Origin: Polytrichum commune
Lineage: Eukaryota; Streptophyta; Polytrichopsida; Polytrichales; Polytrichaceae
DNA length: 64,000 nt
Reading direction: 5' to 3'
NCBI GenBank assembly: GCA_950295325.1
Contig: OX485804.1
Span: 59,552,533-59,616,532, forward strand
A model generated the notes under the pieces. It was not told the DNA's origin, made no database searches, and was given only the letters and a program-made list of their open reading frames with translations. Both the position numbers and the translations under genes were made by a program. Shown piece after piece: positions 1-64,000 of the stretch. Positions within the stretch are counted from its first letter, which is position 1, and every line of letters starts with the position of its first letter.

Positions 1-2277
1 CCTCATCTTCAAAAACTCCTAAGTCCTATCTTCCTACCTCTATTCTGCCTAACTGATCTAACTATCATCCTAACCTAAGAAGAGCGGTGCTTCTTTTGAG
101 CCGCTCCCTCCTTTGACTAGCTGCCTAGCCCACTGATGGCGGATGAGCCGCCTCCCGGCGACGCCTTCTGCAACCGCGTGAGCATCCTCCTCATGTTCGG
201 AGAAGGGGCAATCTCATCCTCCGAGTCCGCTGTTCTCTCGGTCCGCGGTGTTCCGGAAACTGTACTCCCCTTCTGGATGCTCCGGACCGGAGAAGGATCG
301 CTTCCGGTGCGCTGTTCCAGATTCTGCCCGCCCGAGATCGAGGCAGTCCGCGGATCCCTGTTGGAGGCCGCTCTTGAGGGTGGCGGAGGGAATGGGCTAA
401 CCATTTGGCAGTCCGGCGGAGACGACGGCGAGGCTTGGGCCATAGGGGCCTTACCCCTACTCGGAGTTGCCTCTCGATCCGAAGTCTGGTGCCTTATCGG
501 CGTCCTAGGCCTTGTCCGGAGTCCGGGACTGATCCGAGGTCCGCGGAACAGGGGACTGGCCTCGTCCGGATCTAACAGACCCGGTACTCTTCCTCCTCAC
601 CTGGGGAGAACGGATCCTTTCTGGAGCTCTCCCGGAACTAGCAGGCCGAGAGCCGCCTCCCTGCTGGCTGGGTCCTGCAGACGTTGGCGGGTTCTGAACC
701 AGGGCGACTTTACCAACTAGGTCGTAGAGATGCGCCTTGTTGACGATCTCTGCCGGATGCCCCACCAGCTCCCGGATCCGGCTGAAGACCACTGCCTGCT
801 TCGCGTGGTACTTCCGGATCTCTTCGCTCTTCTGACTCAACTCCTAAGTCATGGCCGCTACCTGCGCGGTGAGGTGAGCATTCTCCGTCTTGGCCTGCTC
901 GAGTTCCTTCATGTCTGCCTTCTTGGCCAACTCCCGGAGAATATTTCCGGGTCCGCAGTCGTCCAGGGCCTGGTTCGCTCCTCGGACGATGTGTTCCAGC
1001 CGGTAGTACTGGTTCTGCAGGTCCTCCATCCCCTCCTGGACCCGCTTGAAGGGATTTTCCGGAAAGTCCCAAGCGGATAGATCCACATTCCGCCACGTGG
1101 TCTCCCGGCTAGGGCCGGCTTCCGGATGATAATGAGGGGGAGGGGAGATTGGCCTCTGGAGGGGTGGCGGCGGACTTCCGGGTGAAGAGGGAGGTGCTTC
1201 CGGAATGATGGGGTCGCTGGAAGTCTCCGTCTCGAGGTCTCCTGCTTCCGGATGGAGCTTGTAGGTGACCTCGTCTGCCGCTATCGTCAGCAGGTCCTCC
1301 TCCTCGGCCGTAAAACAGTCAAAGTGCTGATAGAGGTGCAGAATGAAGGGGGAGAGGAAGGAGGGTTTCCGGCCTATATGGGGGAGGGCCCGCCCTACTA
1401 TCTCCTGAATTATCAGACCCCAATTCACTAGCCAGACTCCGGACATAGCACCAAACAGGGTGTTAGCCATGGTAAGGCTAATCCGCTTCGGCTTGTCCGG
1501 GTTAAGGATGGGCATGAGGAACTCTAACACCCTTCGCTCTCTCAAGTTCCGGCAGTTCCCGGGGTGGAAGCCGTCCTTCGGATCCGCGTCCCATCTAAAT
1601 TTTCCGGCGAACAGGCCATCACGGCGTCCGGCCCATCCCTCTGCAATTCCCCTCAGGAACCCGTAGACCCTGTTCCAAACATCCGGAGTCCAATTATCCG
1701 GATCCCTCCTCTTGGTCCCTAGCCACTGATTACCTCTCTCAAACTTAAACTCCCGGAGGGTATCTTCCGCCCGGAGGTTCCAGGGTTTGGCGAGCAACCC
1801 CGCACAGCCCATAACCCGGAGATCCTCCGCTAACTCCTGCAACTCCCTGTCCTCCCTTGGAATTGTAGGAACTAGGGCTTTGAGCGGAATAGGGATGGGT
1901 TCCCTCTGATCCTCTTCCCGTGTTTCCGGCATCTTCCTCTCTTCTCTTAACTTCCGTCTCAATTACGGAAACTCTCTCTCCTCCGGGTACCCTCTCTTCC
2001 GCTCAACTGCTACGGATGTAGAGACATTCTGCATCAGACAACTGCGAGGTGATTTCGGTGACAAAAACATGCACAAGCTAAGAAGCAGCGGCAGCAGCGC
2101 AAGGGGGAGCCGATCGAGGGTAAGGACCAGAGGAGGCCGTGGAGCAAACCGGGAGCGGCCACGTGGCAGGACAGGCTGGGAGCCCAGCTAGGGGAGCTGG
2201 AAGGAGGACTGTGAGCCCAAGAGGGAGAAGGCCGCGAGAATTAGGGCCGGGCCACCTCTCTTTTGTAGGACCCACCA
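1..2277 (-). mobile_element. Gag-like non-autonomous element, copy 1 (left end outside window)
   Basis: This is a minus-strand relative of the elements at 40758-44732 and 51621-55439. It holds a decayed coding frame (117-1962) and a 5' leader to the right of it. The right boundary is tentative. Read on the minus strand from 2277, the sequence starts TGGTGGGTCC, which resembles the TGTGGGAGCC start of the 40758 copy. The element is much richer in GC and in the pentamers CCGGA/TCCGG than the DNA beyond 2300. The 3' end lies off the window, so no target duplication can be tested. No reverse transcriptase or integrase is seen. Confidence 0.6.
117..1962 (-). pseudogene. Gag-like transposon protein, broken
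   Basis: The main frame runs from 1962 down to a TAG at 844-846. The likely ancestral start is the ATG at 1932 (MPETREED). The N-terminal domain carries LLAKPWNLRAE, RRDPDNWTPDVW, DPKDGFHPGNC, ILNPDKPKR and LSPFILHLYQH, all shared with the 41306-43273 protein. The TAG replaces a Gln codon of that copy. The same frame then continues to 505, and after a frameshift the C-terminus (EIAPSPNMRRMLTRLQ) lies in another frame at 117-443. About 60 codons present in the 41306 copy after HLYDQ are missing here. The cellular role is unknown. The order of globular N-domain, coiled coil and basic Pro/Arg-rich tail suggests a gag-like particle protein, but no CCHC knuckle is visible. Confidence 0.65.
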
Positions 2278-2747
2278 AGCTTACTAATTAGGGTTACGTG
2301 TCGAGCTAGTGAAACTCTATACTAGAAGGTTAGGGGCCCAAGTTTAGTGAACCTATTAGTAAAGCGTTTCGCACTAGTAGGTTAGGAGCTACTTAGTAGA
2401 ATAGTAAGTAGGGATGGGAGAGGATGAACCCAGAAAATGGTAGATGAAAGGACATGAGGATGACTATTTCTGAATGAACTCACCTAACTACATTGCCGTC
2501 AATGAATGACGAGCCAATTTTGGGGATGAATGGAGGAAATGAATGGTAACCAACTCATGGCACATCTAGGCGGTTAGAACATGCCCGTATGTACTTCATG
2601 GGTAGATCTATTTTAAGCACGTGTCAGTCTAATTATAGATCTGACAGGGTTGAATTTAGACTGTGAGGACATATATGACTAAAATTAGTAAATACAGACA
2701 TTTAAAGACCTAACCGCCACATCTTAGATTACCCTAAATTCGAAGCC
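2278..2747. other. Spacer, possible promoter/leader DNA
   Basis: No gene is seen. The stretch precedes the TATA box at 2748 and may hold its upstream region, with a CACGTG G-box-like core near 2619. No repeat was matched elsewhere in the window. Confidence 0.3.
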
Positions 2748-2756
2748 TATATAAAG
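2748..2756 (+). promoter_or_regulatory. TATA box (TATATAAAG)
   Basis: This is a near-consensus plant TATA box in a GC-mixed context, followed about 30 bases later by a CA-rich stretch (CACCTCATTCAACGC) fit for a start site. The minisatellite of hairpin units begins about 85 bases downstream, so the array would lie near the 5' end of any transcript. It could be the promoter of a retroelement LTR or of a noncoding RNA; no ORF follows. Confidence 0.5.
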
Positions 2757-2838
2757 GGGCCACATATGGCACCTAATTCACCTCATTCAACGCAAGCAAC
2801 TCGAGGTGGCGGACTAGAAGACCGGTGGCCTACGAACT

Positions 2839-3190
2839 TTAAAGGATTGAAATATATCCTCGCGCTCGCGGAGTTAAAGGATTGAAATATATCCTCGCGG
2901 AGTTAAAGGATTGAAATAATATCCTCGCGGAGTTAAAGGATTGAAATACATCCTCGCGGAGTTTAAAGGATTGAAATAATATCCTCGGAGGCGTTCGAAC
3001 TTAAAGGATTGAAATATTATCCTCGGAGGCATTCGAACTTAAAGGATTGAAATATTATCCTCGGAGGCATTCGAACTTAAAGGATTGAAATATTATCCTC
3101 GGAGGCGTTCGAACTTAAAGGATTGAAATATTATCCTCGGAGGCGTTCGAACTTAAAGGATTGAAATATTATCCTCGGAGGCGTTGAGGC
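2839..3190 (+). repeat. Minisatellite of hairpin units (about 30 and 38 bp)
   Basis: About ten units share the core TTAAAGGATTGAAATA followed by ATCCTCG. The first five are short (about 30 bp, ending CGCGGAG). The rest have a regular 38-bp period and end GGAGGCGTTCGAAC. Every unit keeps the inverted pair AGGAT/ATCCT, while the bases between vary (ATAT, AATAT, ACAT, ATTAT). The unit could thus form a small stem-loop in RNA. There are no unique spacers, so this is not a CRISPR-like array. Confidence 0.85.
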
Positions 3191-3350
3191 CCATGAGTGA
3201 CTGGAGGCCCTTGAGACTGGAGGCCCTTGAGATTGGAGGCCGCGAGTTTAGAAAACATTAAGGATCGAAAGATCCTCGGCATTCGAGATTCAAAGAATTG
3301 AAGAATCCTTGCACTCGAAGACTTGGAAGGATTCGGAAAGTCCTCAAAAA
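3191..3350 (+). repeat. Degenerate continuation of the hairpin array
   Basis: Three GGAGGCC(C)TTGAGA-type short repeats are followed by divergent stem units. The clearest is AGGATC-GAAA-GATCCT at 3261-3276, a perfect 6-bp stem closed by a GNRA-type loop. Further weak units follow around 3295 and 3325. Confidence 0.55.
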
Positions 3351-4027
3351 CTTGGAGAATGGGCAAATAGGAGAATTTGAAGGTGTACGGCCGTAAAACA
3401 ATACCCAAGCCTAGTTTCGTTTGGAGAAGTTTGAAAACCGAATGCGGGTTAAAATAGCAAAAAGAGAAGGACCTCTTTGAGAAATTACGTTTCGAACTTG
3501 GAGGATACATTTTCGGAATCGGAGCAATTTCATCTAAAAAAATTAGCTCGGAATCGGAGAATCGTGAGTTAAAGAGTACACGGTACTTTACTCGGTGGAG
3601 ATATCGGTTTCACCATCAAGAGGAGGACCGAAAGGAGATGGCCATCGATTAGGCCACATCAACTACAATCCAAGATGTCATCTCTAAACACATCTTGTCA
3701 TTCAAATGAACTTGAAATGATTACGTAGGAATTTCTAAAAGATCTCCAAAGAAACTCTAAAATGATGATTTAGGGATTACAAAGGGAAGAACTTGAATAA
3801 CCATAGGGCAAGCATTTGGAATGAAAGAATTCATGCATATGACTGTGGACTCTAGGAATTAAAGTATCGGAAGAAAATCTTATGAATATACTTTAGTGAA
3901 GGAGTATGTTTGGACTTTCAAGGAATTGTAACCTTATCATAAGTACATATTCTTAAATGGATTAAGAATCTTTTACAATCATTCAAACCATGAAAGATAT
4001 TGTATGTATGAACGATGTTCTCCCTAA
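3351..4027. other. Spacer
   Basis: AT-rich sequence with no recognisable gene or repeat. It could be the body of a noncoding transcript started at the 2748 TATA box. Confidence 0.3.
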
Positions 4028-4252
4028 AACACTTAACCTTGACATTAGGGTTTCGGGGAACATAAACTTAAAGACTTGGACACTTTATCCTTAGAGATTT
4101 ATAAAGGGCTCTTGATTAGAAAAGGGATTATGTTACTAAGTCCATATAAGATGCAAAATCTAATAAAGGTTTAGGAACACCTAACCTTGACATTAGATTT
4201 CGGGGGACATAAACTTGAAAACTTAGGTCAATTTGTCCTTGAAGATTCAAAA
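4028..4252 (+). repeat. Imperfect direct repeat, two units of about 75 bp
   Basis: The segments at 4028-4105 and 4177-4252 align along their whole length. Both contain CCTTGACATTAG, TTTCGGGG, CATAAACTT and a GTCC/ATCCTT(A/G)GAGATT-like end. They are about 150 bp apart. No function is inferred. Confidence 0.7.
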
Positions 4253-4423
4253 AGAGCATTAAAATTATGTATCACAAAATTAAGATTATATGAGTGCAAA
4301 CACCTTCACCAGAAATGGAAAACCTAATGAAGGTCTAATTTTGGTGGGAGTAACTTCCATGTAAACCGGTCAGCAGCGGGTTACACCGTCTAAGTTTGCC
4401 GAGGGTTTGAAGGTGACCTCGAC

Positions 4424-4495
4424 AACGGAGTCCCGGCAAGCCAACTGCCGGTGACTGGAAATTACGGAGTCCCAGCAATCCAACTGCTGGCGGCT
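4424..4495 (+). repeat. Paired hairpin units with compensatory change
   Basis: Two adjacent units both begin ACGGAGTCCC. The first has stem CCGGCA (4433-4438) with TGCCGG (4446-4451). The second has CCAGCA (4472-4477) with TGCTGG (4485-4490). Both stems are perfect, with 7-base loops ending CCAAC. The one stem position that differs has changed on both sides, so pairing is kept. Confidence 0.7.
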
Positions 4496-6114
4496 CGAAA
4501 AAAAACACAGCCTCACCACTCGTTCCCTCAATAATTTTTCTCCTTGCAAAAAGTGGGGAGGAGAAGGAAGGGACCCTTAAATATCCTCCCCCCTCTTCCT
4601 TCCCCTGTTGCCGTTAGGGTTTAACGGAAAACGGTTACCAACCGTTTTCCGATGGTTTCCCCCCAACCGACATAAATCCATTGTAACCGCCACTTCCGGA
4701 CCGTTGGCTAATCTTGGCGCAACCGTTAGTTGGTCTGAACTAGCGGTTCGGACCATGATTAAACGGTTCCCCTAATTCAATTTGATGGACCGGTAATAAT
4801 ACTCCTTTTTATCCTTTTTATCGCGCAAGGCGGGTTTAGAATGCCCTATTTCCTAGTACAATTAATTTATCCTAAGAGACCCTATTATCTTCATACAAGC
4901 AGGGTAAAATACGGAAAATGAATCCATATTTCCGCATTTCCGTCGAATTTGGACTCCCACACAACCCCCAATCTTTCTTCAAGGTTGTAAATTGACAATG
5001 CATTGGTTTGGGCATATGCCTTCCCAGCCCATTCCACCCCTTAATGTGCCAAACCGTCCACTCAATGTGCCTCCGTATGCCCATTGTCACATGCAAACTA
5101 CGTCAATGTCCATGTGCATGTAAGATTCTACCTTCATTGTGAATCAAAAGAGGTAGGTGCTACAAAATCATTTCAAGGTTTTTTGCATAGGAATTGTCAA
5201 TTATGATTTTTTTTCTAAACATACTACAGTACATAAAATATCTAATATATACATTTTTTCAAGAAGTTTGAAAATAAAAGTAGAAGTAAGAATAAAAATA
5301 ATAAACTTATCCTACACCCTCTCCCATGCACCTAACCTTGTCTTTCACCCCCCCCCCCCTTTTCCCAATCACCAAGGTAGTTGCCTCGTGCAACCAACTG
5401 GCCCTTGCCCCCATGGCCAACTATAAAGTCCACTTTGTTGACACATTGCACCTTTGCATAATATGAATGAATGGAAGAATGAATGCATCCCCATAGCATG
5501 GCCGCACTATCCACTCTATACATTGCTATCAACGACTAACCATTTTGGAACTTCGAAATGGTGACGACCTCAATGTCCATTTTGCATTGTATTATAAAAA
5601 ATAAGATATGTTTCCGTGTTGTCTGCTCACTAATCCCACAGTCCAATCTTAAATGTTGGATCATGTTTGTCGATAAGAAGTCAAGGTGAAAACTCTCATT
5701 CTCTTTAAGTGATCACATCGACCCTCCCAACTGTGTTAATTAAGAAACCAAAAATAGTTAACATATTATAGCATGGGGAACAATAAAGCCTACCATTACA
5801 AGAATTTAGTGTTGTAATCAATAGCTTAAATATGTATGGTCACTTCTTAATCGACATAACCATCGTTTTAGGATACTTGTCATAGAATGTCATTTAAATG
5901 TCGGTTAGTTGCCAGTGTGAAAGGGCAAGACTTTTTTAAACAGCTTTTGCAACAACTACAAGTGAGGGCGTTGTCATCTTTTTGGACTAGCCTCCAATTG
6001 CTTCAAATGCAACATTCCTTATCTGGGCTATTTTGTCAGGCAAACTGTAGGAGGCTACCACCATATGCGAATTTTTACGTCATTTAGGAAATCTAAGCCA
6101 ATAAATATGTTGAT
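4496..6114. other. Spacer
   Basis: No supported gene. The stretch contains a short poly-C run near 5348 and otherwise ordinary AT-rich DNA. The open frames here are short and have no recognisable domain. Confidence 0.4.
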
Positions 6115-6117
6115 TTA

Positions 6118-6689
6118 GGGGCACTTTATATTAGGGCCCATTTCCAAACCCCAGGCATCAACCAATGAGAGTGCTTAGATTGCCCAAATGGGCCCTAATA
6201 TGGGCCCAAGGGTTTTATATTGAGAGTCGGCCCACTTCTCCTAAAGCTTACGTGGCGGGTGACATGGCGGCGTTTTGGAGGGAAAGAAATGGGCCGATGC
6301 CAAAAAATTGGGTCGAGGGTTTATGGAGATCCACTTCGCACCTTCGGCCTACTTCACCCAACTTCCGTCATATAGTCATTTATGACTTTATGACTTTATG
6401 ACTTTATGGTTTTATGACTTTATGACTTTATGACTTTAGTTCAAGCAAGGGCATAATTCATTTAAGCCCAAGTGGGCCGTGGATTGGGCCTTACAATATA
6501 AAGTCCCTAGGCCCATTTGGAAGGCCCACTTTAAAGTAGAATTTCCAATTTGGGCCCTACAAGTGGGCCTATGGACTTTATATTGCAAGGCCCACTCTAC
6601 GGCCCACTTTGTAAAGTAGGGCTAAACTTAAGGCCCACTTCAAGTCCAAATTGGCCCAACTCCAAATGGGCCCTAATATAAAGTGCCCC
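6118..6689 (+). mobile_element. MITE, PIF/Harbinger (Tourist-like)
   Basis: The terminal inverted repeats are 26 bp and perfect: 6118-6143 starts GGGGCACTTTATATTAGGGC, and 6664-6689 is its reverse complement. The element is flanked by the trinucleotide TTA on both sides (6115-6117 and 6690-6692). TTA target duplication with G-rich termini is the pattern of PIF/Harbinger MITEs. The 572-bp interior is noncoding, dense in GGCCCAC/GTGGGCC pieces in both orientations, with an ATGACTTT decamer array near 6380-6440. It needs a transposase in trans. Confidence 0.9.
6379..6440 (+). repeat. 10-bp tandem repeat (TATGACTTTA) inside the MITE
   Basis: About six copies of TATGACTTTA, with one TATGGTTTTA variant, lie in the middle of the Harbinger-type MITE. 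Simple slippage repeat. Confidence 0.85.
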
Positions 6690-6692
6690 TTA

Positions 6693-8400
6693 GTGAACCC
6701 ATTTCTTTAATTTCGATCGGCTTTTGTAATTAAAATGCTATTTCCAAATTTGAAGAAAACATCTTCCGTGACAGTGTAAGGTAAACATCAACATTTTTTC
6801 CTATCTTGCCTATTATCTTCAGTTCATTTGATTGCCACATCAAACTTAGGGCCACTTCACACATGAGACTGAGAGCCCGTGACCGTTACACTTCAAGCAC
6901 TCTCATTGGTGGAAAACGCGGACCCGGTCCAAGTTCGCTACTTCACACTACGCTTGAGGGACCAACGGAGTATGTGAATGCAAGCTGGATGTAAAAGTCT
7001 ACATGGATTCCTAGGTGACATCCCATGGCATCCAATGGATCATGTTTCATGGTCACTTGGACTATTTTCAAAAACCTCCTCTTGGAGGTGGGTCTAACAC
7101 AAAACCAAGAGACCATGGCACTCTGAATGCTCACAACCGTTGATTTATTCTATTGTATCATGTGTGAGAACCCACATGAATAAAAATTCATTGAAATAGC
7201 ATTTGGTTGAGGGCCCAGTCACATATGACTTCAGAGTACACTTGAGGGTCCGTGACCACACTACATGAGTTTGGAGGTGTGTTGGGACGGCCTTCGGACA
7301 CTTTCTTTTGGGCTCTCACAATTTCATGGTCACGGCTCTTGGCTTGTGTGTGAAGAGGCCCTTATCCCCATTATGGAAATCAAAATGGGCGGGAATTTCA
7401 TCACATTACACCCAGCCTACACAAATTGTGCCATCGTTGCCTTCTATCAAAACATCTCATTCTCGAAGTTGAGTTCTCATCTCTTGTTCACAATGGGTTT
7501 TGTATCCACTCCTTCTTCACATGTTCTTGGTGCCTCACAAATTGGTAAGGAAGAGTCACCATCTCTTTGTCCTCGTGAGGAATATTCAATCTTTACTTTT
7601 AAGAAAGTTGACCTACAAGTGTGTTAAATTTTATGTTGTATTAATGAATTAATGCAATTTATTGATTAAGGAATTTCACATAAGTTTGGTGAGGTCAAGT
7701 GTGTGTTTGGCCATTTGTCATCATGTAGATGTTATCTAGAACATCATGAGTTATGTCTTTCCATTGTGATTTATTTCTCAATGTGTGGCATGAGCGGTAC
7801 ATAATGAGAAGGTGTAAACATGAAATGAGGACGCCTTTATCTTGGCATGAAGGGTTGTTGCATGGTATATAGACCCCAATGGTAAAACAACAACATTGTC
7901 AGATACCCATACCCTACTTGGATCTAGAATGTGAAATCTCATTATAGACATCATGTTGATATCCAAAAAGATGATACCAAACCAACATTGGTGTGGGCTT
8001 AGGTTATTATTGCCTCTCGTGCGGGAGCTTGTGCTAGTGTGAGCCCAAAATGGTGCCCACATGTGGTGATTAACTCTTCGAAACCAATTTTAGTTTGACT
8101 TTGATGTGTTATGATTATTCACAAAACATAAAAAGAGTGAAGTGTGGTGTGGATTTAAGTTTAGGCATTAGAATGTGTGGTGTAGTTATTTCAAGGTTTG
8201 ATTTCAATAAGAGGATGCCTTGATTATGTGAGTAGTGGGTAAGGTGAAGCAAGGTGAGCTCCGCGGGTTAAATGCCCACTTTTGGATCCACCTTGGTAAT
8301 TTAGGAAGAAGGAAGCTTGGTGGATGGGGATTAGTCCCTACTTTGGAGGAGAGGGTTAAAGGATTGTGATTGGAGGTGCTAATCCTCTCACCCTATCCTC
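6693..8400. other. Spacer
   Basis: No supported gene. A 120-codon open frame at 7265-7627 (+) has no recognisable motif, no visible splice partners and ordinary AT-rich composition. It is not called. Confidence 0.35.
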
Positions 8401-8660
8401 ACCTCTCTCTCCCTCTCTCCCTCTCCCTCTTTGCTACTTAAGGTGTTCTTTCTCTCATTTGCCTCTCTCTCCATCAAGCGCTCTCAAGGGAGCAAGCTCT
8501 TAAGAGCTTGAGCCACGTGTGTGGGTCATTAGTTTTAGTGAAGTTAAGTAGTTAAGCTCTCCCTCTCAAATCCTCTCAAGGGAAGCGAGCTCTTAGAGTT
8601 TGAAGCTTATGTGTGGATTAGTTAGTTATAGTGAAGTTAGGAAGTTAATCCCTCTTATGA
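8400..8660 (+). repeat. CT-rich tract and 100-bp tandem duplication
   Basis: A CTCTCTCCCTCTC tract near 8402-8432 is followed by two imperfect copies of about 95 bp. The first runs from about 8470 (CTCTCAAGGGAGCAAGCTC) and the second from about 8570 (CTCTCAAGGGAAGCGAGCTC). Both end in AGTGAAGTTA. The layout (CT tract, ACTTAAG, then repeats) resembles a retroelement leader, which is inference only. Confidence 0.6.
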
Positions 8661-8809
8661 GTAGGGGAAGCTTAGAGTCATTGGACTAAGCTCATGAGTA
8701 GTGGTTAGATTGGATTAATTTAGTGGGAGGTGTGCATTCATTAGTTAAGAGGCTTAGATGAGCAATTGATTAAGCACTAGAGTTGAAATTAGTTTGGTGT
8801 TGATTTCAT

Positions 8810-9105
8810 CAACTGCTGCCGGGACTGCTGGTCCAGGGGCCTCCCAAGGCTCAACTGCTGCCGGGACTGCTAGTCCAGGGGCCTCCCAAGGCTCAACTGC
8901 TGCCGGGACTGCTTAGTCCAGGGCCTCCCAGGCTCAACTGCTGCCGGGACTGCTTAGTCCAGGGCCTCCCAGGCTCAACTGCTGCCGGGACTGCTAGTCC
9001 AGGGGCCTCCCAAGGCTCAACTGCTGCCGGGACTGCTTAGTCCAGGGCCTCCCAGGCTCAACTGCTGTCGGGACTGCTAGTCCAGGGGCCTCCCAAGGCT
9101 CGTTA
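8810..9105 (+). repeat. 42-bp minisatellite, seven copies
   Basis: The unit starts CAACTGCTGCCGGGACTGCT, then (T)AGTCCAGG, then GCCTCCC(A)AGGCT. Two length variants alternate. One has GGGGCCTCCCAAGG and the other GGGCCTCCCAGG with CTTAG in place of CTAG. Both keep a GCCT/AGGC inverted pair. Noncoding. Confidence 0.9.
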
Positions 9106-10435
9106 TCTCAGTAGCCGAAAGGGCCGAGACCAGCTCATTGAAGTGGTGAAAGCGAAGGTCAACTTTAAGGGAACCTGGATGGTTGGTTTAAGCTGGGTTA
9201 CCGAGGAATGGGTTTAGGGGCCTAAAGCTTAGCCCAAATCGAACATTATCACTAAAACTAAGCATAGGGCAAGTTATGCATTTTAGATTATTCTAGTGCA
9301 TATGTAAGTTTTAGACTTATTAGGCTAGGTAGTGTGAGGTGTGGCTTGCTAGTAAATGTAATTGGGGTGGACTAGTAAGAACAGTGTTTTTGAACACTCG
9401 CATCTTATTGGGCAAATAAATCACTTGCAGTATTAATGGAGAAGGTGGATGATCCCCGCGATGACGAGACAAAGGAGGTTAGGCCAAAGGTTGCGAGGGG
9501 GATGTCTTTAAAGGCATGTGTGGCCACGGCCGCGGGTTGGACTCTTGAGAAAGCCAACTCTAGCACAAGCCAAGAGGCCAACATTAATAAAGTACAATGA
9601 GTGAGACAATACATGTTCATTTGGACATGAAAATTACCTTGCACATGGTTCAATGTTGTAATAGATAAATGTGATTCTCAAAGTCATCACCTGGACTAGG
9701 ACGCTTAAGGGTGGTGGATTTGGCCTCACAGCTAGGTCAAGGTTGAATCACATCCTCTAGACGACGATTTATGATGTTCCTAATCTCACATGATGAAACT
9801 TGGAGCTTCTTGAAGTCTACTAGCTTTATCCATTTTACATATTACAAAAATTTTGAAACGTTTTAAAGCTTTCTATTGCGTTTGCAACTTGCTCTATAAG
9901 CGTAGATTTCAACTATACTAAAGGCATGTTTTATTTCTCAACAAAAAAAGAACCATTTGAATATACAGTAGCCAAATTTGACCTCACCATGATAAATATT
10001 ATATATATGCTACACATGTTGTGATTTTTGTTTTTCGTCATTTTGGGATTTGTAAGTTTTATATTTGTATGGTTTAATTTATCATTTCGAGTATATATAT
10101 GGTAATAATATAGGGTTACAAGGTTTGGACTGCTAAGTTTGTCTTGGGTCAACTTCTGTAAGACCATACAGGGGCACGGGTGTGCACACACAAATCAACT
10201 GTCACTTTAAGGAGTTAATTCAAAAAAGCCTATTCAAACACATTGCCCATATAAAAAATTGGCAATCAAGAGTAAGTTGAAATTTAGTATCAAGAATAAC
10301 AACACCATACGTATAGATTCACAATACCCTAAACCCTAAATCCCTACTATACGATTGTCACTATAAAATTCAATGATGCTTTTATATACTATACTCAGTA
10401 CTTGGGTCAATATTATGCCATGTTGAATTGTATGT
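9106..10435. other. Spacer
   Basis: No supported gene or repeat. AT content rises after 9840. Confidence 0.35.
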
Positions 10436-10437
10436 TA

Positions 10438-10852
10438 CTCCCTCCGTTTTAGAATAAAAGTCACGTTTTAGAAAATCCATGGGCTTAAGGTCATTTTTTG
10501 CACTTTTAGCATAAAATTGCTTGCATTGCATAGTTCTCACTAAGCACTTTCCGGTGAGGTAGGGGTGTCCATAGTAACACATGTTCATCGCCATTGACGA
10601 TCGACACCGATTGATCTCACACATAAAACCGCGCGCGTTGATGTGCGTCGACGCCATCGAGTCCAAACATCAATTGTTAAACAAGTGTAAACTGTTATTT
10701 GACTTGGTAGTTCATCAACAACAACATTTACATTGTTTCTGACAACATTCCACTTTGTTTAGCGAAATTTGAGAGAAATTTCACCAAATGTAACTTTTAT
10801 TTCGTAACGCAGTTTATGTCCAAACGTTACTTTTATTTTAAAATGGAGGGAG
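10438..10852 (+). mobile_element. Stowaway-type MITE (Tc1/mariner)
   Basis: The left end reads CTCCCTCCGTTTTAGAATAA and the right end is the inverted match TTATTTTAAAATGGAGGGAG. Both are flanked by the dinucleotide TA (10436-10437 and 10853-10854). CTCCCTCCGT is the Stowaway terminal signature and TA is the Tc1/mariner target duplication. The 415-bp interior is noncoding. Confidence 0.93.
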
Positions 10853-10854
10853 TA

Positions 10855-12506
10855 TCTGATAGTGTGTGGGGAGATTTTTGGGAATAATCGGTCAAAACCC
10901 AAGTGTTCTCATGTCCGACTGGTTACATGTTGGTGGTCTTTCGGTTTTTCTTTGTTAGTGTAAGGTATATTCTATATATTCCTCTTAAATGATGGGCAAT
11001 TTCCCTGAAGACTTGAACTTCAACTAGTGTCCGGTTTTTCCCATCCATTGATCTAGCACGAGTATTGAGGCTAGTGCATGGTACATTCAACCCGCAAGTA
11101 CCGCAAGCAAAGTTAATTTTATATTGAAATATGGGCACCCAAATAGTATAAACAAAAAAACATAAAAAAATCTTGATGACTTAGACTTGGTTTTATTAAA
11201 ATGTTGGGACCTGCACAAAAGCAATGCCTACATAATGACACACCCATTGTTGTTAAGAATCCTAACTTGCAACATTTACATGTAATTTACACAATGATGT
11301 CCAAAGTTTGTAATTTTAATTGCACTATGTAGCCTCCTTGAGAACTTGCTAGTCACTCAAAATTTCATTTGCATTAAAGTTCCAGTCTTTTGAAAAGAAT
11401 TCAACTCTTTTCCCAAGTCTAATTAATCTACCTCATTTAAATGAGACTTTGTAGCATACCGTAGAGGGCTCTTCAATTCATCTTTACTTGTGTTCGTATG
11501 TAGTTTCAAGGTGGGATACTACTAGTGGGTCTTATTGAATGTGAGCATGACACACAACAAAGTTTGAGGGGAAAATAAAATATTTTATGTCAAAATAAAG
11601 AGCCCTCTTTGGTGCTACCAATGGAGATGCCTTCCTAGCACTGTCACCACATGTGGACGTACACTTACTTATTATTAGTTATGATAGCGTTTGATTCCCA
11701 ATGGATTTGTTGGCTCCATCTTAATTTTCACATCATAAAAACTTGGATACCCAAGACATGCAACAATTAGCCCATGTTTTAGAATGCTATGATTGCATTA
11801 ATTGACCTCCTTAAAAATTTGCTAATCAATAAAAATGAAACTGATTTAATCCCAAGATGAATCAAAATCGATTGACCTTTGCTATGGCTGGCTAAAGGTG
11901 TGACTTTCATACTTGATGGGAAAAGTCGAGAACATTCATCTCATTGATCTTCTTACTTACCCAAATATTAAATTATGTAATGAAGAAAAAGATAAGGGTT
12001 TTAACCACTTCAAGATCCAAATCTCCAAGTTCTTGATAGAATATTCCAACCCATTTGGTCTAGATTATGTAGAACTTTATTAATCCAAAGTACAAGATAC
12101 AAAACTATAATTAAATAAATAAACAAAAATGCCTTGAGAAAGATATAGTTGAGAAAGCTCACGACCATTTTTGGGCTTCTTAAGAATTTGAGGTTTTTTA
12201 GTTAATGTCTTTCAAAGATTTTCAACCTATCCCCCACCTAACCTTGAAAAGAAGAACATACAATAAATTCTCTCAAGAACTCATGTTTTAGTAGGCATAT
12301 TTTGCCCCACTTTTGACAATGAATAATTGCAGTAAAGAAGTGTTCAAAGGAGGTCATGAGAACCCCTCATTTTGGTGAATCGAAGTGGAGGTCAAGCTAC
12401 TTGGCATGTTGGTTCGGCATGTTCCTTATTTCTCACAATTAACTACTAATTGCTCATAAGTTTCTCACGTTGCTGATAAGTCACCGATTGTGTCGTAGCT
12501 TCCCTG
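10855..12506. other. Spacer
   Basis: AT-rich DNA with no supported gene, RNA gene or repeat. Confidence 0.35.
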
Positions 12507-12674
12507 TGGTGTTCAACTTTGACAAAGGGATGGTTATGTAAAAATGAACTCCTTGTCAAATTTTCGAGGTGTTTGACTTTCGCCAAAAGACAACCACATA
12601 AATTTTTGACAAGATACATGTTTGCCAAGAAGTTCACTTTCACATAATCATCCCTTCGCCAAAGTCCAACACCT
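12507..12674 (+). repeat. Foldback hairpin, 53-bp arms
   Basis: The left arm 12507-12560 (GGTGTTCAACTTTGACAAAG...) pairs with the reverse complement of 12620-12674 at about 44 of 53 positions, leaving a loop of about 60 bases. Several mismatches are A/G or C/T changes that would give G-U pairs in RNA on one strand. It could be a MITE remnant or the foldback of a small-RNA precursor. No promoter or target duplication was recognised. Confidence 0.7.
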
Positions 12675-13728
12675 CCGGTTCATTTCACCGAAGTTGAGGG
12701 TTCCAACACCAATTGAACACTCCTGGAACATCATAAATTGTCAAAAGTGCTCATATTTGCCATCTACTCGAGGGGAGGACATTCAATCTATCCCCACTTC
12801 CTGCCACAGATCCCTCACCTTGCCGAGCGCGTGCTGTGTGCCAATAGTGCTACTAAATGTATCATGACGAAGTGCTCCATCCAAGTGAAGGCTCAGTGTT
12901 CGCATGCAGGCTCTTGGTGCGATTTCAACATCAGGTCAATAAGATGCTCTGGCCTCTCACATGTGAGCCAGTTCCCCTGAATCCAGATCACAAGTGATTA
13001 AGCAAAACGGTTCAACTAGTAGCTCATTTTCTGCTAAGTGTTGAGGTGGAAACATTGCTGAGGCTATTGTAAGAAGATTTCTCTGAAACTGAGATGAGTC
13101 TTAGTAAGGAGGAGGAGATACTACCCTTGTATGTATACATGAGTTACCTTTTATGGAGTGTCTTGCATACATTTTGAGGGATGTTCCAGGGGTGGTCTTT
13201 CTTTGAGCAGCAATCTATCTTTCGTGCTCTCCGTTCTTCCTCAGTATCTGCAAGTTCCAAATAGAAAAGGCTCATGCGACCAGATTTTTTCTTTTAGACT
13301 ACGATTGATCAGTGTGGGTTAAGAGTTTGGCAGTTCAGTGGATGGCTTCTGCAGGTATGGCCCAGCAACTGGATGATTGATACATCCTAAGAGAGGCTTC
13401 AAGGATTGCATGCGACTGAATTTGCTAAGAGAGGAGTTACTTAAAGCTACTGAAGGAAATTAGCTTCGGTTACACAGCATTGGCCAAACAGCTGTGATGT
13501 CCTCCGAAAGATGGTGCAATTTTTGTATTTCATAATGAGCTGTACAGTAGCCCTAGAAACCTGCTCCAAAATTCTTATGTATCAATCTCAGGAGACGCTG
13601 CAGTGGCGATCTATCCGCCCAGACTCACTTAGCCTTCCTGAGAGGAATTCATACGTGGCGTATTCACGACACTGGTGAAGTACACTTCAAGCTTGAAATG
13701 GAAAAGAAACAAGAGATCGTTCCCATGG
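12675..13728. other. Spacer downstream of the secreted-protein gene
   Basis: No gene is seen. Part may be the 3' untranslated region of the minus-strand gene that ends at 13729. Confidence 0.35.
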
Positions 13729-16121
13729 TTAAGGCATTGCAACGGAGGCCTTCTGCACAGCAGGTGGTGGAGTGAATGATGATAATGGCAATGGTGGGAC
13801 AGGAGGGAAAGTAACTGGAAATGGCGGAAATGTGATCGGCGGTGGGAGAAACGGCGGGAATGTGAGTCTTGGAGGGCTAGGAATGGTGAATGGCAATGGA
13901 GGAATGGTGAATGGCAGTGGAGGAATGGTGAGTGGCGGAGCTGGTGGAAGTTGGTTCAATGCACGCCGGCTACGGACTACAGGTATAACTCCATCCAAGT
14001 TCTGAGGCTTTTTCGTGGCGGCCTTGTTGATCTTTGTTGTTGTTGTGGTGCAAAGGAAGAAGAGCTGCATGGGATGCAATTTGAACATGTACCCAGCCCG
14101 GAGCCATTGAGCTCGCCATGATCTGTAGCTGCCTGGTGTTGCAACGGCGACTGCATCACAATCTGCAGCAAGCGAGGAGGAAGCTGCCATCAACAGTCGG
14201 CCTGCGGCAATACCTCTTCGAGTTGGTCTCATGAGAGCTTTCCGAGCCAGCATCAGGCGGGCATGAATCTGACGCTCATGCGCTAATTGCTGTTGCAGGT
14301 TTAACAAGTCCTCCTTCTTACCCACATGCTGTAAGCTGCTCCCGGTGGTTGTTTTTGTTGTTGTTGTTGCTGCTGCTGCTGCATCTTTGTTTCCATCCGC
14401 TGCAAGAAAACATAATACTACCATTAACCCCTAAAAGAGTTCGGTCTAATTCAGAAGGTTATTGAACAAATACAGCACCTCTTTTCGTAGATTCAACTGT
14501 ATGGATGGATTGTTCACACAAGTTTCCAGCTGTCCATGTGTCCAAAATGGGAAAATTATAACGTAAATGTGCATGCTGGTATTGTCGGGCATACGTGACT
14601 ACATGGACGAAAACGTAAGCCTCAGCTTTTAGGGATTAAGATATTACAACTCGGAAACATCTAAGACACAACAAGAACGTTTTAAACTCATGATATCTTT
14701 ACATATCATGTGTTATGGACTAGGTCGAAATGCGTTGTGATGAGATTAGCAAGGAGTGTTTAGACTTACATGCGACCTACTGCTCTCTTTAAAACGTCCA
14801 ATTGGAATGAATATTGGACATGAGTGATGGTCGAAATGCTCGAGCCACGAAATTATCCACGATGAGGCTAAAATTTGATGTGTGTACATCATTACCGGGT
14901 GACAATAGGAGGGTAGGAAAGTGTAGGGTGATGTTGAGACGGATATTAGGCATGCTCTAACGTAGTTTAGGTTTGAGACCTTGAAATACGATCAAGCATG
15001 GCAATTATCGCTTAGATTCTTGGGGTAGGTCACTCATGTGCAAGATATTTTGTTTTGAAGTTCTTGTAGGGAACCTTGAAAGCTGGTCCAAACATGTTTT
15101 GGGTTTTGTAAGTAAAAAACGATGAGGTAGAAGGTGAGCAAAATAAATGTACACTAAAAGTGTCATAACAATGTGGGTGCGAAATAATGTGGACTTAATG
15201 CCCCGAGTAATCTCCTAAATCTTTTAGGAGACTTGTGACCAACACCTTAAATATTAGGTCAAGAACAAAAGTAACATAAAGTAAAATTGTCATCTGCATT
15301 AATGTCCTACCAAAACAATTGTTGTGACCCCACTAATCTTAAATTAAAGATTTGGCATGAGTTGAAAATTAATGTGGCCCACATCGAATCTCATTATGAA
15401 TCCCAAGGAGACGGCCGGCATAGAGGGGACCCATACCAAATGCAATACTTGTCCCTGCATTTGTGCTTGGATTAAGCAATCTTGCATGACATCCTGTTTA
15501 GCAGAACTCAACGCAGGTGAGAATAATCTTGCCATAACAAAGCGAATTGTTGAACTGCTCTCACAGATATGGTAGACTCCCATGGGCTTAGATCAGGCCT
15601 AATATTCGTCCGAACATCCGTTCTCACATTTCCTACCTTTGTATAATTGGACTCAGCAGTGATGCACATGAACTGCATTTGGCCTCTTTAAAGTATGGTT
15701 GTTGGAAAATTCTGTGGCTTGAGCACGTCAATCATCAGCCATCATGTCTAGAATTATTCACAATTTGGCCATACCTTATCATAAAAAACACCTAGTTCAG
15801 AGCTGATTTTCGGAATTCATTCTCCCAGAATGATGAATCATGCTGAGTACGAAATGAATGTGACATGCAGGAAGCCGCCTAGATGTAAGTAAGCATCAGA
15901 AATGTGATGTAATTTGTACCTGTGCGGTGTTGATTTGGGACCATGATTTCAGGGCGCAATGTGTAAGGCCGCCTCAACTGATGCATCGCCATGCCCGCTG
16001 CCTGCTGATCGAGTGAGGCTTTGCTTGAGACACACGGTGTCGGCACCGTTGATGTGATCGTCAAAATGATCGCCACCATCACCAAGTGATTCCTCATCGC
16101 CCTGGACACCGTCGTTGACAT
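13729..16121 (-). CDS. Secreted proline-rich protein, two exons
   Basis: Exon 1 is 16121-15920 and exon 2 is 14399-13729, with a 1.5-kb intron between. The donor reads CACAG/GTACAA and the acceptor TTTTCTTGCAG/CGG. Both exons are in phase 1 and the join gives 290 codons plus stop. The N-terminus (MSTTVSRAMRNHLVMVAIIL...) is a basic-then-hydrophobic signal peptide of about 33 residues, so the product should enter the secretory pathway. The middle has Ala/Thr runs made by GCT/GTT triplet repeats and a charged stretch (KKEDLLNLQQQLAHERQIHA). From about residue 218 to the end the protein is a Pro/Phe/Thr repeat of the type FTIPPLP, as in extracellular-matrix proline-rich proteins. No known family is recognised. 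The C-terminal repeat suggests a cell-wall role (inference). The reading frame could in principle belong to other exons, but phase, signal peptide and composition fit one gene. Confidence 0.6.
14400..15919 (-). other. Intron of the secreted proline-rich protein gene
   Basis: This 1,520-bp stretch lies between the phase-1 donor GTACAA (read from 15919) and the acceptor TTTTCTTGCAG (ending at 14400). It holds only short open frames and no repeat that I recognise. Confidence 0.55.
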
Positions 16122-17858
16122 CTTAAGGTATGCGGGTGTTTTTTGGTCACTTTTCTTGATCGGATCCTATATTTGATTGGTGGGTGGTTTAGGTGAGGAT
16201 CAAACAACAAACACCATAAACGCAGATGTTCAAAAGAGATTGGACTACGTTTTCGAATACTATTATCTACTCCACATTCTATAGTGAATCCGATTGGGAG
16301 GACCTATATATTCAAGTAAGGGATCAACAAACATGCACTTCAAATAACCACAATTAAATGAAATGAAAACTTATTTACAATCCGATTTTTGTTGATGTTT
16401 TATTGTAAATTTGCTAATGCAACACATCTCCCGTTGTGTCAATCCAATCAGTAGAAGTTGGAGAACATGAAAAAGCCGAATCACACCTACATACCTAAGA
16501 ATCGTCTTCAAAACTCAGATGCTTGCCACATAATTCTCTTGCTGCTGATTGATTACGTCGCGTGTTCAATTACCTCAGATCATACATCAATCAACTCATG
16601 ATGAGATACTCTTTATGACCAAGCTCCATATTCCTATCCAGCTGATTACGCCGGTGGTGATAATCAGGCTCAACGCAACTTAACTCAAAAGTTGGGCAAA
16701 GTGCCACGCACGTGTCGTTTTGCTATTGACAGCAACCTCTACAAAAATCTCATGTGTCAACCCCAACATAGAAATAGAATCATTCCAGCATCAAAGTGTT
16801 GAACCTGGGCAGATGCATCTTGGCTTTATCTAAGACGATTGTGTTCTCTATGTGTTCTCTAGAATGAAGAAACATGATGGGCAGTGATGCATTTTGTGGG
16901 GATTTTCGAGCCAGGCGTGCATGGGTGGAGACTGGCTGGCCTGGCTGGCTAATTATTTGACACGAGAATCAGCCCGGGCTCTGCAACCCGTCCTTGAACT
17001 GGAACTCCAAGCGCACTCTAATGGTTTCCAAATTCGAGTTGAATGACTGCGATGTTTACGTACTGTCACCCAAGCACGTACTTAACGATGGACAATTGCA
17101 ACAACACCTGCATGACTTAAGGTAGAAATACCATAACCCGTTAACCACCCTCTAGCTGTGCACTAGACCACCGTCACAATGGTGAAGTGTCATTTCTAAA
17201 ACTGATCATGGCTCGGCGGCAACTTCAATGCGTGTACACTTAGTGTAGCCAATGGGAGTCAAGTGTTAATGTACTCATGAGGTAACCGAATTAGGCGATG
17301 TTATGTATGGAAATGCGGATTATTGTGTTCAGTGTAGGGAGAATCTAATGAACGAGTAGGGGTTTGGACAACTTTCCACTTTGAAAAATTGGAGCATTTT
17401 TTGTATAGGGCACAAAAATATGAAACAACTTGCATTCTTCATGAATCCTTCTCGTCTATCTTGGAAAATTATCTCATGATTGTCAGACTAGATCTTCAAT
17501 GCGAATCACCTTATTTTCACGGGTTATGGTATTTCTACCTTACATACCTTACGACTAAAGAAACTCCAAAATCAAGCAATCTTATTACTTGAGGGTAAAC
17601 TCTTAGACCTGATGAATATACATTAGAGTATGATTGCAAAGTAGGACTAAACGAAGTGACGTTAATGTGACATCACTTTATCGTCGAAGTTGGCGGTCTT
17701 TACTCAATAAAACACTCCACCCAATTTGAGAAATCAAACTTCAAGGTAGCGGTCCAATGTTGAGCCCAAGAATAAGGACCATCAAAAGGGGTGTTTTGCA
17801 TACAAATTTCTTGGACTGGGACCCCAATGCAAACCTACTCTAAGAGTTGAAAAATTTG
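16122..17858. other. Upstream region of the secreted-protein gene and spacer
   Basis: A weak minus-strand TATA-like sequence (CAAATATAGG, about 16165-16175) lies about 50 bases upstream of the ATG. Beyond it I see no gene or repeat. Confidence 0.3.
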
Positions 17859-18230
17859 ATGAGTACATATGATTATGAACTTAAGTATTATGGTTTCTTA
17901 AACAATAGTCTTAGAGAATAGTTTTTAGTGAAATAATTGTGGGAAATATTACATTGTTTATTTGCATTGCATCTTGCTTGAAATTATTGTTGTCATAGGA
18001 GCCATTTTGCATGTGTGGGCTGCCCCTGTGAAACCCATATGATCCATCTTGAAGACCCCACAAAAAAATCAAAATACATGCGCTCTTTTAGTATTTTAGG
18101 TGCCAACTATTTTTCAATCATCAATTACACGAAACCCACGAAACCCACAAAGTGCCTTAGTTGTAGTTTAAAATTGTTGTTGTTTTGACTCTTACGTTTA
18201 TATTGCTCCCTTGGTTTTGCTTAGGTTGTG
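17859..18230 (+). repeat. 370-bp direct repeat, copy A
   Basis: This pairs with 18515-18885 at a constant offset of about 664 bp. Shared blocks include CATTGTTTATTTGCATTGCA, ATAGGAGCCATTTTGCATGT and TTGTTGTTTTGACTCTTACG. Identity by eye is above 90%. Noncoding. Confidence 0.85.
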
Positions 18231-18514
18231 TGTCGTTGTATGCTTGTTGTAATGGCGCCCTCAAGTTGCTTGCATGGTTTTGGTGCGTTGGGAACAACGC
18301 ACTCGGTGTATGATCTCCGTATAATGCATCGTTATTCCCTCACTTCCTTCTTTATTGCCTACATTGCTTTTGGGTATTCGATGCTTAGAACATAACTTGG
18401 TATTTCTACTTAGTTCTTTAGGCTTAAGAAGTTTTGAGGAATTGTACTTCTAGAAATCCTGGTGGATTCCTACATATTTAGCTTGTATTATGATTGCCAT
18501 ATGCTAACATCAAG

Positions 18515-18885
18515 CCACATGAGTTCATATGACTATGAAGTATACATCAAGTATTATGGCTTTTTAACAATAGTCTTAGAGAATGGCTTTTAGTACAATA
18601 TTTGTGGGGATTATGACATTGTTTATTTGCATTGCATCTTGCTTGAAATTATTGTTGTCATAGGAGCCATTTTGCATGTGTGGGTTGCCCATGTGAAACC
18701 CATATGATCCATCTTGAAGACCCTGCAACACAATCAAAATACGTGCGCTCTCTTAGTATTTTAGGTGCCAACTACTTTTCAATCATCAATTACACGAGAC
18801 CCACAAAGTGTCTTAGTGGTAGTTTAAAATTGTTGTTGTTTTGACTCTTACGTTTATATTGCTCTCTTGGTTTCGCTTAAGCTAC
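18515..18885 (+). repeat. 370-bp direct repeat, copy B
   Basis: Second copy of the 17859-18230 segment, same orientation, separated by about 285 bp of unrelated DNA. Small indels (CGAAACCCA doubled in copy A only) show independent drift. A recent tandem duplication including spacer, or a pair of long terminal repeats around a tiny interior, are both possible. The former is simpler. Confidence 0.85.
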
Positions 18886-20421
18886 TAGTTATATTCATCC
18901 ATCAAATTGTAACATGAATAATTACAATCATAACATGGTCAAGGTAAATTGCAAATTATTTATCATGGGCAATGTGGCATGCATCAGGGGATCCTGTTGA
19001 GGTTGAGGTACCCGTATTGTTGGTGTGGCATCCTCATTTGGGAATTATCCTAAAGTTACAATAATTCATGAGTTGCCGGCATTGGATAGATCACTTTCAA
19101 TTATTTCTTTAAACCATTCATTACAATCATGCACACCATACTTACAAGCCTCTACAACATCTCCACAATTGGAACATAAAGCCTAGCACATGAAATCAAT
19201 AATTTTCATCCAATTCATTTTGTCTTTGATAAATTTGAGATAAAAAATTTGATGTGTGAAGACTAATTGAACCCCTAAATGCCCAACAATTTTTATTTTT
19301 ATTTTTTGCTTTTATAGTTTGACTTGAAACTTTGAATTTTTGGTCTCTCAAGACATTTCTCCTTTCTAAATAGTTGTGGATGATTGATAAATATATCACA
19401 TCTATACAAATATTATCCACTCAAGCTAACCCTATGCGTGACCTCAAAGTCCCAAAAAATGGTTGAAAACAACCCCTTTGGGCATTTAGGGATTAAGTAC
19501 ATACATGATAGAGAGGCATTTGTTCATGGGGCACATCATTTTGGAAGGGAGACCCTTGGGCCATGTTTGGTATATTTTGAAAATCATCCCCCCTTGCCAT
19601 TGCACTGCACCAAAATAATAATAAATAAATAAATAAATAATCCCGAAACACACACAAAATGCACATAAGAGCATCATGATTCATATTTAATTGATGTAAT
19701 GTGCTTGAGATCAAACATTAAAGAATCACATGTTTAACTAAGCTTTTTTCACACATACATAAGTCATCGCAACTTCAAGAAGTTCAAAATTTATATTCAT
19801 TACTTGTTATCCACGAAATTGTCTGCCATATGATTGACTCCATGTGAGGATTGACCTTGCAGATACAATCATAAAATGAATAATAAATTGGTTTGCAAGT
19901 GCTTTTAGATAAATGTGGTGGTACTTTCTACATGGATGAACCTTAAGTGGTTTCTAGCAAATTTCAACATACTTGGAAGAAAAGAAAGGGAATCTATGAA
20001 TGACTCACTTCAAGACTTTTTAAACATTAATCACTTTGACTCCAAAATTTACAAGTTGAATTCTCATGGTTGTCATTTTGAATTTGGCCACAACTAGATA
20101 TTAACATACAGATTGGTGGAATAACAAAACCCAATGATAGTGTCCATTCAAGAATAAGTTCATCTTATGGCAAAAAATAAACATTTTGGCCAATTGTTGT
20201 ATAAAAATGTTCTACTAGGTATAAGGTAGAAATACAAAACACAGTGAAAATAACCGATTCGGCCAGAAAGAGTGGCTTGAAATTTGTGCAAGATTTTTTT
20301 AATGATGGAAGAGAGGAAATGACGAGGAATGCAAGTTGTTCGTAATTTGATTCTTTATAAATAATTAGTTACATTTTTCCAAAGAGGCAAGTAAGTCAAA
20401 CCCCTACTTGTATAGTAGAGT
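18886..20421. other. Spacer
   Basis: No supported gene. A short AAAT run lies near 19620. The small open frames show no domain. Confidence 0.35.
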
Positions 20422-21336
20422 CTCCCTTATTTGAGCATCAAAATTCGGTTCGCATTATTGCTAGGTGGCATTTGTCAACAAGTGGGAGCAGTGTGATCTT
20501 CTAACTCCCTTATTTGAGCATCAAAATTCGGTCCGCGTTGTTGTTGGGTGGCATTTGTCAATAAGTGGGAGCAGTGTGATCTTCGAGCCCCCTAATTTGA
20601 GCATCAAAATTCGGTCCTCGTTGTTGTTGGGTGGCATTTGTCAACAAGTGGGAGCAATGTGATCTTCGAGCCCCCTTATTTGAGCATCAAAATTCGGTCC
20701 TTGTTGTTGTTGGGTGGCATTTGTCAACAAGTGGGAGCAGTGTGATCTTCCAACCCCCTTATTTGAGCATCAAAATTCGGTCCGCGTTGTTGTTAGGTGG
20801 CATTTGTCAACAACTGGGAGCAGTGTGATATTTGAGCCCCCTTATTTGAGCATCAAAATTCGGTCCGTGTTGTTGTTGGGTGGCATTTGTCAACAACTGG
20901 GAGCAGTGTGATCTTCCAGCCCCCTTATTTGAGCATCAAAATTCGGTCCGTGTTGTTGTTGGGTGGCATTTGTCAACAACTGGGAGCAGTGTGATATTCG
21001 AGCCCCCTTATTTGAGCATCAAAATTCGGTCCTCGTTGTTGTTGGGTGGCATTTGTCAACAAGTGGGAGCAGTGTGATCTTCCAACCCCCTTATTTGAGC
21101 ATCAAAATTCGGTCCTCGTTGTTGTTGGGTGGCATTTGTCAACAAGTGGGAGCAGTGTGATCTTCCAACCCCCTTATTTGAGCATCAAAATTCGGTCCGC
21201 GTTGTTGTTAGGTGGCATTTGTCAACAAGTGGGAGTGGTGTGATCTTTGAGCTCCCTTACTTGAGCATCAAAATTCGGTACGCGTTGTTGTTAGGTGGCA
21301 CTTGTCAACAAGTGGGAGCGGTGTGATTTTCGAGCT
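20422..21336 (+). repeat. 83-bp tandem array, 11 copies
   Basis: The unit is GGTGGCATTTGTCAACAAGT + GGGAGCAGTGTGATCTTCGA + a CCCCTTATTTGAGCATCAAA-type block + TTCGGTCC(G/T)CGTTGTTGTT. Starts at 20465, 20548, 20631 and so on to 21295 are exactly 83 bp apart. Copies differ by a few point changes (AAGT/AACT, CGAG/CCAA/TGAG) that recur in several copies, as expected of unequal exchange. Because 83 is not a multiple of three, the short overlapping open frames are by-products. Confidence 0.95.
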
Positions 21337-24300
21337 TTGAGTTATTTGTTATGTGGAAGATCATTTGTTGTGGTTTGGTTTGATTTGATTGTGGTGCGGT
21401 GAATAGTTTTTTAATTTGGAGTTGGACGTGGAGGTGAGTGCAGAAAGGAAGCACATGGTGTTGGCCAGGTTGGAAAGGATCGTCAAATTGTTTTGGACTA
21501 CAGTGGCTTCTTGGAACGGGGGTGGATGTGCAAGTTTTTTTGCTCTATGCGAGTTGACCATGTTTAGAAGTTATATATCTCAAGTGGATGTGGTCACGCG
21601 TATTGTTACAAACGCTAAATTTCTTTGAGCATGGGGTGGGGGGGGGGAGGGAAGGGGTCCTTAGAAGTTGTTTGCTGATGATGTGCGTTTGTTTATATTG
21701 GAGTTGGCATGTCAAGGTTTAAGAACCAATACGAGGGAGTTTTAAGATTCTCTAAGTCAAAGTGGATGTGCCTAGATCCTCGTATGACATAACTTAGGGG
21801 GGTTTGATCACCTGCAAATTATTTCTCGGTCTCTTAGAACAGTTGGTACTTTAGCCTTTGAATATGTGATACTCTTCTTTCTCTCTATTATGGCAGTACA
21901 TAGGTGTTCGAGGGGCTTCATACCATTTCACAACCTAGTCTTAGCAAAGTAGTCAAGGGAGTGAGGAAATGGACTCCTTTATTTTTTGTACTCTTTCATG
22001 CTGATGGCTGGAAAATGTTCCAGAGTTTGAACCCTCAAATTGTATACTTCTAAATTGTATACTCAAGTCTGCTTCCATACATCTGAGCGAGAAAGACTTC
22101 AAGCCTAGAGAAGAATTCTTGTAGAAGTTTTTTACATCTCAAAATCATTGCAGTGCTGTAGTTTCAAAAACTAGGAACAATGAGAACCTGGCTCAGAAGG
22201 CTATAGATAGAGTAGCGCGTAGATGGGAAATTTGCATTGCCTTTCTTACATAATGATGGATTGCGATGATTAAAGATGTGTGAATTCGTTTCAAATATCT
22301 TCCCGATGTGGGTTTCATAGATCCTTGTCAGGATTACTGAAGTGGTGACCACCGATGTGTATTTTTAAGAGCTAGGATCATTGGTTGTTGAGGAAGCTAG
22401 TAGTGAATGTTTGAATAGGGGCGTTCGAGCTTTAAAGCAACTGGATACTTTCTTGCGTTTAGCGAAAGGGGACCTCTTTTGATCAGGTGAGAGACTATTT
22501 GTGGGGCCTTTTTCATGGAGGTATAGATATCAATGTAGATCCATAGTTGATAGTTCATCTATGTATGGGTATTAATAATGGAGGCATTTACTATATGTTT
22601 GCTGAATGTTGCAATTCATTTTTTTGCATCTAATGGTGTCTTCCAGGCGTACATTTTAAGAGATCACAACTGTGATCATCATTGTACAACCTGAGGGATG
22701 TACGATTCTTTGAGAAGGGAGCAAAGTTGTGGCAAATTGTTACCCTCGTGTAGGTGGTGATGAAGGAGATGACGCCGGACTACAAGGTGAGCATTTCTTA
22801 GACCTTTAAACTTATGATAAGATTGTTAGTTCCAAATCATTTGAAGACGTATGTAACCATTTTGGTTGAATCATTTACTCGTTTGGTTTGTCTAGATGAG
22901 GGTTTGCAATTCTTGTTTGTGTTATTTCTGTTGTTATGAAGGGCTACCTTTGTGGACGGTATGGATATACCTATTCTGTGAGGATTTGGCATGCAAAGAG
23001 GTGAGGAAGTTGAATTTTTTGTCAGTTTTTAATTGTCCTCGTACCAAAGGGTAGGAAAATAACTATGCAAGGGAAATGACTCAAGAGCAAGGGCCCTTTA
23101 TAGGTTGTTGTCAAACAGACCATTGATGTACATGTTTTGGCACCAATTTTCTTTGCTCTCTTCTCTCTCTTTGTTAGTGTTTTGAATTGTGTTGAAGTTT
23201 GATAGCCTTTTTGCGCATATTGCAATATTAGGAGTTCCGGTGCCATTATTATGTATTTTCATATTTGTGAATTCATTGGAGTATTTTGTTGGTGTCATGA
23301 AAAAGTTGGAATTTATGTGGGTTGTATGTTTGGTGTTGGTAGATGTTCAGACATGTGTGCTTGGCTAGTGGGAATTCACCTATTGAGCACTTAGTCGCTA
23401 GAATCCTCCCCAAGTTTGTCTTCTTGGCTCAAAGTTGAACCTATCAACTTGCTTTTGTTCCTTGGCATAGTATTGTTATGATCCCTTGGGGCTACTCATC
23501 GTAGTACTATCATTGTCCCAAAGGCAGCTTGCTCCCATTCTTTGGTTGTTGCTCTTAAACAAGTTATAGACTAAGGATCTTGTTGGTGGTACTTCATGCA
23601 ATGTTGTGATGGTGCACAACCACAACAAATGCTTGTCGGCTAGTTGTGCAACAATCTATAATAATGCTATTGCTTGTAGAAACCATTATGTATCAATGTC
23701 ATAGGTTGTAAGACCAATGTGCCAATCACAAGTCTGGAAAACTTTCTCATAGATGCCCGATGAATTAGGCTCATTAGTGCAACGTTTTGAATAGTGTGAC
23801 TTATTTTGTTGTTTTGGGGTTTGAAGTCATTGAGAACAAATGAAGTTCAACTATTTGAACAGCTCCATGTGTATTCTCCATGTGAGCATATCCTCTGTTG
23901 TAGATGATTGGGTTTAATATGCTAAGCATGATTAGAAATAGCAATCTTCTTGCTTATATCCCTCGTAATTCATTGTTTGGGATGGTTTTTGTCTACCACT
24001 ATATTTAGTATTACAATAATAGTGTTGGTTTTGTACATTTATGAAAAATTTGGAAATTGGTGTTGGTCAAATTGATTAGCCATTTATTGCAGGGGAAAGA
24101 TCCACAAGCCTTGTTGAGGGGAGCTTTTGCATTGTGCATTAGTTGAATTCCTAGGGAAGGAGATAGAACAAATCATACAATAGGAAGATCATTCCACAGT
24201 GCAGTAAGATCATAGATAATCTAGAATATAATATATGTTGAGCTCGTTCAAGAGTGAACCCAACAGTAGAAGTTTGATGTTTAGGCACATGCAAGTTCCA

Positions 24301-25779
24301 GAAAGCACACCATCGTGTTATCTCCTACGATTTGGTTAGAAGTTAGAGTGGTGCTCATGCTCATAGGAGAATCAATATCATTACACCATACTTCAAAAGT
24401 GCATTTAAAGAGAAAATCACATAGAGTCACTTTAGAACAATCGTCCAAAAATGGATGTATGTAGCTTAAACACACTTTTTGTGCACGGGGGTTAAGGTGT
24501 TAACTTGCGATACCAAGTTACTATGGTAAAGTCAATTTCACTTAGACAAGTGGATCCCTGTGAGTGCACATGCTATTGTGAAGACTAGGGTGTAAGATGC
24601 TTTTTTAATATTACCAAATGTGATCTTGTTACTTTTTGACCAATAGTATATTTTCTTGTAGCAATTTTAGTCCAATATGACATTCAATATTACATTATTT
24701 GTAATATATTCATGAAATGTTGGGGGATTAATATTGTCACATCAATGAGCCAATTTAGTGTAGTTGAAATCCTAAGCTAGGAATGTTCTTAGGAAGTTAG
24801 AGGAAGTCATTTAGTAGGATGTTCGTTCCACCTTACAACAAGAGCTCCTTGAACTAAGAATTTAAGATTTGTCGCGCAAATACAAACTATAAAATCAAGA
24901 ACACTATGTAGACATTGATGCAAAACTAGCCAATGATGACCAACTTGATAGTCTACAATAACAATGTCTCTAAGACAAAGATATACAAACATTGTGATAT
25001 TATTGTTTCTTAGGGGCAAACATTTAGAGGTAGGCATGTGCCTATTGCAAGTAGAGCATCTCTTGACATAACCAATAGTGTACATTATGCTTGTTGAAGC
25101 TGAATTGCTACTTTAGTGACAATGCCTTTGTCTCAATGATTCATGCTAAGTGTATATAGTTTCACCTGTTTGGTTTGGTATGTTGATGAGCGGGCATGAC
25201 TTAAATGTCTAGCTATGGCTTAAATTAAGCTAACTTTTGTTTCATCATTAAAAGTTGTTAGGGAAGGAATATCGTGCATTAATTGTTGTAAATCTTTGAT
25301 TATGTTGGTTGGTTTCATTGTTGTAGTTCTTTAAGATTGTGTAGTTCAACTCTTAGTTTCGAAATTTTGTTTATCAAGTTGTGTGCATAGTGGAAGGAAA
25401 AGATTGTGTCTTGTCATGGTTAACAATGTGAGTTGTCATGTGAAAAAGGCTAAAGTTGTAAAGGAGAATTGTCATTGTAGAATGGACTATAATTGTATAC
25501 TTTCAGTTAAGCATATTGTATTGATTCCAATTTGAAGAGGTTGTGGTTGGTCCGTTGAATTCATTAGCTTTATACAAATATGAACATTTGATGTTCTAAG
25601 TTTGCTTAGCTTGAGGACATTTGTAGTTTTATTCTCTTCAAATAATGGAAATAATTATTTGTCTAGCATATTGATATATTACATAATTATATTTATTTGT
25701 GATGTTTTGTTTATGATTTTTTAGGAATATATGCAAAGTATGATTTGATGGAAGACGGACAAAGAGGTGGTTTTTTTTT
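21337..25779. other. Spacer with possible retroelement trace
   Basis: There is no supported gene in 4.4 kb. A G-run near 21632-21656 could form a quadruplex. At about 21672-21700 one frame reads LFADDVRLF, which looks like the FADD box of a LINE reverse transcriptase. The frame is otherwise riddled with stops, so only a trace is possible. Confidence 0.3.
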
Positions 25780-27495
25780 ATGAAAATGAAAAATATACAA
25801 GGCTTACTAGAGGAAGTTACAAACTTCCTTAAGGTAGAGAATAAGTCAGAGGTTTTGAATAGTAGGCAATGCGAGAATTTGTTGCTGAATATTCAAAATG
25901 GTGTGGGAACAATTCAAAGCATGATCAATGGTTCTTTTGGGGCGGATGTGTTCTACCAAGTAGAGCAAGAGATGCTTGGTATTATGAAGAAAGCAAGGTA
26001 TATGGTTGAAGAATGTTGCAAGGTTGATGGTTGGTGTCGAGTGGTCGTTATGCAATTGAATAACAAAGAATCCTTCAGAGAACTTCTTTTGGACTTTGAG
26101 TATTGTTTCCACACAATGTGCGAAATATTTTGCCAATCTTTTCCCAATCGCGAAGTTGTAATCCGAGATATGGAAAAGTCTACAACATTCTACCCAACAT
26201 CCATTGATGACGTTGAGCAAGACCAAAATGCAATATTTGAACGACTTTCCAAGCAAGTGGATTTGTGCAAAATTGACAATTGCGAAGATCATTGCATACT
26301 TTTGCCATATTTAATGGAACGAATAAGGGGGTTGCAAAAGGCTGCGGGTGGTGAATTAGATAGCATCATCTTTCCATATATTTATGAACCCCCTAAGTAT
26401 GGGAGGATACCTAAGCCTTTGGGTACGGGGGGGTTTGGGAGTGTATACGCAACCCAATGGTTAGGATTTGAAACTGCTACAAAGGTTATCAAAGTTGATA
26501 ACCCCAAGCATGAAAAAACCGTTTGGAAAGAGGCTAGTATTTTGGGCGGATTGAATCATCCCAACATTATCAAGTTCTTTTGTTGTGGCTCATCAACAGA
26601 ATGCGACACACATGCAGGAGAAAGTAAAAGATTTGAAATCATCATGGAACGAGGAATTATGAGCTTATCAAGCTTTTTGAAACAAGGTATGCTCACAGAA
26701 GCCATGGTAGTTGACATTATGATACAAATTGCAAGTGGAATGTGCTATCTTCATGACATGAAAGTGGCGCATCGTGATTTGAAGCCGGATAATGTTATCT
26801 TGACTTCAATGAGTGGCTCAACATTGGAATATGTGCATGTGAAGATACTTGATTTTGGGATTTCAAAGATTGAAGTGAAAAATTCCCCACAAGTGCCTAC
26901 AAATGAAGGTTGTTTTGGTACTTGCGGATATATGGCACCTGAAGCTCATACAAAACGAACTTCGGAGGTGGATGCATTTAAAACGGATGTGTTTAGTTTT
27001 GGCATGATGTGCTATGAGATTCTTTCAAACAAAAAACTTTACACCGGGAACGTGTTACGTGACTATGTGAGGTTTTTGGAAAATGAGAGACCGGAGTTAC
27101 CCAAAACTTGCTCTAAAGACATGAAATCATTGATACATGAATGTTGGTCTTCGGAACCTTTGGATAGGCCCACATTTCTTGACATTTCTAAGAAGTTAAG
27201 AAAATTGAAAAGTGATGCAATGCTCAAGGTTGCCAATGATGTGAGAGTGCCTAAAATTTTCCACGGGTCCACAATTCCTAGCAATTCCATTGAATATTCA
27301 AAGCGATGGTGGACAATGGTCATAGATAAACTCCATGGACTCAATATATGGCCAATTCTTCTTTTGTGTCAAATGTTTATCACCTTTGCTCAATGGTTGC
27401 CACGTTACTTACCAAATTTCTTGGAGATAGATTCCATTTCGTCATCAAGTGCTCAAGAGAATTCAAACACAACATCAAATAAATTTGATTATGAG
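25780..27495 (+). CDS. Exon 1: MLKL-like N-domain and Ser/Thr kinase
   Basis: 572 codons. Residues 1-200 are helical with no obvious motif and resemble the N-terminal helical region that precedes the kinase in plant MLKL-like/DUF1221 proteins. Residues 205-475 are a complete kinase: GTGGFGSV (215-222), K235 in ATKVIK, E251, HRDLKPDN (331-338), DFG (358-360), GTCGYMAPE (380-388), D403 and R463. All catalytic residues are present, so it should be active. Residues 521-540 (LNIWPILLLCQMFITFAQWL) are strongly hydrophobic and could be a membrane segment or buried helix before a Ser/Asn linker. The start is the ATG at 25780. An upstream ATG at 25748 would be in frame if the T9 run at 25771-25779 had ten Ts. 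Translation through 27496 ends at 27627, which would be an intron-retained, kinase-only form. Confidence 0.85.
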
Positions 27496-28608
27496 GTAAG
27501 CATTGAATTGGGTGAACCTTCATTGTCAAACTTTTACCGTAGTTTAATAGCAGGTTCAGCACAAAATATTTCTAAAAATAGATGCCTAAAATTTTGGAAT
27601 ATTATTGGCATTTTTTGCCGAATATAAAATTAATTATTTTTCAAAATTGCCGAAAAGTAAGAATTTTTTACTTCTCACTAGAGTTTTACTTACAGTGGAA
27701 GCATATGTGAATTTTGAAGGAGAGAAGGTGCTCCTTTTGTAATCAAGCTCACTTACATTAGTCCACAAAGAATATGGGTTAAGAAGTAGCAAGACTCTAG
27801 GTGAGGCTTTTCAAATGTGTTGTACACAAATTTTTGGAGTCCAATTGAGCATAGAAGATGAAGTTTTATAGAATTTTGTCCAACTAACAAAAGTTGAGAA
27901 ATCAATCCTTCTTCCACCTCCAACAAGTTTTGTGTCAAAATAAGTCTTTATGCAAAAGATATGGACAAAACATTGCAGCCGTGTAAAGATCAAAAAATTA
28001 AAATGCGTTCATAACAGTTTTCGGAGCTCATTTGTGCATAGAAGATCAACTTTTTTGGAATTTTGTTGGTCTAAGAAAAGTTTAGAAATCAAGTAATCTT
28101 TCACCTCCAACAAATTTTATGTCATTTGAAGACTCTATGCAAAAGTTATGTGTGTTATAAAAATGAAGTCTAACTAGGTGCTTCACCTCAAAGTTTACAT
28201 ATCCCATATGCATTGTTGAACACAACTCCACTCTACTTGCATAAAGCACAGAGCATTCTCAACTTTTCACTCACATCTTACTTGTCATTCAATGCAAAAG
28301 AGATGTACAAGATATAAGCTTAAATAGAAAACTAAAAATGAATTTAAGTCAAATTTTTTAAAATTAAAAGAGAAAATTGCCGAAAAGATGAATATACTAT
28401 TTTTAGGTGCCAAACCTACTTTTTGAACTTTAATTAAATATTAGGCAGTAAGTTGCCGAACCTGCTAGTAAACTACGGTAGTAAGAGTCTAAAGGTTGTG
28501 CACTGTGATTTTATTGTTTACACTTATCCAAAAATTGGAATTTCTTGACAATCTTCTAGTGAGGTTTGTTACACGTCAATTAAAGATTTCATTTGGCATT
28601 TTATGCAG
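27496..28608 (+). other. Intron 1 with internal tandem duplication
   Basis: Phase-0 intron, donor GAG/GTAAGC, acceptor TTTATGCAG/GTC. It contains two imperfect copies of a roughly 130-bp segment (about 27830-27960 and 28022-28150) that share GAGCATAGAAGAT, GAATTTTGT, CACCTCCAACAA and TATGCAAAAG. Confidence 0.75.
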
Positions 28609-29661
28609 GTCAATAAGGAAACAAAGCAAATCTTTAAATTGATTGGTCTCAAAGGAAAAATATTGGAATTGGAGAAGCAACTTCACCACCTTGGTAGTTT
28701 GGGGATTGTTGGCATGGGAGGACTTGGCAAGTCAACTTTGGCAAATGCTCTGAGCGGCCACATCTCCCATGGATTTGATGCGACATGCTTTGTAGGTGAC
28801 TTTGCATGTGGAAGGTGTACCATTAATGTGAAATACAAACTACAAGATATGAAAGAGCCAACTCAAACCAAAACATTGAAAGAAGGACACAATTTTTTGA
28901 AAAAATTGCAAGAGACAAAAAAAATCCTTATTGTTTTGGACAATGTGGGCAATGCAAAGCAACTTGAAGTACTATTGGGTGATCGCACATGTCTTGATGT
29001 TGATGATAGTAAACTAATTGCTACTTCCCGTAGTTGGGAGTCTTTGAAACGACATGTACCTATAGTTGGTAAAGTAGATATGGAGACCCTTGATAAAGAG
29101 AAATCCAAAGAATTATTTTCCTTCCATGCATTTGGGACCAACCAACCATGCTTGCCATATTTGAAACATGTAGTTGAGAAGATTATAAAGGCTTGTGATG
29201 GGCTTCCTTTGAGTTTGGAGGTGATGGGTAGTTGTTTATATGGAGAAAGGAGGTTGAGAATATGGGAGCGAACTTTACAAAGGTTGTTGAGGGCAAGACA
29301 TGATGGAAGCATAGATGGGAAAATATGGGAAACATTGAGGATTAGCTTTGATGAACTCGGTGAGAAAGAACAAAGTATATTTTTAGACATAACTTGTTTT
29401 TTTTCCAAGGACTCGTGGACTAGTGATTGGATTTATACAAAAGCAACACTACTTAGAATGTTTCATGATGACGTCAAAAGTACCCAACAAACATTGGAAA
29501 GTCTACAAGACAAATCATTGGTGAAATTTCAAGAAAATGGCGTTTTGGAAATACACGATCAATTGCGTGATATGGGCCACATGATTGTTGAAAAAGAGTT
29601 TCAGCAAACTCGAGTTTGGAATATATCCTTGACAACATTCCTCAATTATTGGAATCACAAG
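28609..29661 (+). CDS. Exon 2: NB-ARC domain
   Basis: 351 codons, numbered 573-923 in the joined protein. The motifs occur in the usual order: P-loop GMGGLGKST (about 608-616), kinase-2 ILIVLDNV (about 677-684), RNBS-B SKLIATSR, GLPLSLEVMGS (about 760), RNBS-D-like IFLDITCFF (about 829) and an MHD-type IHDQLRDMG (about 887). The domain should bind ADP/ATP and act as the switch. The last residues after TRVWN read poorly in this frame, while an adjacent frame reads ILDNIPQLLESQ. That looks like the expected end of the domain and suggests an indel near 29620, although the exon phases still fit the main frame. Confidence 0.88.
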
Positions 29662-29768
29662 GTATGATGCATACTATGAATGAGGTTGTTGATTCTTTGG
29701 TACTTTGTTAAAATAATATGATGATAATTGTACTAGAGAATTAATTGCATGTGGTGTTGTACTTGCAG
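29662..29768 (+). other. Intron 2 (107 bp, phase 0)
   Basis: Donor CACAAG/GTATGA and acceptor GTACTTGCAG/AGC. Joining gives HK/SIELVEGLSF, and VEGLSF resembles the V(E/Q)GISL linker that follows the NB-ARC in many NLRs. Confidence 0.7.
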
Positions 29769-29984
29769 AGCATAGAACTTGTGGAAGGCCTTTCATTTAC
29801 TACGTTTGAAAGGAATAATTCTACATTTCAAACAAATGTAAGTGTGAACACTATGAAAAACCTACGATTTCTGAGTGTTCAGATTTGTGAACATATCAAC
29901 ATGCTTTTAGCTATCATTGCCAAAACTGTAACATTGAAATGGTTGAGGATTCATTTTCCAGCTATACATGACAACATTTCATAA
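29769..29984 (+). CDS. Exon 3: linker to the LRRs, ending in TAA
   Basis: 71 codons (SIELVEGLSFTTFERN... MKNLRFLSVQ) with the typical NLR linker 'F..M.NLRFL'. The TAA at 29982-29984 lies in the same frame as the LRR frame that starts at 30000, so a single codon separates them. I found no intron that removes it without creating another stop. Confidence 0.65.
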   Translation, partial: SIELVEGLSFTTFERNNSTFQTNVSVNTMKNLRFLSVQICEHINMLLAIIAKTVTLKWLRIHFPAIHDNIS

Positions 29985-29999
29985 CAACATACATATTTT

Positions 30000-32900
30000 A
30001 TGAACAAATTCATGAACGTTGCTGAAGACCATCTTCAACAATTGGGTGTACTTGAACTATTCAAAATCATCATTTGCACACCCGTTATTTTTCAAAATTT
30101 CCAACCTAAATTCTTGAAAGAATTATCTTTCATGGAGTGCACATTTCCACAAGGGAAATTCCCAATTGGCCTTGGAAACTTAGAATTGGAAGAACTAAAC
30201 ATTATTCGTTGCAAATATCTGAAAACATTACCCAAAGACTTAATCCACTTGACATCTCTAGTCAACTTAACCATCTCACAATGTATGAGCTTGGAGGGGT
30301 TACCTTCCGGAATATGCACTCTCAAGGCATTGGAAGCATTACGATTTTATGAATGCAAATCTTTGAGGAAAATACCGGAAGGGTTGGGGGGGTTGACTTG
30401 TTTGAAGATATTGCACATGTGGGATTGTGAGGCTTTGGAGGAATTTCCTTCCGGAATATGCACTCTCAAGGCTTTGGAGGAATTATCATTCAAAGGATGC
30501 AAATCTTTGAGGAAAATACCGGAAGGGTTGGGGGGGTTGACTTGTTTGAAGATATTGCGCATGTGGGATTGTGAGGCCTTGGAGGAGTTTCCTTCCGGAA
30601 TATGCACTCTCAAGGCTTTGGAGGAATTATCATTCAAAGGATGCAAATCTTTGAGGAAAATACCGGAAGGGTTGGGGGGGTTGACTTGTTTGAAAATATT
30701 GTACATGTCGGATTGTGAGGCTTTGGAAGAGTTTCCTTCCGGAATATGCACTCTCAAGGCTTTGGAGGAATTAAGATTCCATGAATGCAAAACGTTGAGG
30801 ACAATATCGGAAGGGTTTCGGGGGTTGACTTGTTTGAAGAAATTATACATGTGGGATTGTAAGGCCTTGGAAGAGCTCCCTTCCGGAATATGCACTCTCA
30901 AGGCATTGGAGGAATTAGAATTCTCGGGATGCAAATCATTGAGGAAAATACCGGAAGGGTTGGGGGGGTTGACTTGTTTGAAAATATTGTACATGTCGGA
31001 TTGTGAGGCTTTGGAAGAGTTTCCTTCCGGAATATGCACTCTCAAGGCATTGGAAGCATTACGATTTTATGAATGCAAATCTTTGAGGAAAATACCGGAA
31101 GGGTTGCAGGGGTTGACTTGTTTGAAGATATTGCGCATGTGGGATTGTGAGGCTTTGGAGGAATTTCCTTCCGGAATATGCACTCTCAAGGCTTTGGAGG
31201 AATTATCATTCAAAGGATGCAAATCATTGAGGAAAATACCGGAAGGGTTGGGGGGGTTGACTTGTTTGAAAATATTGTACATGTCGGATTGTGAGGCTTT
31301 GGAAGAGTTTCCTTCCGGAATATGCACTCTCAAGGCTTTGGAGGAATTAAGATTCCATGAATGCAAAACGTTGAGGACAATATCGGAAGGGTTTCGGGGG
31401 TTGACTTGTTTGAAGAAATTATACATGTGGGATTGTAAGGCCTTGGAAGAGCTCCCTTCCGGAATCTGCACTCTCAAGGCTTTGGAGGAATTATCATTCA
31501 AAGGATGCAAATCTTTGAGGAAAATACCGGAAGGGTTGGGGGGGTTAACTTGTTTGAAGATATTGGACATGTGGGATTGTGAGGCGCTGGAAGAGTTTCC
31601 TTCCGGAATTTGCACTCTCAAGGCTTTGGAGGAATTATCATTTAAAGGATGCAAATTATTAAGGGAAATACCGGAAGGGTTCGGGGGGTTGACTTGTTTG
31701 AGGGAGTTGTACATGTGGGATTGTGAGGCCCTGGAGGAGTTTCCTTCTGGAATATCCACTCTCAAGGCTTTGGAGGAATTATCATTCAAAGGATGCATAT
31801 CTTTGAGGAAAATACCGGAAGGGTTGGGGGGGTTGACTTGTTTGAAGAGATTATACATGTCGGATTGTGAGGCCTTGGAGGAATTTCCTTCTAGAATATG
31901 CACTCTCAAGGCATTGGAGGAATTAGAATTCTGTGGATGGAAATCATTGAGGACAATACTAGAAGGGTTGGGGGGGTTGACTTGTTTGAAGGTACTATGC
32001 ATGTGGAATTGTGAGGCCTTGGAGGAGTTTCCTCCCGGAATATGCACTCTCAAGGCTTTGGAGTTATTATCATTCAGAGGATGCAAATCTTTGAGGAAAA
32101 TACTAGAAGGGTTGGGGGGGTTGACTTGTTTGAAGATATTGCGCATGTGGGATTGTGAGGCCCTTGAGGAGTTTCCTTCTGGAATATGTACTCTCAAGGC
32201 TTTGGAGGAATTATCATTCAATGGATGCAAATCTTTGAGGAAAATACCGGAAGGGTTGGGGGGGTTGGCTTGTTTGAAGATATTGGACATGTGGGATTGT
32301 GAGGCGCTGGAAGAGTTTCCTTCCGGAATTTGCACTCTCAAGGCTTTGGAGGAATTATCATTTAAAGGATGCAAATTATTAAGGGAAATACCGGAAGGGT
32401 TCGGGGGGTTGACTTGTTTGAGGGAGTTGTACATGTGGGATTGTGAGGCCCTGGAGGAGTTTCCTTCTGGAATATCCACTCTCAAGGCTTTAGAGGAATT
32501 ATCATTCAAAGGATGCAAATCTTTGAGGAAAATATCAGAAGGGATGTGGGGGTTGACTTGTTTGAAGAGATTGGACATGTGGGATTGTGAGGCCCTCGAG
32601 GAGTTTCCTTCCGGAATATGCACTCTCCAGGCTGTAAAGGTATTATCATTCAAAGGATGCAAATCTTTGAGGAAAATACCGGAAGGGTTGGGGGGGTTGT
32701 CTTGTTTGAAGATATTGCGCATGTGGGATTGTGAGGCCCTTGAGGAGTTTCCTTTTGGAATATGTACTCTCAAGGCTTTGGAGGAATTATCATTCAATGG
32801 ATGCAAATCTTTGAGGAAAATACTGGAAGGGTTGGGGGGGTTGACTTGTTTGAAGATATTGCGCATGTGGGATTGTGAGGCCCTTGAGGAGTTTCCTTCT

Positions 32901-33887
32901 GGAATATGTACTCTCAAGGCTTTGGGGAAATTATCATTCAATGGATGCAAATCTTTGAGGAAAATACCGGAAGGGTTCAAGTGGTTGACTTGTTTGAAGA
33001 AATTATACATGTGGGATTGTGAGGCGCTGGAGGAATTTCCTTCCGGAATATGTACTCTTAAGGCTTTGGAGGGATTATCATTTAAAGGATGCAAATCATT
33101 AAGGACAATACCGGAAGGGTTGGGGGGGTTGTCTTGTTTGAAGATATTGCACATGTGGGATTGTGAGGCGCTGGAGGAATTTCCTTCCGGAATATGCATT
33201 CTTAAGGCTTTGGAGGAATTATCATTTAAAGGATGCAAATCATTAAGGACAATACCGGAAGGGTTGGGGGGGTTGTCTTGTTTGAAGATATTGCACATGT
33301 GGGATTGTGAGGCGCTGGAGGAGTTTCCTTCCGGAATATCCACTCTCAAGGCTTTAGAGGAATTATCATTCAAAGGATGCAAGTCTTTGAGGAAAATATC
33401 AGAAGGGATGTGGGGGTTGACTTGTTTGAAGAGATTGGACATGTGGGATTGTGAGGCGCTGGAGGAGTTTCCTTGTGGAATATGCACCCTCAAGGCTTTG
33501 AAGGAATTAAGATTCTACGAATGCAAATCTTTGAGGACAATACCGGAAGGGTTGGGAGGATTGACTTGTTTGAAGAGATTGGGCATAGGGGATTGCGAAG
33601 TCTTGAAGGAGTCTGCTTCCGAAATATGCACTCTTGAGGCTTTGGAGGAATTAGAATTATGTGGATGCAAATTATTGAGGACAATACTAGGAAGGTTGGG
33701 GGGGTTGACTTGTTTGAAGAAATTATACATGTGGGATTGTGAGGCCTTGGAAGAGCTCCCTTCCGGAATATGCATTCTCAAGGCTTTGGAGGTATTATCA
33801 TTGAAAGGGTGCAAATTTTTGAGGAAAATACCAGAAGTGTTGGGGGGGGTTGACTTGTTTGAAGATATTATGCATGTGGGATTGTGA
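30000..33887 (+). CDS. LRR region, about 25 double-LRR units
   Basis: 1,295 codons. After a variable start (to about residue 95) the frame is a tandem array of 48-residue units, each two 24-residue LRRs: LEEFPSGICTLKALEELSF (+KGCKS), then LRKIPEGLGGLTCLKILHMW (+DCEA). The period is 144 bp, a multiple of three, so copy-number changes keep the frame. Variation is concentrated at a few positions in each LRR (SFKGCKS/RFYECKS/EFSGCKS and HMWD/YMSD/RMWD), likely on the ligand face. The frame ends by a frameshift at the G8 run, 33842-33849, where other units have G7; the next unit then meets a TGA. Confidence 0.9.
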   Translation: MNKFMNVAEDHLQQLGVLELFKIIICTPVIFQNFQPKFLKELSFMECTFPQGKFPIGLGNLELEELNIIRCKYLKTLPKDLIHLTSLVNLTISQCMSLEGLPSGICTLKALEALRFYECKSLRKIPEGLGGLTCLKILHMWDCEALEEFPSGICTLKALEELSFKGCKSLRKIPEGLGGLTCLKILRMWDCEALEEFPSGICTLKALEELSFKGCKSLRKIPEGLGGLTCLKILYMSDCEALEEFPSGICTLKALEELRFHECKTLRTISEGFRGLTCLKKLYMWDCKALEELPSGICTLKALEELEFSGCKSLRKIPEGLGGLTCLKILYMSDCEALEEFPSGICTLKALEALRFYECKSLRKIPEGLQGLTCLKILRMWDCEALEEFPSGICTLKALEELSFKGCKSLRKIPEGLGGLTCLKILYMSDCEALEEFPSGICTLKALEELRFHECKTLRTISEGFRGLTCLKKLYMWDCKALEELPSGICTLKALEELSFKGCKSLRKIPEGLGGLTCLKILDMWDCEALEEFPSGICTLKALEELSFKGCKLLREIPEGFGGLTCLRELYMWDCEALEEFPSGISTLKALEELSFKGCISLRKIPEGLGGLTCLKRLYMSDCEALEEFPSRICTLKALEELEFCGWKSLRTILEGLGGLTCLKVLCMWNCEALEEFPPGICTLKALELLSFRGCKSLRKILEGLGGLTCLKILRMWDCEALEEFPSGICTLKALEELSFNGCKSLRKIPEGLGGLACLKILDMWDCEALEEFPSGICTLKALEELSFKGCKLLREIPEGFGGLTCLRELYMWDCEALEEFPSGISTLKALEELSFKGCKSLRKISEGMWGLTCLKRLDMWDCEALEEFPSGICTLQAVKVLSFKGCKSLRKIPEGLGGLSCLKILRMWDCEALEEFPFGICTLKALEELSFNGCKSLRKILEGLGGLTCLKILRMWDCEALEEFPSGICTLKALGKLSFNGCKSLRKIPEGFKWLTCLKKLYMWDCEALEEFPSGICTLKALEGLSFKGCKSLRTIPEGLGGLSCLKILHMWDCEALEEFPSGICILKALEELSFKGCKSLRTIPEGLGGLSCLKILHMWDCEALEEFPSGISTLKALEELSFKGCKSLRKISEGMWGLTCLKRLDMWDCEALEEFPCGICTLKALKELRFYECKSLRTIPEGLGGLTCLKRLGIGDCEVLKESASEICTLEALEELELCGCKLLRTILGRLGGLTCLKKLYMWDCEALEELPSGICILKALEVLSLKGCKFLRKIPEVLGGVDLFEDIMHVGL

Positions 33888-34649
33888 GGCCCTCGAGGAG
33901 TTTCCTTCCGGAATATGCACTCTCAAGGCTTTGGAGGTATTATCATTCATTGGATGCAAATCTTTGAGAACAATATCAGAAGGGTTCAAGGGGTTGACTT
34001 GTTTGAAGAGATTATACATGTGGGATTGTGAGGCCCTGGAGGAATTTCCTTCTGGAATATGCACTCTTAAGGCTTTGGAGGAATTATCATTTAGAGGATG
34101 CAAATCATTAAGGACAATACCGGAAGGATTGGGGGGGTTGACTTGTTTGAAGATATTGCACATGTGGGATTGTGAGGCCTTGGAGGAGTTCCCTTCCGGA
34201 ATATGCACTCTCAAGGCTTTAGAGGTATTATCATTCAATGGATGCAAATCTTTGAGGACAATACTGGAAGGATTGGGTGGGTTGAGTTGTTTGAAGAGAT
34301 TGTATATGTCAGATTTTGAGGCCCTGGAAGAATTTCCTTCAGGCAAATGCACTCTCAAGGCTTTGGAGGAATTATCATTCATAAGATGCAAAAATTTGAG
34401 GACATTACGAGAAGGATTGGGGGGGTTGACTTGTTTGAAGATATTGCATATTTTGGGATTGTGAGGCCTTGGAGGAGTTCCCTTCCGGAATATGCACTCT
34501 CAAGGCTTTGAAGGACTTATCATTTCATGGATGCAAATCTTTGAGGACAATACCGGAAAGGATGTGGGGGTTGACTTATTTGAAAAGATTGGGCATAGGC
34601 AATTGCTAGGCCTTGGAGGAGTTTCCTTACGGAATATATACTTTAAGGG
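33850..34649 (+). pseudogene. LRR array continued in shifted frames
   Basis: Four more double-LRR units run in the next frame to 34464. There GCATATTTTGGGATTG has one base more than the usual GCACATGTGGGATTG, and the array shifts again. A last, degraded unit runs to about 34649 and contains a TAG where GAT TGT GAG is expected. The whole array would encode roughly 60 LRRs if all frames were joined. Confidence 0.8.
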
Positions 34650-35180
34650 TGTGAACTTCCAGAGTGGTCCACTACTCCGCGAGGTCACTTTTAGTTAGGA
34701 TTTTAAAATTAAAAATTAGAATTGGTAGAGAATTGGGGAAAATTTAAATTATTTAGTATTTATTGCCAAAAAAAAGGAAGGTGAATCATTATGGACTTCG
34801 GGCTTTCACCCGTGAAGGGAAAAGAACTAGTTAAGGTGGGTTTAGTCAAAAGAAAAACTAACTTGTGGTAGAAACTAGCTAAGTTAGAAAAATTTGATAA
34901 CTAGGAAAGAAACAAACTTAATGGAAAGAGATGCTAGCTAGCAAAATAGACTAGCTAAGATGTTAAGTTAGTAGAGGCTAGCTAAGCAAGGATTAGTTTG
35001 TTAGTTAGCGTGGGCCACTCAAGATAAATGAAGGTGTTTGGCGTAAGAGGGTGAAATTGGCATGAAGATTTTTTGAAGGAAAAAATGAAAAAATAGCAAG
35101 GGGGTCACTTGCGCACTTGCCCCCTTACCAACTAGGTGGCAAAAAATTAGAGATAATTTTAAGGACTTCCGTTGAAGTAT
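34650..35180 (+). repeat. Dispersed repeat 'TGTGAAC', copy A
   Basis: This aligns with 47059-47545 in the same orientation. Shared blocks include GTGAAC, TGGTCCAC, TTTTAGTTAG, GGAAAATT, ACTAGCTAAGAT, TTAGTAGAGGCTAGCTAAG/TTAGTAAATGCTAGCTAAG, ATGGGCCAC-like, GGAGGTGTTTGGCGTAAG-like, TTGCCCCCTTGCCAA-like and CCGTTGAAG. It starts just where the LRR homology stops. It may be a truncated LTR-type element; no ORF and no clear target duplication. Confidence 0.75.
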
Positions 35181-38100
35181 GTGAGCAAGGTACACCCCCA
35201 CCCTTGATTGCGTCCTAGTCCGGGTGGTAGTGCCTCTTCACGCAAGTGTTAACTAATCATTCATTACATGTACTTTTATTCTCATCAATTGAGGGTGGAA
35301 TGGTGTTTAAGACACCATTTTTATTAAGACACACAAGCATTTATAAACACTTGAGTCATTCACCCACACTTAGAATCACACACATTCTTATTAAAACCCT
35401 AATTCGACCCATCTACCCTCATACTACTTCTACATGCACTACACATGTCTACCTGCCAATGCACCCTAGCCCCGATTTTGTTCTCGGTTATCTAGTTGAT
35501 TGCTCCAACCCCACATCCAGTAAAATTTGAAGTCCTTCTGAGATAAATGGTTGAACTACCCTGCAAAACCCAACACTCCCTTGAAAAAAATAACAACAAC
35601 CACGTCTACCGAACCGAGGTGTGGAACATTAAGGTGTTGCCCTTGCCCTACCTTGGTTTGTCCCTCCTTCAACTCTCTGGCTCACCCAAGACTCACTGTA
35701 GAGGTGTTGCATCCAAATGGTTCGATAGCTGCAGAATGCTCCTCGGGGATGTCTCTCACCGTTGACTTGCTCAACGCTGACGTCGCCCTCCACCTCACGA
35801 CGCCCAACCATAGATCTTGCTTCCATGTTGTTGCCGCAGCAACGCACTCACATCCAACCGACCCATAGGAAAAATCCAAGAACACCACTCAATCTAGTCA
35901 AAACCAAGGAAACGTCATATTCCCTCAATCCAGGCAACCGAAGAAATTAAGAGACAGAAAACACAAATTTTGCTACTTGTCTACCTAATCACTACTTTGT
36001 CATCATGTTCCTCTTATCTATTGCTCACCTTTACCACCGAGTTCAGACCTTTGGAATGCGTCCCTATTCAACCAAGGCCACATCGTCGCCTTCAACAGCA
36101 AACAACCAAACACCAGACTTCCTTGTTAGCAAGAAGCACTCCTCAACACCCCCTCACTTCTAGCCTTGCCAAATTGCACCCCTGTATGCATATATCAATC
36201 ACAACTTTCTCTCAACCCAAAACAAACATGCAGTTTCTCCAACATGTACGTTATGGGCAATGCTTTCCTTTAAACTAAGGCTAGACTTCAACAATTACAC
36301 ACAACTCCACCTTCCCAGCCATACTCATCTCAATCATGTAGCACCGGAGTGCCTCGAGGAGAGGATCTATGAGGAGCCTAATTCCCCCCATAGAAGTCTA
36401 AACCTTGCAAAATGGGACATCGCCCAAATCTCTCCTACAATTCCTGCACCATGTGCTAGAATTGTCAAAAACGCACACGAATGCGGCATGCTTGCTGCTC
36501 AACTTAATCGACACGTGCGGATCTTTGATTTATGCTCATGTGTTTTATTTTATTTTTATTTTTTGTTTCTTTCCCCTCTAAGATAATCCTATCGACACAA
36601 CTACCGGCTTCCCACTATAGTTCAAGACGCCTAAAAAATGAATACACTTGCCAAGTGAATTCGTGCACCTCTCTTGTCAGCCAGGCCAATTGATCAACTG
36701 GATCACATGACACTTACCACTGTGTATACCCACCATAACGGATGCAACATACCGCCCCGCTAATGAAATCGACTGCCCTTCTATCTTCTTGTCACTAACC
36801 TAGTTAATGCATGCATTCTCCAGGGTACTCACCCAACGAGGTTGAGCCCCAATATCTCCATACAGTCATCACCACAAACATGATGTGGCCCTTAAATACA
36901 TGAGCACGGACCATCCCTTAATCCTCTTCCTTGTTGGTTTTTGTTCCCCTTTACAAGAATCTTGATCACCAATTCCCTTGCCCCTCTCACCTTGACACCA
37001 TATTTACATTGCTTACCACTTCTAGCACCCTTAAATGAGACTAGAAGTACAAAAGAATAAAGGTCACTTAAAAATTGAGACCCGCAACATGCATGAGTCC
37101 TCCTAGCCGTATCCGAAGCCTCTTTATGCAGACGGCTCCAGCCTTCCTTGGCGCTCTTCTTCCTTATTCCGTACTTCCCCTTGCCCTCCGGTCTCTAATG
37201 TGTTGATCCTCCTACTACCCACAACTCATTCCGATTTTGATGCAACTTGTGAGGTGTTCCTCCCAGTTTCATTCTTCAGATTCCTGAAGGGCCTACTTTG
37301 GCATGGAAACGTGAGATGAATTTTGCTAGATCCCCATTTGCTCATCTTCTAAATGTTGAGCAGGGACGGTGAATCAATAAGGACGAGAGCACCTTTGCCC
37401 GGTTCCAGCAACTGGAGCCCAATGCCCTCAACGCTCTGCACTGATCTCCCTCTACTCCCTTAACTGCATGTTTTCCATGACCTCTCCACTCACTTGCTAA
37501 TGCCTATGTGCTCCCCTAATTACAACACCACTTGCCTTTTTTTGTATCCGTGAATCGGAATGAAGAGAATTTCCTAGAGCAGCAAGGATTCTGCCTCCTG
37601 CTAGCTCTTTCTCTCTGCTGCATGCATAATGAGCCCCTCCTCACTGAGTTTCCAAGACCCCTCCAACTCTCCCTTTTCTTCATGCGTTGTCCAACATTTT
37701 GGGGGCAGGCTGAAGAAAAAAAACTAATTGATCACCTTATTTTTTTTCATTATTTCTTGCCTCTCTTCTTAATTTAAGTTTACCTTAATGACCATATTTG
37801 GTAATCAGAGACTTTTTGATGATTTTGAGACTTTTTAAGGATGCGTTTTTCAAATTTGGACCAATAATGATAACATAAATATCCCATATATATATATATA
37901 TATAGTTTTAAATATGATTATCAAACGTAAATGCATCAAAGTGAAGAAAAAAAATGTGAATTATACATGAAAACATTTGCATATGAAATGAGAAATCGAT
38001 GCCAATGGAAGGGAATATGAGGAGAATGATTGCAAATTGAATCCGCTCAATGGGCTTGAAATACAAATATAATGGAAATACCATCAATGTCTTGAAGACC

Positions 38101-39253
38101 TTCAAATATAATAGGTAATTAACCAAGCACTACGTTCTACCCCTACACGCATTAGGTATCAAGTAGACGTTTCTAGTCCCACTTGCACGTCCCATTATTT
38201 TTTTCCGCGGCTGTGTTCTTGTTTTTGGCGGCCTCCATGGCTCTGAAAATCTCCGGCCCGCTGCTGTATCCATGTTTGTTGATTGAACTGGAATATGTGT
38301 TGTTCTTTCATATATCCGGACGCGCTCCCGAATTGTACAAGGTGGTATTGTAAGTGGAATACGAGGGCGTTTGCAAGAGGGAATGTCTTGCACTTCTCCG
38401 GAGGGCAAAACAACGATTGGACTTGGAAGATGCAGCCTTTAGGGCGTGCCTATCCAATGAAGAAGTCGAGGAGGGCCAGCCACCAAGCAAACGGGGAGCC
38501 ACCTGTGAAACAACACCATAGAAAAATAAGAATACGAATGGAATGGGGAAAATAATGAGGGTAGTTTGGGATGGGCGCTCGTAAAGTTCCTGGCACACAG
38601 AGACGAGAGGAAAGCAATGGTGAAAAAGGGGGAGGGGACAAAGTAGGGCACCTTGGCTTTGGTGATGTCAAACCCGGGACGTCGAAGGGAGCATCCGGAG
38701 CCGATTGAACTGTGCCATGTTTGAGTAATGGGGGGGGGGGGGGGGGAAGCAAGGCATGGAGGGCCGACGATCGTGGATGAGTTTGCGGGAGGAGGAACTG
38801 AGTCGATGGGGGAGGGGTCGCACCGGGGAGCTTCCATGCGGAGACGCCGGCTCGGCCCATGACGAGCAATGGCATCATCCCTCAAGGGCGATACATGTCC
38901 CAACCGAATGAACGTTCGCTTCTCCTTGGAGAGGGGAGAAGGTGATGGGACGTACGCGCGGGCGACAACTCCAGGGTGAAGGTTGTTCATAACGCCGTTG
39001 TCAATGCCAACGTCTTGAGAGTAATCCATGGCCAAGGCTGCGTCCACCGCCAAAAACTGGTAGAGGGAGGGGATCTGGGAATCCGTCACGCCGCAGGAAG
39101 GGGAGCTAGAGGACGAGGGGGGAAGGTAAAGGTTGCCGAGGAGAGGGTGTCACATAGGGGGGCAAACTATGGGCAACAAAAAAATACATCCAAATATGGA
39201 GCAAGCATTAGATTTGTGAACCACATGGACACAACCACATGCATGGAGATATT
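35181..39253. other. Spacer
   Basis: Several medium open frames occur on both strands between 35.2 and 39.1 kb, but none shows a domain I can name and none keeps a single preferred frame. Simple repeats: an AT dinucleotide tract near 37889 and a G14-type run near 38731. A decayed gene is possible at 35.5-36.0 kb and 38.4-39.1 kb (CG-rich, proline-rich minus frames) but is not called. Confidence 0.3.
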
Positions 39254-39953
39254 TCAAATCAATTTATTGAGTTTCGTGAGCCGCACAATGCTCTTATATA
39301 CATTATCGCGAGGGCTAAGTGTTGCATTGCCAATGGGGTTGGACTTAACAAAATCGGGGATGATTCTGGGGTGGAGCACAAGCCTTCTAAGGTAAGGTGC
39401 TAGCCTATGGACCAAAAATGTGTTGTTCCTATTGTCGGTCCATGGATCGGGGAAGATGACGTTGCCCAGGGGGTTCAAAACACTCTTGGATGAGGAGGGT
39501 GTTCTCAAGAGTTGGCTAGCACCCGTGGGGTACCCCCTCCAACAAGGGGATGCCTCGCCACAGTTTGGACCTGAGGACCTTGAGGAACTGTTGTCCTCCA
39601 CCTCGACCACCGAACTTGGGCACCGGTAGACCCTTCTTGTCAAGGAGCTCATCGCATGCCTCTTGGCCGAGGACAAGGCAAAGGCTCGTGAGATCACGGA
39701 ATAAGAAGTTGACGATGGGCTTCGTGTTCTCCATGATCATGGAGCTCCATACGATGACATGAGCAAAGTCGAGCACCTTGCAAAGAAAGTCTCGCAAGCC
39801 GGGACGGGCGCAAACAACCTTGCCGTTTATGAGGGTGTTGAACTCAGCGTCATAGTCCCTCTCGTCAGGATGACGGAAAGGACGCGTGGTGACCTTGGGG
39901 ATGTGTTTGGTGTGACACAACACCCCGTTGAGGTCAAAAACTATGAACGGTTT
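39254..39953 (-). pseudogene. FCP1/NIF-type HAD phosphatase-like pseudogene
   Basis: Reading from 39953 the frame gives KPFIVFDLNGVLCHT, the DxNG form of HAD motif I seen in plant FCP1-like proteins. It continues through NTLINGKVVCARPGLRDFL and AHVIVWSSM (motif II serine) to KFGGRGGGQQFLKVLRSKLW. After a TAG at 39516-39518 the expected NTLLIDD region reads NTLLI and then shifts frame. The C-terminal part (SKSVLNPLGNVIFPDPW, PYLRRL, DFVKSNPIGN) is in the next frame and stops at 39254. The acidic pair of motif IV is missing. Phosphatase activity is therefore unlikely. The 5' end is not resolved: a TGA lies just upstream and no clean acceptor is seen. Confidence 0.75.
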
Positions 39954-40139
39954 GTTTCAGGTCTCAAGTCCACAAGCCAAGGGTTTGCGATCCATCTCTA
40001 GGGGGTCCTTTGATTAACAATTTGATTAGTTTAATGCTATGATCCAGTAAAGAAATTTGCGTCAAACATGAAGATGATGCATTATGGAAAAAGACGAGGA
40101 GCAAGAATAAGATTGTAAGGATAATGTGTTGAAGGATAC

Positions 40140-40320
40140 ATTTGTGAACGCTCGTTCGTGAATGAAGGTTGACAGTGGCAAAGCGCATCATTTACAAATG
40201 TTCATTCGTGAACGTGCCTTTATGAACATTTACGAGCGGTTCTTTGTGAAGGAGGTGGACGCGGGGTCGCACCCTTTTACAAGCATCTGTTCGTGAACGA
40301 AGACGCAAATGAACCCTCAT
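40140..40320. repeat. Cluster of CGTTCGTGAACG-like palindromes
   Basis: Close variants of the near-palindrome GTTCGTGAAC occur at about 40153 (CGTTCGTGAATG), 40203 (CATTCGTGAACG) and 40290 (TGTTCGTGAACG), with half-sites (TTTGTGAACG, TTATGAACAT, CATGAACA) between. Related words recur at 40583 (GCGTTCGTCAATG) and 40690 (GCGAACGCGCGTTTG). No gene is adjacent. Confidence 0.5.
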
Positions 40321-41257
40321 GAACATACACAATACAAGGAATGCGAGACAATACAAAGTATGGGCGATCCAATGCAAAGCTCATTTGATAGTGTAGATTA
40401 ATCCGTTGAAAATGTATAATTTGTCTCAGGTTATAATCTATCACAAGTTTCTAAGGCAACATGATGCCATGTCCTACAAAACTGATTGACCTAAGGGAAT
40501 ACGCAAAAAAAAGGCTCTCGCAGGTTTCGGATGTCGATGAAGAGAACGTGCCAAAAAACAACGTAGATAGTTAGAGATAATATGAATGCGCGTTCGTCAA
40601 TGCATGTGGTATTCTCAAAGATGAGTTACCTCGTCATCAGGAGGAGGGGTAGCGGCGCTGAACCGAACAACAACTCCCTCCTCAACAATTAGCGAACGCG
40701 CGTTTGTAATCTCCACCCGAGCAGGCACCTCCGTCTTCATGACGTCGTCTGCACGCTTGTGGGAGCCCAAAAATCCACGGAAGTCCGGATTGGCTTCCGA
40801 ACCGGATTAATACCCGGATAATACCCTGAGATTGTTATTAAAGTAGGGTTTCCTAGGGTAGATTAGTTGCTTTAAGAAATAAGGTTCTAGGCATCCGCCT
40901 TACGCGTTAAAATGGTTAGAACATATATTTTGGCCGGACCGGAAATTAACCGGGGAAGACCGTTTAGGAACGGTCCGGTCCGGAGCGTCTGGACCAGGAG
41001 ACGGTTACAACGGACTCCAAACGGTTGCGGGGGAACGGTTACGGAACCAGACCCGTTAGGAGAGAGAGAGAGAGTACTTAAGAGAATTTTTCCTCTTCTC
41101 CGAGCCATTTGCGCGAGCGGCATTGTTGAGAGAACGAGTGGTGAGTTGTTTTTTTGAGTCACCAGCAGTTGGTTTGTTGGGATTCCGTAGTGATTAGCGG
41201 GTAGAATTCTGGAGGAGAGAATCCAAGTATTGTTGAGGGTTGAGGCCACGTAGCAAA

Positions 41258-43273
41258 ATGCCGGAAGCGTGAGAGGAAGATGAGAGGGAGCATGTCCTGA
41301 TTCCAATGAAAAACGTATCGCCTGCCATCCCAAAGAGAAAATCTGAGTTGAAGGAGCTCATAGAGGATCTTGGTTGGATGGGTTGCGAGGGGCTACTCGC
41401 CAAACCTTGGAATCTCCGGGCGGAGGCCACCTTACGCGAATTCTTATTCAAGAGAGGCAATCAGTGGTTTAGGATGATTAGGCAGGATCCGGAAAAATGG
41501 ACGGCAGAGGTATGGGCTGGGGTTAACGGATTTCCACGAGGAAAGGGCGAGGGCTGGGCTAGCTGCCGGGATAGTTTTCATGTAGGAAAATTCCGAACGG
41601 AGCCTGATCCGAAAGACGGATTCCATCCCGGGAATTGCCAAAACCCTAGAGAGCGGAGAGTAATAGAATTCATCCTCCCCATCCTTAATCCGGAAAAACC
41701 CAAGCGGCTTAGCATTACCATGGCCAACACCCTGTTCGGAGCGATGTCCGAGGTCCGGCCCGTCAAATGGGATACGTTAATTCAGGAGTATGTGGAGAAA
41801 TCTCTCCCCCACATTGGCCAGAAACCCTCCTACCTCTCTCCCTACATCCTCCATCTCTACCAGCACCACGGCTGCGTCAATGAAGCGGAAGAGGATATGC
41901 TGACGATAGCGGAAGACGAGGTGGTGTACAAGCTCGGTCTGGAAGTCGAGGTTGCGGAAACCGGAACAGAAAATTCGAGTGACACCGCGGTTCCGGAACC
42001 ACCTCCCGCTTCGCCCCCTCCGAAAGTCCGGAAACCAGCCTCACCACCACCACGACAGGAAGCTGGAACCAGCTGGGAAGTTCCCTGGAGAGACATCGAC
42101 CTATCGACGTTTGAGTTTCCAGAAGCCCCCTTCAAGCGCGTCCGGGAGGAGTTGACGGAACTCCATAACCAATATTTCCGGATGGAACATATCACTCGTG
42201 GGGTGAACCGGGCCTTAGACAACTGTGGACCCGGAAATATCCTCCGGGAGTTGGCCAAACGGACGGACCGGAAGCAGGTAGAGACCCTAGAGACGGAGAA
42301 GGCGCAGCTCGCAGCGCAAGTGGCTGCTATGACACAGGAGCTCACCCAGAAGAGCGAGGAGATCCAGAAGTACCAGGCGGAACAAGCTGTAGTCCTAAGC
42401 CGGGTCCGGGAATTAGTGGGCCATCCGGGAGAAGTCGTCAACAAGGCGCACCTCTATGACCAATTAATGGAGTCAGCGGATCCGTCTTCCACCCAACCAA
42501 CGCTCCAAATCCTGGTGAAGTACTCCCGCTCGATGAAGGATCTGCTCAAGGAGATCCATAAGCTTCTGCCTCCGAGTGGTACCCCCAGACGGATGCTCTA
42601 TCCGGGTGCACCCAAATCTCCAACGGGCACGCTGTATGAGGTTATAGGGGACGTTGAGCTAGTTCTGGCCTCTCAGGCGGGTGCGGGGCCCAGTCAGCCA
42701 GCAGGAACTTCCAAGCCACCGGAATCCAGAAGATTTCCGGATCGGGAGAAGACTCCTGTTCCGGAACGGACCCGCTCATCCCAGGTTCGACGGAAGAACA
42801 CAAAACGGTCAGCCAGATCCAGATGTGGGCAATCACCGAATCCGGATCGGGGCAGGACATCAGAGCGGTCCACAACACCGGAGAGGGCCAGAACTCAGGA
42901 AAGGATGAGGACACCGGATCGGACGAAGACTCCGGATTGGGGTAAGGCACCGATATCGCAGGTCTCGCCAGCTCCTGCTCCAGATTGTATGATAGTGGAG
43001 CAGTGGGCGCCCCCACCCTCACACGTTATGTTAGCTAGGGATCCCTGGACGACTTCAGTTTTTTGTGGCCGAAACAGGGAGCGGACCACCGGACGTGACC
43101 CTTCACCCGTCCAGAGCTCCCGGAAGGAGAAGAAGGCTTCCGAAACATCGCGGCCCGGATCGGGTGATGGATCAGGAGAGGATCCGTCCGCTGTAGGCGA
43201 TTCTGAGGAAGAAATCGCCCCCTCCCCAAACATGAGGAGGGTATTTACGAGGCTGCAAGAACGTCGGCTTTGA
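41258..43273 (+). CDS. Gag-like transposon protein
   Basis: The open frame runs from 41306 to 43273 (655 codons). The ancestral start was probably the ATG at 41258 (MPEA), because copy 1 reads MPETREEDQREP there. Here a TGA at 41270-41272 replaces an Arg codon, so translation would have to begin at 41306. N-terminal domain: LLAKPWNLRAEATLREF, DPEKWTAEVW, DPKDGFHPGNC, ILNPEKPKR, HIGQKPSYLSPYILHLYQHH. A coiled coil follows at about residues 325-375 (LETEKAQLAAQVAAMTQELT). Then comes a basic, Arg/Pro/Ser-rich region with repeated R(T/S)PxR(A/T)(K/R)T-like words, and a C-terminus EIAPSPNMRRVFTRLQ. No zinc knuckle, protease or RT. The role as a particle or nucleic-acid-binding protein is inferred from the layout only. 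Confidence 0.7.
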
Positions 43274-44732
43274 CCCCCGGAGGAGGCTCCTCCGCCATCA
43301 GTGGGCCCGCGAGTCACTCCAAGGACGGGACGGCTTCGAAGAAGCATCGTACCACTTAATTTAGACTTAGGCATGCGGTTGTAGGTAGATCAGAATTAGG
43401 CAGACATGGTTCAGGATACTTTTGAGTTTTGGCAAAACTGTAAATTCAATTTTTTTGTCAGCACAAAAAGCGGATCGAGATCCGGAAATTCCGCGAAGGG
43501 TGAGTTTCCGGATTTCTCGCTGCTAGGGTTTTTCTGGGCGGCCAACTGGGCCGCCACCCGTAGTTAGGGATTACAGTCTCTACTTAAGGCTGAATAAGGC
43601 GCTAGAGAAGAGTTATCTTCTCCGTTGTTGTATTTTGTCGCTCCCCACTCAATAAAGCTCTAGTTCTCAATTTATTCTGATTTGTTTGGTGCACGGACTG
43701 TTAGGAGAATGTTGCAGCTCTAGAGGGAATGAATGAGCAGGAAGTACGGATAGGACAAAGGAGAGGAAACCCGGATCGGATCCGACTGTAGTACTATGGA
43801 TCCTTTTTGAGTGTAGTGGGAAGGGAACCTCATTATTCCGGATGTCTGGGTAACATCTACGTGAGATAGCCGTCGTTAAGGCTGGGTAATATTCGGAAGG
43901 AATCCGTATTTACGCCATCCGACCTTCCGAAGAGGTCTCACGGCCCTTGGGCGGGGCAATCCGGAAAGTGGTACGGATCGCCCAGTCATCTCAGACTTAG
44001 TAGAGCCTAAGTTCGTTGTAGCCGGATCGGTCTGTCGGAAGGAGGAGAGAAACCGGAACGGTTAGGATTCCGGTCCGGAGGTCATTTTCGATGTGTAGTG
44101 GGAAGGAAACCTCATTATTCCGGATGCCTAGGTAACCATGTGAGATAGCCGTCCTTAGGACTGGGTAAGATCAGGGAGGTGCCGGACTTACGCCATCCGA
44201 CCTTCTGAAGAGGTCTCACAGTCCTTGGGCGGGGCAATCTGGAAAGTGGCACGGATCGCCCAGTTATCCCGGATTAACAGATCTCCGAACGAATCTTGGC
44301 CTTTCTATCATTGTAGTTCTAGGGCACCATCCGGATTCTCTGTGTGACATGCCAAGAAAGATTAGGCCGATCCGGACTGGTTGTGAGAGAAATCCGGGTT
44401 CTGACCATACAGGGACGTCTTCACCGGATGAACCAAATCATCATTGGAGGTAGGATATAGATAGGTAGGTATTGAGGAAAGAGGCACGTAGGAGTAAGAC
44501 TTAATTATAGAGGTTCAATCCGGAAGGCAAGTCCCGGAACAAAGACTTCCAAAGGACCATCCGGATCCGGAAAGCCGATCCGACTGGTGGTCGATTTTCA
44601 AGCAGGAAAAAAAGGTCCTCAACATCCTACACTTCACAGAATCCCTGGACAATACTCGGATCATCCGGACAAACCGGATTAGGCATTGAAAAATGCCTAT
44701 CCGGAAACTTTTGGTGTTCGTGTGCTCCCACA
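43274..44732 (+). other. 3' tail of element copy 2 with internal duplication
   Basis: Noncoding. A TATA-like CTACTTAAGG (43580-43589) and AATAAA (43652-43657) resemble the promoter/polyadenylation layout of an LTR. The segments 43813-44007 and 44095-44275 are imperfect copies about 282 bp apart. Both contain GTAGTGGGAAGG, CCTCATTATTCCGGATG, GTGAGATAGCCGTC, TACGCCATCCGACCTTC, AAGAGGTCTCAC and CTTGGGCGGGGCAATC. Confidence 0.75.
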
Positions 44733-44737
44733 ACGCT

Positions 44738-47058
44738 CCACCTGAGACACTTAGGTCTGCTAGATGTGTTTCGTGTTGTCATCTTCGCCACCCAAGTCGA
44801 GTGTCTCCATGTGTACATCCCCCATGAATGCGGAAGGATGACGGTCCTGCGTAGGGTTGTCCTCGACGTCCATCCTTTGGACCCCTGCCATATCAATCGG
44901 GCTCCCTTGCGCGTCCTCCACAATAACCATGTGAGTGTGTCGCACAATATCGTTGCCCAACCTATCTATTAACTTGGGGACGACAATGAAAGAGGCCGTG
45001 TTTGTGTCTGAAGGCAATCCTACCCTTGGTGGGGGAGGGGTGAAGACTGATGGACTTGAAGATTCACAACGAGCTTTCGTAAACCTTCGTCCTCTCGGAT
45101 GGCTGCCGAAATCACATCGTAGGAGGTGGTGGTGTCCACCGGCACTTCAGGGGGGCGGAGGAATCCCCACCGGCATTGGGTGGTAGAAAGGTCCTCTCGG
45201 AAATGGGCCGTGCTAGGGTATCCAACAGGGAAGGGGTACGCTGGCTAAGGGACCTCTGCAAAGCTCTGCATCCTGCTCAGTATCTCCAATATCACGTTCG
45301 TCTTCGCATTGGAGGCCCTCAGCTCCTCTTGAATGACAGACATCTTCATGGCATTCTTCGTTGCAGCTATTGCCATGTCCTCATTCATCTTCTGCTTGAA
45401 CTTGGCGTTAAGCTTGGCAACGGAGAGCGCCTTCTCCTTGACCCTCTTGTTCTTGTTGAACTCCACCCCAAGCTCAATTATGATGTCCATATCTCCCTCG
45501 TCCTCGTCGGAGACCTCGATGATTGCTCCCTCGGGCAACTCCACGTACGGGGTCTTCTTCATCCTCCGTCGTGTGTTGCAGATGTGGTCCAACAATGGAC
45601 AGGAGCGTTGGTCAAGGACATCCACGTTCTCCATTTTAGGGTTAGTAGGATGGGTGCGAGTAGGAGGTGAGGATGGTGCCTCCATGAAATGATGGGCAAG
45701 CTCAGCAGCATACAAAGGGAGCTCAAATGTCATTGAAGGGGTTGCAAACATATCCGTAGTGAGGAGACGGATCAAGCTCTCCTTTGGAACTCTGAACATA
45801 CAAGACGAGAAATAAAAACATGAGCTCATGCAAAAGATTGCGATCTGAGAAGATAGAAATGCAAACAAACAAGTTAGAAACCAACATCAAACTTATACAC
45901 ACATCAAATCAAAATTTCGCTTCGCCATCTTTGAGGGGGGATGAGCAAAAACAAACCCCCGTTGTGGACAACTTGCCAGGTAGTGTGCTCCTACTTCAAG
46001 CTCACGCATGGGGAGGAGGAGAGACTTGAAGATGTCGATGTCCGACTCGAGCTCCACAATATGGCGTTGAATGGAGCGGCAAGCAATGACAGAACCCCCT
46101 AGAATATCAAAGAACTAAAAATGCGAGAATAAGGAAATGAATGTGAAATGCAATAAGTATAAGGAAAAATGAAACATAAAAAAATAAAGAGATGAAATTC
46201 AAAGAGATGAAAAACAAACCAACATCACATTGCCAATCCATGATAATGTCGTCCTTGTCCGTGAGGGCGGGAAAAATGATGGAGAAGAACTCGTGGCGTT
46301 TTTCATGAGCACCTTTCCAGGCACCCCATCTTCCATCATTGCATGATTCTTCTCATTGGTGAAGTTGTTGAACCAACCATCTCTCTTGACATTGTAACCC
46401 ATGTCTTCAAAGGTTGAGATATGGACATTCAAAACGGATTCATTACGCACAAGGACCTTGATGAAGAACTTGCGGGCCTGCATAAAATGTGCACGGGAGA
46501 GTTAGGAATATAGGCATGCAAAAAACAAGGGTATTAAAAAAATGGATGAGAAATAAAAGAATTTACCAATTTGAGAAGGATTTGTGGGCAACTGGTGATT
46601 AAGGTCATTCATGCCAAACCAATTTTTGGTAACGTAGAATTTCTCAGTATGCACCCAATCATGAATTGACCTAAAGATATCAGGATCAGCGGAGTGCGTG
46701 AAGACAATGGCCGTCATCATGGAGGTTGGCGTTTGCAAAAGCAAACAAAACCTCAAAGTATGTGGAAGATTGTTTGTTCCACACAAGAACATCCGAGGAT
46801 GAGGTTGAGATCCTCGGCACATGCAGGTTCTCGGACACATCTGCAAAAAATAAATTAATGTAAGTGTGAGCGTTTGGCTTGGCGTTCAGTCGAGTACAGC
46901 CCACTCCAACTTACAAAGCAAAAATCCAGAGAGAAGTAAATGAAAAAATACGTATTGAATTTTATAGAATGAATAAAAAAACAAAAGAAAGGCACTCAAA
47001 CCTTGGTTAGAAATTTTTATATGCGGCGGTAGGCCGGAGGAGGAGCCTTGGTCTTCAT
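44738..47058 (-). pseudogene. Multi-exon gene of unknown family, decayed
   Basis: Read on the minus strand, several exon-like blocks have plausible splice sites. TTTTTTGCAG/ATGTGTCCGAG (near 46850) opens a block DVSENLHVPR...VLVWNKQSSTYF that shifts to TAIVFTHSADPDIFRSIHDW...QLPTNPSQI and ends at /GTAAATTC (near 46568). TTTATGCAG/GCCCGCAAG (46481) opens ARKFFIKVLVRNESVLNVHI and, after a shift, GAHEKRHEFFSIIFPALTDK. TATTCTAG/GGGGTTCTG (near 46105) opens GSVIACRSIQRHIVELESDI. TATGTTCAG/AGTTCC (near 45795) opens VPKESLIRLLTTDMF...RMQSFAEVP, with a charged coiled-coil stretch. The last block (PSDTNTASFIVVPKLIDRLG) ends at 44760. Several frameshifts mean no intact product. I do not recognise the family; a domesticated transposon gene is possible. 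It is cut off upstream by the repeat at 47059 and abuts element copy 2 downstream. Confidence 0.5.
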
Positions 47059-47545
47059 TGTGAACCCCTATAATGGTCCACCATTCTACGGGATCAATTT
47101 TAGTTAGAATTCTAGCATTAAAATTTACAATTGATAGGGAATTTAGGGAAAATTAGTTCATTTCGCACTTAGCCTAGAAGAAGGAAAATGAATTACCGAG
47201 GAATTCGGGCCTTCAACCGGAAGAAACAAAAATCTAGTGAAGGATAAGGTTGGCCAAAATAAAAACTAAGTAGTTCTAGAAAATAGCGAAGTACAAAAAC
47301 ATGCTAGTTAGTAAAAAAAACTAGCTAAGATTTAAATTAGTAAATGCTAGCTAAGAAAATATTAGTTTATTAGTTAATATGGGCCACACAAGACAATTGG
47401 AGGTGTTTGGCGTAAGAAGACGAAATCGACATGAACATTTTTTGGGAAAAAAATAATAATGAAATTACTTGTCTATTTGCCCCCTTGCCAAGTCGATGGC
47501 GAAAATTTAGAAATATTTTTAAGGTCTCCCGTTGAAGCTATATTG
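47059..47545 (+). repeat. Dispersed repeat 'TGTGAAC', copy B
   Basis: Same family and orientation as 34650-35180. It starts at TGTGAACCCC, directly next to the truncated gene on its left. Sequence beyond 47545 (GGTGGCAGCCTCAACCGG...) is not found next to copy A, so copy A may be 3'-truncated or the boundary of B may lie further right. Confidence 0.75.
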
Positions 47546-47949
47546 GCGAGAGGGTGGCAGCCTCAACCGGAAAAACCCATGATCCTAAATTTTAGGGAAG
47601 AATTCAAAAAATAGAGCCGGTGGCAGAGGGATTCAATCATTTTTGACAAGGTTTAAAAAACCCGTCTTTTCATTTTGTACTATCTCTCTTCTTCTAAATG
47701 TTAGGGCGAAGCCCTGCTTTTACATAGTTAGCAAAAAACTTTTATCTTGCCTTCATAATGGCCTTATAACAAGATTTGGAAAAATCCTCTACTATCTCTT
47801 CTAGTTATAATTTGTGTTTGTTGACACATAAAAAATTCTTCCTTTCTTTTGTAAAAGTAGATTAGATGATATGATTGCAAATGGAGACATTATAGACCTC
47901 AGCCGCCGATGGCCTGAACGCTTAGTTCATGATCTAAAAAAACATAATT

Positions 47950-48454
47950 ATCATTTTTATTTCTTATAAAGATTTTCTATAGCTATGTGTAGTTGTTTTC
48001 TATTTGTAATTTGGTTAAGGTAGCAATTAGTTATGAATTTTTAAAGATAGAATAGAAAAATAGGGTGTTTATTTGGGTAGCGGCTGCTAGATCAGATTTG
48101 CTAGCCTTATAAAAAATTTAATTTTAAAAAGTTATATTTTTCACAAGTAGAGATTTTGTCTAGCTTTCCAAAGTTGTTTAGAACCTTTGATTTGAATAAG
48201 ACATTAATTAGATATGAATTTTTAAAAGCTGGATATGTAGTTTGAGACTTCTTGGTTGACTGCTACATTATAAGGAGTCTGCTGGATTCATCTTGGCTTA
48301 ATTTGCTAATATCATATTTTTCTCATTTAGAGCTTGTTAGTAGATTTCCAAAGATGCATGGAAAACCCAGATAATGAATTTACTATGAATTTTTTAAGTT
48401 GGAAGTTGGATAGGTGGGTTAGAAGGATTAGTTGAATCAACCTCGCACTTCCAA
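47950..48454 (-). repeat. Degenerate tandem repeat of about 150-190 bp
   Basis: Three weakly similar units each carry a TTTTTC-A-AAGTAGAGATTT-like block, TTTCCAAAG-TG and AT(A/T)AGATATGAATTTTT(A)AA. Read on the minus strand they match the plus-strand units at 55620-56260 (AAATTCATATCTAATTNAT..., AAAATCTACTTG). Both appear to be the same AT-rich satellite-like family. Confidence 0.55.
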
Positions 48455-51245
48455 CCCTCATAATTTTTGCATTTCTTATCTGATTAAAGTGATTGTTAGA
48501 TTGTTAGAAAGATAATCACGTGCACTAAGTAAATTTATTATGCTTAGGCCTAAATTACAATACAAAAGAAAAAAACAATGTCTTAATCGTTAACTAACAT
48601 AAGTTTTACAATTAAACTAGCTATAAGGAAGAATACAAGGTCAACGTCCGAAAAGTGGAGCAAAAAATGTGATAGCGGCTTGGCCTACATCGAGCCCAAT
48701 CAACTGAGAAAAATTAAAGTAAACTAACTAACCCTAGCCTTCTATTTAGGGTTAGAGGGAGCGCGGCCAAGGTATACATCCCAAAACCCACTTGCCTATC
48801 TCATAAGATCAAATGGCTTGACCACTTGACTGCCAAGGGGGTACCCAACTCCATTGTTCTCAGGTCCCTTAATGTGTTTTGTAATAGTAGTTTTATTTAT
48901 TAGCAAGGTCCGTATGTGATAAGTCGGATTAATCACCGTTACGACCACTCTGAATGTTGTTGGTGGAAATGTGGAATTAATAACCCGCGAATCCATTATT
49001 ATGTTATTGGCCCCGTAGATTGGGAGTAATGGCCCCAATTTATGAATATTGTGCAACAGATTGTCCGTCACCCTAGTCCGATTAAGTTGCATTTCGTGGT
49101 CTATCCAATGTGAACAAACTTAATAATTAAAAACATACAAAACAAATCGTAAACCCTTGTTGGCAAGAGACCCGAATCGGAAACATAACTCGGTAAAGTG
49201 ACACCACCCTTCGGACCGTTGAAGTCCGAAGGCTTTGAAATGTCACTCGACCTTCAAAGGACCTGCACGAGGCCTTAAAAAGTTTTGAACTAAGGAATGC
49301 ATCAACCATATAAGGGGTGATGTCTAATATATGAATGTAATAATGTAGGATGTGTAAATAAAATTAACTAAATAAGAAAAAAATTGTATAAAAGGTGGGA
49401 CTTAGGCCAAGTCCCCCCACTTAGGAAATTAAATATAACTAAGTAAAAAAATAAGAAAGAATTGAATGGTCCATCAAATCATCGTTATTTTGTTCATTGA
49501 GCTAGAGGTAGTATGAGTCACACTCGGTTGGTGTGTATCAGAGCCATCTTAATTCACAAGTTAGGATTGTCTTGGTTCCAAGGTTGGTGCGTCTGCGCTT
49601 AGAATAGGTTGTAGGTTTAGGTTATAACTACATATGAAATTGATTAGTGGAGTTTAGAGCCATAATAGTAAAAAAACTGAGGTCCAACCTCCGGAGGTAC
49701 TACAACGCATATTTAATTCCCCTCCACAAATCTAAGTACTCACATTATACACCTATCATCCGGGTTTGGCTTGGGCACCTGCAAATGCATGCCACCTTCA
49801 CCGAATGGCTTGTGTGATATTTTTACGCTCCCTCGGAAGGGGGTGGCCCAAAAACGCTACACCACCCCCTTCCGAGGGAGCCTAAAAGTGCCACTGAAGT
49901 TCTTCAGTGAGGGTGGCTTGCACTTACAAGTGCCCAAGCAGTACCCAAATGGTAGGTGTATAAGGTGAGTGCTTAGATTTCTGCAAGGAAATTGAAATTG
50001 CGGTTGTAGTACGTCCGAAGGTTGGGCCTTAGTTTTTACTATTGTGGCTCTAAAACCCACCAATCATTTTCATACCTAGTTTTAACCTAAAGCTACAACC
50101 TAGTCTAAACGCATACACATCAACTTTGGAATCAGGGTGATCCTAAATTATGAATTGTGATGGCTCTGGTATACACCAACCGGTGAGATTCATATCATCC
50201 CTAGCTCCGTCGATGAAATAACGATGGTTTGATTGACCGTTCAATTTCTTCCTACTTTCTTATGTTTAGAGATCTTAAGCAAGGGACTTAGCTTAAGTTT
50301 CACCCTTTACACAACTTTGTTCTTACTTAATTAATTTTGTTACACATCTTATCTTATTACATTCGTGCATTCAACATCACCCCTTACCTGGTTGGTGCAC
50401 CCCTTAGTTCGGAACCTCCTAGGACCTCGAGCATGTCCCTTGAAGGTCAAGTGATAGCTCAAACCCTTCGGATTTCAATGGTACGAAGAGTGGTGTTATT
50501 CTATCAAATTAAGTTCCCGATTCGGGTTTTTCTGCCATCAAGGGTTTACGATATGTTTTTTATATTTTTATTGTTGAGTGTGTTACACTCGATGGACTAC
50601 AAAACGTAACTTAATGGGACCAAGGTGATGTGTGATGAATAGGTTCAATTTTTATGGATTGGGACCATAACTACCAATCTATGGGGCCAACAACACAATA
50701 ATGGATTCGTGGATCATTAACTTTACATTTTCACCAACAACATGCAGAGTGGTCATGCCGGTGATTAATCCGACTTCACCATACATAATTTTTTTCTTCT
50801 AATAATCAAAGCTACTACCACGAAACCTATTAAGGGGCCCCAAGAACAACGGAGTTTGGTAACCCCTCTTGGCAGTCAAGTGGTTCAACCACTTAACCTT
50901 ACGAGATAGATGAGTGCGTTTAGGATTGCACACCTTGGCCGGGCTCCCTTCAATCCTAAATGGAAGCCTAGGGTTAGTTGGCTTACCTAAGAGCTCCTCA
51001 TTTGGTTGGGTTCGATGTAGGTTGAGCCGCTACCTCCTTGTCTTGCTTCATTTTTCACGAATTAATCTTATCTCTTTCATTATAGTTGACTTAGTTGTGG
51101 AACTTATGTTATTCAATAGTCAAAATATTGTTTTTATGCACTATAATTTTGGCCTCACCATAATTAATCTACTAGTATATATTATTAGCTTTCTAAATAC
51201 CTAAGATCCACTCCAATCATATAAGAATTGCAAAAGTTATAAGGC
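48455..51245. repeat. 2.8-kb imperfect palindrome (foldback)
   Basis: The left arm 48455-49846 is repeated inverted in 49862-51245 around a centre at about 49854. Checked pairs sit at mirror positions: TATCAGAGCC at about 49540 with GGCTCTGGTATA at about 50167; GTACCCAACTCCATTGTTCT with AGAACAACGGAGTTTGGTAA; ATCCATTATTATGTTATTGG with CCAACAACACAATAATGGAT; and the outer CTCATAATTTTTGCATTTC with GAATTGCAAAAGTTATAAG. Arm identity falls to roughly 70-80% away from the centre. No intact ORF; similar short peptides (MVRRVV-FY--FPIRV type) can be read from both arms because they share ancestry. Confidence 0.9.
49827..49881. repeat. Perfect 20-bp central stem of the palindrome
   Basis: GCTCCCTCGGAAGGGGGTGG (49827-49846) is exactly complementary in reverse to 49862-49881, with a 15-base loop. 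It is the apex of the 48455-51245 foldback. Confidence 0.97.
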
Positions 51246-51830
51246 TTGGACACGGGTAGATCACTCTAAGGCATTTTTGTGCACCACGTGTGGCTGGGGG
51301 TTTTTTGTTTTGGGGCTATTTACCTTCAAGGGTTGAATTAAAGCCTCCCTATAATTATTTAAATTTCAAAAATGACCCATTTGTTTGCACCCTTCCATTA
51401 CTTATATTGTCCAAGTCACTGCAATTTTTTGTACTCTATATTCATTTTAAGTAATTTTGGACAGACGGAAATTCCAATTATCATCCATCCCCATGAGTCC
51501 TAAACCCATTTACATACCATACTAAACATACCTTCTATGATCTTTATCTTCAACCCCTATATTAATTTTACAAAAAATAATGGCCCACGTTTTATGTCCA
51601 TCTAACTTACTTATAATGGGTGTCGCGGCCCATCTTTTCTTAAAATCTTAAGAAACCTTGTTTTAAGATTAAGGAATAGATTTAAGCGAGGAAAACATAG
51701 TAAGTAGAGTATTTTATTGGTAGATAGTTAGGTAGGCTAGTTAGAATTGAGGAGAAAAACTAAAATCATTAAAGTAGTTAAAAATACCGAATTGAGTTAG
51801 TGTTAGGAATTCCGTTTCGACTCGGAAACC

Positions 51831-53756
51831 TTGGAACGGAGCGGACCGCACCGGCGACGGCGGGCCGCAACCACTATGGCCACCCAAACACGGAAGTGGA
51901 TCGCGGACAAGCCGCTAGCCCTCCGCAAGGTGCACGTGGTCACCACCACTAGTAGAGAAGAGAACGATGAGTTGGAGGCAGACTTGAGGCGCATGGGCTG
52001 CCTCGGGTTATGGGAAAAATCGTGGAGAGTACGCTCTGAGGGGATGGTGAGGGAGTTAGTCACGGGAGAGGTGGACCACGTTTACGTTTCCACCATCCGG
52101 GGCCGACCGGATAGGTGGAATGCGGAATTGTGGAGTCGGGTTTACGGCTTCGAGCAAGGAGGGGAAGGTATGGCCACTAAGCGAGAGGATTGTACGAGGG
52201 ACAAATTCTCCCAGAGGCTAGACCCCAAGTATGGATATTTTGTGAAAGATTGTAAAGATGAGAGGGAAAAGAGGATGTTAGTTTTTCTAGTGCCTATCTT
52301 CAACCCGGAAAAGTCTTATAACATCACTCTTACACTTGCCACCATCTTACTTCTTGCATACTCCGAGAAGAAGGTGGTGGATTGGGGGAGCATCATTGGA
52401 GAGTTGGTGCACAAGTTGGCAACCAACACTAAGCGCGGCCTACCTTCCTACATAGGGTCTTTCCTCTTCCACCTTTACGCACACGAAAACCTACTCACAG
52501 ACGAAGAGGATACCCTATGGACATCGCATCGGTTTATGCGGGAGCTCCAGACTACCGACTCGGAGCCGGAGATGGGTCATGAGGATTCGAAGGAGAAAGA
52601 CGTGGTGGAGATGAGCGACAAAGAGCGGTCCGTGACCAAGAAGCGGAAACTAATGTTGGGGAATCGTGCGACGCGGACCAGGTCCGCCACCAAGCCGGTA
52701 GGAGGTGAAACCTCCACCTTATCCTTGGAGGACAATCCAGTGGACTCCATTATCCGCGACTTGGAGGGAGTACGGTCCCGGATTGTGGACTATGAGCTAC
52801 AAATGCACCAAGTAGGGGAATTGGTGGGCAACCCGCCGCGGGAGGGTTTGGTTGCCGCAATAAAGGAGGCCATCCAAGATCCGCGTCGGCTGCGGGAGCT
52901 GGAGCGGAAAGTGGACCACCTTACTGCGGAAATGCGGAAGACCGCGGAGCGAGTGCGGAAGTTGGAGGTGGAGCGAGAGAAACTCCTTAAGCAGGTAAAG
53001 GATACCACTCTCACGGTACAAAAGTTGAGTGATATGTTGGAAATCCCGGGGAACGTGTGGTGAAAAGCCAAGATGTTCGACGCGGAATTGAAGAACGCGG
53101 GCCACGTTTCCGGGTCGAAGATGGTTACCTTCATCATGGATCAAGGGAGTAAGATGGACGCGTCCTTGAAAGCAATGAAGGCCCTCATTGCTGGTTGCAC
53201 GGAGTTGTTTCCCGTGGTAGTTGAGTAATCGGAAGAGAGGGAGTCTTCATCCGACTACTCCGACTTGACCCCTCATGACATGGTGAAAATTCAAGGTGCC
53301 GCGGTGGAAGGTGTAAACCAACATACGGAAGAGGTGGACCAGGTGGAGGACATCACGGCGATCACGGCTCTCCCGGTTTCCACCACTGAGATATTAGTTC
53401 CCAAGGCCACCCCAGTTTCCGCCGCGGTTGGTGAGGAAACCTTGAGTGATTGCCATGTGGCCGAGATTTCAACTCCAACCCTTGCCACGGACTTCCAAGT
53501 GGTTATCCGGGATCCGCCGCCACTTGCCATTCTTGCTCCGGAATTTCCGCCGGACAACCAACTATCCGCCCGACTGGCACCGGACGTTGCGGAAACGGTG
53601 GACCGCGTGGGAGTGAGTTCCGCGCCGAATGCTCACGATGTGCAAGTGGCGCCACCACGTGCTCTATTTTTGGCAACGGACAGCGCGGATCGCCGCGAGG
53701 AGCGGAAGCAGAATAAGAAGGAAGCCAAGTTGAAGAAGCGGAAGGATAAGGAGTAG
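51831..53756 (+). pseudogene. Gag-like transposon protein, two in-frame stops
   Basis: One continuous frame of about 640 codons is interrupted by TGA at 53061-53063 and TAA at 53226-53228 with no frameshift. The likely start is the ATG at 51876 (MATQTRKW); 51831 is a non-ATG in-frame extension. The N-domain matches the other copies: LEADLRRMGCLGLWEKSWRV, RPDRWNAELWSRVYGF, LDPKYGYFVKDC, IFNPEKSYNITLTLA and GLPSYIGSFLFHLYAHENL. A coiled coil (LRELERKVDHLTAEMRKTAE) precedes the stops. The C-terminal part is Pro/Val/Ala-rich and ends in a strongly basic KKEAKLKKRKDKE tail. Absence of frameshifts suggests recent inactivation. Confidence 0.75.
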
Positions 53757-55439
53757 ATTGTAGTTAGGATTCTATTTTGGTTTGTTTTGGGCAAGTAGTA
53801 AGGTGGCCCCGGTTTGTGCGCCTCGTCATTTTCTTTGTTTAGGTTTTGACCTCTCCATGAGGTGGATTGTCGCCACGTGGCCCGCGATTTCCGGCATGGA
53901 AACCATGGCATGTGGGTGTTAGTTTGGTTTTTAAAGGGAGAACACTTCGGTGTTTCTCTCATCATTTTGCAATACAAGTGTTCTTTTGTTCAATTCGGAC
54001 CTCATGCTTTACTTCACATTCGGTTTGAGTTGAGTCTTGAGTACATGTGTAATACAAGTGGTCCCTCTTTTCCGTACTTGAAGTTTCCGAGTTTTCCGCC
54101 ATTCCCTATCATTGTGTAGGTTAGTTAGGTTAGTATTCCGTGATAGGACAGGGGGTTAGTAATACCCCGAGGTGCGTGTGGTTAAAACGCCCCTGTGTGA
54201 GCAGGTGATGGGCGGAGGAATCTTAAGCGCGGAAAGGAGGAAAGGATTGGCCGAGCAAGGGGAAAGAACCCCACCGTGGGGTTGTTGGGCAAGGGAAGTT
54301 CCACGCACACGGTAGGTTCTTCCCCACTTACTCCGTCCAACTAGGGACCGACAGTGAGCAGCAGTGGATAGACATGTCCAATAGTAGGGGGAGAGTTCTG
54401 GTTTACGCCTTCCGCTTGCCGTGACCTGGAGGTGGATCACACCGATCAACAGTAACGGAATGGTCTAGAACACTCATGCACCTGCCGCGACTAGCGTTTG
54501 GTTCCCACCGCGGATGGTAGGCGTGGTAGCCCCATCCCTATGTTAGCCCCACCGTCACGGAAATCAACAAACCTTAGATCCTATCTTGTGTGACCTGTGG
54601 AACAGCACAAACTACCCATTGTGAGGATAGGAGCGAAGATGTTGTGTTTCCACCTTTCTCGAGGGAGGATTCGGTCTCCGCGTGTGGTATAGTGGAAACT
54701 GTGCTATCACGGAAAGTGGATCAGGCTGGTTTTGTAGACCCAAAACTTCCTCCACCTTTCCCCCCGTCAAAGGGGGGTGGCACGCGTCGGATACTTGAGC
54801 GGGACACCTTCCTGAGGGAGGGCTGCCCCCATCATAACACTAGTCTAAGGGAGTAGTAGTTAGAAGGAGGAAGTGGAGATAGGGAGACAACCCTAAGAAA
54901 TCAACCCAAAGGGTGAAATCCTGATGAACAACTACCAAGTCTCTCTGAGCATTCTAGCCTAAAACACTAGAATTATGGTTCTTGTGACACGGTCGAAAAT
55001 CTAGCGGATAGTGGAAATACAGGTCAGATCCGCTACCTCTATCGCGGAAACCTTATCCCGGAAGTCATGACCCGTAATAAGGAATCTTAAAATGGAGTGT
55101 ATATAGTTGTTATACTATGGATTCGGGACACTGAGTCTATTGTTGTTACTACTCTAGGGTGGGAGCTTGTCCATACTTTGTGTTGTGTTCCCTACCTCGG
55201 TCCACTACCGGGAAGACGGAAATTTCTGTGCTATAATTTCCGTAATATCTCGGATTTCTTAATCCAATTTGGGTTAACTTAGTTTCTGGTGTTTCTTGTG
55301 TGTGTGTGTGTGAGTGAAAGTTTTTCCCCTCTATTGTATTGTAAACAACCGCAGGTTCTTCGTGGGAACGAACTCGGCGCGGTTTTGACGTTTTACGCGT
55401 TAATTAGGTTAATTAACACGTTACCACCGTGCTATGACA
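53757..55439 (+). other. 3' tail of element copy 3
   Basis: Noncoding. It contains an inverted pair around 54266-54327 (GGGGAAAGAACCCCACCGTG with CACACGGTAGGTTCTTCCCC) that could fold as a stem, and a TG microsatellite near 55296. No copy of the element's 5' end is seen. Confidence 0.5.
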
Positions 55440-55619
55440 ATGGGATTGTCTACATTTAATGTCCCCTTCATTATTTGGAATTCCTTTATAATTTTTATTT
55501 CAAATGATTTTAATCCTCTCTATATTATGCCGCACGTCGTTTTTAAAATGCACTAAGTGATCTACCCATGGGCTTGGAAGCACAATGTCTATTCAACCAA
55601 TCCGTCCACCTCCACCTAT

Positions 55620-56260
55620 CTAACCTCCGACTTCAAGAATTCATAATTAATATGTTATTGCTCGGATCGGGGTTTGTCATACACCGTTGGAAAGTTATTA
55701 AGAAGATCTATTAGAAGAAAAAAATGTGAGATTAGTAAAATAAACCGAGATGGATCTAGCACCCTTCATGTAATGCAATAGTCAACTAGAAGCCCAAACT
55801 ATATTTAACTTGAAGAAAGTAAACCTTTATAATTCATATCTCATTCAAATCCATCATGAAATACAATTATAGAAATAACATGAAATTTTTTATAAGGGAA
55901 AAAAATATCAAATAGGTATGCCCTTCCACCTCAACACGGAAACATTGATTTTACACACCTAGGCAACAATAGTGTCCAAACTATGTGTCCAATCTTTAGA
56001 AATTCATATCTAATTCATTACTTGAGCAAATCACACATTCTAAAATAAAATTAGATAAAAAATCTACTTGGAAAAAAATATCATTTTTTGGATTAAAGTT
56101 GTTTTTAGGCTAGTAGGTCTGATCTAGTAGTTGATGTCCAAATAACCATCCTACTTGTAATTTAACTTTGGAAATTCAAAACTCTTTGTTTTATCAAATA
56201 AATCATAAACAGACAATGACTATGGCTAGCTAAAAAAAAACCTAAAAGTTCTTAATTCAA
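55620..56260 (+). repeat. Degenerate satellite-like repeat, plus orientation
   Basis: About four loosely similar units of 150-190 bp are marked by (A)ATTCATA(T/A)CT, ATCA-ACA-TCTAA and AATCTACTTGGAA blocks. They are the same family as the minus-strand units at 47950-48454. Confidence 0.5.
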
Positions 56261-56345
56261 TGTATGTAGCTGATCATTTATGTCACGAGTCGCCAAAGTT
56301 TACAATGCCTCAACTTTTAAAACATGCATTCTAATCTTCATCCAG

Positions 56346-57100
56346 CCCATAAAACTCCAGAAAAACTTGTGAGTGTAGGTGTTGAGGAATTTCGATGGGT
56401 TACCGAGTCATGGCCAGTTTTGTAAGAGAATGGTAGGCTCTTGAAGTGGAGTATCTTGATTATATGTGCAGATGTGGAAGGGGAAACCAAGATGAAAGAG
56501 GGTTGATTCACCCTAAGGTGATTGTTTGTACCATGAGACTACTCAAATTCACTCTTCACTCTAGTGACATTAATTCATGTAGCAATTTCGCAATAAGCAA
56601 ATGATGAGAGATTTAGTCAACTTCAACCCATAAAACTCCAAGAAAATTTGAAAGTGTAGGTGTTGAGGAGTTTTGACATGTTACCAAGCCATGGCCAGTT
56701 TTGTGAGAGAATGGTAGGCTCTTAAAGTGGAGTATCTTAACTATATGTGCAAATGCGGAAGGGGAAACCAAGATGAAAGAGGATTGATTCACCATGAGGT
56801 GACTGCACCATGAGACTCCTCAAATTCATTATAGAGATTGATACATCACCATCAAACTCACATGGTGATGCTCGAGTTAGTTCCATGGTGTTATCAATTC
56901 TTGCAATGTAGAGATTTTATATGCATCAAACTCAAATTCAATTTGATGCAATCTCTCTACATACATCGCTTCATTGTGTTGTAGCCAAGTGCAGTCCATA
57001 AAACTTGGGAGTATAGGTGTTAATGAATTTGAATAGGGTTACCGAATCATGATCAAACAAAGAGAATGATAGCCCCTAAAAGTGGAGTAATATAAGTTCG
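56346..57100 (+). repeat. Three-unit repeat (about 210 bp core)
   Basis: Units start at 56346, 56627 and 56995 with CCATAAAACT. The first two align over about 205 bp (GTGTAGGTGTTGAGGA, CATGGCCAGTTTTGT, AGAATGGTAGGCTCTT, GGAAGGGGAAACCAAGATGA, CCATGAGACT). The third keeps only the first 105 bp. Noncoding. Confidence 0.85.
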
Positions 57101-58833
57101 GATTTTCAAGAAAATTATAGAAATTTTGTAAATTATTGAAATAGTGAATCCAATTTATTTTAAACATGATGTAGATTATATGTATATAATCTATGCCTTG
57201 TGAAAATTTTGGACGAGCCCCCCCTGTAATTACTTGTTTGAGTTGCCACCTCGGGTTTTATTTTTGAGAGATGTTACAATGTGGCTAATGACAATCCACT
57301 ATTGGAAGCATATGTCAATATAGTAGAGGTGCCAAATATTTATTTGTATCAACCATGCTCACAAAGAATTTGCGTTTATAACAATGCAAAAAACTATAAA
57401 TGATGAGGTTTGTGCTTACCGCCTTCTATGTTTTGATGAAGCCATTCTAGATTGTAAGGTTATTTCAATAAAGGATGTTTGTGGAGAGGTGGTGCTTACG
57501 TCTGCTCAAATGCCAACATTATTTGCAAAAATATCTCAAGCTTTTATGTATTTGTTGATTGGAGCATTGATACGACCAATTAATTTACCCCAAACTAGTG
57601 CATTGGTATTTGTGGACAATTTTGATCGTCATCCAAAATTTGTGACTGTTAATGATGACATATTTTGTGGCAACAGCCATGGCTACAAGATTTTGGAAGT
57701 TCATGTTCAATTTTAATAAGATACTGTCAAGATTCTTCAAGAACATGTATAGGTTTATGTGCCACCCCCTACCAACAATCGTGGTAGTAGTTTTACAAAC
57801 AATTTGAATTGTCCAATCACCATGATTGTTATTATTATCGATCCATTGGCATAGTATATTGCTCATATATCCATCATTGAAGAATATCACAAACATTAAT
57901 CTAAGCGTTCCACAACCAGGAAAAAAATGATGGTGAAAAAGTTTGGTCAACATGCTATTGCATCGCCAACCGTTTTGAAATTTTGAAATGATACTTACGT
58001 CGCCACCATATGTATTATATATATATATATATGATTCTTATACTTTAACAATAAAACTCCATTTGAGGAGCATTTTTTTGTTGGGAAAATGGTCATGAAA
58101 AACTATGAAAAACATTACCATGTTGGGCAACTACCTGTGGTTAGGTGCAAACACAACAACATACCGGCCGGTAGGCACACACCCATGCACATGCCACATC
58201 AAGTGGGTTATTTTACGACAATGCATGGGGAGAACTAACTACCACACTAATTTGAGTGATTAGTGTGGGTTACCAATTGGAGTTATAATATTTCCATGAG
58301 AATATCATTTTTTTACCTAAATTATATAAGTAGTTAGTATGCACACCATAAAATATGATATAAGTTTAGCTGGTAAAAAATGATAATGTCAGCAAAATGT
58401 TATAGCATCATGTAACTCCGACGGGTAACCCACACTAATTAGGCAAAATAGTGTCGTTACAGATGAACTGATTCATTTCTCTAAATCATCAGTTTAGAAT
58501 CAAATCTCTATGAAATGAACTAAACCATACATTGAAAATTGTTGTGTAAATTAAAAATATAGACAGTTAAATGAAAAAAACAGTTGTTAACACTCTTGAC
58601 GTGGGGATGAATAATTGTTAGACAATAAAGAAGTAAGGATACAGACCGAGTTGGGTCAAATTTTTCCCTGCTCACACTTGTTTGGCGATGTAAGAGCAAG
58701 CCTAGTTGTACCTGGATCTGCATCTCCATCTGGGAATGAAAAGCGACCTCCGTCCATGATGCAAATGAAGACCCATTTAAATTGCCACTCATCTTGTATT
58801 GTTTTTAATACTAACATTTCAACTCTCTAAAAT
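57101..58833. other. Spacer with one unassigned open frame
   Basis: A 110-codon frame at 57384-57716 (+) has no recognisable motif. It is followed by an AT dinucleotide tract near 58015. Nothing else is supported. Confidence 0.3.
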
Positions 58834-59045
58834 GATCAGTAATTTTTTGAATAACCGGTTATTCTTAACCACATTCGGATCATCTGTAACTAATAATTTT
58901 CATGAAATCCCAAATCTCAATTAGTTATTTCTCAACCTCATCTGGATCATCTATAACTAGTAATTTTTCTAAGGTCTCAAACCTCAACCGGTTATTTCTC
59001 AAACTCATATAATTCATTTATAATTAACTGATTAAAATTTTATTT
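58834..59045 (+). repeat. 67-bp tandem repeat, three copies
   Basis: Units beginning AACCGGTTATT (58853), CAATTAGTTATTTCTC (58918) and CAACCGGTTATTTCTC (58985) each continue with AAC-CAT-(T/C)GGATCATCT-TAACTA-TAATTTT. Confidence 0.8.
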
Positions 59046-59213
59046 TTAAATTATATATAACTCTCCTTGCATATTTCTTACATATGGAGGGAGTTCGAGG
59101 CTTTTGGCATAAAATTTAATCTGTGTTTGATATTTACATTAGTGAGTGGACGGCTTCCTTGCATCTACATCTGCATTGCAAATGTTAAAGTGAAAATGTG
59201 GATGCAAGGAGAG

Positions 59214-59225
59214 TGGGCCTTGCTC
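59214..59225 (+). repeat. SINE target-site duplication, left copy
   Basis: TGGGCCTTGCTC, repeated at 59606-59617 on the other side of the SINE. The first six bases are a plant site II-type motif (TGGGCC). Confidence 0.85.
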
Positions 59226-59605
59226 AAGGCACCACGGGCCTTGGCTTGGTGGTTAGGGCTCATGGCCCCCAATGAGGAGGTTGTGGGTTCTATTCCCCAT
59301 GCCGGCGTGGTGCTCACCACTTCAGTCCACCCAACTATGGTGGGGGGTCCTTGGACCTTGTTGTATGGGTACCTCAAAGCCCTTTGGGGGGATACCATGT
59401 CCGGTATCTTCAAGGCACTAGTGGCTAGCTAGGAACTAGTATAGTGTGTCACTATAGTGTCCATCCTTGAAAGGGGAGAGTAGTATTGTCCCAATGTCCC
59501 CTTGTCCAGTGGGCATCGGGTCATTGGCATTACGAACGGACACTTTATTCACGCCGGCCCCTTGCTAAAAAGGGACCGGAGTTTCTATCTATCTTTCTAT
59601 CTATC
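59226..59605 (+). mobile_element. tRNA-derived SINE
   Basis: The 5' head carries RNA polymerase III boxes at tRNA spacing: A box TGGCTTGGTGGT (59242-59253) and B box GGTTCTATTCC (59286-59296). The 3' end is a (TCTA)n-type tail (TTTCTATCTATCTTTCTATC). The element is flanked by TGGGCCTTGCTC at 59214-59225 and 59606-59617, with AAGGC following on both sides, as expected of an L1-type target duplication. The body has no ORF of note. It should be transcribed by Pol III toward the eL41 gene. Confidence 0.88.
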
Positions 59606-59617
59606 TGGGCCTTGCTC
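59606..59617 (+). repeat. SINE target-site duplication, right copy
   Basis: Second copy of TGGGCCTTGCTC. This copy remains about 200 bp upstream of the eL41 start codon, so the insertion left a site II motif on each side. Confidence 0.85.
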
Positions 59618-59714
59618 TAAGGCCTTACTCAATTTACATTATGGTCAGGTATCGCCCGTAGCCGCGCGTCAACGGCAGTCTACACCGAGAAATCAGTAGC
59701 GGCAGCTTACGGTT

Positions 59715-59746
59715 TTAGGGTTTTGGAGTTAGGGCTTTTGTATATA
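59715..59746 (+). promoter_or_regulatory. eL41 promoter: telo-box and TATA
   Basis: TTAGGGTTT (59715-59723) is the reverse complement of the telo-box AAACCCTAA, which is common in plant ribosomal-protein promoters. TATATA (59741-59746) lies 18 bp further on, followed by a pyrimidine-rich start region (TCTCCGCCTCTTCTC). The ATG is about 70 bp beyond the TATA. Confidence 0.65.
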
Positions 59747-59817
59747 CGTCTCCGCCTCTTCTCTGAGACTCCTCTAACCCTGAACAAGCACACGGAGCGT
59801 CGCACAGATTATCGAAG

Positions 59818-60488
59818 ATGAGGGCGAAGGTATGTTGTCCTGTGCATTGGGTCCACCTTCTACATGTGCTCTTGTAAGTGATGTCCAGGATGTGAATTTG
59901 GCAGATGTAGTGCTCCTCTTTGATGGCTTCATGTTTCTGAGTTCTGAGCTTTGTGCCCGTTGCCATTGGAGTTCTACACTTGTTTTGTTTTTATGTGTAA
60001 ACGCTCGTTCATTGGAAGTTGCATTGAAAGCACCTTATATGAACAGGAAAACTTATTGGCTTTTCTGTTGTGAAGTGGCGTCTGTGCGTTAGGTTTGGTT
60101 AGGGTTTCGCGGTTCATTTCTGTGTCGGCTTTGCACAGTATGTTTGTTGAAGTGGACATACCTTGTTTGTGGTCTATTGGGCGATTGATCCTCGGACCTT
60201 ACGTTCGAAAGGCCTTGTACGAAGAGAAAACCCTTCGCGGGTGTCTGCTGCGAAGCGCAGCCTTTGCCTTCCCTTTTTTTCCTGTTTCTGTTAGGGTTTT
60301 TGGGGTTTTCTTCCTTCTTTTCTGGGAACAGACTGTATCGGTGAAGTGGCGTTGTTTTGTGGTTTATTGAGGTTGAAATTGAATTGCATGCTGATGTCGT
60401 ATTGTCTGTTTGTGTAAAACAGTGGAAGAAAAAACGTATGAGGCGCCTGAAGCGCAAGCGCCGAAAGATGAGGCAAAGATCGAAATAG
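59818..60488 (+). CDS. RPL41: Ribosomal protein eL41 (two exons)
   Basis: Exon 1 is 59818-59829 (ATG AGG GCG AAG, MRAK) and ends at donor GTATGT. The acceptor is GTAAAACAG and exon 2 is 60423-60488, coding WKKKRMRRLKRKRRKMRQRS, then K and stop TAG. The joined product is 25 residues, the full length of eL41, and matches the near-universal eL41 sequence with a Lys where vertebrates have Arg at position 6. eL41 is a single basic helix in the 80S ribosome that sits at the subunit interface. The gene is too short for ordinary ORF finding. The promoter has a telo-box and TATA. The 593-bp intron after codon 4 is a typical 5' intron of plant ribosomal-protein genes. All codons are intact. Confidence 0.97.
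59830..60422 (+). other. eL41 intron (593 bp, phase 0)
   Basis: Donor AAG/GTATGT and acceptor TGTGTAAAACAG/TGG. T-rich overall. It contains no conserved open frame. Confidence 0.9.
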
Positions 60489-62030
60489 GCGGTTGTGGAC
60501 TTCGCATAGAGTGGATGGCACTTTCACAATCGTTTGTTAGCGACTAAATTGTAGTTGATGTTGCGTTTTGCTTATAACATAGAGAGCTTCGCTAGGGTCA
60601 TCTTGGAAGCTAGTCGACATAGCCAAAGCCCTTTTGTTCCTTCTTTGGTTTCTTAGCCATCAGGTCCCGGTCGCTTCGGACATAAGAGACTCTGCTATTC
60701 GTACTGAGTAAAGATGAAAGGATTTTTGGCAGTCGATGAAAGTAATTTTAGTCGATGGCGGTGACCTTCAAAATCTCAACACAGATTGGCGAGACTGGTT
60801 CGTGTGTTTGGAGATTGAAAATTGACTTGTCTATTCCTGTTCAGCTTTTAATTTGGTGTGATGTATTTAATAGTTTACACTTGGTTTTAAAGTTATCCGT
60901 ATGGTTTTTAGTTCATGGTATCTGTGCACCATCACTTCTCTTAGATTGAAATAGAACTTGAAACATATATCACAAGTCTCCGTTGCCACTTCCTTTCTGA
61001 AAAATTCCGGAAGGAAGTTAGATTGTCAGAAACGATAGGTATAAGTAGTGAGGTTTTAAGGTAGGGCGAATGGCATAACTGATCACTGATTTTTGCGCAA
61101 ATTGAATCCACTACATGCTATGTTCGAAGTGAACATCGAATTGCGCCATGACAGGAGGAAGTGTGACAATGCGTCTTCATGTGTCTACGTTTCCATAGTG
61201 AAAGTTTCACTGCAGCAATGCTGATCTCTCTCATACCTGGTGCATTTCCAGCTAGGGTTCTGGGCGCTTGGTATAGTACTGATGAGGCAATCTGAACAAA
61301 AGCAATTGTCACCTTCCATGAATGTGCTTTATTTGGATGGTTTTAGCAAGTTTACAACTTTATATATAAGTCTACAACCCGAGTTTGAGGGTCGGTTCAC
61401 ATGGGGTCCCAAGTCCGACTTAAATATCCCATAAAAAGTCCTAACATGGAGGCAAAATTGCAACTTTTGAACCTGGAGACACCATTACAATAAGATGACT
61501 TGATAATGAAGACGAATCTTGATAACTTGATGTAAAATGTTGGCGGGACTTCTATTGGGAGTTGGGTGTACACTCTAAACTCCGTAGAATGATATTTGTG
61601 GAAACCAAAGTGGACGTGATATTACGGAGGTTTGTAGTTACAACATAGATGCGTAGAGACAATGATTTAGTGTAGCATGTGACATAGAATACTATAATGG
61701 AAATGTCAGGATAATTTGAATTTGTTCTCTCGTCACCTATGCTAGTGTGATCCTCTCCACTTAGCCTTCCCGGGCTATGTGGCGGATGCATGCACCAACA
61801 TACAACAAGTGGCATAAGAAGAATTAGAATAAGAAGGCAACACTCTATTTGTTGACACATGGTGTAATGTGAGGTTGTGGGTTGACTTCTTTGGTGGTTT
61901 GCATTAATGACAAATTTTGTGTATATATGATAGAGAAGTGTGATGATAAGGATTGAGATTTGAACTACAAATATCCATTCTCTAGGGTTTCAGGATATTA
62001 GAGAGTGTATGACATTGTGGGGGTTGATAT
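60489..62030. other. eL41 3' region and spacer
   Basis: The first few hundred bases probably include the eL41 3' untranslated region. No other gene is seen. A short minus-strand frame at about 60612-60662 (MAKKPKKEQKG...) is too short to call. Confidence 0.35.
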
Positions 62031-62032
62031 TA

Positions 62033-62896
62033 CAGTCCACCCTCTATAAGTGTTAACAATTGGGAGTGGTAATATTGTTAACACTTATAGAAATATAGAG
62101 TTTAACAAATCAAAACATAACACGTATAAATGTAACACAAGTAAAATATTGTTATAATACCAAATGAAGTTCCAAAATACAATTGAGGAGTCTCACTCCT
62201 CCATTTCCACTCCTCTAGGATGGAAGAAGGCATCTATAGAGGTTTGAACTCTGAAGCCTTCCCCATCTCTACTGTCTTAGATTAAATTGAAAGACAGATG
62301 CAAATTGACACAAACCCTATCCACAAACCCTATCCACAAAAAAAATACAGCACCCTCAAAATTAATCAGACAAAACTCGCCGCCGCTGTCGCGGGAGACT
62401 TGGAAGGCAGATTTCGGCCAACCATAACTCACTCGTTAGAAGTCGGAATTCGACAAAACTACTACCATTGGAATCGTCTCCTCAATAGCTTTCTAATGGT
62501 ATGTGATTCGCCCTACAAGTCTGAAATTCGAAAACAACATTCTCAGAAATTCGAACGCTGGTAGACTAGCTCAACCTGCTAGGGTAAACTGAGTTGACGA
62601 GGGAGGGACTTGCAGTCAATATCCTAAACCCTAATAATTTCTAAATGGGGGGTATGTTACAGTATGTTACAGTATATTACATGTGCTATGTTACAGTTGA
62701 TTGTATTGTATGGTATTATATAGTATAATAATAAGTTAACAGATATAGAGGGCAAAATTACAAAGAGGGGAGTAGCCAATCAGTTAACACTTAACACTTA
62801 ACGTTATTGTAGTCTCCCCAAGTAGGGAGTAGAAAAAATGTTAACACTCATGGAATTTTAACACTTATAGAGGTAACACTTATAGAGGGTGGATTG
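62033..62896 (+). mobile_element. MITE, Tc1/mariner-like (TA target)
   Basis: The left end starts CAGTCCACCCTCTATAAGTG, and the right end is its inverted form GTTACACTT-like ATAGAGGGTGGATTG. There is one mismatch in the outer 18 bp, and TA flanks both sides (62031-62032 and 62897-62898). The subterminal word TTAACACTTATAG is repeated several times near both ends. The 864-bp interior has no transposase. Confidence 0.78.
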
Positions 62897-62898
62897 TA

Positions 62899-63500
62899 TG
62901 GAGATTAGGGTGTAGCTTTTTGCTCGACCCAATTCTCAATACAAGTGCCTCACCTCCAAAAAGCTGTCATGTAGACACCAATGTCATACTTGGGACCCTG
63001 TGTGAAGTGGTAAGTTCCAACTTCCGTGCTCTCAACATCTAAGTGACTTGGGACCCATGTCCATTGGCTTGAACCATAGAAGTATCAATTTCTATTTGTA
63101 TTACATAGGTCGTGTAAACTACGGTCACTATTGAATTTAGAATACTTAACAATCTTTAGAGACGTAGTCCAATATTTTTGTGACATGTGTCTTTATAGTG
63201 TTTGCTCTTTCATCGTCACCATACCACATACCAATCAAATTTAGGGGTTCCATTTTAAATGTAATCAAATAACACCTGCATAACTTATGCCTTCCGGTGC
63301 CCTAGCTAGGTTGCACTAAATTGTGACACACAATAATGTGGACTTATTTATCTAGTTGAATTATCGACAAGGGAATGTGGCTTTGCCATGGGAGGCTCTG
63401 TCCTAAATTGACATATTGATTATTTGGAATAATTATTATGTTGGAATTTCATTAAAATTCCACCGAGCTTCACCGAAGCTTATCCATTAAGTTATGGCAT
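62899..63500. other. Spacer
   Basis: No supported gene or repeat. Confidence 0.35.
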
Positions 63501-63675
63501 GCACTACCCGGAAAAAGAAAAGATTAGAAAAGAAAAAATAACGCCCGTATATAAATACCGGCATGAATATGAGTCCGTTGGCCTTACATTGATCACGGTA
63601 TTCCGTGATGCAGTATAAGGTGTTATGCCTCCTTTGGGAGGTGGGCTATGGTGATGTACTAGTTATCCTAGTTTG

Positions 63676-64000
63676 TTAAGGTGGGGGGACATGTGTTTGT
63701 TTATTGTCTAGTTTTCTCTTGTTTAGTACAAGGTATGTGAGGTTTTTGATAACATTATGGTGTATGCCTTTCATGAGGTTTTTAATGCTGGACTTTGGAA
63801 TTTTTAGTTTTGTGAGTTTGTCTATGGAGTGTTCATGTATGGCTCCTCTCACTCCAACTGTGATGGTAATAAGGGGGTTGGTTCTCCATCCATTATTTTG
63901 GATGGCGCTCATTAGTGGGTCATATTTGGTGTGCTTATGTGTGAGGGTTTGTTCGGGGAATCTATCATGGTAGTATGTGAATTCGATGAATTGGATTGTG
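63676..64000 (-). CDS. C-terminal end of a retroelement polyprotein (partial)
   Basis: The minus-strand frame is open from the window edge at 64000 to the stop at 63676-63678. It reads IQFIEFTYYHDRFPEQ, KYDPLMSAIQNNGWRTNPLI, GVRGAIHEHSIDKL and ends in VLNKRKLDNKQTHVPPP. The pattern '(I/V)EF(T)Y..D..P, then W...PL(I)-G(V)RG-I(H)..(S)(I), then (A)...YLT..VLNKRKL(D)' is familiar from the C-terminal nuclease-like part of reverse-transcriptase proteins of retroelements. The RT itself would lie beyond the window. The 3' untranslated region would extend left toward about 63500, where an A-poor, pyrimidine-rich minus-strand stretch ends. Confidence 0.5.
   Translation of the reverse strand, partial: TIQFIEFTYYHDRFPEQTLTHKHTKYDPLMSAIQNNGWRTNPLITITVGVRGAIHEHSIDKLTKLKIPKSSIKNLMKGIHHNVIKNLTYLVLNKRKLDNKQTHVPPP

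Follow-up and report, generated by a model that had tools for sequence, protein, structure and literature searches.

A gene in the analysed window, 64,000 nucleotides of the Polytrichum commune genome (C2:59552533-59616532), almost certainly belongs to the PK-NBS-LRR (PNL) class of mosses. Taken as a whole, the data seem best explained by a PNL-class gene that has an N-terminus of MLKL fold and a complete kinase and that has lost its LRR in the window copy, a reading that we consider fairly likely. The PK-NBS-LRR architecture is already known and the window gene itself is an ordinary copy of the class with a broken LRR; the interest rests with the class.

Anatomy of the locus and class membership

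The features of the gene are given in Table 1. Both introns have GT-AG sites and are in phase 0. Pfam recognizes a protein kinase (E-value 5.9e-44), an NB-ARC (4.2e-23) and a Roq1-type winged helix (5.2e-9), and the LRR matches are strong. The stop-to-stop frame of 627 codons is beyond chance, since the longest one in 200 mononucleotide shuffles of 25000-29700 reaches 172 codons. The nearest named relatives of the protein come from mosses (Physcomitrium, Ceratodon and Sphagnum), and kinase-NB-ARC proteins of P. patens are among the named matches.

Table 1. Features of the kinase-NLR gene, numbered from the first nucleotide of the window
Feature	Position	Strand	Remarks
Upstream ATG	25748..25779	+	Shares the frame of the gene in copy L042 and in the relatives P0001 and P0002; in the window, its frame differs from that of the ATG at 25780
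Exon 1, 572 codons: MLKL-like HeLo bundle, brace and protein kinase	25780..27495	+	Ends in phase 0; donor GTAAGC
HeLo/MLKL-type helical domain and brace (model residues 4-188)	25789..26343	+	Predicted structure
Protein kinase domain, residues 212-470, with all catalytic residues	26413..27189	+	Pfam and motif inspection
Intron 1, phase 0, 1113 nt, GTAAGC...TATGCAG	27496..28608	+	Acceptor TTTTATGCAG precedes 28609
Insertion in intron 1, 27-nt terminal inverted repeats	27535..28480		Comparison with fetched copies
Exon 2, 351 codons, phase 0	28609..29661	+	Splice sites and Pfam
NB-ARC domain (exon-2 residues 27-231)	28687..29301	+	Pfam
Roq1-type winged-helix domain (exon-2 residues 249-328)	29353..29592	+	Pfam
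Intron 2, phase 0, GTATGA...CTTGCAG	29662..29768	+	Splice sites
Exon 3, first part, 71 codons	29769..29981	+	Up to the in-frame TAA
In-frame TAA; predicted protein stops at 994 residues	29982..29984	+	Frame translation
LRR-coding frame 3' of the TAA, 1300 codons	29985..33887	+	Closed by a stop beyond the frame slip at about 33,850
LRR array: a 144-nt unit, encoding two 24-residue repeats, in 30.2 copies	30290..34637	+	
LRR array prolonged in another frame	33823..34464	+	Third frame from 34,460 by matches to relatives

The PNL class was named in 2012 by Xue et al. from mosses (PMC3352924; this and the other PMC numbers refer to the available part of each text). Its members have an N-terminal kinase, an NBS and an LRR, with a phase-0 intron between kinase and NBS and another between NBS and LRR. 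The same holds here: the kinase lies N-terminal to the NBS within one gene, in the sequence of the window as in its copies, and both introns occupy these places in this phase. Compared with the class as described, the window gene stands apart by an array of 30.2 units of 144 nt that is severed by a stop. Because the TAA at 29982 cuts off the C-terminal LRR, leaving it out of frame, we file the gene as a PN-type member and not as an intact PNL. In P. patens, LRR-less PN genes make up 18 of the 45 PNL-class genes (PMC3352924), hence PN forms are common, whether functional or not.

Kinase-NLRs were surveyed in 2023-2024 (PMC10952240, PMC11218826). Pkn-NLRs, including wheat Tsn1 and the protein from which the P. 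patens kinase domain was taken, carry a kinase as the N-terminal domain of an NLR, as here, and monocot kinase-NLRs are placed in a different clade of the published tree (PMC11218826). By sequence, the closest solved NB-ARC is that of TNLs such as Roq1 (7jlu, 7jlv; 3.4e-34). Roq1-type TNLs share with the window gene the winged helix and the intron between NBS and LRR, whereas a kinase module stands here in the place of the TIR. TNLs are defined by an N-terminal TIR and a phase-2 intron ahead of the NBS (PMC3352924); membership of that class is ruled out, the gene having no TIR and a different intron phase.

The kinase and NB-ARC exons form one gene

Sequence comparison across the genome (408 Mb, 64 contigs searched) indicates that the kinase exon and the NB-ARC exon are one gene. 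The 27 closest matches of each of the two queries (79-100% and 72-100% identity) pair one to one, and the order from kinase to NB-ARC is held in all 27 close copies, the window counted in. The two matches are 2,943-3,075 bp apart in 26 close copies and 3,989 bp apart in the window. The 23 N-terminal matches that follow in rank (52-57% identity) comprise 20 paired at 2,935-3,113 bp, two whose nearest partners are 14.6 and 15.9 kb away and one that is partnerless in the list used; this pairing took the best 50 of 150 N-terminal matches and 56 of the 113 matches of the other list. Furthermore, exon 2 is stop-free in the 27 close copies (351 codons in 26 of them, 362 in L032), with the acceptor ATG[CT]AG followed by GTC and the donor AAG followed by GTATGA throughout. 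A pattern search also found the intron-2 acceptor in 25 of the 27, L033 and L034 giving no pattern match.

Four copies were fetched further upstream. All have an open exon 1 (1632-1731 nt) and the same phase-0 junctions, around an intron 1 of only 157-168 nt. Moreover, the metagenome protein P0006 (1166 residues, 51% identity, 98% coverage) spans both junctions with the intron residues absent; it reads like a transcript and, we infer, derives from cDNA. The clean phase-0 sites of the initial annotation (kinase exon ending at 27495 with GTAAGC, NB-ARC exon starting at 28609 after TTTTATGCAG) are thus the ones that we retain, and the moss-type PK-NBS-LRR architecture that it proposed holds for the family, in which order and phase-0 introns are kept.

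The 1.1-kb gap in the window, and the caution that the initial annotation attached to it, would suit two separate genes, a kinase and an NB-ARC, adjacent by accident. However, this gap is a short phase-0 intron in the four fetched copies, the additional length at the window is an inserted element and P0006 spans the junction. Two neighbouring genes, which we regard as hardly credible, are ruled out by the order and spacing in the 27 copies together with the short introns of the fetched ones. Since intron 1 is short in these copies and the element is present in the window, the gap is accounted for by the insertion. This element, missing from the four fetched copies, has 27-nt inverted ends (93%) with TA at both borders and resembles a non-autonomous DNA transposon.

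The family is large. The N-terminal query has at least 150 matches in the genome (150 of 150 scored, out of 385 candidates), of which two are pieces of one copy and several contain stops. Among the 36 most distant of the matches listed (29-37% identity), at least 19 have an NB-ARC match 1.7-2.3 kb downstream, a lower bound because only a subset of matches entered the comparison (36 of 150 N-terminal matches and a hand-picked 39 of 126 NB-ARC matches). Close copies are concentrated at C6:28.87-33.08 Mb, which carries 17 of the 27; the window copy is alone in its part of C2. Four distant matches to the N-terminal domain (C6:1565204, C2:1321355, C2:629665 and C6:2728445; 29-31% identity) lie within single open frames of 1,497-2,433 codons and possibly represent another architecture.

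A probably MLKL-like N-terminus ahead of a complete kinase

The structural model folds residues 1-205 into an MLKL/HeLo bundle; the HeLo four-helix bundle and the brace are recognized by predicted fold alone. Exon 1 aligns structurally with Arabidopsis MLKL3 over 432 residues, and a Foldseek search with the whole exon placed one MLKL (4btf) among its best 50 rows, at rank 2. On this structural modelling, the N-terminal fold is very probably of MLKL type. The earlier description of the N-terminus as MLKL/DUF1221-like therefore stands for the modelled fold and falls for Pfam: neither MLKL_N (PF22215) nor DUF1221 (PF06760) matches the protein itself at E <= 1, residues 1-200 included. MLKL_N is reached only through the relative P0036, which passes PF22215. 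The N-terminus of Sphagnum P0068, used as a query to reach named MLKLs of seed plants, returned seven proteins, the named ones all from Sphagnum, and gave no direct sequence link to MLKL. The relatives P0036 and P0037 have two tandem HeLo-kinase units, with no NB-ARC among their listed domains.

The kinase itself appears complete. The glycine loop, K235, E251, HRD (331-333), DFG (358-360) and APE (386-388) are all present, the catalytic residues being as first annotated. K235, E251, H331 and others are invariant across 64 aligned relatives, and R332, D333 and DFG are nearly so. From these residues the kinase is predicted to be active; the glycine loop is degenerate in the relatives P0006 and P0032. 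Between kinase and NB-ARC, positions 27331-27402 encode a helix rich in hydrophobic and aromatic residues (best 19-residue mean 1.51), also found in some relatives and too weak to call as a membrane span.

MLKLs have a C-terminal pseudokinase and no NB-ARC. Since the kinase residues are complete here and an NB-ARC is present, we term the protein MLKL-like and not MLKL. With the plant MLKLs (AtMLKL2, 6lba; AtMLKL3, 6ka4), it shares HeLo bundle, brace and kinase fold over the 432 aligned residues, but it is only 23% identical, has complete kinase residues and continues into NB-ARC and LRR. Whereas the Arabidopsis MLKLs are pseudokinases, wheat Pm13, a disease resistance protein of 476 residues, consists of an MLKL_NTD and a kinase with all key residues (PMC10951266). 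The window kinase is nearer to Pm13 in this respect, and both proteins have an MLKL-type N-terminus followed by a complete kinase; unlike the window gene, Pm13 has neither NB-ARC nor LRR.

In the available part of the text of Xue et al. (PMC3352924) we found no mention of a HeLo-like domain, and in that of PMC11218826 no link between MLKL and the kinase domain of Pkn-NLRs. Likewise, neither the literature searches nor the available text of PMC11218826, PMC10952240, PMC9950082, PMC7145615 and PMC10951266 yielded a description of the N-terminus of PNL proteins as MLKL-like. That this N-terminus carries a module of MLKL type with a complete kinase may thus be new to print, a suggestion confined to the papers covered.

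A probably recent break ahead of an apparently diversified LRR array

An LRR array with Pfam matches does follow the NB-ARC, as first annotated, but the TAA at 29982-29984 separates them and they share no open frame. An unbroken frame from kinase through NB-ARC to the giant LRR is consequently absent from the window copy, whereas other copies are uninterrupted in the segment tested. The initial annotation recognized all the modules and missed this stop. The gene end earlier set at 34649 falls within a stretch holding several stops: slips occur in the frame at about 33.85 and 34.46 kb, and further stops come after the first of them.

Of the 27 close copies, 25 have an open frame across the 161 residues that surround the position of the stop, the exceptions being the window (TAA) and C3:2245331 (TGA); this segment also reads as coding in the relatives P0006 and P0121. 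Copy L016 has a stop further on, at exon-3 codon 239. Open frames through the segment span 246 to 2,175 codons in the 27 copies (the window figure of 1,380 being counted through its stop), hence the family has both long and short arrays. Intact copies do exist: L017/L040 is stop-free through its first two exons and through an exon-3 frame of 2,175 codons. P0121, a metagenome protein that is probably on the same contig as P0008, has a PNL-type LRR exon that continues for about 700 residues (431-1138) with hydrophobic stretches and LRR as the only Pfam matches; nothing in the window corresponds to its last 708 residues (single match, E 4.9).

Among the 23 whole in-frame LRR units compared, out of 30.2, pN/pS is 0.42 in the coding frame versus 0.98 and 1.22 in the other frames. 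It reaches 2.0 at ten strand positions and is 0.24 elsewhere, a contrast equalled by 4 of 5000 random position sets. The ten positions match the LxxLxLxx pattern but were chosen after the variation table was known, so that this is no clean probability. The LRR surface positions look diversified, as for a recognition surface, a reading drawn from these substitution patterns.

For every 1% of neutral change, about 0.9 stops would be expected in exon 1, 0.5 in exon 2 and 2.7 in the LRR frame of 1300 codons, which contains none. Hence, and because nearly all close copies (25 of 27) read through the segment, the break of the LRR in the window, if real, is probably recent.

State of the window copy

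The LRR is probably left untranslated in the window copy. The predicted product is a HeLo-kinase-NB-ARC protein of 994 residues, either a PN-type member or a fresh pseudogene; if expressed, it would have no sensor and would be a newly defunct receptor or a retained truncated signalling form.

That the copy is simply dead, its truncated product functionless, is a substantial possibility somewhat short of an even one. The stop ahead of the LRR, the two later frame slips, the upstream ATG out of frame and the insertion in intron 1 all point that way, and decay is seen in other copies too (C3:2245331, with a stop in the same segment, and L016). However, exons 1 and 2 are free of stops and their dN/dS is below 1, within the range between other copies: the window versus four copies gives 0.37-0.68 for exon 1 and 0.39-0.47 for exon 2, and these four among themselves 0.41-0.81 and 0.38-0.67. 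Both exons therefore look to be under constraint. Given the expected number of stops, any death of the window copy would be recent.

An intact gene interrupted only by sequence errors is unlikely: homopolymer runs do contain the slip near 33,850 and the start-codon shift, but the TAA lies outside any homopolymer. Still less likely is a third intron rejoining the LRR, from a cryptic phase-0 donor GTAAGT at 29838 to an in-frame acceptor past the TAA. This donor scores 8.6, where the gene's two regular donors reach 9.9 and 9.0, and acceptors that keep the frame are present, but the top one scores 1.5, against 5.0 and 3.1 for the regular acceptors (home-made scores). Moreover, 25 of 27 copies read through the segment without a stop, and P0006 and P0121 use it as coding sequence. 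A good donor with weak acceptors led us to reject it.

Possible mechanism and significance for the class

Only the anatomy is observed; a mechanism for the family can be ordered by analogy with plant resistosomes and MLKL. The LRR surface would sense a pathogen cue, the NB-ARC would swap its nucleotide and the protein would oligomerise. Clustered kinases would then phosphorylate one another or the brace, and the released HeLo bundles would attack the membrane as MLKL does. By this analogy, membrane attack by HeLo as the output is close to an even prospect, though just short of one.

The kinase might instead be the signalling arm: NB-ARC clustering would activate it to phosphorylate partners, with the bundle as scaffold or autoinhibitor. 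The catalytic residues are invariant or almost so in the 64 aligned relatives, and wheat Tsn1, a kinase-NLR, needed its HRD motif for the response (PMC11218826). However, the bundle, for which the model gives the MLKL fold, is retained alongside the kinase throughout the family, and the glycine loop is degenerate in some relatives (P0006, P0032); output through the kinase therefore appears less likely than not to us. In the 2024 survey, the response of N. benthamiana to the P. patens kinase domain was modest and variable (PMC11218826), and a 2023 review considered that a direct role of the kinase domain in kinase-NLRs still awaits evidence (PMC10952240). An MLKL-type fold ahead of the kinase makes killing by the bundle versus by the kinase directly testable.

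We lean slightly towards the view that the whole moss PNL class consists of MLKL-NLRs, in which a necroptosis-type HeLo-brace-kinase module with a catalytic kinase is built into an NLR, this genome alone having at least about 150 matches. If true, a single polypeptide would sense, switch, activate its kinase and kill at the membrane, and the plant MLKL pseudokinases could be kin of the PNL N-terminal module without the NLR half. Fungal NLRs bearing MLKL/HeLo-like domains exist (PMC10952240); alongside these, an MLKL-type PNL would unite plant NLR and MLKL in one protein.

Other features of the window

Three long ORFs, at 844-1962 (minus strand), 41273-43273 (plus strand) and 51807-53063 (plus strand), are related, the outer two sharing 62% and 35% identity with the central ORF. 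None has a Pfam match above the cut-off; they are perhaps mobile-element proteins. In addition, an ORF at 39516-39956 (minus strand) matches the NLI-interacting-factor-like phosphatase family (PF03031, 3.4e-9).
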